Below, piece after piece: positions 1 to 41,677 of a stretch of 41,677 bases of DNA (its first letter is position 1; every line of letters begins with the position of its first letter). Made by a program: the position numbers and the translations under genes. The DNA is taken from NCBI GenBank assembly GCA_021772955.1, contig JAJFKZ010000045.1, forward strand, positions 1 through 41,677. The letters are read 5' to 3'. This stretch comes from Gammaproteobacteria bacterium (GTDB lineage: Bacteria; Pseudomonadota; Gammaproteobacteria; Xanthomonadales; Wenzhouxiangellaceae). The notes beneath the pieces are model-generated. The model did no database searches and was not told the origin of the DNA. It saw only the letters and a program-made list of their open reading frames with translations.

Positions 1-1
1 C

Positions 2-451
2 GAGTTGTCTCAGTCGGGCACCATGCAGGCCAGTGATCTGGCCGCCGACAGCTTGCTGGGCTCGTTGCGGAGCATTGGCAAGGTGCACAAGGACCGTGTC
101 GAACGTGCCAATTTTGCCGTATTACGATCTCCGGATGTGCCGAGTGTGCTGGTGGAGACGGCGTTCATCAGCAACCCCCAGGAAGAAGCTCGTCTGGCCA
201 GCCCCAGTCATCAGACGATTCTGGCGCGTGCCATGGCCGCGGGCATCGAGCAGCATTTTCATAATCAACCACCGCCGGGCAGCTGGATAGCTCACAATCG
301 CCATCCCAGCCGTCACGTCGTCAGTCGCGGTGATACGCTGGGCGCCATTGCCAATCACTACCAGACCAGCGTCAGCAGCCTGCGCCAGGCCAACAAGCTG
401 CAGTCTGACAATATTCTTGTCGGCACGGTGCTGGTGATTCCCAACACCTGA
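2..451 (+). CDS. N-acetylmuramoyl-L-alanine amidase, C-terminal part (LysM-containing, 5' end outside window)
   Basis: The reading frame is open from the first bases, so only the last ~149 residues are present. The segment VPSVLVETAFISNPQEE is the hallmark end of the Amidase_3 zinc amidase domain, and its Glu is the catalytic acid. These enzymes cut the amide between N-acetylmuramic acid and the peptide stem in the periplasm and separate daughter cells. After a short Pro-rich linker, a LysM domain follows (from VVSRGDTLGAIANHY to VLVIP), which should bind septal peptidoglycan. A C-terminal LysM fits AmiB-like enzymes of Pseudomonas and relatives, but the missing N-terminus (AMIN domain or not) prevents choosing AmiB or AmiC. 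Confidence 0.93.
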   Translation, partial: ELSQSGTMQASDLAADSLLGSLRSIGKVHKDRVERANFAVLRSPDVPSVLVETAFISNPQEEARLASPSHQTILARAMAAGIEQHFHNQPPPGSWIAHNRHPSRHVVSRGDTLGAIANHYQTSVSSLRQANKLQSDNILVGTVLVIPNT

Positions 452-566
452 TCAAATCAGTAGCCGATCACAAACCCAATCGCGACGCCAAGTCGCCATC
501 CGCGTTGCGGCGCTGCTTGCAACGGGCGCGCCATGGCCTGCGCACGGTGCCTGGCAAAGCAACCCC

Positions 567-819
567 ACTAGCCCGTATATTTCATGAAGGGTTTGAGGAG
601 CAGGGCGAAGCTGGCTAAGCAGATTGGACGATCGCCCGCAGAAGCATAGCCGTAGCTATGGTTCAAGGGCGATCGTTCGAGGTGCAACTCCAGATTTGGC
701 CTGAACTCGAACTGGACAATCCGCGTCCACTCCACTATGCATAATTTTACTGTTATCGCCTTGTTTATTCTTAAAATAGGACCAGTAACTGTCCGCCTTC
801 ATGAAATAGGCGGGCTAGT
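567..819. mobile_element. MITE-like element with 24-bp imperfect terminal inverted repeats
   Basis: The ~400-base gap between the amidase gene and the ligase gene holds no credible ORF but has clear structure. Bases 567-590 and the reverse complement of 796-819 match at 22 of 24 positions (shared core CTAGCCCG-NN-TATTTCATGAAGG). The element is about 253 bp and contains one strong internal stem-loop at 624-680. This is the form expected of a non-autonomous, IS-derived miniature element. No transposase ORF is left, and I do not assign an IS family. No clear target-site duplication is visible. Its right end lies about 30 bp from the stop codon of the leftward ligase gene, so it could also affect that transcript's 3' end. 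Confidence 0.6.
624..680. repeat. Long two-step stem-loop inside the MITE-like element
   Basis: ACGATCGCCC at 628-637 pairs perfectly with GGGCGATCGT at 667-676, and the stem can extend to 624/680 with wobble pairs. Inside it, CATAGC (645-650) pairs with GCTATG (655-660) around a CGTA loop. The result is a hairpin with one internal loop. It is the most structured part of the surrounding non-coding region. Confidence 0.7.
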
Positions 820-848
820 TGCGCAGCATCGTTGTAACGCAGGCAGCT

Positions 849-2105
849 TCAAGTCCGCTTGACGTGCAAGGCACTGATGGCCAATGCCAGTAGCCACCAG
901 ATCAGGCTGGACATAAACGTGCCATAGAGTGAATAGTGGGTGTTCAGTGGAAACAGGATTAGCAGCAAACTCAGAAAATACGGCATGGCCTGTTGTCGGG
1001 CCAGCGCATCGGCCTGCTGCCAGCTGCGCAGCAGCAAGCCCATGAACGCCAGCAGCCCGAGCAAACCCAGGCCGCCACAATCGGCGAACGCCTCCAGAAG
1101 AAACAGGTGCGCATGTCGTGCGCCGCGCAGCTTGCCATCCTGATGCTGCAGCTGTGGATCATCGGCATCGGCATAGCTCGGGTAGGCCTGGGAAAAGGCG
1201 CGCACACCGACGCCATTGATCGGATGGGCGGTACTCATGCGCACTGCCGTCTGCCAGATCATCCAGCGCTGTGTGGTGGCAATCTGCAGATGATCGCTAT
1301 CGGCCTGCAATACAACCAGACTGCTCTGCCAGCGCTGCTGTACCAGTTGTGACTGACTTGCAGCGATCAGCAAAATAGCGGCCATAACAGCTGCGCTGAA
1401 CAGCAGGCGTCGCCACTGCCCGGTCTGGGCCAGTTGCAAATAGCGCCAGGCATAGATCAGCAGCAGCAGCGGCAGCAGTACCCAGCCCGCACGCATACCG
1501 GCCAGCACTACCACCAGCATGGTAGCCAGCAGGCCCAGCATGAACCAGCCACGCCAGCGTAATGGCCACAGGCGCTCCAGTAGCAGCGGCGATAGCATCG
1601 CCAGAATGGGACCGAAAAACCAGATATCATCCCCGAAAATGCCGCCCAGACGGCTGGGATTGGCCGGAAACCCCAGCAGGCTGGTGCCGGTAACGGTCTG
1701 GACCAGCCCGTCGATAACCCAAAAGCCGATGATCAGAGCCAGCAGACTCAGCAACAGTTGGAACGCCCATCGCTCACGCAACAGCAGCAGACAACTCACC
1801 GCGTACAAGGGAAAACGCAGTGCGGCCAGACTCTGGTTCCAGCTTTTGCTTGCTGCTACGGAGTCAATCGATGACAGCAGCATCGGTAGACAAAAGGCGA
1901 TCGCCAGCCACAACAGCAAGCGCAGACAACGTCGAAGTGCCGGGTCATTGGCCAGCCTGGCGCGCTGTTGCCAGAGCAGCCACGGTGCGCTCAGGGCCAA
2001 CAACGAGAACGGGATTTCCGCCAGGCGCGTAAACGGCAGCAGCAGCACAAACGCCGCCACCAGCAGCACCGGCAACAGTCGTATGACAGCGGATTCAGTG
2101 CGCAT
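849..2105 (-). CDS. O-antigen ligase family membrane protein (Wzy/WaaL-like)
   Basis: A ~418-residue polytopic membrane protein with about ten hydrophobic segments and a large loop near the C-terminal third (HPINGVGVRAFSQAYP and following, then RHAHLFLLEAFADCGGLG). That loop followed by paired membrane segments is the signature of the Wzy_C/O-antigen ligase fold, which joins undecaprenyl-linked glycan to lipid A-core or polymerises it at the periplasmic face. The open frame extends upstream to 2174, but those residues are polar and lie inside the preceding gene. I choose the ATG at 2105, which gives an 11-bp overlap with the upstream glycosyltransferase gene and suggests translational coupling. 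The ribosome site there is weak. Ligase versus polymerase cannot be separated by eye. Confidence 0.8.
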   Translation of the reverse strand: MRTESAVIRLLPVLLVAAFVLLLPFTRLAEIPFSLLALSAPWLLWQQRARLANDPALRRCLRLLLWLAIAFCLPMLLSSIDSVAASKSWNQSLAALRFPLYAVSCLLLLRERWAFQLLLSLLALIIGFWVIDGLVQTVTGTSLLGFPANPSRLGGIFGDDIWFFGPILAMLSPLLLERLWPLRWRGWFMLGLLATMLVVVLAGMRAGWVLLPLLLLIYAWRYLQLAQTGQWRRLLFSAAVMAAILLIAASQSQLVQQRWQSSLVVLQADSDHLQIATTQRWMIWQTAVRMSTAHPINGVGVRAFSQAYPSYADADDPQLQHQDGKLRGARHAHLFLLEAFADCGGLGLLGLLAFMGLLLRSWQQADALARQQAMPYFLSLLLILFPLNTHYSLYGTFMSSLIWWLLALAISALHVKRT

Positions 2106-3204
2106 GACGTTGTGCCAGGGCCTGTTCGTAGATGGCCAGTGTGCTGGCCATGGACTGCGCCAGGCTGAAAGCATCGCTGGCTGGAACGAGCTGCGGATGG
2201 TGCAGCAAATGCAGAGTTTTTTGCAGCAAAGCCGACATATCGTGAACCGCCACGCGGCCTGCCGGGAACAGTACTTGCAGCTGCTCCGCCGGGCCGCCTT
2301 GATCCCAGGCCAGCACCGGGGTGCCGATGCTCAGGGCTTCCAGCACGGTGCGTCCAAATGCCTCGGGCGGTCGATCGGACAGGTTATAGACAATATCGGC
2401 AGCGGCATACCAGTCCGCCATATCGGTGCGAGCGCCGGTAAAGGTGACCAGCTGCTCGATCTGCAGTCGTCTTAGCAAGCTGTCCAGACGCTGGCGATAG
2501 CGCGAGTGGCGCCGACCGGCACCGACCACAACGCCATGGATATCTTGTCGCTGTGTCGACAACAGCTTGAGCAGTTGCAGAAAGCTGGCATGGCCTTTCC
2601 ATTGCGTCAGGCGACCGGGCAATAACAGCAGGCGCTTGTTGCGTAAGGCCGGAAACTGCGCGTGAATTTCGTGCAGCCAGTGGGCAGAGGGTTGCTGGCC
2701 ATGGGCGAACTGACTGTGATCGACACCACCATGAACCGTGATCACCCGCTGTGGATCAACCCCCGGATAATGGCGCAATGTGTATTGGCGGATGTGCTCG
2801 GAGACCGCAATCACGACATCAGCACGCGCCATGATGCCGCTGTAGGCATTCACTGAATAGTGGCCGTGCATGCTGCTGATGAGCAGCGGGCGATGCCGCA
2901 GTCCGCGCATGGCGAGCTTGACGATCAGCGCCGGAAAACGCGAATGCACGTGGATGATGTCAGGGCGAGTCTGCTCCAGCCAGGCCCGCAAACGCCTGAC
3001 CAGTGTTAGCGTCGAGAGCCGTTTTTTGCCGATCGGCCAGTGCAGATGTTCAGCACCCGCTGCAGAAATGCGCTCAGACAGGGGGCCAGAGGCAGCAATT
3101 ACGGTGAGCCGGTGACCCCGGCGGCGCAGGTATTCGGTCAACTCTGTGGCGACCAGCTCCGAGCCGCCGATGCCAAGTGCCGCAAGTACCTGGACAATAT
3201 GCAC
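2095..3204 (-). CDS. GT4-family glycosyltransferase
   Basis: A 369-residue GT-B fold enzyme. The N-terminal acceptor domain begins with ALGIGGSELVATELTEYL, the glycine-rich loop typical of GT4 retaining transferases. The C-terminal domain carries EAFGRTVLEALSIGTPVLAW, the E-x7-E nucleotide-sugar binding motif. It probably adds one sugar to a lipopolysaccharide core or another envelope glycan at the cytoplasmic membrane. Substrate specificity is not readable. It precedes the O-antigen-ligase-like gene with an 11-bp overlap and follows the zf-CHCC gene by 9 bp, so the three genes probably form one leftward transcript. Confidence 0.9.
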   Translation of the reverse strand: MHIVQVLAALGIGGSELVATELTEYLRRRGHRLTVIAASGPLSERISAAGAEHLHWPIGKKRLSTLTLVRRLRAWLEQTRPDIIHVHSRFPALIVKLAMRGLRHRPLLISSMHGHYSVNAYSGIMARADVVIAVSEHIRQYTLRHYPGVDPQRVITVHGGVDHSQFAHGQQPSAHWLHEIHAQFPALRNKRLLLLPGRLTQWKGHASFLQLLKLLSTQRQDIHGVVVGAGRRHSRYRQRLDSLLRRLQIEQLVTFTGARTDMADWYAAADIVYNLSDRPPEAFGRTVLEALSIGTPVLAWDQGGPAEQLQVLFPAGRVAVHDMSALLQKTLHLLHHPQLVPASDAFSLAQSMASTLAIYEQALAQRHAH

Positions 3205-3213
3205 AATGACGGT

Positions 3214-3423
3214 TTAGTCGATCAGGCTGAACTCTGCACCACAATACGGGCATTTGGCCTGGCCGCTTGCTTCGATCGGCAGATAGACGCGTGGATGCGA
3301 GTTCCATAATTTCATGTCTGGCAGCGGACAACTCAGCGGCAGATCAGCCCGCGAAACCTCATAACGATTGGCAGTGCTGGCTTCTGCAAGTTTGGTGTTG
3401 TCTGCATCGGTAGCGTGGACCAC
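3214..3423 (-). CDS. Small zinc-finger protein (zf-CHCC family)
   Basis: A 69-residue protein whose C-terminal half has the spaced ligands Cys32, His43, Cys58 and Cys61 (SCPLP...NSHPRVYLPI...KCPYCGAEF), the zf-CHCC pattern shared with the mitochondrial complex I subunit NDUFS6. The bacterial members are small and of unknown function. The frame is open to an upstream GTG at 3432, but AAGGAG at 3437-3432 abuts that codon. The same Shine-Dalgarno sits 8 nt before the GTG at 3423, which I take as the start. It is the first gene of the leftward glycosyltransferase/ligase group. Confidence 0.85.
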   Translation of the reverse strand: MVHATDADNTKLAEASTANRYEVSRADLPLSCPLPDMKLWNSHPRVYLPIEASGQAKCPYCGAEFSLID

Positions 3424-3499
3424 GAGGAACACTCCTTTGTGTCAATATAGTCGGGAAGTCAAAACGTGCTGACAGATATGCCGCAATGCAACATGCCTG

Positions 3500-3516
3500 T
3501 TCGCTATTGTAGCGAA
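3500..3516. promoter_or_regulatory. Perfect 7-bp inverted repeat between divergent genes
   Basis: TTCGCTA and TAGCGAA flank a 3-base loop, 22 bp before the ELM1-family start and about 77 bp upstream of the divergent zf-CHCC gene. It could be an operator dyad for the divergent pair or a leader hairpin in the rightward transcript. No repressor gene adjoins it. Confidence 0.4.
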
Positions 3517-3538
3517 TGCTCAGACCGACCGGGTAGCA

Positions 3539-4543
3539 ATGAGTGCAAATGATCGCAGCCGTAACAGCAAACCAGCCGCCAGGCAGCATTTATTGTGGCT
3601 GGACGATGGCCACCTGGGGCATCAGCACCAATGCTGGGCGCTGATCAGCGCCTTGCAAAAGCGCGCTGAGTTTGTGGTGCATCGCTATCGCATACCCAGC
3701 CATGCGCAGTGGCGTTATCGACTGGGAGGGCGCTGGCTGTTGGACACCGAACTGAATGGTTTGTTGAGCGCGCACGCCGACACGTTGATGCTGTCGGCCG
3801 GCCGGCGCGCGGCAGCAGTCAGTCTGGCCTGTGCGGTGCTCAGCGATCGCGTGTTTCGCGTGCAAGTGCTGGATCCACGCCGCTGGCGGGAGCGCTTCGA
3901 CCTGCTGGTGGTGCCAGAACATGATCAATTGCAGGCCGACAACAGCGTCATCATGCGTGGCAGTTTGCATGATCTGCGACCGCAGAGTCTACCCGTCTGG
4001 CGCCGTGCCAGTGCCAATCTGCAAACCTTGCGCGCGCCGCGTTATGGGCTGTTGCTGGCTGGCAACGCGCAGCAGAACGAGGCCTTGTTCAAGTGTCTGG
4101 CGACAGCCTTGGTGCACGGTGGCAGTGCGCTGGTCAGTGCTTCACCGCGATTTGGCTCTTGTACGCAGTTGCTGCAGCGTAGCGGACTTGCGCACCACCC
4201 GGATGTGCGCGTGTTCGGCCCCGGCGGGACGGTACAAATCAATACTGATCGGGCCAGCTCGCTGCAGATGGTGTTGGCCTGGGCAGACGTGTTCCTGGTT
4301 GCTGCAGATGGCATCAACCAGCTCAATGAGTTGCTCGCGGTACGCAATAATCGACCGATCTGGGTCGCTGACCAGGCCATAGCCAAGCGTCATCTACGGT
4401 TTTTGCAGCCGCTGCTGGAGCAACAACTGTTGCAGCTGCTGGCAGATTTTTCCCTGCAGCCGCAGCAACGCACCGACTGCATCGCCGCTGATACCGACAA
4501 GGTTGTCGATGCCGTCATGCAGCGCCTGACGCAACGCGCCTGA
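3539..4543 (+). CDS. ELM1/GtrOC1-like family protein
   Basis: A 334-residue protein of the family named after the plant mitochondrial fission factor ELM1. The N-terminal LWLDDGHLGHQHQCWALISAL corresponds to the family's DGxPGHxxQ loop. VVPEHDQL followed by NSVIMRGSLHDL is the second conserved block. LLAGN and the Ser/Thr-rich SASPRFG region come next, then ADGINQLNELLAV, which resembles a nucleotide-sugar binding loop of GT-B enzymes. Bacterial members lie in lipopolysaccharide loci and are probably glycosyltransferase-related, although the biochemical role is unproven. Its neighbours here are also envelope-glycan genes. The last codons fall in a 14-bp tandem duplication that supplies the stop. 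Confidence 0.85.
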   Translation: MSANDRSRNSKPAARQHLLWLDDGHLGHQHQCWALISALQKRAEFVVHRYRIPSHAQWRYRLGGRWLLDTELNGLLSAHADTLMLSAGRRAAAVSLACAVLSDRVFRVQVLDPRRWRERFDLLVVPEHDQLQADNSVIMRGSLHDLRPQSLPVWRRASANLQTLRAPRYGLLLAGNAQQNEALFKCLATALVHGGSALVSASPRFGSCTQLLQRSGLAHHPDVRVFGPGGTVQINTDRASSLQMVLAWADVFLVAADGINQLNELLAVRNNRPIWVADQAIAKRHLRFLQPLLEQQLLQLLADFSLQPQQRTDCIAADTDKVVDAVMQRLTQRA

Positions 4544-4549
4544 CGCAAC
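4522..4549. repeat. 14-bp perfect tandem duplication at the ELM1-family stop codon
   Basis: GCGCCTGACGCAAC occurs twice back to back (4522-4535 and 4536-4549). Because 14 is not a multiple of three, the second copy is read in a different frame and its TGA (4541-4543) is the stop codon. With a single copy the frame would run past this point. Confidence 0.95.
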
Positions 4550-4570
4550 GCTACTGGCTCAAAGTGCCTG

Positions 4571-4598
4571 GATCAATGTGTTTGGATCAATGTGTTTG
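4571..4598. repeat. Second 14-bp perfect tandem duplication, next to the glnE stop
   Basis: GATCAATGTGTTTG is present twice in tandem (4571-4584 and 4585-4598), ending two bases before the glnE stop codon. It is unrelated in sequence to the 14-bp duplication 22 bp to its left. Confidence 0.95.
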
Positions 4599-4600
4599 GC

Positions 4601-7276
4601 TCAAAGCGGCTGCTCAACATCGGTCCCGTCAGCGTCGGCAAACACCTGCTGCCAGATACTCGCGACCTGGCTGGCGAGGTCTGCCGGCAATGGTTTCTGA
4701 GTGCCTGTGAGTTGCGCCTGATTCTGGCTATGCAGCAGTTGCAACCACAATGGCCGCAGCGTCTGACAGCGCGCTGCAAGCCAGGCCTGTTGGCTGGCCA
4801 GAAACTGCATTTGCTGCAGACCATTGCAGGGTATTTCGGTGTCCGGCTGGGCCTGCGTCAGCAACCAGTACTGCAGCAGAAACTGGATGCGCAGTCGGCT
4901 CTCGGCAAAGCCCTGTGGGCGCAGCCGCTGTTGTGTGGCTATGCGCTGATACATGCTCAACATGTCCTGGCGAATGCCGTCTGCGGCATGAGCTGGTGCC
5001 AGGGTCGCGTGGCGAATGCTGACAAAGGCCTGCTGCAAGGCCCGGCTACCTGCAACGCATCGGGCCCGCGTCAAGGATTGCCATTCCCAGACCCAGGCCC
5101 TGGTTTGCTGGTAGTCGCGGAAAGCTGACAGGCTGCTGACCAGCGTCCCGCTGCGGCCATTGGGTCGCAGTCTGGTATCAATCTGGTACAGTCTTTGGCC
5201 GCCGCCCAGGCTGGTCAACCAATGCATCAACTTCTGCACCAGCCGAGTGGCACTGTGTTCATGTTCGCGTGCTTCATCGGCATACAAAAACACCAGATCC
5301 AGGTCCGACTCATAATGCATTTCCATTGCCCCCAGCGAGCCGAAGGCGATCACGGCCAGGTCCAGATCATGGCCGCTGTGCTGCCGACAACAATCCAGAC
5401 TGATGCGCACGATGGCTTCGGCCAGCCAACTCAGTTGTTGCCGGGCCTGATGGCTGTCGAGCTGGTCCAGTAATTCATTGCCAGCGATGCGAAACCGATA
5501 CGACTGCTGCCACTGCTGCAACTGCAGCAATTGCTGTTCCGGATCATTGCTCGAGTTAATGCCAACTCGAACTCGTTGTTCCAGCTCGCTGGCGGAGGCA
5601 GCCAGATTAGACAGCAGACGCGGATCGATCAGATCATCCAGCAACATCGGATTGGCTTGCAACGCCTGCACCATGTAACCACCGATGGCACAAAATTCGA
5701 CCATGCGCTTGCGCGCTGGCGGCATTTCCAGTAACAGGGCCAGGTAATTGCTGCGTCTGGCGATCGCGGCAATGATGCTCAGCGCATTGCGCAACGCCAA
5801 GGCCGGCGCTTTGCTGGCGCTGGCATCTTGTAGCAGCAAGGGCTGCAGCTGTTGCCAGCGCCGGTGCGCACTCGCGTCAACCAGTTTGCGATCTATCTGG
5901 TCACGCATGACGGTCAGCTCGCGCAGCTGCTGCTCGGTTGCGTCTGTAGCATCAAGCTTGAGTTGTTGCTGCAGCGTCTGCGGATTGCTGAACAGGTTTT
6001 CTGCCGGGCCGGTGTGGTGCTGGTGCTGGTCGACGAATTGGGCCCGAAACAGGCGGCTGACATGCTGACGATGGTGTTGCAGCTGAGCATACAAGCTGTC
6101 CCAATCGGCATAAGCGCAGAACTGTGCAAACTGAGCGCGCTCATCTGCTGCCAGCGGCAACTGGTGGAGTTGGCGGTCATCACGCATTTGCAGACGGTTT
6201 TCCAGGCGCCTTAATTCACAGTAGGCACGGTGCAGCCTGGCGGCATCGACTGCATCGAGATAATCATGCTGCTGCAAGCGTTGCAGACTGGTGAGCAGGT
6301 TATGGTGACGCAAAGACGGTTGTCGCCCGCCGCGTAACAACTGCAGCGACTGCACCAGAAACTCTATTTCACGAATGCCGCCACTGCCAAGCTTCAGGTG
6401 TTCACGGTGGCCCAGGCGCTCGGCCTGTCGACTGATGTCCTCGCGCATGCCGCGGATGCCTTCAAACAGGCCGTAGTCCAGATAGCGGCGATAGATAAAC
6501 GGCTGCAGTTCCTGCAACAAGGCCGTGCCAAGCTGCTGATCCCCTGCGACCACGCGCGCCTTTTGCAGCGCGTAGCGCTCCCAGTCACGTCCTTGCTGCA
6601 CGTAGTACTGTTCCATCGCCTGGCGCGACCAGACCAGTGCCCCGCTGTCACCGAATGGTCGCAGGCGCGTATCCACCCGGTACACCCGACCACCCTCCTG
6701 CACCTTGTGCAATGAGTTGCTGAGTGCCTGCGCCATGCGCATGAGATAGTCCTGCGCATACAAACGTCTGGGACCGCTGCTGCGATCAGCACCATTGTGG
6801 ACAAACATGATGTCGATGTCGGAAGAGAAATTCAGTTCTTCGCCACCCAGTTTCCCCAAAGCGAGAATACTGAACTGAAAGGGCTCACCACGAGCATCTT
6901 CAAGGTCGCCGAAGCGGCGTTGAAAATCCTGTCGATGCCAGAGCAGTGCTGCCTGCAGACAGTACTCGGCGAGTCTGCTCAATTCGCTCAAGGTGCTGAT
7001 CAGATCCGCTTCGTCACAGACATCGCGCCAGCAGATACGCAGCGCTTCAGTTTGCCGGTAACAACGCAGCTGATGTTCCAGCTGGACCAGACTCAAGCTC
7101 TCAACAGCGTCTTGCGTCTCGGTCACAACGGCGGCAAAATCGGCCACCCCGGCCTGCTGCAGGCGTTGCTGATCGATCAGCGCCTGGCAGGCCTGCGGCC
7201 ACAAGCGCAGGCAGCGTTCGGCAAAGGCTGAATAATCCGTCAGCTGCGACCATGTTCCATTGGCTTGGTCGGGCAT
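4601..7276 (-). CDS. glnE: Bifunctional glutamine synthetase adenylyltransferase/deadenylase
   Basis: An 891-residue protein with the two-headed GlnE layout. The N-terminal deadenylase nucleotidyltransferase has GKLGGEELNFSSDIDIMF at about 141-158 and DTRLRPFGDSG at about 202-212. A helical linker follows, then the C-terminal adenylyltransferase with SLGAMEMHYESDLDLVF at about 647-663 and DTRLRPNGRSG at about 700-710. Both Asp-x-Asp metal sites are intact. It adjusts glutamine synthetase activity in the cytoplasm in response to PII and glutamine. It is a little shorter than the ~946 residues of the E. coli enzyme. The upstream gene's TAA lies one base before this ATG (TAA-G-ATG), so translation is probably coupled. 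Confidence 0.98.
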   Translation of the reverse strand: MPDQANGTWSQLTDYSAFAERCLRLWPQACQALIDQQRLQQAGVADFAAVVTETQDAVESLSLVQLEHQLRCYRQTEALRICWRDVCDEADLISTLSELSRLAEYCLQAALLWHRQDFQRRFGDLEDARGEPFQFSILALGKLGGEELNFSSDIDIMFVHNGADRSSGPRRLYAQDYLMRMAQALSNSLHKVQEGGRVYRVDTRLRPFGDSGALVWSRQAMEQYYVQQGRDWERYALQKARVVAGDQQLGTALLQELQPFIYRRYLDYGLFEGIRGMREDISRQAERLGHREHLKLGSGGIREIEFLVQSLQLLRGGRQPSLRHHNLLTSLQRLQQHDYLDAVDAARLHRAYCELRRLENRLQMRDDRQLHQLPLAADERAQFAQFCAYADWDSLYAQLQHHRQHVSRLFRAQFVDQHQHHTGPAENLFSNPQTLQQQLKLDATDATEQQLRELTVMRDQIDRKLVDASAHRRWQQLQPLLLQDASASKAPALALRNALSIIAAIARRSNYLALLLEMPPARKRMVEFCAIGGYMVQALQANPMLLDDLIDPRLLSNLAASASELEQRVRVGINSSNDPEQQLLQLQQWQQSYRFRIAGNELLDQLDSHQARQQLSWLAEAIVRISLDCCRQHSGHDLDLAVIAFGSLGAMEMHYESDLDLVFLYADEAREHEHSATRLVQKLMHWLTSLGGGQRLYQIDTRLRPNGRSGTLVSSLSAFRDYQQTRAWVWEWQSLTRARCVAGSRALQQAFVSIRHATLAPAHAADGIRQDMLSMYQRIATQQRLRPQGFAESRLRIQFLLQYWLLTQAQPDTEIPCNGLQQMQFLASQQAWLAARCQTLRPLWLQLLHSQNQAQLTGTQKPLPADLASQVASIWQQVFADADGTDVEQPL

Positions 7277-7277
7277 C

Positions 7278-8912
7278 TTATTCGGGATCGTTAGTGGCGT
7301 CGACGAGCTGCTCTAGTATGTAATCCGTAGTGGCTCGCAATTGAGCATCGGTGCACACATAACACAGGCCACGTTCCGGCATGTCCTGGTAACCGTCCAG
7401 AACACGCTGATAAGTCAGCGCGCGAGGTTGTTGCAAGATGCTCTGCCATTGTTGCGGGCGTGACAGCATCGGTGCTTGACCGGCACCGCTGTCGTGGCAA
7501 CCGGCACAGACAAACTCATAGATAACGGCCGCTGGATTGGCTTTGTCTGCAGTAGCCGGTGCCACATCAGTTTGCCAGAGCCGGTACAGCGAACCGGTCT
7601 GGGTGAGTATGTAGACGGCCCCCTGCTGGTCAACTTTGAGATCACGGATACGTGCATCAATTTCTGTCAGGATCGGGTATTCAGAGCGAATGCGCCCGGC
7701 TGTTGGGGATGCCGGGTCGACAGCATCGTAATCCAGCAGGCTGACATGCTTGCCTTTCAATGCCCCAACCAGCAAGTGGCCATCCCACTCGGGGAACATA
7801 CTGCCGCGATAAACCAGCAGAGGTGAGATCGCCTCGGAAGGCAGATAATAAAACAGCGGCTGCAACATGCCGCGCCGGTGTGTGTGTTCAGAAATACTGG
7901 CGGTGGTATAACTTTTGCCATAGGTAATGACCGGCCAGCCATAGTTGCCGCCGGCGCGAATGATATTGACCTCATCACCCCCCATCGGGCCATGCTCGGC
8001 CTCAAACAGCAGTCCGCTGGGCGCATCAAAATACAGCCCCTGGGCATTGCGCAGGCCCAGCGCATAAATGCGGTCATCGATCGTCGCGTCAGTCACAAAT
8101 GGATTGTCGGCGGGAATCGAACCATCATCGTGCAGGCGCAGCAGTTTGCCCTGCAACAGCTGACCCATTTGCGCGATACGCCCCTCACTGCGATCGCCAA
8201 TGGTGATGTACAGATAGCCCTGATCATCAAACGCCAGTGCACCACCGAAATTGGACGGTGACCAGCCGAACGGATCGGCGCTGACAATGCGTTTGATATC
8301 GTGCAACTGGTCATCAACCAGGGTGGCGGTATCGACCACGGTCTTGAAGTATTTTCCGGTTTCAGGATCACTGATCACATAACTGAAATACAGGCGCTGA
8401 TTGCGGCTGAAATCAGGGTGCAGGGCAATATCCAGCAAGCCGGTCTGTTGCGCGCTGGTGGCAACCTTGGGCACGCCAGCGATGGCGCTCAGTTGACCAT
8501 CGGTCAACGACAGGCGCTGCATGTTGCCGGCGAATTCAGTGATGATGATTTCATCGGCATTGAGAAACTCAAAGGCCCAGGGTTGCTGCAGCGTATCAAT
8601 GACCAGCTCGAGTTTTGCCTGGCGCTGATTGACGGCGGCCAGACTCGGCAAGCTGCCTTGGTAAGGCGGCGGTTGTCCTGACTGGGTTTGCGTCTGGGCG
8701 CGGTCGGGCTGCGGTTGCGTCGATGCCTGCACGCTGTCAGTGTGATCCGATTGGTCAACGCTGGTGGTGGCCAGAGCATCGCTGACAGCTGCAGATTGCT
8801 GATGGGTGTCGCCGGCGTCAGCTGCCTGGTCAGTGCTTTCGCCACAGGCGCTCAGGCCGAACACCAACAGCAACATCTGCAATGGGGCCTGTAGCGGTGA
8901 TTTCATCGGCAA
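7278..8912 (-). CDS. PQQ-dependent sugar dehydrogenase-like lipoprotein fused to cytochrome c
   Basis: A 544-residue protein. It starts with a lipoprotein signal ending LSAC (Cys ~23), then a Ser/Thr/Gln-rich linker to about residue 85. A soluble glucose/sorbosone dehydrogenase six-bladed propeller follows (to about 440), with the signature EHGPMGGDEVNIIRAGGNYG near 306-325. The C-terminus is a small c5-like cytochrome with heme motif CAGCH (469-473), likely axial Met511 in DMPERG, and a CxxC (517/520) also seen in c5-type cytochromes. The likely role is periplasmic membrane-anchored oxidation of an aldose-type substrate, passing electrons straight to the attached heme. Either ATG (8912 or 8906) is possible as start. 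It sits directly upstream of glnE. Confidence 0.9.
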   Translation of the reverse strand: MPMKSPLQAPLQMLLLVFGLSACGESTDQAADAGDTHQQSAAVSDALATTSVDQSDHTDSVQASTQPQPDRAQTQTQSGQPPPYQGSLPSLAAVNQRQAKLELVIDTLQQPWAFEFLNADEIIITEFAGNMQRLSLTDGQLSAIAGVPKVATSAQQTGLLDIALHPDFSRNQRLYFSYVISDPETGKYFKTVVDTATLVDDQLHDIKRIVSADPFGWSPSNFGGALAFDDQGYLYITIGDRSEGRIAQMGQLLQGKLLRLHDDGSIPADNPFVTDATIDDRIYALGLRNAQGLYFDAPSGLLFEAEHGPMGGDEVNIIRAGGNYGWPVITYGKSYTTASISEHTHRRGMLQPLFYYLPSEAISPLLVYRGSMFPEWDGHLLVGALKGKHVSLLDYDAVDPASPTAGRIRSEYPILTEIDARIRDLKVDQQGAVYILTQTGSLYRLWQTDVAPATADKANPAAVIYEFVCAGCHDSGAGQAPMLSRPQQWQSILQQPRALTYQRVLDGYQDMPERGLCYVCTDAQLRATTDYILEQLVDATNDPE

Positions 8913-8953
8913 TGGTGACGGGAAAACATCTCAGCATTCTGCGCCAAGCCTCA

Positions 8954-8976
8954 CCGGCTGGTCAATGACCAGCCGG
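8954..8976. terminator. Hairpin downstream of the ExeM-like gene, no U-tract
   Basis: CCGGCTGGTC and GACCAGCCGG form a perfect 10-bp stem with a 3-base loop, 25 bp after the leftward nuclease gene ends and 42 bp before the next gene. No T-run follows on either strand, so it may be an mRNA 3'-end stabiliser or processing site rather than an intrinsic terminator. Confidence 0.45.
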
Positions 8977-9000
8977 GGAAACGGGCCTCAGTTGGGGTAG

Positions 9001-12000
9001 TTATTCGAAGCCGTCGGCAAACACGAAGTCTTCTGGATCTTCAAATTCGACTCGCGCCGGGCTGCCATTGCTGATGGCAGCGTCAACGGTGCCATCACCG
9101 TTCAGATCCAGCTCGGCGCTGATCAGCACTTCCTCGATCACCGTGTTGCTGAGGCTGGTGACAAACAGGCCCTGGCTGTCGGTTTGGCCGCTGCTTTGCG
9201 CCAACTGCGCCGACCCGGTGCTGGCCAGGGTGACTTCGACGGAGCTGACCGGGGCAGCGTCACGATTGACCAGTTGCAGTGCGACAATGGCGCTATCAAT
9301 GCCGTCGGCGAGCACATTGTGTCGATCCACACTGAGTGCTGTCAGTGGGTCGTCGATGGCGACCACGCCGTCGCCGGGCACAATGGCAACTACGATGGGA
9401 TCATGATCGGCAGCGCGAAATGCATCCGGTTGATAAAAGTCAGCCGGTTTCGCCACACCACCGCTGAGGTTTTCCTCGTTGTAGTCAAACGCGGCGAGCT
9501 CATCGCTGTTGCTGTGCCAGTGGGTGGCATCCAGCACTTGCAGTGCCAGTGACGGGCTGGCAATGGCATGATCCAGCGCGCCAGCCTGGCCAACAAAGGT
9601 GAATGAGTAGGCCTCATCGGTGGCGTCGAATTGCTGGCCGATATCAACCAAGCCGTCGTCGGTCAGCGCCCGGATCGGATCTTCCTGGCTGTAGCTGTTG
9701 AGATCACCGAGGATGATATAGTCCGGATCGCCGCTGGCGGTGGGGTCATTGGCCAGCCAATCGGCCAGCGCTTCGGCCGCTGCGCTGCGGCTGGCATTGA
9801 AGCAGGCCTGACCGTCACCCTGATCGGCATCGTCGCCACTGGCACCACCGCAGCCCTTGGACTTGAGGTGGTTGATGTCAACAGTGAGTACTTCACCGCT
9901 GGCAGTGTGCTGGAAAGTCTGCGCCAGCGAGGGCCGGTTGCGACTGCTGTCAAAACGTGGATCCACACTGGCATCGAGAATGGCAAAGTTGCCTACCGGT
10001 GTCACGGCGGCCGGCTGGTAGATCAACGCGACCTTGATGGCATCATTGCCGATGGTGCCGGTAGCGATGAAGGACCAGGTGTCCGGGTTGCTGGCAGCAT
10101 TGAGGGCATCGATCAGCGCTTGCAAGGAAGCACTGGCGTTGTTCTCAATCTCCACCAGGCCGATGATGTCGGCATCCATGGCGAGAATGGTGGCAACCAG
10201 CTTGTCGGTCTGACGCTGCAGCTCGCTGGTGGAGTCGGCACCGCGACAACCGGAACTGGCCGTCGGTCCACAAATTGATCCGCTGCCATCCAGCGTGCTG
10301 AAGAAATTCAGCACGTTCAATGCCGCCACACGCAGTGGTGTTTGCGGCAACTGTGGAGCATTCTGACGCGGATTGGCGGTTTCAGCAAACACCAGCGGCG
10401 CAGTCGGTTCGATCTTGTAGTCGCCGAAAGTGAAGTTCATCACTCCACTGAGACTACCGAGCTGGTAGCCGTTGCGCACCGGGTTGCCGGCGTTGAGCGG
10501 GTTGCTGTCATCGCGACCGACCACAAACGGTTGCACACTGCTGCCATTGCGGCCGTCATCAACAATAATGCGATTCAGGTCATTCAGTGCTTGCTGGTTG
10601 CTGGCATCAACACCTGGCAGAACGGTCTGCGTGGGCTGTAACAGGCGACCATCAGACAGCGTGAATTCACCGAAACTCACCAGATCGAATTGGTCAGTTA
10701 CAGTCAGCGTCTGAGGCAGCACCACCGCCATGCCCTCGACAGTTTCCAGTGCAGTTATGTCGGCCAGTGGTAGCGTAATGGTGGCAGGAGTCACGGTCTG
10801 CCCGCTGCTACAGATGGTGATGTCACTGACGTTATTGATCTGGGTCAGCTCGAAAAATTCGGTGACCTGACCACGTACGCGCACGACATCGCCGGGCGAT
10901 ACATCCAGGCTGCTGTTGAACACAAAGATGCCTTCCGAGGTCAGCGCATCGGCATCGGTGTCGGCATCTTCTTCCTGCAGGAACAAGCCGCCTAGTTCAC
11001 CAGGCTGCAAATTGGCAAAATCTCCCACCACGACTGCTTCCACATCGACCACCGTGCCATCCGCCAATGGGGTAGCGAAGGCGTTGCCCTGGATGGCATG
11101 GATCAGCGTGGTCGGCGCACCGCAGGCAAACGGCGGTGGCGGGTTGCAATCGGAAGGTTGTCCGGGCGAGACCACGGCTTCGCACCAGGTCGCGGACAGG
11201 TCTTCGGAAGTTTCGTCGTGGCCCTGGGCACCGTTGCCACCGGCTTTGAGTTCATTGCCTTCGCTGAGGTCATCGCGCTGGAAGCTGTTGCCAATGGAGT
11301 GGCCCGCGGCAGCGACCACGTCCTGACTGGCAATGGCGGTGTCGGCCAGGTAACTGCTGGCATCGGCATCGGCATCCGGGCCATCGATGCTGATACCGGT
11401 CTTGTCCACCGCTTCAGCCTGATCGCCCCAGATCGCGTAATCCAGATCGGTGACCAGATCATTGACGCCGTCCCAGGTAAACAAAATCACCATTTCACCA
11501 CCATTACTCAGCCCGCCCTGGCTATTGATCGAACCGGGCAAGGCCGCACGCATATCGGGAATGGCATCAGCTGTTGAGTCGTCTTCAAACAGCTCATAGT
11601 CCGGCACAAAGCCGTATTCGGTGTTGAAGGCCGCCGAGCCAGATAGCGATACGGTCTGGTATGCGCCAGCAGCAATGCTCGCACCATCCGGAAAGCGTGC
11701 ACTGAAATCACCGGAGCCACCGCCACCGGTGCTGGTCAGATCGCCGGTAACGATGTTGTAGTAAAACACGTTGGCAGCGGTTGCGTCGGTGATGTAGACA
11801 TTGCTCAAATCCACCGACACGGGATTAGGATTGTGGATTTCGATGAATTCACCAGCGCTTGGTGTAACGACTATCTCGCTCAGCAGCAAAGGCAATGGGC
11901 CAGCGCCAGTGTTGCCACAATCGGCGCTGTGGCTGCCGATACCAGTAAAGGTATCCAGGGCAAAGCTTTCCCACTCCAACGATGGATCAAAGACGTCATC

Positions 12001-12519
12001 AGGATTGCTGTCACCGGCACAAACGGAAAAAATCCGGCGGAGGGTTTCGTTTTGGGTGCCGACGCCATTGGCAGACCATTCGTTACCGGGGTCAAAGCCT
12101 GCCTGACCAATGCTGTCGATGACCACACCGTTGTGGCGCAACACTACCGCATCATCGCCGTTGAAGGCCAGGCTGCCAGAAGTTTGATCGGCAGAGTTGA
12201 CCAGTGCTGCGGTAGCAAGAGGGTTGGCCACGACAAAAACCGACGTGTTCTGGACGTTGCCATTCAAGGCAATGGTCGCCGTTGCTACCGGGTTGCCATT
12301 GAAAAATATCTGCACGTCGTAGTTGGCGGCAGCAAGATCGATATCGCTACCGGTGCCATTGAAGATTTCCAGCGCTTTGTTGCTACCGGAGCCTTCGATG
12401 TATTCGGACAGAAACAGATCGCTGGCCTGGGCATGAACAGGGCCTGATACCAACAGTAACAGACAGTATGTGGCAAGGCAGAAACCTGGATGGGCGCGAA
12501 GGCGTTGTGTCAATGTCAT
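9001..12519 (-). CDS. exeM: ExeM/NucH-family extracellular nuclease
   Basis: About 1172 residues. A signal peptide ends in VHAQA. A first lamin-tail domain begins SDLFLSEYIEG, and a second begins LLLSEIVVTPSAGEFIEIHN. An OB-fold (GVVVRVRGQV-like strands after TVVDVEAVVVGDF) is followed by an endonuclease/exonuclease/phosphatase domain with its metal and catalytic blocks: LRVAALNVLNFF, GLVEIENN, DINHLKS, ILGDLNS and RAADHDPIV. A Big-1-type immunoglobulin-like domain precedes the end. ExeM relatives degrade extracellular DNA and act in biofilm remodelling and phosphate scavenging. Unlike many family members there is no C-terminal membrane helix. The chain ends FVFADGFE. The frame is open to 12600, but a -10 at 12612-12617 would leave too short a leader, so I use the ATG at 12519 (12528 is the alternative). 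Confidence 0.9.
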   Translation of the reverse strand: MTLTQRLRAHPGFCLATYCLLLLVSGPVHAQASDLFLSEYIEGSGSNKALEIFNGTGSDIDLAAANYDVQIFFNGNPVATATIALNGNVQNTSVFVVANPLATAALVNSADQTSGSLAFNGDDAVVLRHNGVVIDSIGQAGFDPGNEWSANGVGTQNETLRRIFSVCAGDSNPDDVFDPSLEWESFALDTFTGIGSHSADCGNTGAGPLPLLLSEIVVTPSAGEFIEIHNPNPVSVDLSNVYITDATAANVFYYNIVTGDLTSTGGGGSGDFSARFPDGASIAAGAYQTVSLSGSAAFNTEYGFVPDYELFEDDSTADAIPDMRAALPGSINSQGGLSNGGEMVILFTWDGVNDLVTDLDYAIWGDQAEAVDKTGISIDGPDADADASSYLADTAIASQDVVAAAGHSIGNSFQRDDLSEGNELKAGGNGAQGHDETSEDLSATWCEAVVSPGQPSDCNPPPPFACGAPTTLIHAIQGNAFATPLADGTVVDVEAVVVGDFANLQPGELGGLFLQEEDADTDADALTSEGIFVFNSSLDVSPGDVVRVRGQVTEFFELTQINNVSDITICSSGQTVTPATITLPLADITALETVEGMAVVLPQTLTVTDQFDLVSFGEFTLSDGRLLQPTQTVLPGVDASNQQALNDLNRIIVDDGRNGSSVQPFVVGRDDSNPLNAGNPVRNGYQLGSLSGVMNFTFGDYKIEPTAPLVFAETANPRQNAPQLPQTPLRVAALNVLNFFSTLDGSGSICGPTASSGCRGADSTSELQRQTDKLVATILAMDADIIGLVEIENNASASLQALIDALNAASNPDTWSFIATGTIGNDAIKVALIYQPAAVTPVGNFAILDASVDPRFDSSRNRPSLAQTFQHTASGEVLTVDINHLKSKGCGGASGDDADQGDGQACFNASRSAAAEALADWLANDPTASGDPDYIILGDLNSYSQEDPIRALTDDGLVDIGQQFDATDEAYSFTFVGQAGALDHAIASPSLALQVLDATHWHSNSDELAAFDYNEENLSGGVAKPADFYQPDAFRAADHDPIVVAIVPGDGVVAIDDPLTALSVDRHNVLADGIDSAIVALQLVNRDAAPVSSVEVTLASTGSAQLAQSSGQTDSQGLFVTSLSNTVIEEVLISAELDLNGDGTVDAAISNGSPARVEFEDPEDFVFADGFE

Positions 12520-12611
12520 GATGAGCATGCTCTTGGTGAGTGGCGGAAAACGGTATTTACTGTGTTGCCAATTCGGCATTGGCCGAAAAGGGCAGCGCAC
12601 AGCGCCGACAC

Positions 12612-12617
12612 ATTATA
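12612..12617 (-). promoter_or_regulatory. Consensus -10 box upstream of the ExeM-like gene
   Basis: The leftward strand reads TATAAT here, a perfect -10 match, in an AT-rich patch. At 17 bp spacing the -35 region is poor (GATTTT), so an activator or a non-canonical -35 may be involved. Transcription would start near 12605, which favours a translation start at 12519 or 12528. Confidence 0.45.
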
Positions 12618-12687
12618 AGCATGTTATGTGACAAAAAATCGACAGTGCGGTGGCAGTAAACGCGACCGCAGCAACCAGCAGCGGCCA

Positions 12688-12715
12688 TAAAAAAAGCCCC
12701 GCAGTGCGGGGCTTT
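12688..12715 (-). terminator. Rho-independent terminator of groESL
   Basis: AAAGCCCCGC (12693-12702) pairs with GCGGGGCTTT (12706-12715) around AGT. On the leftward strand the GC-rich stem is followed by a run of seven or more U. It lies 25 bp after the groEL stop codon. Confidence 0.93.
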
Positions 12716-12740
12716 GATTATTACTAAGGGCCAAGTGGCT

Positions 12741-14737
<1,997 letters not shown>

Positions 14738-14771
14738 GCTCGTCTCCTAAGCAATGTGAATAGATCAAAAT

Positions 14772-14794
14772 CTCCGTATCCTGAGATACCGGAG
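14772..14794 (-). promoter_or_regulatory. Stem-loop in the groESL leader, proximal
   Basis: CTCCG and TATC (14772-14780) pair with GATA and CGGAG (14785-14794), with a CTGA loop and one bulged C. It lies 35 bases upstream of groES within the predicted leader. It could modulate leader stability or translation. There is no U-rich thermometer-like pairing with the ribosome site. Confidence 0.4.
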
Positions 14795-14818
14795 CATTCC
14801 GTAAATTGTCGTGGCAAA

Positions 14819-14840
14819 CAAACCGCGCTCAAGCGGTTTG
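14819..14840 (-). promoter_or_regulatory. Stem-loop in the groESL leader, distal
   Basis: CAAACCGC (14819-14826) and GCGGTTTG (14833-14840) form a perfect 8-bp stem with a 6-base loop. It falls about 17-38 bases after the predicted heat-shock transcription start, at the 5' end of the leader. Confidence 0.45.
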
Positions 14841-14863
14841 CTATCGCTGCGACGATGACCGCA

Positions 14864-14891
14864 AATTGGGGACTAGGTTTTGCATTTCAAG
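14864..14891 (-). promoter_or_regulatory. Sigma32 (heat-shock) promoter of groESL
   Basis: On the leftward strand the -35 is CTTGAAA (14891-14885). After a 13-bp spacer comes the -10 CCCCAATT (14871-14864). The sigma32 consensus is CTTGAAA, 13-15 bp, CCCCATNT, so the match is nearly complete. The start point would be near 14857, giving a leader of about 120 bases to groES. No CIRCE inverted repeat was found. Confidence 0.88.
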
Positions 14892-14920
14892 GACACGAGG
14901 TACAAAATCGTGTATGTAGT

Positions 14921-15883
14921 TCAACGCGTAGGCCGCCATTCCTGTATGTACCAGTGCAGCAGCAACGGCAGCGAGGCCAGCGTTTCGCGCAGGCGAATGG
15001 CAATGGCGATACTGAACATCAGCTCCGATGGAATGGCTAACAGGCTGCCGGCAGCCACAAAAGCGCCTTCCTGCACCCCGACCCGTGCCGGAATGGCAAA
15101 GCTGACGGTCTTTACCAGAACCACAAGACCCGTGATCATGGCCGCATCGGCAATACCGATATCCGCGTCTAACAGCCAGGCAATGAACATGATTTCCGGC
15201 ACCATCAAGGCGCGTCCCAGCAAGCGCAACAACACCGAGCCGAGCAGCACCTGTGGTTGTCGCCAGATCTGCAGCAGACGTTGCTGCGCGGCACTGGTGT
15301 CGGTGGCCAGGACGTTCCAGCCGCGTTGGCTGAAACGTTGTTGCAGCCAGCGCGCCAAGCGCGCAGAGGCCAGCAGCTGGATGGTGATAAAGCCGATGAT
15401 GATGGCACTCAGGACGACACTGCCGCTGGCACTGGCAAGCAGCAGACCAGCATCGGAGGTGGTGAAGCCAAGAATGGCCAGGCCGGTCAGCGACCAGCAC
15501 AACGCGGCCACAGCATGCAGGCTCAGATCGACGATGCCGGCCGCGGTCGCGGTTGCGCCGCTGACCCCTCGTTTGACCAGGTGTCGGGCCTTGAGCAGGT
15601 CGCCACCGATGGCAAAAACCGGCAACAGGTTATTCACCGCGCTGGCGCTGGCGCTGGCATACAGCGTGTCACCAAAGCGCGCACGCTGGCCAACTGCAAA
15701 CAGCCATCGCCAGGCGCCTGCCTGGCTGAGCCACAACAGCGGTTCAAGCAGCAACACCAGCAACAGCGCCGGACCAGCTGCGCGCAAAGACCTGGCCAGT
15801 GCGGCATAGTCCTGCTGCCATAGAACATAGAGCAGAACCAGTAGTCCAACTGACCAGCCTAGCAGAGGTTTCAGTTTCATCAC
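14921..15883 (-). CDS. Flippase-like / LPG-synthase transmembrane-domain protein (UPF0104)
   Basis: A 320-residue polytopic membrane protein with about seven or eight hydrophobic segments. It shows the family's conserved blocks: SAVNNLLPVFAIGGDLLKA in the middle of the first half, and SFAIPARVGVQEGAFVAAG near the C-terminus (the PxxxGVQEG motif). This domain occurs in MprF, AglD and HpnL and is thought to move lipid-linked substrates across the cytoplasmic membrane. The protein lacks the C-terminal lysyl-transferase domain of MprF, so it is a stand-alone lipid-translocase candidate whose substrate is not readable. It ends 30 bp before the groESL heat-shock -35 on the same strand. Confidence 0.82.
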   Translation of the reverse strand: MMKLKPLLGWSVGLLVLLYVLWQQDYAALARSLRAAGPALLLVLLLEPLLWLSQAGAWRWLFAVGQRARFGDTLYASASASAVNNLLPVFAIGGDLLKARHLVKRGVSGATATAAGIVDLSLHAVAALCWSLTGLAILGFTTSDAGLLLASASGSVVLSAIIIGFITIQLLASARLARWLQQRFSQRGWNVLATDTSAAQQRLLQIWRQPQVLLGSVLLRLLGRALMVPEIMFIAWLLDADIGIADAAMITGLVVLVKTVSFAIPARVGVQEGAFVAAGSLLAIPSELMFSIAIAIRLRETLASLPLLLHWYIQEWRPTR

Positions 15884-16019
15884 CGGGCCTCGTTGAAAGA
15901 ACGCGTATTGTAGCTGCTGTCAAGGCTGCTGCATGCAGGTTCGGGCATTGTGTCAAAATAGTGCGTCATGGTTTCTGTGGTCATGTGCAGTCAGTCTGCA
16001 CGGCTGAGTGAACGGATCA

Positions 16020-16358
16020 ATGCAACACGATAATGAGCAAATGCTGTTGGTGCTGAGCAGTTGTCCGGATCAGGACTGCGCCGAACGTCTGGCAACATTG
16101 TTGCTGCAGCAACAACTTGCCGCCTGTGTGCAGATTCTGCCGGGGCTGACCTCAATGTATGTCTGGGAGCAGAAACTTTGTCAGGAATCCGAGTGTTTGC
16201 TGGTCATCAAGACAGTGACTGCCAACTGGATCAGGTTGGAGGTTACCTTGCGGCAACAGCATCCGTATGACGTTGCGGAAATTGTCGCGATCGAGGCCAA
16301 TGCGGTCAGTCAACCGTACCAGCAGTGGTTGCTGCAGACCATGCACATGAGCCTTTGA
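16020..16358 (+). CDS. cutA: CutA1 divalent-cation tolerance protein
   Basis: A 112-residue protein with the CutA1 fold markers: VLSSCPDQDCAERLATLLL, then the core LAACVQILPGLTSMYVWE and the C-terminal HPYDVAEIVAIEA. CutA1 is a small trimeric PII-like protein, first linked to copper tolerance; its molecular role is unsettled. An upstream GTG at 16008 is possible, but the ATG at 16020 fits the family length. It lies 45 bp before dsbD, an association found in many Gammaproteobacteria. Confidence 0.95.
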   Translation: MQHDNEQMLLVLSSCPDQDCAERLATLLLQQQLAACVQILPGLTSMYVWEQKLCQESECLLVIKTVTANWIRLEVTLRQQHPYDVAEIVAIEANAVSQPYQQWLLQTMHMSL

Positions 16359-16403
16359 GCTCAAATAGTCTGCTCGTCAGCCGCTTAAAACAGTGATGTA
16401 ACA

Positions 16404-18899
16404 ATGATGGAAAAATACCCGATGCAAGCCAGAATACGTTTTCGCAATTCATTAGCGCAGTTCTCGACCCTGTTTCTGGCCGCGCTGCTGCTGACAACGT
16501 CCGTGTCGGTGCAGGCCATCGATGCTGACGAATTGCTGGATGTTGATCAGGCCTTTGCGCTCACCGTGCAAGCCGATAGCCGCACGCAAATCAAGCTCGA
16601 TTGGGCCATTGCCGAGGGTTATTACTTGTACCGGCACAGCCTCAAGTTTTCCAGCCCGGACACCGCAGTCAGCATCGGCGCAGCAGACATACCCGCGGGC
16701 AAGGCCCATGTGGACGAGTTCTTCGGCCCGGTAGAAACCTACCGCCATGCGCTGCAGGTGCAGCTGCCAATCAAGGTCGCAAGCGACGCCACCAGCCTGA
16801 CCTTGCGCGTTGGCTATCAAGGTTGTGCCGATCTGGGCGTGTGCTATCCACCCGAGATGGCCACGCTGACGATTGCGCTACCACCACCAACCCTGCACAC
16901 CCAGTCAGCGCAACAGTCGGTGGGGCAAGCACTGTCAGCCACGCAACCCGGGCAAGATCCACTGCCGGTTAGCAACGGCAGTGTCGATGTGATCGGTGCT
17001 CTGCTGGGTCAGCCCGGCGGCGACGAAAACCTGCCGTTGCAGGATGAAGTGTTGCCAGCCGCCCAGGCATTCACCTATGAAGCCATCGCCATCAGTGCCG
17101 ACACCTTGCTGGTGCGCATGACTCCGGCAGATGGCTACTACCTGTATCGCGACAAATTCATGTTCAGCGTGCTGGAAGACGGGGTCAACGTCAGGCTGGT
17201 GAACCTGCCACCGGGAACACCCAAGCACGATGAGCATTTCGGCGCGGTAAGCGTGTACGAGCAACAGGTGGAAATACCGGTCAGTTTGGATCGAATCGAT
17301 ACGCAGATCACCAACATCCATCTGGCAGCAGATTTTCAGGGCTGCAAGGATGAAGGTATCTGCTACCCACCGATGCAACGGCAACTGGCGGTCGAACTGC
17401 CAGCCCTGCCCACAGGCGCCAGCTCCGCTGCGGCCGCTACGGGATCAGTGATGGGCAATACCGTGGCGGCTCGCGGTCTCAGCGGTGCCGCCGGGGTTGC
17501 GGCCACAGACGAGTCTGCTGTGGATGTCGCCGGTGCTGTTGCGGGCGCGGTGGCAGCCGATACCACAGCGTTGCTGTCCGAGCAGGATCAACTGGCGGCA
17601 ACGCTGGCGGAACGACCGTTGTTTGCGATGCTGCTGTTTTTCATCGCTGGCCTGCTACTGGCTTTCACACCCTGTGTGTTTCCGATGGTGCCGATTTTGT
17701 CTGGCATTATTGCCGGTCAGGGCAGCGACATCACCACCCGCAAGGCCCTGCTGCTGTCGGTGGTGTACGTGCTGGCCATGGCGCTCACTTATGCCGGGGC
17801 CGGCGTCATCGCCGGGCTATCCGGTGAAAACCTGCAAGCGGCGTTCCAGAACCCGTGGATCATCAGCTCTTTCAGCCTGTTGTTTGTATTGCTGGCGTTG
17901 AGCATGTTCGGGTTCTATGAGCTGCAGCTACCGGCCTCGCTGCAGACCAGGCTGGCGTCATTCAGTAATCGCCAGCAGGGCGGTACTCTGATTGGCGTCG
18001 CCATCATGGGCTTTTTGTCGGCACTGATTGTCGGCCCATGTGTGGCGCCGGCCTTGATGGCGGCGTTGATCTACATTGGCCAGAGTGGTGATGCCGTACT
18101 GGGCGGCACGGCGTTGTTCGCCATGGCCCTGGGCATGGGTGTACCGCTGGTGATATTTGGCGTGTCGGCCGGTAAATTGATGCCAAATGCCGGCGCCTGG
18201 ATGAATGCGGTCAAGGCGTTCTTCGGAATTGGTTTGCTGGCACTGGCGATCTGGATGCTGGAGCGTATTTTACCGGGCAACAGCATCATGCTGCTGTGGG
18301 GTCTGCTGCTGATCAGCAGTGCCGTGTATCTGGGCGCACTGGAACAGGTAGCGCTGGGCTGGGGCAGGTTGTGGAAAGCGTTGGGCGTGGTGTTGCTGGT
18401 GTTTGGGTTGATGCAGTTACTGGGTTTTGCCAATGGCGGCGATGACTGGATGCGACCGCTGCACAGCTGGCGCAGCGGCGCAGGCAATGTGGCCGGACAA
18501 CAACCGGCTGAACTGCATTTCCAGCGTATTAAAACCCTGGCCGATCTGCACGCGCAGCTGGGCCAGGGCCAGCCGGTCATGCTGGACTTCTATGCAGACT
18601 GGTGCGTGGAATGTAAGCGCATGGAAAAAACCACCTTTGAAGATCCGGTGGTGCAACGAGCGCTGGCGGGCGTCAATTTGCTGCAAGCAGACGTGACTGC
18701 GAATGATGATCTGGATCAGGCGTTGTATCAGGCCTTTGATCTGATTGGTCCGCCGGCCATTCTGTTTTTCGATGCCAAGGGCCAGGAGCTACGTTCCCGG
18801 CGTGTGATCGGCTATCTCAAGGCCGACGCCTTCCTTGCGCATCTGGCCACCTTCCTGCCGGTTACCGATCCAGGTATCGAGCCGGCTGTCGGGCGTTAA
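16404..18899 (+). CDS. dsbD: Thiol:disulfide interchange protein DsbD with two N-terminal alpha domains
   Basis: An 831-residue protein, much longer than the ~565 residues of E. coli DsbD. After a signal peptide there are two DsbD-alpha domains in tandem. The first (about 40-160) has Cys141/Cys147 in YQGCADLGVCYPP. The second (about 220-335) has Cys314/Cys320 in FQGCKDEGICYPP. An Ala/Gly-rich linker leads to the eight-segment membrane domain, with Cys424 (FTPCVFPM) and Cys546 (GPCVAP). The C-terminal thioredoxin domain has CVEC at 734-737. It carries reducing power from cytosolic thioredoxin to the periplasm for DsbC and cytochrome c maturation. Both alpha domains keep their redox cysteines. 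The start could also be the ATG at 16422. Confidence 0.97.
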   Translation: MMEKYPMQARIRFRNSLAQFSTLFLAALLLTTSVSVQAIDADELLDVDQAFALTVQADSRTQIKLDWAIAEGYYLYRHSLKFSSPDTAVSIGAADIPAGKAHVDEFFGPVETYRHALQVQLPIKVASDATSLTLRVGYQGCADLGVCYPPEMATLTIALPPPTLHTQSAQQSVGQALSATQPGQDPLPVSNGSVDVIGALLGQPGGDENLPLQDEVLPAAQAFTYEAIAISADTLLVRMTPADGYYLYRDKFMFSVLEDGVNVRLVNLPPGTPKHDEHFGAVSVYEQQVEIPVSLDRIDTQITNIHLAADFQGCKDEGICYPPMQRQLAVELPALPTGASSAAAATGSVMGNTVAARGLSGAAGVAATDESAVDVAGAVAGAVAADTTALLSEQDQLAATLAERPLFAMLLFFIAGLLLAFTPCVFPMVPILSGIIAGQGSDITTRKALLLSVVYVLAMALTYAGAGVIAGLSGENLQAAFQNPWIISSFSLLFVLLALSMFGFYELQLPASLQTRLASFSNRQQGGTLIGVAIMGFLSALIVGPCVAPALMAALIYIGQSGDAVLGGTALFAMALGMGVPLVIFGVSAGKLMPNAGAWMNAVKAFFGIGLLALAIWMLERILPGNSIMLLWGLLLISSAVYLGALEQVALGWGRLWKALGVVLLVFGLMQLLGFANGGDDWMRPLHSWRSGAGNVAGQQPAELHFQRIKTLADLHAQLGQGQPVMLDFYADWCVECKRMEKTTFEDPVVQRALAGVNLLQADVTANDDLDQALYQAFDLIGPPAILFFDAKGQELRSRRVIGYLKADAFLAHLATFLPVTDPGIEPAVGR

Positions 18900-18922
18900 C
18901 GCTCCACACCAGCAGATACGAA

Positions 18923-19888
18923 ATGACGATTCAGCACTATGCGCGGGTCAATGTCGGTCTGGCCCAATATGCACCGGCCTGGTTGCAGCGCCAGGCCAGT
19001 ATCGACAAGCTCATCGATATCATTCATGCCGCTGCCAACCGCGATGTGCAGATTCTATGCACCAGTGAGGCCTGGTTGCCAGGCTATCCGTTCTGGCTGT
19101 CGTTTACCCACGCCAGCCGCTTCGATGCCAGCGAACAAAAACTGTTGCATGCCCATTACCTGAGTCAGGCGGTGTGTATTGAAGCAGGCGACTTGCAGCC
19201 GATCTGCGCGGCACTGGCAGAACACGCCATGTGCCTGGTCCTGGGCATCATGGAACGCCCACGCAACCGCGGCGGGCATAGCCTGTATGCATCTCGCGTT
19301 TGCATCAATGCCGATGGCAGCATCGCTTCGGTGCACCGCAAGCTGGTGCCCACCTATGAGGAACGCCTGGCCTGGGGCGCCGGTGACGGCCACGGTTTGT
19401 GCGTGCACGACTGGTGTGGCTTCACGGTCAGCGCCTTGAATTGCTGGGAAAACTGGATGCCGTTGGCGCGCTCGGCATTGTATGCACAAGGCAGTAACCT
19501 GCATTTCGCGCTGTGGCCTGGCAGTGCCGCCAACACCACTGACGTCAGTCGCTTTATTGCCCTCGAGGGTCGTCAATTTGTGGTCTCGGTAGGCGCGCCG
19601 ATGCGCTCAGAGGACATTCATGATGCTTTGCCGCTGGCAGACATGCTACGTGAACAGGCGCCGACAGTGCTGGCCAACGGCGGTTCTTGCGTCGCCGGTC
19701 CGGATGGCAACTGGCTGCTGCCACCACAAACCGAAGGCGAAGGCCTGTTCGTGCTGGAGCTGGATCAGCAACGGGTCCTGGAAGAGCGCCAGAACCTGGA
19801 TGTGAGCGGCCACTATGCGCGCCCGGATGTGTTCTCACTGCAACTCAATCGGCAACGACAGCAGTTGCTCACAGACCGTGAAGAGTGA
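18923..19888 (+). CDS. Nitrilase-family carbon-nitrogen hydrolase
   Basis: A 321-residue enzyme with the complete nitrilase triad: Glu49 in TSEAWLPGYPFW, Lys130 in HRKLVPTYEERLAWGAGDG and Cys174 in NCWENWMPLAR. The stretch KLVPTYxERLxWGxGDG and the CWEN nucleophile loop are typical of true nitrilases (nitrile to carboxylic acid plus ammonia) rather than of omega-amidase or biotinidase branches. Its length also fits that branch. The physiological nitrile is not readable. It starts 23 bp after dsbD and 25 bp before the next gene, so it is probably part of the cutA-dsbD transcript. It is not part of the usual cutA-dsbD neighbourhood. Confidence 0.9.
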   Translation: MTIQHYARVNVGLAQYAPAWLQRQASIDKLIDIIHAAANRDVQILCTSEAWLPGYPFWLSFTHASRFDASEQKLLHAHYLSQAVCIEAGDLQPICAALAEHAMCLVLGIMERPRNRGGHSLYASRVCINADGSIASVHRKLVPTYEERLAWGAGDGHGLCVHDWCGFTVSALNCWENWMPLARSALYAQGSNLHFALWPGSAANTTDVSRFIALEGRQFVVSVGAPMRSEDIHDALPLADMLREQAPTVLANGGSCVAGPDGNWLLPPQTEGEGLFVLELDQQRVLEERQNLDVSGHYARPDVFSLQLNRQRQQLLTDREE

Positions 19889-19913
19889 CGTCGGCCGGCA
19901 CTGATTATTACTG

Positions 19914-21902
19914 ATGGGTGCGGACTGGATCACTGTACTGCTGGCCTGGGCGGGCGATAATTCGGCGCTGTTGCTGCTGTTGGTCGTGGGCATCCTGTTT
20001 CTGGAAAGTTTTACCGTGCTGGGTATTCTGGTGCCCGGCTTTTTGTTGGTGATACTGCTGGGAGCACTGGCCGCGCTGGGTCGGGTGGATCCCTGGCTGA
20101 CCTGGGCTGCGGCAAGCCTTGGCTGCATCGTTGGCGATGTCGTCAATTACTGGTTGGGACGCAGGTTTCAGGCAACTCTGCGTGGTCGCTGGCCGCTGCA
20201 GCGCTTTCCCGAGACCATGCAGCGCGGTGAACTGTTTTTGCAGCGCTACGGTGGTCTGAGCCTGTTTCTGGGACGCTATCTGGGGCCGTTGCGATCGTTC
20301 ATGCCGATAATTGCCGGTTCTCTGGGCATGCGCCCGCAACTGGCGCTACCCATGATCGCGGTCGCCGCAATGAGCTGGGTGGCATTGAGTATGCTGTCAG
20401 GTATGGTGCTGGGGGTGTCGCTGGAGCTGGCTGCCGCCTATACCACCCGTCTGGCAATCCTGCTGCTGCTGGTCGCCGCCGGCCTGTGGTTATTGGGCTG
20501 GCTGGTGCGCGCCGGTTATCTGCTGGCCGGGCGCTACAATCCATGGCTATTGAAACGTATGCTGATGGCATTGCGTCGACATCCGCGTATCGGAAGCAGA
20601 CTGTTGCCGCTGTTTGCTCCGCTGCGTGGAGAATTACTGTCGGTGGCGATGCTGGGTCTGTTAGCACTGGCCGGCTTTACCATTCTGATCATTCTGACTT
20701 TGTATCTGCTGATCGGTGACAGCGCCACCAGTCTGGATCTGCGCTTGGCCGCCATCATGCAGGACTTGCGCAGTCCGATCAGCGACGCTTTCTGGGTGGT
20801 GTTGGCGGTCAACTCGACCACCGCCATGCTCACGGTGTTATTGCTGGGCATGAGCTTGTGGCTGGCCTGCCATCGGCAACGGCTGTCGGTGTGGCATTGG
20901 CTGGCTGCGGTGCTGCCAGTGCCACTGTTGGGTTGGTTGTTGCACGGTCTGCTGCAGTTTGTACCGATCTGGCCGGCACATCTGCAAGCGGCATTGGCTG
21001 CTTTTCCAGATGCCGCTAGCGCCACACTGGCCGCGTTGTTCATGGCCTTGCCAATGTTGCTGGTGCGTGAATTACCGGCGCAACAACGCAAGTGGTATTA
21101 CCTGGCGGTCGCTAGTTTGTTGAGTCTGCTGTTGATGGCGCGTCTGGCCCTCGGCTTGGCCTATCTCAGCGCTATCCTGGTGGCGGTACTGCTGGCGCTG
21201 GTATGGGTCAGCATGGTGGGCATAGCGTTTCGGGTCAGGGCGGCACGGGGTAATCCAATCTGGCGCCACACGATCTTTTTTGCGGTACTGTTCAGCTGCA
21301 CTTCGTTGCTGTTGTTGGCTTGGCACTATTCCAGTTTGCGTGAGCAATGGCAGCTGCCGTTGACAGGAGATCAGATCAGCCTGCAAGACTGGCAGCAACA
21401 GGATTGGCAACGCTTGCCGCATTGGCGTTCGGATTATGCGCGGGCGCCGGTGGATCGGTTGAATCTACAGTTTTCCGGTGCGCTGCAACATTTGCAGACC
21501 CTGTTTCTGGCAGCGGACTGGGAACAACCTGAGGGACACTGGTGGGAGCTGGTCAGCCCAGCCCCGGATCCGGCCAGCCTGCCGGTGTATCGATTGGGTT
21601 ATCGCGGTCGCAGTGCTGCGTTGTTGTTACGTCAGCACGATGGCGAGCAGCAACATGTATTGCGCATGTGGGCGTCAGGTTGGCAATCAGTTGCCAGTGA
21701 TGTGGATCAATCCCCGGCACTGCAGCCCATCTGGCTGGGCTCACTCAGTGTTGAGCAGATCGACACGCGGGCCTACTTTCTGAATTTCTGGCGCGCCAGT
21801 GCTTTGCCAGAAGCCGATTTATTGGCGCAGCTAGGCAATATTCAGGGCTTGTGTCTGAAGCAGCGCGAGGCAAATCTGGTGTTGTTGACTGTTTGCCGTT
21901 GA
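19914..21902 (+). CDS. DedA / degenerate PAP2 / LssY_C fusion membrane protein
   Basis: A 662-residue integral membrane protein with three parts. Residues 1-200 are a DedA (SNARE-associated) domain: ESFTVLGILVPGFLL, then GDVVNYWLGRR and FLGRYLGPLRSFMP, including the conserved membrane-embedded Arg. Residues 250-440 have the layout of a PAP2 lipid phosphatase, but every catalytic motif is altered: the PSGH site reads PDAA (365-368), and the SRx5Hx3D site reads ARLALGLAYLSA (409-420). Residues ~490-655 resemble the LssY C-terminal domain. DedA proteins move or recycle undecaprenyl phosphate or phosphatidylethanolamine. Here the phosphatase module probably serves a structural or binding role. 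Confidence 0.85.
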   Translation: MGADWITVLLAWAGDNSALLLLLVVGILFLESFTVLGILVPGFLLVILLGALAALGRVDPWLTWAAASLGCIVGDVVNYWLGRRFQATLRGRWPLQRFPETMQRGELFLQRYGGLSLFLGRYLGPLRSFMPIIAGSLGMRPQLALPMIAVAAMSWVALSMLSGMVLGVSLELAAAYTTRLAILLLLVAAGLWLLGWLVRAGYLLAGRYNPWLLKRMLMALRRHPRIGSRLLPLFAPLRGELLSVAMLGLLALAGFTILIILTLYLLIGDSATSLDLRLAAIMQDLRSPISDAFWVVLAVNSTTAMLTVLLLGMSLWLACHRQRLSVWHWLAAVLPVPLLGWLLHGLLQFVPIWPAHLQAALAAFPDAASATLAALFMALPMLLVRELPAQQRKWYYLAVASLLSLLLMARLALGLAYLSAILVAVLLALVWVSMVGIAFRVRAARGNPIWRHTIFFAVLFSCTSLLLLAWHYSSLREQWQLPLTGDQISLQDWQQQDWQRLPHWRSDYARAPVDRLNLQFSGALQHLQTLFLAADWEQPEGHWWELVSPAPDPASLPVYRLGYRGRSAALLLRQHDGEQQHVLRMWASGWQSVASDVDQSPALQPIWLGSLSVEQIDTRAYFLNFWRASALPEADLLAQLGNIQGLCLKQREANLVLLTVCR

Positions 21903-21903
21903 T

Positions 21904-21925
21904 CCTGGCGCTGATGAGCGCCAGG
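21904..21925. terminator. Hairpin between convergent genes
   Basis: CCTGGCGCT (21904-21912) and AGCGCCAGG (21917-21925) form a perfect 9-bp stem with a GATG loop. It fills the 34-bp gap between the rightward DedA-type gene and the leftward LON-domain gene. It lacks a U-run, but its position suggests it serves both transcripts. Confidence 0.55.
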
Positions 21926-21936
21926 CCACGTCTGCA

Positions 21937-22599
21937 TCAGTCAGCGTCAGCAGACTCATCGTTACTCATCGAAATCGCCCGCAGCAGGCTGTCCAGGCGC
22001 TCATCCGGGTCCTGCATTTCCAGCAACACCTGCTGGTCATGCACATCCAGTGGCAGCAGATCGGCAAGCCGAAAACCCACGCTGGCAGCATCGTCGTAAT
22101 CACAATCCTGCAGCAATGATTGCACATCGATGCTGTCTTTCTGCGCTGCCTGCTTACGCAGCTTGTCGACAATCTGTTCGTGCAACTGCCGCAACACATC
22201 CACCAGCGTGGCGTGCTGTGGTTGTACTCTGCTGCTACCGGGCACCGGTATCCAGCTGACATCGGCACTAATCAGCCCGTCATGCTTGACCTGGGTGGCC
22301 AGGATCTGAAAACGACGCGTACCGCGTGCGACCACACTCAGCAAACCATCGTCGGTGGTATTGAAATCAATGATCTCCGCAGCGGTGCCGATGGTGGTCA
22401 TGCGTGCCCGAGTGGATTTTTGTTCGGTCTCCGCGTCGGTATCGAGTAGCAGGCAGATGCCGAATGGCGATTGCGCACGACTGCAGTCGCGAATCATGTT
22501 CAGGTAACGGGTCTCGAAAATGCGCAACGGCAAGATGCCGCCAGGAAACAGCACCGTGTGCAGTGGAAACAAAGCGATGTTGTCAGGCCAGTCGAGCAT
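21937..22599 (-). CDS. LON substrate-binding (LON-N) domain protein
   Basis: A 220-residue protein consisting only of the LON N-terminal domain: ALFPLHTVLFPGGILPLRIFETRYLNM at the start and GICLLLD followed by GTAAEIIDF in the middle. There is no AAA+ ATPase and no serine-lysine protease, so it is not a Lon protease. Stand-alone LON-N proteins are widespread and probably bind substrates or adaptors; their function is not established. The C-terminal third is a charged helical region ending in an acidic tail. Its ATG (22599) overlaps the end of mpl by 17 bp, which indicates co-translation. Confidence 0.9.
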   Translation of the reverse strand: MLDWPDNIALFPLHTVLFPGGILPLRIFETRYLNMIRDCSRAQSPFGICLLLDTDAETEQKSTRARMTTIGTAAEIIDFNTTDDGLLSVVARGTRRFQILATQVKHDGLISADVSWIPVPGSSRVQPQHATLVDVLRQLHEQIVDKLRKQAAQKDSIDVQSLLQDCDYDDAASVGFRLADLLPLDVHDQQVLLEMQDPDERLDSLLRAISMSNDESADAD

Positions 22600-23953
22600 A
22601 CCGCTTCACATAGTTACCAGGTGCATTATCAAAGCCGCCGTTGCTCATGAAAACGATGTGCTGACTGGCAGCTTGCTGATTTTGCTGCTGCTGCAACCAG
22701 CCGAGCATGGCATCGGTGTCGACAAAGGCGCAGGCCGGAACCTGCAAGGCATCCACGACTTCGGCAATATCCCAGTTCAGATTGGCCGGGATGCAGATGG
22801 CGACGGCATCGGCCTCTGCCAGCGCTGCTGCCAACTGCTGTTTGTGTTCACCACGACGCATGGTATTGCTGCGTAATTCCAGCGCTACCAGCAGCTGCGC
22901 TGCAGCACCAATCTTGGCACGTAGGCCGCGCAAGGTGGTGGCAATGGCGGTGGGATGGTGAGCAAAATCGTCATACACGCTGAGTGTAGCAGTATGATGC
23001 AGGACTTCCATGCGTCGACGCACACCGCGAAAGCTGGCCAGCGCCGCAACTGATTGCGCCGGGGTCACCCCCAGTGCCGCCGCCGCGGCCAGTGCCGCGC
23101 AGGCATTCAGCGCGTTGTGGGTACCGCCGTGCTGCCAGTGCAGTTCGGCGGTGACGTTAGCTTTGTGCAAAAACTCAAGTTGTGAGCCGCTGGCACTGAC
23201 TAGCTTGACTTGCCAATCCGCCGCCTGCAGAGCAAAACCCTGACACTGACTCCAGCAACCCATTTTCAGTACCGCTTGAACGTTGGTGTCAGCCGCATTA
23301 TGAATGATGCTGCCTTGTGACGGTACGGTGCGCAGCAAGTGATGAAACTGGGTTTGAATCGCGGCCAGGTTGGCATAGATGTCGGCATGGTCGTATTCGA
23401 GATTGTTGATGATCAACACGTCCGGATGATAGTGCACGAATTTGGCGCGCTTGTCGAAAAAAGCGGTGTCATATTCGTCGGCTTCCAGTACGAATGGCCC
23501 ACGACCGGCGCACGCGGAAACATCGAAATCCAGCGCCACACCACCGATCAGATAACCCGGCTCCAGGCCGGCCTGGTGCAGGATCCAGGCCAACATGGCG
23601 GTGGTCGTGGTTTTGCCGTGGGTGCCGGCCACTGCTACCACCTGTCGATGTTGCAGAAACTGCTGGCCCAGCCATTGTGGGCCAGAAACATAGGCCAGCT
23701 TGTGATTGAGAACGTATTCAACCGCCGCATTACCACGACTCAGTGCATTGCCGATGATGACCAGATCCGGGGCTGGTTGCAGCTGCTCTGGTTGATAGCC
23801 CTCAATCAGGTCAATGCCCAGCGCCGCCAGCTGCTCGCTCATGGGCGGATAGACGTGCAGATCTGAACCGCTGACGTGGTGGCCTGCGGCCTTGGCCAGG
23901 GCGGCAATTCCGCCCATGAAGGTACCGCAAATGCCGAGTATGTGGATGTGCAT
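22583..23953 (-). CDS. mpl: UDP-N-acetylmuramate:L-alanyl-gamma-D-glutamyl-meso-diaminopimelate ligase
   Basis: A 456-residue Mur-ligase-family enzyme that returns recovered tripeptide to UDP-MurNAc in peptidoglycan recycling. The N-terminal HILGICGTFMGGIA is the Mpl form of the UDP-binding loop. GTHGKTTTTAML is the ATP P-loop, followed by LEADEYDTAFFDKRAKFVHY, which is characteristic of Mpl rather than MurC. NNLEYDHADIY and DDFAHHPTAI mark the central and C-terminal domains. I use the ATG at 23953. It overlaps the upstream gene's stop as TGATG and lacks the extra residues encoded by the longer frame to 23989. Confidence 0.97.
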   Translation of the reverse strand: MHIHILGICGTFMGGIAALAKAAGHHVSGSDLHVYPPMSEQLAALGIDLIEGYQPEQLQPAPDLVIIGNALSRGNAAVEYVLNHKLAYVSGPQWLGQQFLQHRQVVAVAGTHGKTTTTAMLAWILHQAGLEPGYLIGGVALDFDVSACAGRGPFVLEADEYDTAFFDKRAKFVHYHPDVLIINNLEYDHADIYANLAAIQTQFHHLLRTVPSQGSIIHNAADTNVQAVLKMGCWSQCQGFALQAADWQVKLVSASGSQLEFLHKANVTAELHWQHGGTHNALNACAALAAAAALGVTPAQSVAALASFRGVRRRMEVLHHTATLSVYDDFAHHPTAIATTLRGLRAKIGAAAQLLVALELRSNTMRRGEHKQQLAAALAEADAVAICIPANLNWDIAEVVDALQVPACAFVDTDAMLGWLQQQQNQQAASQHIVFMSNGGFDNAPGNYVKRYARLA

Positions 23954-24483
23954 CAGCTCAGTTGCTCCGCACTGGTCGGCAGATACCACGCTGCCAGCAG
24001 CATCTGGTTGCTGGCAAAAATCAGCACCGCAATAACCATGCCGACAGTCAGACTGCGTTCCAGAGCGTGCCGGAAGATGTGCGCATCGACCACGAAACTC
24101 CAGCCGAACAGCAGCAGCCAGGAAAATGCGATCAGTGGATGCACCTGCTGCGGATTATCACTAGGCACACCCATTTGCAATAAAATGCCGATCACGTTCA
24201 ACACGGCACTGCTGGCCAGCAGGCTGAACAGGGTTTGCGTGTACCTCGACTGCTGCTGCTGCGCGCGTAACAAAAAATAGACCACCACGGTGAGCAACAG
24301 CAACAGCTGCAGCGCTGGCAGCAGTGCCGGTAGCGAATGCTGCTGCAGCGCATGGTCCAAAGTGAACACACCCAGATAGGCCAAAATGGCCAGCACCAGC
24401 GCGGCCGGCTGCGACGGTGCGTCAGCTGGCGTGGCACGCAGCAGGCACAGGTCGAGGACAAATCGGAATAACGCGGATACCAT
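23953..24483 (-). CDS. Predicted inner-membrane protein of unknown function
   Basis: A ~176-residue protein not recognised by family. It has about five hydrophobic segments (LALVILAYLGVFTL-like, ALLPALQLLLLLTVVVYFLL, LLASSAVLNVIGILL, LIAFSWLLLFGWSFVV and VGMVIAVLIFASNQMLLAAW) and a short hydrophilic region after the first ~20 residues. The topology is loosely Yip1-like, but no diagnostic motif is visible. It is the first gene of the leftward group with mpl and the LON-N protein, and its stop overlaps the mpl start (TGATG). Its ATG at 24483 lies only six bases from the ATG of the divergent tusA gene. A GTG at 24489 is an alternative start. Confidence 0.75.
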   Translation of the reverse strand: MVSALFRFVLDLCLLRATPADAPSQPAALVLAILAYLGVFTLDHALQQHSLPALLPALQLLLLLTVVVYFLLRAQQQQSRYTQTLFSLLASSAVLNVIGILLQMGVPSDNPQQVHPLIAFSWLLLFGWSFVVDAHIFRHALERSLTVGMVIAVLIFASNQMLLAAWYLPTSAEQLS

Positions 24484-24489
24484 AATCAC

Positions 24490-24789
24490 ATGATGCCAGA
24501 ATCAGACCCGCTATTGGTTGCAGATCGAAGCCTGGATGCGCGCGCCTGGCTGTGTCCCAGACCAGTGATCGAGGCCAGGCAATGGCTGGATAGCATGACG
24601 CCTGGTTTGTTGCTGGAAGTGCTGCTGAGCGATCCGCATGGACCGTTGGATTTTCAGGTGCTGTGTCAACGCAAGCATTATCAGCTGCATACCATCGAGA
24701 CCGTTGAGCAAGGTGGTCAGCGGCAGTGGCGAATCATACTGAGCAAACCCAAGCCGCCGGCTGCAGTGGCCGAGAGTAGCGACACCTGA
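24490..24789 (+). CDS. tusA: TusA-family sulfur carrier protein
   Basis: A 99-residue protein with the family's opening DARAWLCPRPVIEARQWLDSM. The Cys in CPxP is the persulfide-carrying residue. The two-layer alpha/beta pattern continues (GLLLEVLLSDP, then a second strand pair), and a short Pro/Ala tail is added at the C-terminus. TusA proteins relay sulfur for tRNA thiolation, molybdenum cofactor synthesis or sulfur oxidation; which applies is not evident from this neighbourhood. Two ATGs occur in a row (24490, 24493). The start is almost back to back with that of the divergent membrane-protein gene. Confidence 0.9.
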   Translation: MMPESDPLLVADRSLDARAWLCPRPVIEARQWLDSMTPGLLLEVLLSDPHGPLDFQVLCQRKHYQLHTIETVEQGGQRQWRIILSKPKPPAAVAESSDT

Positions 24790-24828
24790 TCGTCAGGGCA
24801 ATGCCACAGCAACGCTGAACCCAGGATT

Positions 24829-25407
24829 TCAGTGCATGCAGTCAGCAGCTTGCATGGCCGCCAGTATGCGCTGTGTGATGGCATCGATTTCGCCTTCACC
24901 CAGCACCCGGATCAACCGGCCGTCGGCGGCATAGTACTCGGCCACCGGAGCGGTGTGCTCGAGGTACACCTGCAAACGGTTGCGCACCACTTCTGCGGTG
25001 TCATCACTGCGCCCTTCCTCGCGCGCGCGCTGCTCAATGCGATCCAGGATGTGTTGCTGGTCGACTTCGATCAACAAGGCCAGATCCAGAGGCTGGTCAA
25101 TACGCCGTAGCAGTTTATCCAGCGCATCGGCCTGCGCCAGGTTGCGCGGATAGCCATCGAGAATGAAGCCTTTGTCCACATCACTGGCAGCGAAGCGCTG
25201 TTCCAGCAGATCCAGCATCAGATCGTCTGACACCAGCTCACCGGCATCCATGACCGCCTGCACTTTCTGGCCCAGAGGGGTCTGTTCGCGGCAGGCTGCG
25301 CGCAGCAGCTCACCAGTGGAAACATGGGGGATGTCCCACTGTTGTTTGAGAATGGCGGCCTGTGTGCCCTTGCCGCCACCGGGCGGTCCGAGAAGAACAA
25401 TACGCAT
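24829..25407 (-). CDS. adk: Adenylate kinase, short (lid-less) form
   Basis: A 192-residue enzyme interconverting ATP plus AMP and 2 ADP. It has the P-loop MRIVLLGPPGGGKGTQA, the AMP-site block HVSTGELLRAA, the FILDGYPRNLAQA motif and EEGRSDDTAEVVRNRL. The extended lid of the ~214-residue E. coli enzyme is missing, as in Xanthomonas-type and eukaryotic AK1 enzymes. The open frame begins at 25467, but the family starts at MRIVLLGPPG, so I place the start at 25407. It is divergent from the PPi-phosphofructokinase gene, and this pairing also occurs in Xanthomonas-related genomes. Confidence 0.97.
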   Translation of the reverse strand: MRIVLLGPPGGGKGTQAAILKQQWDIPHVSTGELLRAACREQTPLGQKVQAVMDAGELVSDDLMLDLLEQRFAASDVDKGFILDGYPRNLAQADALDKLLRRIDQPLDLALLIEVDQQHILDRIEQRAREEGRSDDTAEVVRNRLQVYLEHTAPVAEYYAADGRLIRVLGEGEIDAITQRILAAMQAADCMH

Positions 25408-25484
25408 GGATTGATTGAAATAATGGTTAAGCCTGCATAAGCTACCCGTACCCAGGCAGCAAGTCAAACATTAATGGAACTGCA

Positions 25485-26753
25485 ATGACAGCAAAAAACT
25501 TTCTCTACGCACAATCAGGTGGGGTAACGCCGGTCATCAACGCCAGCGCCGCCGGCATCATGCATACCGCTCGCCAGTACCCGGAATTAGGCGCAGTGTA
25601 TGCCGCCCGCAATGGCATTATCGGGGTATTGCGCGAAGAGTTGTTCGATACCACGTCCATGCTTGATGAGCAGGTCATGGCGTTACGCCATACCCCGGGC
25701 GGGACGTTTGGTTCCTGTCGCTACAAGCTCAAGGGGGTTGCCGAAAGCCGCGCCGAATACGAGCGCCTGATCGAGGTGTTCAAGGCACACGACATCGGTA
25801 TTTTTTTCTACAACGGCGGTGGTGACTCGGCCGATACGGCTTTCAAGATTTCACAAATGGGAACGCAACTGGGCTTTCCGATCCAGTGCATTGGTGTTCC
25901 CAAGACCATCGACAATGATCTGCCGATCACCGACGTCTGTCCGGGTTTCCCCACCGTGGCCAAATACGTCGCCATTGCCACCATGGAAGCCAGTCTGGAT
26001 GTCATGTCCATGTCGGCCAGCTCTACCAAGGTGTTTATCCTCGAAGTGATGGGCCGCCATGCTGGCTGGATAGCCGCAGCAGCTGGCCTGGCGCAGCGGC
26101 AATCGGGTGATGCGCCGCAGCTGATTTTGTTTCCGGAAATCAGCTTTGACCAGCCGGCCTTTTTGCAGCGTGTTCAGCGCAGCGTGACCGAGCATGGCTA
26201 TTGCACCGTGGTGGTGTCCGAGGGGGTGCGTGATGACACCGGCAAGTTTCTTTCCGACAGCGGTGTGCGTGATGCTTTCGGACACGCGCAGTTGGGCGGT
26301 GTGGCACCGCGAATTGCCGCGCTGATCAAAGGCGAACTTGGGCACAAGTGCCATTGGGCGGTAGCCGATTATCTGCAGCGCTCGGCGCGCCATATCGCTT
26401 CACGCGTGGATGTGGAGCAGGCCTGGGCGGTAGGCCGGGCGGCAGTGGAGTTTGCCGCCGCCGGCGAGTCTGGAGTGATGCCGGTGATCGAGCGGGTCAG
26501 CAGCAAGCCCTATCAATGGCGAATTGCCAAAGCCCAGCTCAGCGCGATGGCCAATCAGGAAAAGCTGATGCCACGCACTTTCATCGATGCATCCGGTTTT
26601 GCCATTACCCAGGCTTGCCGGGATTATCTGGCGCCGTTGATCGCGGGTGAAGATTATCCCCCGTATCGGGACGACGGCTTACCCGACTACCTGCGCCCCG
26701 GACAATGCCCGCTGCTGCCACAGAAGCTGGCAAAGTGGACGAAAACCGAATGA
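25485..26753 (+). CDS. pfp: Pyrophosphate-dependent 6-phosphofructokinase
   Basis: A 422-residue PFK-family enzyme. Residues 111-115 read GGGDS, with the Asp that blocks ATP and marks PPi use, where ATP enzymes have GGDGS. Residues 139-145 read PKTIDND, whose Lys140 is the second PPi marker. MGRHAGWIAAAAGLA follows as the fructose-6-phosphate block. It carries out the reversible phosphorylation of fructose 6-phosphate with PPi and can replace both PFK and fructose bisphosphatase. No ATP-PFK gene is in the window. No clear terminator was seen in the AT-rich DNA after it. Confidence 0.95.
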   Translation: MTAKNFLYAQSGGVTPVINASAAGIMHTARQYPELGAVYAARNGIIGVLREELFDTTSMLDEQVMALRHTPGGTFGSCRYKLKGVAESRAEYERLIEVFKAHDIGIFFYNGGGDSADTAFKISQMGTQLGFPIQCIGVPKTIDNDLPITDVCPGFPTVAKYVAIATMEASLDVMSMSASSTKVFILEVMGRHAGWIAAAAGLAQRQSGDAPQLILFPEISFDQPAFLQRVQRSVTEHGYCTVVVSEGVRDDTGKFLSDSGVRDAFGHAQLGGVAPRIAALIKGELGHKCHWAVADYLQRSARHIASRVDVEQAWAVGRAAVEFAAAGESGVMPVIERVSSKPYQWRIAKAQLSAMANQEKLMPRTFIDASGFAITQACRDYLAPLIAGEDYPPYRDDGLPDYLRPGQCPLLPQKLAKWTKTE

Positions 26754-26803
26754 ATTAATCATCACATAAACAATCATAATGTGAAATTATTTTTCATAAA
26801 CGC

Positions 26804-26832
26804 TTGCATTCTAATTCTTTTGTCGACATAAT
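26804..26832 (+). promoter_or_regulatory. Sigma70-type promoter of the surface-fibre gene cluster
   Basis: TTGCAT (26804-26809), a 17-bp spacer, then CATAAT (26827-26832), preceded by a strongly AT-rich stretch (26757-26800) that could act as an UP element. Transcription would begin near 26839, about 218 bases before the first gene of the cluster. This and the two entries below are the content of the ~300-bp gap after PPi-PFK. Confidence 0.6.
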
Positions 26833-26848
26833 GCGCGCACACAAAGAA

Positions 26849-26876
26849 CGTGCCCACAACAAACATTGGGGGCACG
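26849..26876 (+). promoter_or_regulatory. Leader stem-loop in the long 5' UTR of the fibre cluster
   Basis: CGTGCCC (26849-26855) pairs with GGGCACG (26870-26876) around a 14-base loop. It begins about ten bases after the predicted transcription start. Weaker dyads follow downstream (for example GCGGA/TCCGC near 26994-27014). The leader is long and structured, but no known riboswitch class is recognised. Confidence 0.4.
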
Positions 26877-26879
26877 AAC

Positions 26880-26966
26880 ATGGATTTTGGTTGGTTCTGT
26901 TCTTATGTTTTACTCGTCTTGACAACCAGTATGACGTTAGATCAGAGGAATTCTCTCACCTGCTGA
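26880..26966 (+). CDS. Possible 28-residue leader peptide
   Basis: An ATG-initiated small frame within the leader encodes a short peptide (MDFGWFCSYVLLVLTTSM and ten more residues) with a hydrophobic centre, preceded by a G-rich stretch at 26868-26872 that could serve as a ribosome site. It could be a leader peptide or a chance ORF. There is no homology I recognise. Confidence 0.2.
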   Translation: MDFGWFCSYVLLVLTTSMTLDQRNSLTC

Positions 26967-27056
26967 CGAATAATTCATGATTTTGTTGGTCTGCGGAAGT
27001 TATTTGTCTCCGCGGGTGATTCGTTTGAATGATCGAAACTTATACGAGGCTATGTT

Positions 27057-27668
27057 ATGAAGTTGAATATGAAACAAACCCTGGCCGCAGCCCTGCTGCT
27101 GTCTACCTTGATTGCCGGCGGAAGCGCGCAGGCACAGATTGCTGTCGATGTGGACATCGACGTCGGTTCCATCACCATCTTGTATGCATTGACCGATATC
27201 AGTGTTGGTATCGACGACACCGCATTGGGTCAGTTGTTCTCACCAGCGGCTGGTTGTAGCAGTGCTACCACAGGCAGTGAATGTGATGAAGGCACAGCCA
27301 CGGGCAACGCTACCGTGAATTCCGGTGCGCTGGAATTTGCCGGTAGCATCAATCCGGCTGCACTGGCCAACGTCAATGCCGTTTCACTGGTGCTGCAGGA
27401 TGTCTGGGCCGTGCGTGCGATTGGCGGTACCAGCACCAACACCACGGTTGCGGCCACCCTCAGTGGCAACACCACCTTGACTGGTCCGAATTCTTCACAG
27501 ATTAACGTCAGCGGCATCACCGTGCCTGGCGCGACATTTGCTGATCCGGGTCTGGGCACACCTGTTTCAGGTAATGTCAACCTGACGCTGGATCTCAGCG
27601 GCGTGACCTCCGACGGTCTGCATGACGGCGGTGCGCTGCTGTATACCATCGAAGTCAGCAACACCTGA
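27057..27668 (+). CDS. Putative major fibre subunit of an atypical chaperone-usher system
   Basis: A 203-residue exported protein. The signal peptide ends in GGSAQAQ. The mature chain starts with alternating hydrophobic residues (QIAVDVDIDVGSITI), the pattern of an N-terminal donor strand. It then becomes a Thr/Gly/Asn/Val-rich beta chain with one likely disulfide (the two Cys in the AGCSSATTGSEC region) and ends in a strand, ALLYTIEVSNT. I recognise no named pilin family. First position, its own promoter, a good GAGG ribosome site seven bases before the ATG, and the hairpin right after its stop all suggest the abundant structural subunit. Subunit identity is inference. Confidence 0.6.
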   Translation: MKLNMKQTLAAALLLSTLIAGGSAQAQIAVDVDIDVGSITILYALTDISVGIDDTALGQLFSPAAGCSSATTGSECDEGTATGNATVNSGALEFAGSINPAALANVNAVSLVLQDVWAVRAIGGTSTNTTVAATLSGNTTLTGPNSSQINVSGITVPGATFADPGLGTPVSGNVNLTLDLSGVTSDGLHDGGALLYTIEVSNT

Positions 27669-27695
27669 GCGCTTTGCGCACAGGCTAAGCGTGTG

Positions 27696-27718
27696 GCACC
27701 GACCGACCTGGTTGGTGC
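27696..27718 (+). promoter_or_regulatory. Intercistronic hairpin after the first subunit gene
   Basis: GCACCGACC (27696-27704) pairs with GGTTGGTGC (27710-27718), nine pairs including one G-U, with a 5-base loop. It lies 27 bp after the first subunit gene's stop and 38 bp before the next start, with no U-tract. In pilus operons such structures protect the major-subunit mRNA and reduce downstream expression. Confidence 0.5.
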
Positions 27719-27756
27719 TGCCCACTTCGGCCACACCACTGTCCGCTGATCACAGC

Positions 27757-28350
27757 ATGACTCAATCGCTACAGCAACTGCTGACTTTGCTATTGCTGGG
27801 TATTGCTAGCGTCAGCGTCTCGCAGGCACAATCCGACAGCGCCTTTTTCAATGTCGGCAACAGCCGCATCGAGGAAAGTAGTTCGCCGCAGGCACTGCAA
27901 TTACGTTTGCTGGACCAACCAAATATCAGGCTGGCAGCAGTGAGCACACAAGAGCTCGCTGGTAGCCCCGAGCAGCGTCTAGGCGCTGCGTCCGGCCTGG
28001 CACACGTGCAAGGTCGCGGCCTGAGTTTTCAGGGCCAGCTGAACATACCCGAATTGACCCCCTACATTTACCGGGAACTACCCATGCTGTGGGAAGTTCG
28101 CGTGCCACCCGGCCGACATTTGGGTAACAGCCAGGAGCCGGTGCAAGTACAATGGCAGCCTGACAATCGCTCTGCTACGGGCAGGGCTGCTGTCGGCCAG
28201 CTACGCGCCACGCCCTGGATACAGCAACGTCGCACCGAGCGCGATGGCTGGGAAGTTCTGACTGGCGGAGTGCGCCTGCAGGTACCGCTGGAAATGCTGG
28301 AAGCCGGCGCCATCAATGGCCGCCTGCTGATTGACTTGCGTGTCTTTTGA
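27757..28350 (+). CDS. Putative minor fibre subunit or adaptor
   Basis: A 197-residue exported protein with signal peptide MTQSLQQLLTLLLLGIASVSVSQAQ removed after AQA/Q. The mature part is predicted beta-rich, has no cysteines, and ends GRLLIDLRVF. Alternating hydrophobics with a terminal aromatic residue resemble the C-terminal strand of chaperone-bound pilus subunits. A frame extending upstream to 27622 lacks a credible signal sequence, so the ATG at 27757 is chosen. No family is recognised. It lies between the subunit candidate and the chaperone gene, whose start follows by 11 bp. Confidence 0.6.
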   Translation: MTQSLQQLLTLLLLGIASVSVSQAQSDSAFFNVGNSRIEESSSPQALQLRLLDQPNIRLAAVSTQELAGSPEQRLGAASGLAHVQGRGLSFQGQLNIPELTPYIYRELPMLWEVRVPPGRHLGNSQEPVQVQWQPDNRSATGRAAVGQLRATPWIQQRRTERDGWEVLTGGVRLQVPLEMLEAGAINGRLLIDLRVF

Positions 28351-28361
28351 GGCCATACGGC

Positions 28362-29267
28362 ATGATCAACAAAGATTTCTTGAAGCAACAGCAGCAGTAT
28401 TTGAGCATGGGGCTTTTCACCCTGCTCATGTTGTTTTGCATGTCCGGCATGGCCCAGATCGGGGTATCACCGCAGCTGCTGGTCGTGAATCTGGACGAAC
28501 AGCCACGCGGGCACAGTTTCCGCTTGCTGAACATGTCCGAGCGTGACGTCAGCGTCGAAGTGTCGCTGGCCAATTGGGAAATGGACAGCAACAACCAGCC
28601 ACAAATCATCGCCCCGACCATCGACTCTCTGGATCAGTGGCTGATCGTCAATCCGCTGCGTTTCGAGGTGCCGGCCGGGCAGTCACAAACCGTACGCCTG
28701 GCGTTTCGTCCGAATCAACAACTGACCGCAGGCGAATACCGAGCCATGCTGTACTTCACCCAGATTCTGGGTCCGGAAGCGCAGCAAGTCGGCATGTTTC
28801 GCTCGCAGTTTCGCATCGGCGCCGCGATCTATGCACAGGTCGGCCAGGCCAGACAGGAGCTCAGCGCCAGTCCCATGCGCGTCTTGCCGATGGCAGCAGA
28901 TGCAGCTAGTGGGGGCACTCAACTGGCGGTGGACATAGACAATCGCGGCAACCGTCATGAGCGCATGCATGGCCAATGGAGCCTGTGGCGTGGCGATGCC
29001 TACCCGGGGGCAAAAAACACGCAGTTGGACGCGAGCCTGAATCGGCCGGATGCACAATTGCCCGAAGGCATGCTGGCTGCTGGCACGCTGGCCAATACCC
29101 CGGTGCTGCCGGGCACAGCACGTACCGTGCTGACGTCGTTGCAATGGCCGGACGAGCTGCCTGCGGAGGTGGTACTGGATATCAACGGCCAGCTAGGTAA
29201 CCTGACACTGGAGCAGTCGATCAGCAACATTCGGCCGAGTGCCGGGGCTGCTGCACAGCCCCGATAA
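28362..29267 (+). CDS. Divergent PapD-like periplasmic chaperone
   Basis: About 301 residues. A long signal peptide ends MSGMAQ. The first immunoglobulin-like domain follows (IGVSPQLLVVNLDEQPRGHSFRLLNMSERDVSVEVSLANW, then LRFEVPAGQSQTVRLAF and EYRAMLYFTQI, and a G1-type strand SQFRIGAAIYAQVG), then a second beta domain. The strand order and the PAGQSQTVRL block match the pilus chaperone N-domain. The Arg and Lys that anchor subunit C-termini in classical PapD/FimC chaperones are not apparent at the expected places, so it is outside the classical group. GAGG nine bases before the ATG at 28362 supports this start; a TTG at 28347 was not used. At ~300 residues it is longer than PapD (~240). Confidence 0.7.
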   Translation: MINKDFLKQQQQYLSMGLFTLLMLFCMSGMAQIGVSPQLLVVNLDEQPRGHSFRLLNMSERDVSVEVSLANWEMDSNNQPQIIAPTIDSLDQWLIVNPLRFEVPAGQSQTVRLAFRPNQQLTAGEYRAMLYFTQILGPEAQQVGMFRSQFRIGAAIYAQVGQARQELSASPMRVLPMAADAASGGTQLAVDIDNRGNRHERMHGQWSLWRGDAYPGAKNTQLDASLNRPDAQLPEGMLAAGTLANTPVLPGTARTVLTSLQWPDELPAEVVLDINGQLGNLTLEQSISNIRPSAGAAAQPR

Positions 29268-29295
29268 GCCGGACGGGTGAGCGCGCAGCAACAGC

Positions 29296-31866
29296 ATGAA
29301 AACAGCACGCCCATGGGCCCGCCCCGGCAGCTTGGTCATTGGCCTTGGGATGCTGCTGCAGATAAACGCATTGGCTGCACCATTGCAGACCAGCACCAGC
29401 TGGTCCGGTGCCAGTCCGGAACTGTTCATTGTGCCGCTGTTAATCAACGGCAATGAGGAGCGTGGCGAGCTGATTCTAGCTCTGGAGCAGAGCACCGGCG
29501 CGGAGTATATCGAACTGGCAGCTTTCGTTGAAGCGCTGAACATCGGCATGACCAGCGATGGTGATACGTTGCTGCTGAACACCCCCATCGGAACCGCTCA
29601 GATCAGTACGGATGCGCAGCGCGAGCTGGATGGCCGTAACATGGTATTGCTGTCGGAGCTGGCCGAGCGACTGGCCAGCCCGATGCACTTTGATCGCCAG
29701 ATTTTTGCGGTTACAGTCAATCCCGCGTGGTCATTGCAACAACCATTGAACCCGGCTGAAATCGTGCAGCCACAAGTGCAAGCCGACATCAGTGCCAGCA
29801 ACGCCAACGTCTCATTTTTGCGCAATGAAATCCTGCACCGGGATGACCGCAATGGTGCCACCACTTCCATCATCACTGACACTGGCGGCAGTCTGGCCGG
29901 GGGCTACTGGCAGGCGCGGGTGCGCGATTACATAGAATCGGATCCATTCATCGAGGACTATGCCTGGGTGCGCGATGGCAACAATGCACGTTATTTTCTG
30001 GGCAATCAGACCACCTCGCTGAACACCTTGCTGGGTGGCTTTGAATTCACCGGCGCACAGATGGCATTCACTAATCGTGATATCGGGCTGTTTACCAAAG
30101 GCCTGGGACAAAGCCAGTTCATCGCCAATCAGCGCGGCTCGATTCGTACCTTTATCGGCGAGGGGCCGCCCGGTGGTAGTGCCCAGTTGCGCATTGAGAA
30201 CGTGGTGACGGCTGTGGATACGATCTCACTGGATGGTCGTTTTGAATTTCGTGATGTGGAATTGCCCAGTGGTGGCCTGGTGCAGATCGAGGTCTGGCTG
30301 TTTGAGCGCGGTAATGAAGGCTCGCCGGTGGATGTGCAGGACTTCAGTGGCTTCAACACCAACCAGACACTGCCAGCGCGGACCATGCTGTGGCGTGGTG
30401 GCATCGGTGTGGACGAAAACCTGATCGAGTCCAATCGTGAACAGAACGATCTGGCGGCCTTCATGGACACCCAGTACGCGCTGACTGATCAGCTTACCGC
30501 ACAGGCCATTTATCAGCGCCAGAACAACGTTGATACCGGACTCGCCGCCCTGCATGCCAATTTTGACAGTCTGGGATTTGTCTCCGCACAAGTGGCCCAG
30601 GCCGATGGCGAGACCGGCTGGCGAGTGGAACTGGATAACCTGCAGCAGCATGTATTCTGGCGCGGCTTTGCTCAACATCAGCCACGTGGCTGGCAAGGCA
30701 ATGAAGACAAACTCGATGACGTGTTCGCAGAAGCAGGTTATCGATTCAATGAGCGCTGGCAGGCGTCGCTGATTGGTCGTGATTTTGATACCGACGAGCG
30801 CGAATTTGATTTTTTACTGCCCGGATTGGAATGGCGCCCCAATCTGCAGTGGATGTTGCGCGCCAGACCCGATTTCGATGGTGATTACACGGTACAAGCT
30901 TTTTGGCGACCGAATAACAGCAATGATCTCAGTGGCATTTTCAACGAGGATGAAAGCAGTCTGCAGTGGGTACATCAACTCAGTGGCCGCGACAATCTGT
31001 TCTTGCAAGCTGTGGATCGTGACCGTACCGGTGAGCGACTGGCGTTGACCTGGCGTCGTGCCGCACTGGGCACTCGTAGTCTGGGCTGGGCCGTCGGAGC
31101 CTTGACCGGAAACGGCAGTATCGGCTTTCTGCTGCAAGCAGATTACGAATTTACGCCTGGACTGCGGGCTCGTGCGGAAGCGCTGCGCGATCCATTTTCA
31201 GCGGCCTTCGAGCAATCAGCCGATACCGTGTTCACGCTCAGTCTGGTGGCCGATTTCAATCTTGCCGGTGGTATTTCCCGCGGCGCCTTCCGTCGGGCAT
31301 TGGTGGATCGAGGCGTGATAGCCGGCCAGGTGAATTTACCCGAGGCCGCTGGTTTGCAAGGCTTCTCGCTGGCGGAAGTTGCCATCATGGTGGACGGACA
31401 AGTGCGCACCCGCACTGAAGCTGACGGCAGCTTCACCATCAATTTCATGCCGCCGGGCTTGTACCGGGTGAAGCTGGACCTGGATGGCCTGCCATTGGAG
31501 CTGCACCCGCAAAAGGACCAGTTCTGGGTCAAGGTCAGCGCCGGTGCCGTGAGTCGGGTCGATTTTGCCACCGAGCTGCGGCTCGGGTTTGCCGGCCAGG
31601 TGCAGGGCGCAGGCGGCTGTGGACTTGCCGAACAGGCACTGGAGATACTGGACGCTGCCGGCACAGTGGTTGCGGTGCTGCGCAGCAACCGCTTCGGTTT
31701 TTATCGGGTCGATGGTTTGGCACCGGGCCGTTATCAGGTCAGATTGAGTTCGGCAGCCAAAGCACATAGCAAGGCACATACCATGGTAGAGCTGCGCAAC
31801 AGCTTTGTTTTCGGTCAGACTATCAGTACTGGACTAGCCTGTCCGGTCACGGAGGACGAACAATGA
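29296..31866 (+). CDS. Usher-like outer-membrane protein with C-terminal regulatory-like domains
   Basis: An 856-residue exported protein in the size range of fimbrial ushers. After the signal peptide an N-terminal module (FIVPLLINGNEERGELILAL and GAEYIELAAFVEAL) resembles the usher periplasmic domain. A long Asn/Gln/Trp/aromatic beta-strand series, typical of a 24-strand barrel, follows. Within it, residues near 300-350 (AQLRIENVVTAVDTISL and FEFRDVELPSGGLVQIEVW) fit the usher plug. Two carboxypeptidase-regulatory-like domains end the chain (TEADGSFTINFMPPGLYRV and SNRFGFYRVDGLAPGRYQV), the second with a likely disulfide. It starts 28 bp after the chaperone gene. The similarity to classical FimD-type ushers is distant; a different barrel type is possible. 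Confidence 0.65.
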   Translation: MKTARPWARPGSLVIGLGMLLQINALAAPLQTSTSWSGASPELFIVPLLINGNEERGELILALEQSTGAEYIELAAFVEALNIGMTSDGDTLLLNTPIGTAQISTDAQRELDGRNMVLLSELAERLASPMHFDRQIFAVTVNPAWSLQQPLNPAEIVQPQVQADISASNANVSFLRNEILHRDDRNGATTSIITDTGGSLAGGYWQARVRDYIESDPFIEDYAWVRDGNNARYFLGNQTTSLNTLLGGFEFTGAQMAFTNRDIGLFTKGLGQSQFIANQRGSIRTFIGEGPPGGSAQLRIENVVTAVDTISLDGRFEFRDVELPSGGLVQIEVWLFERGNEGSPVDVQDFSGFNTNQTLPARTMLWRGGIGVDENLIESNREQNDLAAFMDTQYALTDQLTAQAIYQRQNNVDTGLAALHANFDSLGFVSAQVAQADGETGWRVELDNLQQHVFWRGFAQHQPRGWQGNEDKLDDVFAEAGYRFNERWQASLIGRDFDTDEREFDFLLPGLEWRPNLQWMLRARPDFDGDYTVQAFWRPNNSNDLSGIFNEDESSLQWVHQLSGRDNLFLQAVDRDRTGERLALTWRRAALGTRSLGWAVGALTGNGSIGFLLQADYEFTPGLRARAEALRDPFSAAFEQSADTVFTLSLVADFNLAGGISRGAFRRALVDRGVIAGQVNLPEAAGLQGFSLAEVAIMVDGQVRTRTEADGSFTINFMPPGLYRVKLDLDGLPLELHPQKDQFWVKVSAGAVSRVDFATELRLGFAGQVQGAGGCGLAEQALEILDAAGTVVAVLRSNRFGFYRVDGLAPGRYQVRLSSAAKAHSKAHTMVELRNSFVFGQTISTGLACPVTEDEQ

Positions 31867-33707
31867 TGAACACGCATCAAGACATCACAATGAGCCTGAC
31901 CATTGGCCTTGCATTGGCAGCGCTCTGGTGCAGTGTCGCCGTGGCGCAACCGCTGCCCAACGGCAGTTTCGAAAACGGCCTGAACGGTTGGACGCCAGCT
32001 TTTCAGGGCCGGGTCGAAAGCCTGCTGGCCAGCGCCTTTGTGGGCAATCTGCCCACCGTCCCGGATGGACAGCGGGTGGCCTTGCTCAGTACCGGGCCGG
32101 GCAACGTTGGCGGTGGCAATGTCAATGTAGACAATAATGGAGTCAATGACCTCGATGTCACTACGCTGGATACTACGCTGGTGTTCGGTTTTGCGCCGGC
32201 GGTGTTGCGCTTTGACTGGGCCTTTGCCACTTCCGAACAGAATCAGCCAAACAACTTTGACGATACGTTCGGTCTGCTGCTGGGTGGTCAATTCGTTTTT
32301 ACCGGTAGTGTCAATAAACCCGGTGGCGTATCGCCGTTCCCGGATGCGCCGCCGGCACAACTGCCGGGTATTGTCATCAACAGTCCCGGGGTAACCAACG
32401 GCTCCAGTTACATCGATGGTATTTCGATGTTCAGCAGCGCTTGCGTTGATATTCCCGGCGCGGTCAACGGCAACAACGCAATAATTGCCAGGTTCTTTGT
32501 CGCCGATCAGGCCGACAATGGTTTCGACTCCGGCTTGATCATTGACAACGTGCGCTTTGACCGCAGTTGCGCAGCGCCTGGCCAGGTCACTCTGCAGCAG
32601 ATCACCCTGACCGCCAAAGAGTTGCCGATCGAAGTCAAGGGCAGTGGCCTGTTGCAGCGCTTTATCGCCAGCAAACGGCCGGTGTCCAGCAGTGACGGTT
32701 CCGTGGTGGCCTTTTTCTCCAATGCCAACCTGACCGGTGACAATCCGTTTTTCATCGAGCAGGTGTACACGATTGAAAATGGCGCGTTCCGGCGCGAGAC
32801 CGCATTCAGCAACAGTTGCATACCTCCGGCTCCGTGCCAGGTCGTGCAGAATCTGGATATCGGCCGTAGCGGCCGCTGGCTCGCGGTGGCGGCCCGCGCC
32901 ACTGACGGTGACAACCTGGAGATTTACCGCATCGACCGCAACAACGGTAATGTGCAACAGCTCACCAACACATCCGCTTGTGACAACACTTCACCATCCA
33001 TCAACGATGACGGCACAGGCATCGCCTTTCTCAGCACCTGCCCGGGATTTTTGAACAATGCTGGCAGCAATCCAAAAGTGGTGATCTGGAACAATGGCAG
33101 CTTCATCAACAGCACCGGCGCTGCGTCTTGTCGTGATTATGCCCCGGCCATCAATGGCAACAACAACCGTCGCTATACCGCCTTTGCCTCGAACTGCAAC
33201 CACGGCGGGCTGAATTCCGCTGGCGTCATGCGTGTGTTCCGGTTCGATCGCAATAACGGTAATTTTGCACTGGTGGACAATCCGAGTCCGGCCGGCAGTA
33301 ATGTGGTTGATATCAATCGTGACGGTAGTCTGGTAGCTTACATTGGCGTTGAGAACAACGGCAATCTTACGGCATTCCGGCGTGATATGGGCCAGTCGCA
33401 GGCCATACTGGTCGGAGCAAGCGATCCATTGTCACTGGCCATCGGGGTACGACTGCTTGACGAAAACGATGGCAATGATATGGCCATCGAGCGTCTGGAT
33501 TTGCTCGCGAATGGGGATTCTACGCTGTGGCATGTGGACGTGACCACGCAGATCAGCACGGCGATTGGTGCCGGTAGCGAAGCTGGCGGATTTACCATCG
33601 CCCGTGACGGTAATACACGCTGGATTCATTTCAGCACGTCAGATGACCTGGTCGGCCAGAATCCAGAACAGAATCTCGAAATTTTTGCTGCGAGGATAGA
33701 ACCATGA
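31863..33707 (+). CDS. Secreted protein with N-terminal binding-type domain and C-terminal TolB-like propeller (candidate tip adhesin)
   Basis: A 614-residue exported protein. After the signal peptide (ending SVAVAQ), residues ~30-235 form a jelly-roll-like module. It opens LPNGSFENGLNGWTPAFQG, as in CBM-like and DUF642-like extracellular domains. Residues ~260-610 show repeated blades of the PD40/TolB type (SSDGSVVAFFSNANL, SRSGRWLAVAAR-like, SINDDGTGIAFLSTC, NRDGSLVAYIGVE). The ATG overlaps the usher stop as ATGA. A very large non-subunit secreted protein coupled to the usher is the usual place for a tip adhesin, hence the proposal. A second ATG follows immediately at 31866. Ligand and attachment are unknown. 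Confidence 0.65.
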   Translation: MMNTHQDITMSLTIGLALAALWCSVAVAQPLPNGSFENGLNGWTPAFQGRVESLLASAFVGNLPTVPDGQRVALLSTGPGNVGGGNVNVDNNGVNDLDVTTLDTTLVFGFAPAVLRFDWAFATSEQNQPNNFDDTFGLLLGGQFVFTGSVNKPGGVSPFPDAPPAQLPGIVINSPGVTNGSSYIDGISMFSSACVDIPGAVNGNNAIIARFFVADQADNGFDSGLIIDNVRFDRSCAAPGQVTLQQITLTAKELPIEVKGSGLLQRFIASKRPVSSSDGSVVAFFSNANLTGDNPFFIEQVYTIENGAFRRETAFSNSCIPPAPCQVVQNLDIGRSGRWLAVAARATDGDNLEIYRIDRNNGNVQQLTNTSACDNTSPSINDDGTGIAFLSTCPGFLNNAGSNPKVVIWNNGSFINSTGAASCRDYAPAINGNNNRRYTAFASNCNHGGLNSAGVMRVFRFDRNNGNFALVDNPSPAGSNVVDINRDGSLVAYIGVENNGNLTAFRRDMGQSQAILVGASDPLSLAIGVRLLDENDGNDMAIERLDLLANGDSTLWHVDVTTQISTAIGAGSEAGGFTIARDGNTRWIHFSTSDDLVGQNPEQNLEIFAARIEP

Positions 33708-34543
33708 GTCGCTACCAGCAATTGCCCGTGAGCTCTGGCAGGGGCTGCGCACAGTGGCTGTGCATGGTATTGGCTGTGCTCGGCATGAACCTGCACGCGC
33801 AGGAGCGCCCGGCCACAACTTTCGCCGACGATGTGTTTGGCTATCAGATTGCAACCAGCGGCAGTTGCCCGACGCAGTGGGTAGACAGCAGCGCCGGTCA
33901 GGCCCTGATACTGCAAGCAGCCGGGACGGAAATACCGGCCAGTGACGATGGCGGCGCCGCGTTGACGCTGGATTGGGCGTTTGAATTCTACGGCCAATTG
34001 CAGCAGCAACTGGTGGTCTCCAGCAATGGCTATGTGGGATTTGCAGCAGACTTGCAGGCCGAAAACGGCGGCGATTACAGCAACGACTGCCCGTTGCCGG
34101 CGGTGCCGGACAACAATGCCAGCGCGCTGGGAAGAATTGCGGTCTGGCATGATGATTTGCAGGGCAGCGCTGGCAGCATCACGGTAGCGCAGTTTGATGA
34201 TTGTCCCAGGCCAGGTCGCCTGCCGGGTGATGCCTGTAGCGTCATCAGTTGGCAGAACTGGGGCGTGCTGGCAGGTATTTCCGCTGGGCTGGACTTCCAG
34301 CTGCTGCTGTATCGGCGCGCTCGTGACGTGGTGATGCAATACGGCTCAGACTTGCCGGATAGCAGTTCAGTGAGCATCGGCATACAGCACCCTGCGTTGC
34401 TGACCGGCGTCAATCTGGCCTGTAACGTAACCGCCATTGTGCCCGACAACAGTGCACTGTGCATCGAGCATCCATTGCCACCGGATACACTGCTCAGTGA
34501 TGGCATGGAAGTCCGCGACCTGCAGCGCGAAACGGACTTGTAA
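33704..34543 (+). CDS. Secreted NIDO/lectin-like protein of the fibre cluster
   Basis: A 279-residue exported protein whose ATG overlaps the previous stop as ATGA. After the signal peptide (ending NLHAQ), the chain has DWAFEFYGQLQQQLVVSSNGYVGF. This is the pattern F.F.FYG....v.vSSNGyv.F found in extracellular nidogen-like and pre-peptidase domains. Six cysteines lie in the mature part and probably pair. The end reads PPDTLLSDGMEVRDL, close to the xFxDGFE terminus of the ExeM-like protein in this window but followed by extra residues. It may be a second adhesin or a capping protein. No function is established. Confidence 0.65.
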   Translation: MSRYQQLPVSSGRGCAQWLCMVLAVLGMNLHAQERPATTFADDVFGYQIATSGSCPTQWVDSSAGQALILQAAGTEIPASDDGGAALTLDWAFEFYGQLQQQLVVSSNGYVGFAADLQAENGGDYSNDCPLPAVPDNNASALGRIAVWHDDLQGSAGSITVAQFDDCPRPGRLPGDACSVISWQNWGVLAGISAGLDFQLLLYRRARDVVMQYGSDLPDSSSVSIGIQHPALLTGVNLACNVTAIVPDNSALCIEHPLPPDTLLSDGMEVRDLQRETDL

Positions 34544-34633
34544 GCAACCGTCTGAACTGTCCTTAGGTGGTGTTTTGCCAGACTAGGGCAATCCACACGT
34601 CGGGCCATCCAGGCTGCGCTCAATAATCTGCTT

Positions 34634-35116
34634 TCAGCATACCTGAGTGTTGAGCTTCTGCCAGTTCATCAGCAGCTGCAATTTCGCCTGACAGTCGTCA
34701 TCGCCGACGGCAGGGAACGCGGTCATGAAACGAGCAGTGTGCAGTTGACGATAGTCTTCCGGTAATTGTTGGAAACAGCTTTCCAGATCCGCCCGCAGCT
34801 GTTGTTTGACTGACTCGTCATTGCCAACCTGGCGTATGGCGGCCAGCAAGGCTGAGCTGCCGCCGGTGTCTGCATTGGCTTTGATGATCTGCAGATAACG
34901 ACCATCTGACGGGGCGTCAAGGTCGCTTGCGACAGCTTGATTTGAATCCTGACCGCTGACACTTGAGCCGATGACGTCCATGCCACTGATAACGATGGCC
35001 AGACGAACTTCGATGGCAGCTGTAGATCCACTGATGAACAACATCATAGCAGTCAATGCTGCCATCAGGCTCGCTTTGATCAGTGCCACCTTATCCTGGT
35101 GTTGCGATAGTCCCAT
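34634..35116 (-). CDS. Small secreted protein of unknown function
   Basis: A ~160-residue exported protein with a signal peptide (IKASLMAALTAMMLFISGSTAA) and a mature chain of mixed helices with two or three cysteines (SCFQQLPEDY, DDDCQAK and the C-terminal QVC). No family is recognised. The open frame extends to 35200, but GGAG lies about seven bases before the ATG at 35116 and the signal peptide begins there. It is convergent with the fibre cluster, with a ~90-bp gap that holds no obvious terminator. It is expressed from its own promoter (35303-35331) through a leader of about 180 bases. Confidence 0.7.
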   Translation of the reverse strand: MGLSQHQDKVALIKASLMAALTAMMLFISGSTAAIEVRLAIVISGMDVIGSSVSGQDSNQAVASDLDAPSDGRYLQIIKANADTGGSSALLAAIRQVGNDESVKQQLRADLESCFQQLPEDYRQLHTARFMTAFPAVGDDDCQAKLQLLMNWQKLNTQVC

Positions 35117-35185
35117 ATCCCTGCTCCTCTTCACGCGACATCCGTGTCGCTCAGGCTGCATCCTTGCAGTTGATTGTTGAAGAGG

Positions 35186-35200
35186 GTGACCAAGGGTCAC
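35186..35200. promoter_or_regulatory. GTGACC/GGTCAC inverted repeat in the leader
   Basis: GTGACC and GGTCAC separated by three bases, 70-84 bp upstream of the small secreted protein's start and inside its predicted transcript. It could be an operator dyad or a short hairpin. Confidence 0.35.
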
Positions 35201-35278
35201 TTGCCAACGTCAATCACCGGGTCAAATCCTTTGCCAGGGTGATGACAGAAACAGACGTAAACCTTACGGTCATCCTCC

Positions 35279-35295
35279 AGACACTCCGTGTGTCT
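35279..35295 (-). promoter_or_regulatory. 5'-terminal stem-loop of the leader
   Basis: AGACAC and GTGTCT pair around a 5-base loop. The predicted start point (~35296) puts this hairpin at the very 5' end of the transcript. 5'-terminal stem-loops are known to protect mRNAs such as ompA from decay. The rest of the 333-bp gap (35117-35449) holds the inverted repeat at 35186-35200, the promoter, a weak CGTAA/TTACG dyad, and a TCCCG/CGGGA dyad at 35427-35440 near the mscS stop. I see no ORF in it. Confidence 0.4.
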
Positions 35296-35302
35296 GAAGT
35301 AC

Positions 35303-35331
35303 ATTACATGATATTTTCCTTAATTAGACAA
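35303..35331 (-). promoter_or_regulatory. Sigma70-type promoter of the small secreted protein
   Basis: Leftward strand: TTGTCT (35331-35326), a 17-bp spacer, then TGTAAT (35308-35303). Four of six and five of six positions match the consensus, in an AT-rich patch that stands out from the surrounding DNA. Confidence 0.65.
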
Positions 35332-35449
35332 GTCTGCTATGGTATTACAATAATGTTGATATAAATTGAACAGTCACAGGCGATGACTGCAAAACCTGCG
35401 CAAAGATTGGCTTAGAAATACAGCAGTCCCGCGTACGGGAGTGCATGCA

Positions 35450-36643
35450 TCAAGCGTCGGGCAAGTTGTCCGCAGGCGCAGCTGCACGGGGGGCTGGGGT
35501 CGGGTAAACATGCACATCGCGTTGCGGGAACGGAATGCTGATGCCATGCGCATGGAAAGCGTCGTTCACAGCCATGTACAACTGGTGACTGATCAGGCCA
35601 CGATTTTCCGGCCTCTCAATCCAGCACATCAGCTCAAAATTCAGGCTGGAATCACCAAACGCACGCATGCGTGCCCGCGGTTCAGGGTCCTGCACGATGG
35701 TGGCGCTGCTTTTGGCGACTTGTTCCAGTATGCGCGTGACTTCGTGCACATCGCTGCCGTAAGCCACGCCCACAGCGACACGGATGCGCGATAGTGGGGT
35801 TGGCCCGGCGCTCTCGTTGATGATGCGCGAATTGGCAATGATGGCGTTGGGTATGGTGATTTCCTGGTCATCACGGTTGAGGATGCGCGTGCTGCGCAAA
35901 CCGACTGCGGTCACCATGCCGCGATCGCCGCCATCCAGATTGATCCAGTCACCTATTTTGTAAGGCGCATCGGCGATGATCGAGACGCCGGCAAACAGGT
36001 TGGCCAGCGTGTCACGGGCGGCAAAGCCGATGGCAATACCCAGAATACCCGCTGATGCCAGCCAGGCGGCTGGATTGATGCCCCACAGAATCAGCAGGAT
36101 ATAGCTGGCCAGTGCGATCAACGCCAGCATGGCGATGATGTTGAACAGCGGTAGCGTGCGTGGATCGACCACCGGAATGCGATGGTGCTGGTAGCTGAGC
36201 ATTTCCAGCAGCATGCGGCTGACCGGAATCAATGCCAACAACCAGCTGATGATCACAATGGAAGCGAGGATATTGCCAATTACGATGAATCCGCTGCCAC
36301 CACCGGTCAGCTGCAGGATCGCCAATATCAAGAACACCACCAGTACGGTGATAAAAATCGGTCGCTGCACACGCTCGGCGGCGCGAACATGCCGGCCAGC
36401 GCCCAGGCGTGTCAGCGCAACACGAATGGCGCGGGAGGTGAGCCAGCGCGCCAATGCGGCCAGCACAATACCCAGCAACAGCAATACCAGTGAGCCGATG
36501 ATCGGGTAACTCTCGACCAGTGACCAGATTTGCAGAACCGGTTCCGGCAACAGCTCGCGTAGCTGATCCATGCGTTCTGCAAAAGTCACGCCGGTGACGA
36601 TTTCATTATCCGGGCTGCTGCCGGCGCCAGTTTGTGCAGACAT
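35450..36643 (-). CDS. MscS-family mechanosensitive ion channel
   Basis: A 397-residue membrane protein. There are about four N-terminal membrane segments, then the pore helix ASAGILGIAIGFAARDTLANLFAG with Gly/Ala packing. The beta domain follows with PYKIGDWINLDGGDRGMVTAVGLRSTRI and the lower vestibule domain (ITIPNAIIANSRIIN). It opens under membrane tension to release solutes in hypo-osmotic shock. It has one more segment than E. coli MscS (286 residues) and a Pro/Ala-rich C-terminal tail. Its ATG follows the aminotransferase TGA by one base (TGA-T-ATG), so it is the third gene of a tight leftward operon. Confidence 0.95.
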   Translation of the reverse strand: MSAQTGAGSSPDNEIVTGVTFAERMDQLRELLPEPVLQIWSLVESYPIIGSLVLLLLGIVLAALARWLTSRAIRVALTRLGAGRHVRAAERVQRPIFITVLVVFLILAILQLTGGGSGFIVIGNILASIVIISWLLALIPVSRMLLEMLSYQHHRIPVVDPRTLPLFNIIAMLALIALASYILLILWGINPAAWLASAGILGIAIGFAARDTLANLFAGVSIIADAPYKIGDWINLDGGDRGMVTAVGLRSTRILNRDDQEITIPNAIIANSRIINESAGPTPLSRIRVAVGVAYGSDVHEVTRILEQVAKSSATIVQDPEPRARMRAFGDSSLNFELMCWIERPENRGLISHQLYMAVNDAFHAHGISIPFPQRDVHVYPTPAPRAAAPADNLPDA

Positions 36644-36644
36644 A

Positions 36645-37541
36645 TCAGATCACCTCCACGCCAGAGCTGGCGGTACGCCGGGAATACAATGTACTCAGGC
36701 GCTGGGTCAGTGGCTGGGACTCGCCACCAATGCGGCGACCGTCAATGCTGGTGATCGCAGCAAGTTCGCCCATGGTACCGGTGCAAAACGCTTCATCGGC
36801 ACGATAAAACTCAGTCAGGGACAGGTTCTTGATCTGAAACGGTATGCCTTCTTTGGCGCAGATATCGAGCACAGTCATGCGCGTAATGCCCTCCGGGCAG
36901 GCATGCGTATGGGGGGTATAGACAGTGTCCTGATTTACCAGAAACAGATGCGTGGCATTGGTTTCGGCGACAAAGCCCTGGTAATCCAGCATCAGTGCAT
37001 CGTCGGCACCGGCGAGATTGGCCTCGATCTTGGCCAGGATCGACTGCAGCAGATTGGCGTGATGGATTTTCGGATCCAGGCAGTCCGGCGGAAACCGGCG
37101 TACGCTGCTGGTGCTCAGCTTGAGACCGGACTTGTCATAGACCGGCGCTTTGTGCTCGGCCAGTACGATCAGGGTCGGGCCGGATTGATTCAGACGTGGA
37201 TCCATGCCCGAGGTGATTTTCACGCCGCGTGTCAGCGTCAGGCGGATATGCACGCCGTCAGTCATGTCATTGGCCCGCAAGGTGGCGCGAATGGCATCGA
37301 TGATGTGTTCGTTTTCTGGAATATCGGTAAAGGCCAGCGCTTTGGCGGAGTCGCGCAGGCGCTGCAGATGCTCATGCAGGGCAAAAATACGGCCCGCATA
37401 AACACGCAGACCTTCCCACACGGCATCGCCGCCTTGTACCGCGCTGTCGAACGGCGAGATTCCGGCTTGGTCGCGGTGCACCAGATTGCCGTTGATGTAG
37501 ACAATCAGGTCCTTGTTGCGCGGGTCAAAATGCTGTTGCAT
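36645..37541 (-). CDS. Class IV (branched-chain or D-amino-acid type) aminotransferase
   Basis: A 298-residue PLP fold-type IV enzyme. The Schiff-base Lys is in DPKIHHANLLQSILAKIEAN. The cofactor-binding Glu is in FVAETNATHLFLV. GTMGELAAITSIDGRRIG carries the phosphate-binding Thr region. Substrate-loop residues do not separate BCAT from D-amino-acid aminotransferase or 4-amino-4-deoxychorismate lyase, and the lysine loop differs somewhat from E. coli IlvE, so no symbol is given. It lies 3 bp after the sulfotransferase-like gene and one base before mscS. The pairing with the sulfotransferase-like gene is meaningful, as plants have the two as one fused protein. Confidence 0.88.
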   Translation of the reverse strand: MQQHFDPRNKDLIVYINGNLVHRDQAGISPFDSAVQGGDAVWEGLRVYAGRIFALHEHLQRLRDSAKALAFTDIPENEHIIDAIRATLRANDMTDGVHIRLTLTRGVKITSGMDPRLNQSGPTLIVLAEHKAPVYDKSGLKLSTSSVRRFPPDCLDPKIHHANLLQSILAKIEANLAGADDALMLDYQGFVAETNATHLFLVNQDTVYTPHTHACPEGITRMTVLDICAKEGIPFQIKNLSLTEFYRADEAFCTGTMGELAAITSIDGRRIGGESQPLTQRLSTLYSRRTASSGVEVI

Positions 37542-37544
37542 AAA

Positions 37545-38294
37545 TCAGTCTGCCGGTATCACCAGTCGATGTTGGTGCAGTGGTTGATAATACTCAAGGC
37601 ATTGATCATACACGGATTGCAGGTGCGGGTTAAGCTCGATGGTGCGCTGTTGTGGTGTTGGTTGAAAGTGCGTTGACTGCTCGACGCTGGCGTACCAGTG
37701 TCTGGCCCAGACCCCGTCTGTTGTGCGCGATCCGGGGGGCCAGGACAGCATGGCAGCGGTAAAACCGATACCCAGCAATGCGCACCAGCGCTCGAGCATC
37801 GCTTGCGGCTGCGCCAGCAGATCCGCAGCATCGATGACCAGCGGCGGCTTGCCGGTATGCTGCTTGATGTGACGATACAGTGCCAGTTGCTGCGGCAGGC
37901 CGGTGTCGGCCAGGCCTGGTTCCGGAATGACTTTGGCCAACGAGGCCAGCATGGCATCCGGTCGGCGCAGTAAAAACGCATGCGTGAGTTGCAGCAGCCA
38001 GTCGCCATACATATCGTCGAACAGGTGATGGGCCATGTGTTTTTGGTAAAAAATGGATTTGCCAGACGGCACATCAGCCAGCAGCGTGGTGGCCACGTCC
38101 TGCCAATCGTTGGGCTGGCTGGCGAGGATCTCGTCGCGACCGGGGTGCGGCAAGCCTGTGCGCCGCAGGTAATGGGCATAAAACGGCTCATCGATCACCA
38201 GCGTATCGCCACGATTGCCCCAACTGCGCAGCATGGCGGTGGAGATGTTGCGCGGCCCGGACCACACCGCCAGGCGCAGTTCAAGGGGCTTCAT
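37545..38294 (-). CDS. Sulfotransferase-like P-loop protein
   Basis: A 249-residue protein with the N-terminal P-loop LAVWSGPRNISTAMLRSWGNR, corresponding to the PAPS-binding loop of sulfotransferase-like proteins. DEPFYAHYL and QKHMAHHL follow, then FLLRRPDAMLASL, the 3'-phosphate-binding region. The family accompanies BCAT-type aminotransferases. Its acceptor, and whether it transfers sulfate at all, are unknown. The open frame begins at 38318, but GAGGG lies about five bases before the ATG at 38294. It is the first gene of the leftward operon with the aminotransferase and MscS. Confidence 0.85.
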   Translation of the reverse strand: MKPLELRLAVWSGPRNISTAMLRSWGNRGDTLVIDEPFYAHYLRRTGLPHPGRDEILASQPNDWQDVATTLLADVPSGKSIFYQKHMAHHLFDDMYGDWLLQLTHAFLLRRPDAMLASLAKVIPEPGLADTGLPQQLALYRHIKQHTGKPPLVIDAADLLAQPQAMLERWCALLGIGFTAAMLSWPPGSRTTDGVWARHWYASVEQSTHFQPTPQQRTIELNPHLQSVYDQCLEYYQPLHQHRLVIPAD

Positions 38295-38448
38295 TCGGCC
38301 CTCATGCTGATTGCCCAAGTGGTGGGATCAGGCGGTAAAAACCATCAAAATGCAGGTATTGGCACATAAAATTGCATATTAACACTGGACACAAAGGGGC
38401 GCTTGATGCACACTTCATAGCAGACAAGAATATCGGGAATCAAGAAAC

Positions 38449-38922
38449 ATGGCCAGCATTCTGGTGCTCAATGGTCCGAATCTGAATCTGTTGGGCGTGC
38501 GCGAACAGGGTATCTATGGCAGTACCACACTGCAAGCTATCCTTGATGCCTGCCAGCGTTTTGCCGACAGCTGCGGATTTCAAATCGAGCATTTACAGGC
38601 AAATGCCGAACATGTGCTGGTGGACAGAATTCAGCAATGTGCTGGCTCGGACACCCAGGGCGTGGTGTTCAATCCGGCCGCCTTCACCCATACCAGCGTG
38701 GCCCTGCGCGATGCCTTGCTGGCGGTGGCGATACCCTTCGTGGAAGTGCATCTGAGCCAGCCGCTGGCGCGCGAATCGTTTCGCCATGTGTCTTATTTCA
38801 GTGACATTGCCCTGGGTACGGTCAGTGGCTTCGGTGCCGACAGTTACCTGCTCGGACTGCAAGCACTGATCAATCATCTGGATACCGATGGTACGATCCC
38901 GCTTGCGCCTTTGTCAGCATAA
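38449..38922 (+). CDS. aroQ: Type II 3-dehydroquinate dehydratase
   Basis: A 157-residue enzyme of the shikimate pathway. LNGPNLNLLGVREQGIYG contains the catalytic Tyr and Arg region. NPAAFTHTSVALRDAL holds the catalytic His. VEVHLSQPLARESFRHVSYFSD and SGFGADSYLLGLQAL complete the family blocks. The usual QSNHEG segment reads QANAEH, a mild deviation in a substrate-contact loop. It begins the aroQ-accB-accC-prmA block and is separated from dsbD, its usual upstream neighbour in related genomes, by about 19.5 kb. Confidence 0.97.
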   Translation: MASILVLNGPNLNLLGVREQGIYGSTTLQAILDACQRFADSCGFQIEHLQANAEHVLVDRIQQCAGSDTQGVVFNPAAFTHTSVALRDALLAVAIPFVEVHLSQPLARESFRHVSYFSDIALGTVSGFGADSYLLGLQALINHLDTDGTIPLAPLSA

Positions 38923-38989
38923 GCCTGCGCGACGACAACACACTCAACAAACACAATCAACATAATGCAATGCATGTAATGGAATGACC

Positions 38990-39436
38990 ATGGATATACG
39001 CAAAGTCAAGAAACTGATCGAACTGCTGGAAGATTCCAATCTTACAGAAATTGAAATTCATGAAGGCGAAGAGTCGGTCAAGCTGTCACGCCAGGGATCG
39101 ATTCCGGCTGCTGCAGCCTATGCACCAGCACCGCAGCCATTGGCGCCTGCCGCTGCACCTGCCGCCGCCGCAGAAACTGAAGATTCAGGTGGGCTGCCAG
39201 CAGGTCATATCGTGCGCTCGCCGATGGTGGGCACCTACTATGCTTCGCCGACACCGGAGTCAGAGCCGTTCGTCACCATGGGCCAGAAGGTCAACCTGGG
39301 CGATACGCTGTGCATACTGGAAGCGATGAAGATGTTCAACCAGATCGAATCCGACCAGTCCGGCAAGATCGTGGCCATCCTGTGTGAAAATGGCGAGGCG
39401 GTGGAATACGATCAGCCTTTGTTTGTGATCAACTGA
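38990..39436 (+). CDS. accB: Biotin carboxyl carrier protein of acetyl-CoA carboxylase
   Basis: A ~148-residue protein. The N-terminal [20 protein letters not shown] is the usual AccB start. An Ala/Pro linker (about 38-62) follows, then the biotinyl domain with the biotinylated Lys114 in EAMKM and the thumb region. An ATG at 38984 is also in frame, but the ATG at 38990 with GGA before it matches the family. It carries carboxybiotin between AccC and AccA/AccD in fatty-acid synthesis. accC follows by 11 bp. Confidence 0.98.
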
Positions 39437-39447
39437 CGGATTACGGC

Positions 39448-40797
39448 ATGGCTATTGACAAGATTCTGATCGCCAACCGCGGCGAAATCGCTTTGCGCAT
39501 ACTGCGTGCCTGCTCGGCCATGGGCATTCGCACGGTGGCGGCGCATTCCACCATTGACCGCAATCTCAAGCACGTCGGCATGGCCGATGAAACGGTTTGC
39601 ATCGGCCCGGCGCAATCGACTCAGAGTTACCTGAACATTCCGCGTATCATTGCCGCAATGGAGCTTACCGAAGCCCAGGCAGTGCACCCGGGTTATGGAT
39701 TTTTGGCCGAGAACGCCGATTTTGCCGAGCGCGTGGAACAAAGCGGATTCATCTTCATCGGACCACGGGCCGAGACCATCCGCATCATGGGTGACAAGGT
39801 CTCGGCGATTCGTGCCATGCGTGAAGCCGGCGTGCCTTGTGTGCCGGGTTCGGACGGGCCGTTGCCGGATGACCCCGGTCGCTGCCGTGCGATCGCCGAT
39901 GGCATCGGCTATCCGGTGCTGATCAAGGCCGCTGCCGGCGGCGGTGGCAAGGGCATGCGTGTGGTGCACGAGCCGGTGAAACTGATCGAGTCCATTCAGC
40001 TTACCCGTCAGGAAGCCAAAAGCGCGTTCGGTGACAGCACCGTGTACATGGAAAAATTTCTGACTGATCCACGCCACATCGAAATTCAGGTGCTTTCAGA
40101 TACCCATGGCAATGCCATACATCTGGGCGAGCGGGACTGCTCCATGCAGCGTCGGCATCAGAAAGTTATCGAAGAAGCCCCGGCACCAGGTCTGACCGCA
40201 GCCCAGCGTGAGCACATCGGCCGCATCTGCACCGATGCCTGCAGGCGCATCAGTTACCGTGGTGCCGGCACGTTTGAGTTTTTGTACGAAAACGACGAGT
40301 TCTACTTCATTGAAATGAACACCCGCATTCAGGTCGAACACCCGGTCACCGAGAGGATCACCGGCGTGGACTTGATCGCCGAACAGATCAACATTGCCGC
40401 AGGCGAACCGCTTAGCTACCGGCAGGAAGACATTCGCATCAATGGCCATGCCATCGAATGCCGTATTAATGCCGAGGATCCGCAAACCTTCATGCCGTCG
40501 CCGGGACGCATCGAAACCATGCACACACCCGGCGGCCCCGGTATTCGCGTCGACAGCCATATCTATGACGGCTACACGGTACCGCCCAACTACGATTCCA
40601 TGATCGGCAAGCTGATTGCCTACGGCAAGGATCGCGACACCGCCTTAGCGCGCATGCGTGTGGCGCTGGATGAAATGGTGATCCAGGGCATCAAGACCAA
40701 CGTGCCACTGCAGCAGCGCCTGATCAGAGATACCGGCTTCGCCGTCGGCGGCCAGAACATCCACTATCTGGAGAAACTGCTCGCCGGAGATCAGTAA
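39448..40797 (+). CDS. accC: Biotin carboxylase subunit of acetyl-CoA carboxylase
   Basis: A 449-residue enzyme that carboxylates AccB-bound biotin with ATP and bicarbonate. [14 protein letters not shown] opens the N-domain. [14 protein letters not shown] is the ATP-grasp glycine loop. EAPAPGLT, then [16 protein letters not shown] hold the metal and biotin-site residues, and the C-domain is complete. Its length equals the E. coli enzyme. Its TAA is followed directly by the prmA ATG. Confidence 0.99.
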
Positions 40798-41676
40798 ATG
40801 GCTGCGGACACCCTGCAGCAGCTTAGCGTGCTGCGTTGCCGCGATCCCGAGGCGGTTGAAGACTGTCTGTTGCAACACGGCGCATTGAGTCTCACCCTGG
40901 AGGATGCTGCCGATGAGCCACTGCTGGAGCCTGACCCGGGCCAGCACCCAATGTGGCAGCAGACCCGCGTCAGCGCATTGTTTGGCGCTGATCATGACCT
41001 GCAGGCCATACGCGCCAGCCTGCTGCAACTGGGTCTGGAAGCAGCCGATATTCTCACCGGTGAATTGCCAGATCAGGACTGGATCCGTGCCTGGCAGCAG
41101 CACTATCAGCCATTGCAGTGTGGCCGCCTGCACATCTGCCCCAGTCATGTAGACTTACCGATCGAACCGGATGCGGTGGTGATTCACCTGGATCCGGGGC
41201 TGGCCTTCGGTACCGGTACCCATCCCAGCACGCGGCTTTGTCTGCACTGGCTGGATCGGGCTGATCTGCTTGGCAAGACAGTCGTGGATTATGGCTGTGG
41301 TTCCGGTATTCTGGCCATCGCCGCAGCCAAGCTTGGTGCGGCCCGCGTGTACGCCGTTGACCATGATCCGCAGGCAGTGCAGGCCACTCGCGACAACGCC
41401 CGCAATAACCAGACAGCAAACCTTGTGCAGGCTGGACTGTCTGGTGAATTGAATCTGCCACAAGCTGATATCGTCATCGCCAACATCATCGCCAGGCCAT
41501 TGATCATGCTGAAACCAGTATTGCTGCAATGCCTGAAACCTGATGGCGTATTGGTGCTTGCAGGCATCTTGACCGCACAGGCCGATGTGGTGGCGGCCAG
41601 TTATCTGCCCGAGCTGCAACGCCAGCAGCAGTGGCAGCAAGACGATTGGGTCTGTTTGGAGCTGACACGATGCTGA
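40798..41676 (+). CDS. prmA: Ribosomal protein L11 methyltransferase
   Basis: A 292-residue enzyme that trimethylates ribosomal protein L11. The N-terminal alpha/beta domain binds L11. The Rossmann methyltransferase domain has DPGLAFGTGTHPSTRLCL, then VVDYGCGSGILAIAAAKLGA and AVDHDPQAV (SAM binding), and NIIARPLIML at the active site. Its ATG touches the accC TAA, so the two are coupled. The stop TGA (41674-41676) overlaps a further ATG at 41670. Confidence 0.98.
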   Translation: MAADTLQQLSVLRCRDPEAVEDCLLQHGALSLTLEDAADEPLLEPDPGQHPMWQQTRVSALFGADHDLQAIRASLLQLGLEAADILTGELPDQDWIRAWQQHYQPLQCGRLHICPSHVDLPIEPDAVVIHLDPGLAFGTGTHPSTRLCLHWLDRADLLGKTVVDYGCGSGILAIAAAKLGAARVYAVDHDPQAVQATRDNARNNQTANLVQAGLSGELNLPQADIVIANIIARPLIMLKPVLLQCLKPDGVLVLAGILTAQADVVAASYLPELQRQQQWQQDDWVCLELTRC

Positions 41677-41677
41677 A
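41670..41677 (+). CDS. First bases of a further gene overlapping prmA
   Basis: ATGCTGAA begins inside the prmA 3' end in another frame (ATG at 41670-41672, prmA stop at 41674-41676). A short overlap of this sort fits the next gene of the aroQ-accBC-prmA block, often a zinc-ribbon DUF3426 protein in relatives. Only two and a half codons are visible, so identity cannot be shown. Confidence 0.35.

Follow-up and report, generated by a model that had tools for sequence, protein, structure and literature searches.

A six-gene chaperone-usher locus, probably of a new branch, in a gammaproteobacterial draft genome

Gene layout and recurrence of the locus

The window, by which we mean the whole 41,677-nucleotide stretch of DNA analysed here, is contig 116 of a draft genome of 2.6 Mb that is 88% complete, and ORF analysis places within it six consecutive open reading frames on the + strand between positions 27057 and 34543. 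Their arrangement is that of a chaperone-usher (CU) system, in which fibre subunits are passed by a periplasmic chaperone to a gate in the outer membrane known as the usher. The six genes are:

P1, 27057-27668, + strand, 203 aa: probable major pilin subunit
P2, 27757-28350, + strand, 197 aa: probable second (minor) subunit
P3, 28347-29267 from a TTG start (306 aa), with ATG 28362 the likelier start, + strand: periplasmic chaperone, non-classical PapD type
P4, 29296-31866, + strand, 856 aa: outer-membrane usher
P5, 31863-33707, + strand, 614 aa: secreted protein with a jelly-roll/CBM-like module and a TolB-like (PD40) propeller
P6, 33704-34543, + strand, 279 aa: secreted single-domain accessory protein

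With P3 taken from TTG 28347, the intervals between successive genes from P1 to P6 are 88, -4, 28, -4 and -4 nt, the 4-nt overlaps falling at P2/P3, P4/P5 and P5/P6; the start of P5 overlaps the stop of P4 in the sequence ATGA. All six proteins begin with a hydrophobic, signal-like N-terminus as judged by eye, and the run of six consecutive genes described by the initial annotation is confirmed. The neighbour upstream is a gene of the PFK family (PF00365, 25485-26753), followed by a 303-bp gap before P1 which leaves room for a promoter. The proposal that the locus has a promoter of its own nevertheless gained no support from a consensus scan of 26700-27120, in which no sigma-70 match was found on the + strand and the one match, on the - strand, compares with 0.8 expected by chance. 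A scan for a terminator-like site downstream of P6 found none, and a plasmid search gave no match.

Full-length relatives of P4 occur in 5 of 101 close relatives. Further relatives were found in 10 of the 299 genomes of the order, in 6/369 of the class (one matching in the C-terminal part alone) and in 4/398 of the phylum (one being a weak C-terminal match only), and a single-sequence scan of genome contigs returned the same-genus relative only. Family profiles recovered the complete set of six, in unchanged order, from six other genomes (L022, L024, L025, L039, L041 and L042), and the proposed order of subunit, second subunit, chaperone, usher and two secreted proteins is therefore both present here and recurrent elsewhere. 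P1 to P4 are found at L040 and L044, as well as at L023 and L045 where the contig ends; P1, P3 and P4 are found at L046 and at L043, where another ORF takes the place of P2; and at L047 the gene accompanying P3 and P4 is a subunit-like one of another kind. In L133, which belongs to a second class of the phylum, P5 and P6 are missing and the locus consists of a P1-like pair, P3, one P2-like gene and P4. The P1-P4 core spans several families and a second class and, since it is kept while P5 and P6 vary among loci, we take the subunit(s), chaperone and usher to be the conserved core and P5-P6 to be a variable addition.

The usher and its chaperone

P4 is an usher by homology, as measured against controls. 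In profile-profile comparison it matches archaic-type ushers along its full length (E=1.2e-20, 714 columns), classical ushers with FimD at 2.1e-11 and alternative ushers with EcpC at 1.4e-10, whereas the TonB receptor and reversed usher controls reach E=0.0087 and 0.009 to 0.08, respectively. Taken by themselves, the barrel and the C-terminal part match archaic ushers at E=1.2e-10 and E=1.1e-8; the N-domain by itself gave no significant profile match, and is predicted to be folded in an AlphaFold model. This model, built from a 14-row alignment (pLDDT 80, pTM 0.62), has an N-domain at ~42-141, six barrel strands, a small beta domain at ~286-349 in the position of the plug, the remaining barrel up to ~655 and two C-terminal domains at ~690-845. 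DSSP counts 24-26 strand segments in the modelled barrel; known ushers have 24 barrel strands. When the model was used as a Foldseek query, ranks 1-18 were occupied by FimD or PapC structures only, and VIA-align superposes it on the FimD pore with Z 16.9 over 372 residues at 4.7 A, against Z <=13.8 for other large barrels. The usher N-domain and plug to which the initial annotation had tied its reading were looked for by both profile and structure, and the outcome was the full-length profile match described above and, in the model, a plug that interrupts the barrel behind its sixth strand. At the C-terminus, the two carboxypeptidase-regulatory-like domains that had been proposed from the sequence were found (CarboxypepD_reg, PF13620, E=1.1e-11); they align with the usual C-terminal domains of ushers and therefore represent no extra part.

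None of the 14 ushers of the family is matched by a Pfam usher family up to E 0.1, TcfC (PF16967) and CooC_C (PF15976) likewise being absent at that threshold, and their only Pfam matches are to CarboxypepD_reg and similar C-terminal domains. As a control, ushers of the archaic and alternative groups, taken from this phylum, do match their own Pfam families, with TcfC and CooC_C present in the alternative set. A profile hmmsearch against the PDB with the usher alignments returned CarboxypepD_reg-like proteins only, which is why the usher link needed profile-profile comparison; the divergence of the machine's parts is such that current family models overlook the usher. The host draft genome contains no PF00577 or TcfC usher. 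The idea that P4 is an unrelated, TonB-like outer-membrane barrel with carboxypeptidase-regulatory domains and coincidental neighbours could draw on the exclusively CarboxypepD_reg-type Pfam matches, but it is already contradicted by the TonB control (E=0.0087 versus 1e-20 for ushers), by a fold ranking topped by FimD and PapC and by a PapD-like chaperone that is co-conserved with P4, and we give it practically no weight.

Sequence comparison makes P3 a non-classical member of the PapD-type periplasmic chaperones. Its profile matches archaic chaperones at E=2.4e-16, alternative ones at 3.6e-10 and classical ones at 6.9e-8, against 0.10-0.23 for reversed controls (0.14 for archaic), and PapD_N is matched by 8/14 of the family chaperones, at best with 2.8e-5. 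Chaperones of the archaic and alternative groups share an anchor Arg (Arg89) as well as an invariant Pro, and further have one Arg and one Tyr in domain 2; the classical anchors are normally lacking in non-classical chaperones (PMC4654587). We located the anchor positions in the EcpB sequence and transferred them via the profile alignment, and the correspondences given here are therefore alignment-based; P3 residue numbers count from TTG 28347. Aligned in this way, Pro103 would correspond to Pro60 of EcpB (conserved 14/14), Arg132 to Arg89 of both CsuC and EcpB (13/14, the exception being the shortened L046 protein) and Arg206 to Arg148 of EcpB, the second anchor Arg (13/13). The position of the anchor Tyr (Tyr196 in CsuC, Tyr169 in EcpB) appears to be occupied by Pro252 in P3, and by P, A, S or T in 13/13 members with domain 2; the site lies within a conserved xVLPG motif, reading PVLPG in P3 and YVLPG in the archaic L077 and L079. 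The lack of classical basic anchors reported by the initial annotation is borne out, but since these anchors are absent from non-classical chaperones generally, their absence from P3 is not novel by itself. The unusual trait of P3, as far as the alignment indicates, is instead that the anchor Tyr of non-classical chaperones has been lost.

One locus departs from this pattern. The chaperone homologue at L046:6025-6516 has just 163 aa and stops after domain 1, without the anchor Arg; P1 is present and the usher beside the short chaperone is enlarged (967 aa). The short protein may be a one-domain chaperone, a truncation or the product of a frameshift.

Candidate subunits and secreted proteins

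P1 is the probable major pilin subunit and P2 a probable second, minor one. Members of the P1 family are encoded at 13 loci, and L133 has a further two copies, whilst P2 adjoins P1 in 11 loci and the usher in L133. The mature N-terminus of P1 carries an alternating-hydrophobic stretch, AQIAVDVDIDVGS in the window and present in most of the 13 members, which is a candidate donor strand and is followed by a conserved ITILY segment. In the AlphaFold model of P1 (pLDDT 71.5, about 90 in the core) an Ig-like beta-sandwich begins at residue 39, and before this residue the N-terminus is free and unstructured. No Foldseek match passes 0.001, CU pilins making up most of the top rows, and the top VIA-align match is a subunit of the archaic Csu pilus, CsuA/B (Z 6.3 over 109 residues, below the tool's 'distinctive' level), with mostly CU pilins behind it. 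This modelled resemblance to CU pilins is suggestive, not proof. Neither P1 nor P2 has a Pfam match, no sequence-profile link between P1 and known pilins was found, and the profile link between P2 and P1 is weak (E=9e-4 versus 0.32 reversed). For P1, P2, P6 and the barrel of P4, nothing could be learned from searches with single sequences (phmmer against the PDB, Pfam and NCBIfam).

The spore coat-type subunit family of archaic systems, SCPU (PF05229), was not found by Pfam in P1 or P2 nor elsewhere in the host draft genome. A profile match between P1 and SCPU at E=3.8e-5 was rejected as an artefact, the value becoming E=0.36 once signal peptides were trimmed. At L047, a different subunit-like protein (11367-11909, - strand; NTCTLS...PVGTYTYTVTATL) sits in the P1 position and adjoins a chaperone and an usher that are more diverged than any others in the family; it has no convincing Pfam match, and its match to SCPU is weak (E=0.0012, with signal peptides included).

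P5 has a CBM/jelly-roll-like module at its N-terminus together with PD40/TolB-like repeats, and PD40 and CBM_4_9-like matches were obtained in family members. The initial annotation made this jelly-roll and propeller protein the terminal one of the locus and a candidate adhesin; the domain make-up stands, but the position does not, P5 being the fifth gene (31863-33707) and the sixth encoding a different domain. Nor is the tip-adhesin role supported: profile comparison of P5 and P6 with Pfam and the PDB revealed no pilin domain, the PDB giving TolB and other weak fragments only, and for this reason the term 'tip adhesin' is unproven. We regard P5 as a candidate accessory surface protein or adhesin. 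Among 96 relatives, full-length P5 occurs in 5/5 usher-bearing genomes and in 0/91 of the others, a co-occurrence with a chance of 1/C(96,5) = 1.6e-8 when kinship is left uncorrected, two of the five belonging to one genus.

P6 would be an accessory secreted protein. Its family is found at 7 of the loci and has no Pfam or NCBIfam match; the domain itself occurs in 67/200 genomes of the order, often within secreted proteins of ~1150 aa, and is apparently an unnamed domain family. By eye, these larger carriers (L171-L180) look like trypsin-like endopeptidases. P6 bears a C-terminal [F/L]xDG[F/M]E-like motif, and its homologues in L024, L025, L039, L041 and L042 end in FADGFE, FANGFE or SDGME variants. 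Elsewhere in the window (9001-12600, - strand), a protein of 1199 aa that resembles extracellular nucleases (LTD, Exo_endo_phos, Big_1) has a C-terminal end that is exactly FADGFE. Secreted proteins might share such an end as a tag for their sorting or anchoring; we found no mention of it in the literature searched.

Place among chaperone-usher groups and proposed assembly

CU pili are divided into three groups (alternative, classical and archaic) and six clades (PMC9452303). We built usher and chaperone trees with comparison sets drawn from the window's phylum only, omitting L084 from the usher tree as a wrong-frame ORF, and in both the new family forms a separate clade at bootstrap 100, the paired support values being 100/99 for the ushers (with the comparison sets also a single clade each: archaic 99/99, alternative 100/98, classical 100/100) and 100/97 for the chaperones. 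The suggestion that the parts define an undescribed CU branch has survived all of the tests run, namely usher profile and structure, gene-order recurrence and the two trees, of which the usher features and the recurrence had been named as possible refutations by the initial annotation itself, and this is probably a new branch, the fourth among CU systems, a placing that is well supported but sampling-dependent. At identities of 10-17% the deep placement in the trees is fragile, and by profiles the clade leans towards the archaic side, by trees towards the alternative one.

With classical systems (beta, gamma, kappa and pi; for example type 1 Fim pili) the family shares the usher layout of N-domain, plug within the barrel and two C-terminal domains, as well as the chaperone-subunit logic, but it has neither the classical basic anchor pair nor a FimA-type subunit, its usher is not found by PF00577 and its clade is separate. 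The alternative (alpha) group, which includes the E. coli common pilus Ecp and CFA/I, shares the non-classical chaperone signature, and a CarboxypepD_reg-like C-terminal usher domain is also seen, weakly, in EcpC. It is possible, if doubtful, that the new family is a deep sister lineage of this group, best counted as its extension. The alternative set is its nearest neighbour in the chaperone tree (98/93), the two families of ushers lie on the same side of a 99/97 branch, and a pili-assembly chaperone and CfaA topped the list, non-significantly, when a first 5-member chaperone alignment was compared with the PDB. However, the sister position hinges on the location of the root, the profiles of both P3 and P4 are closer to archaic than to alternative proteins, the TcfC and CooC_C domains are absent and P3 appears to lack the anchor Tyr of EcpB. 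The new locus also differs in its two upstream subunit genes, single chaperone and distal proteins, and holds no EcpA-type subunit by profile.

We consider it unlikely that the family belongs, in diverged form, to the archaic (sigma) group, exemplified by Acinetobacter Csu, and was pushed out of it by long branches. Such an origin would fit the closest profile matches of both usher and chaperone, a csu-like order of subunits, chaperone, usher and distal protein in the adhesin position, the apparent sharing of the conserved Pro, the anchor Arg (Arg89 in CsuC), the second anchor Arg and the VLPG motif, the resemblance of PVLPG to the YVLPG of some archaic chaperones and the first rank of CsuA/B for P1; a single clade of archaic and new ushers is also not rejected (p-AU 0.078). 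Against this, 16 archaic-like ushers from across the phylum form one clade that excludes the new family (99/99), and the chaperone tree sets the family beside the alternative group. The operon is also without an SCPU subunit, the residue corresponding to Tyr196 seems to have become Pro, Ala, Ser or Thr, and there is no Pfam usher match, be it to PF00577 or PapC_C. The distal genes here encode a jelly-roll and propeller protein and a free secreted domain, where archaic systems have a two-domain tip of the CsuE type.

We hold with good confidence that the locus is a CU machine of a previously unrecognised clade, in which P1 would be polymerised to a thin fibre and P5 and P6 would be accessory. 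That this clade is a fourth major group, equal in rank to the classical, alternative and archaic ones and marked by its own subunit families, Tyr-less anchoring and a jelly-roll/propeller protein replacing the two-domain tip adhesin, is a bolder claim whose chances we judge to be about even. The open-licence papers searched describe no propeller tip adhesin and no new clade of ushers, nor any usher that carries carboxypeptidase-regulatory domains. A branch without any Pfam usher signature would mean that CU machines are more numerous than current annotation shows, both among environmental Gammaproteobacteria and in one or more further classes.

Taken as a CU machine, the six genes probably build thin surface fibres. 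In the periplasm, P3 would take up P1 as well as P2 and cap their incomplete Ig-like folds, the C-terminus of the subunit probably being anchored in the interdomain cleft of P3 via Arg132 and Arg206. P4, as a plugged outer-membrane pore, would receive the chaperone-subunit complexes at its N-domain and polymerise P1 by donor-strand exchange, with the alternating-hydrophobic N-terminus of P1 acting as the donor strand, to give a thin surface fibre in which P2 is a minor subunit. P5 and P6 would be translationally coupled accessory secreted proteins, plausibly acting alongside the fibre on the cell surface. With half of the non-classical subunit anchor seemingly kept and half lost, the evolution of chaperone handover becomes testable by mutagenesis.

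Alternatively, P3 and P4 might serve as a chaperone and pore that export P5 and P6, with no pilus polymerised and P1 and P2 being something else. Translational coupling of P5 and P6 to the usher and the co-occurrence of P5 with it would suit such a pathway, but P5 and P6 are missing beside the usher in L040, L043, L044, L046, L047 and L133, where P1, P3 and P4 stay (L047 having the other subunit-like gene in place of P1). The most constant partner is P1, and neither P5 nor P6 has a recognisable pilin domain to be capped by a chaperone; we find this explanation very improbable and retain that of a fibre-building machine. As a separate observation on the two secreted proteins, G003 carries several copies of P5 and two or more of P6 on contigs C339 and C224, away from its usher contig, which suggests an expansion of the P5-P6 module.
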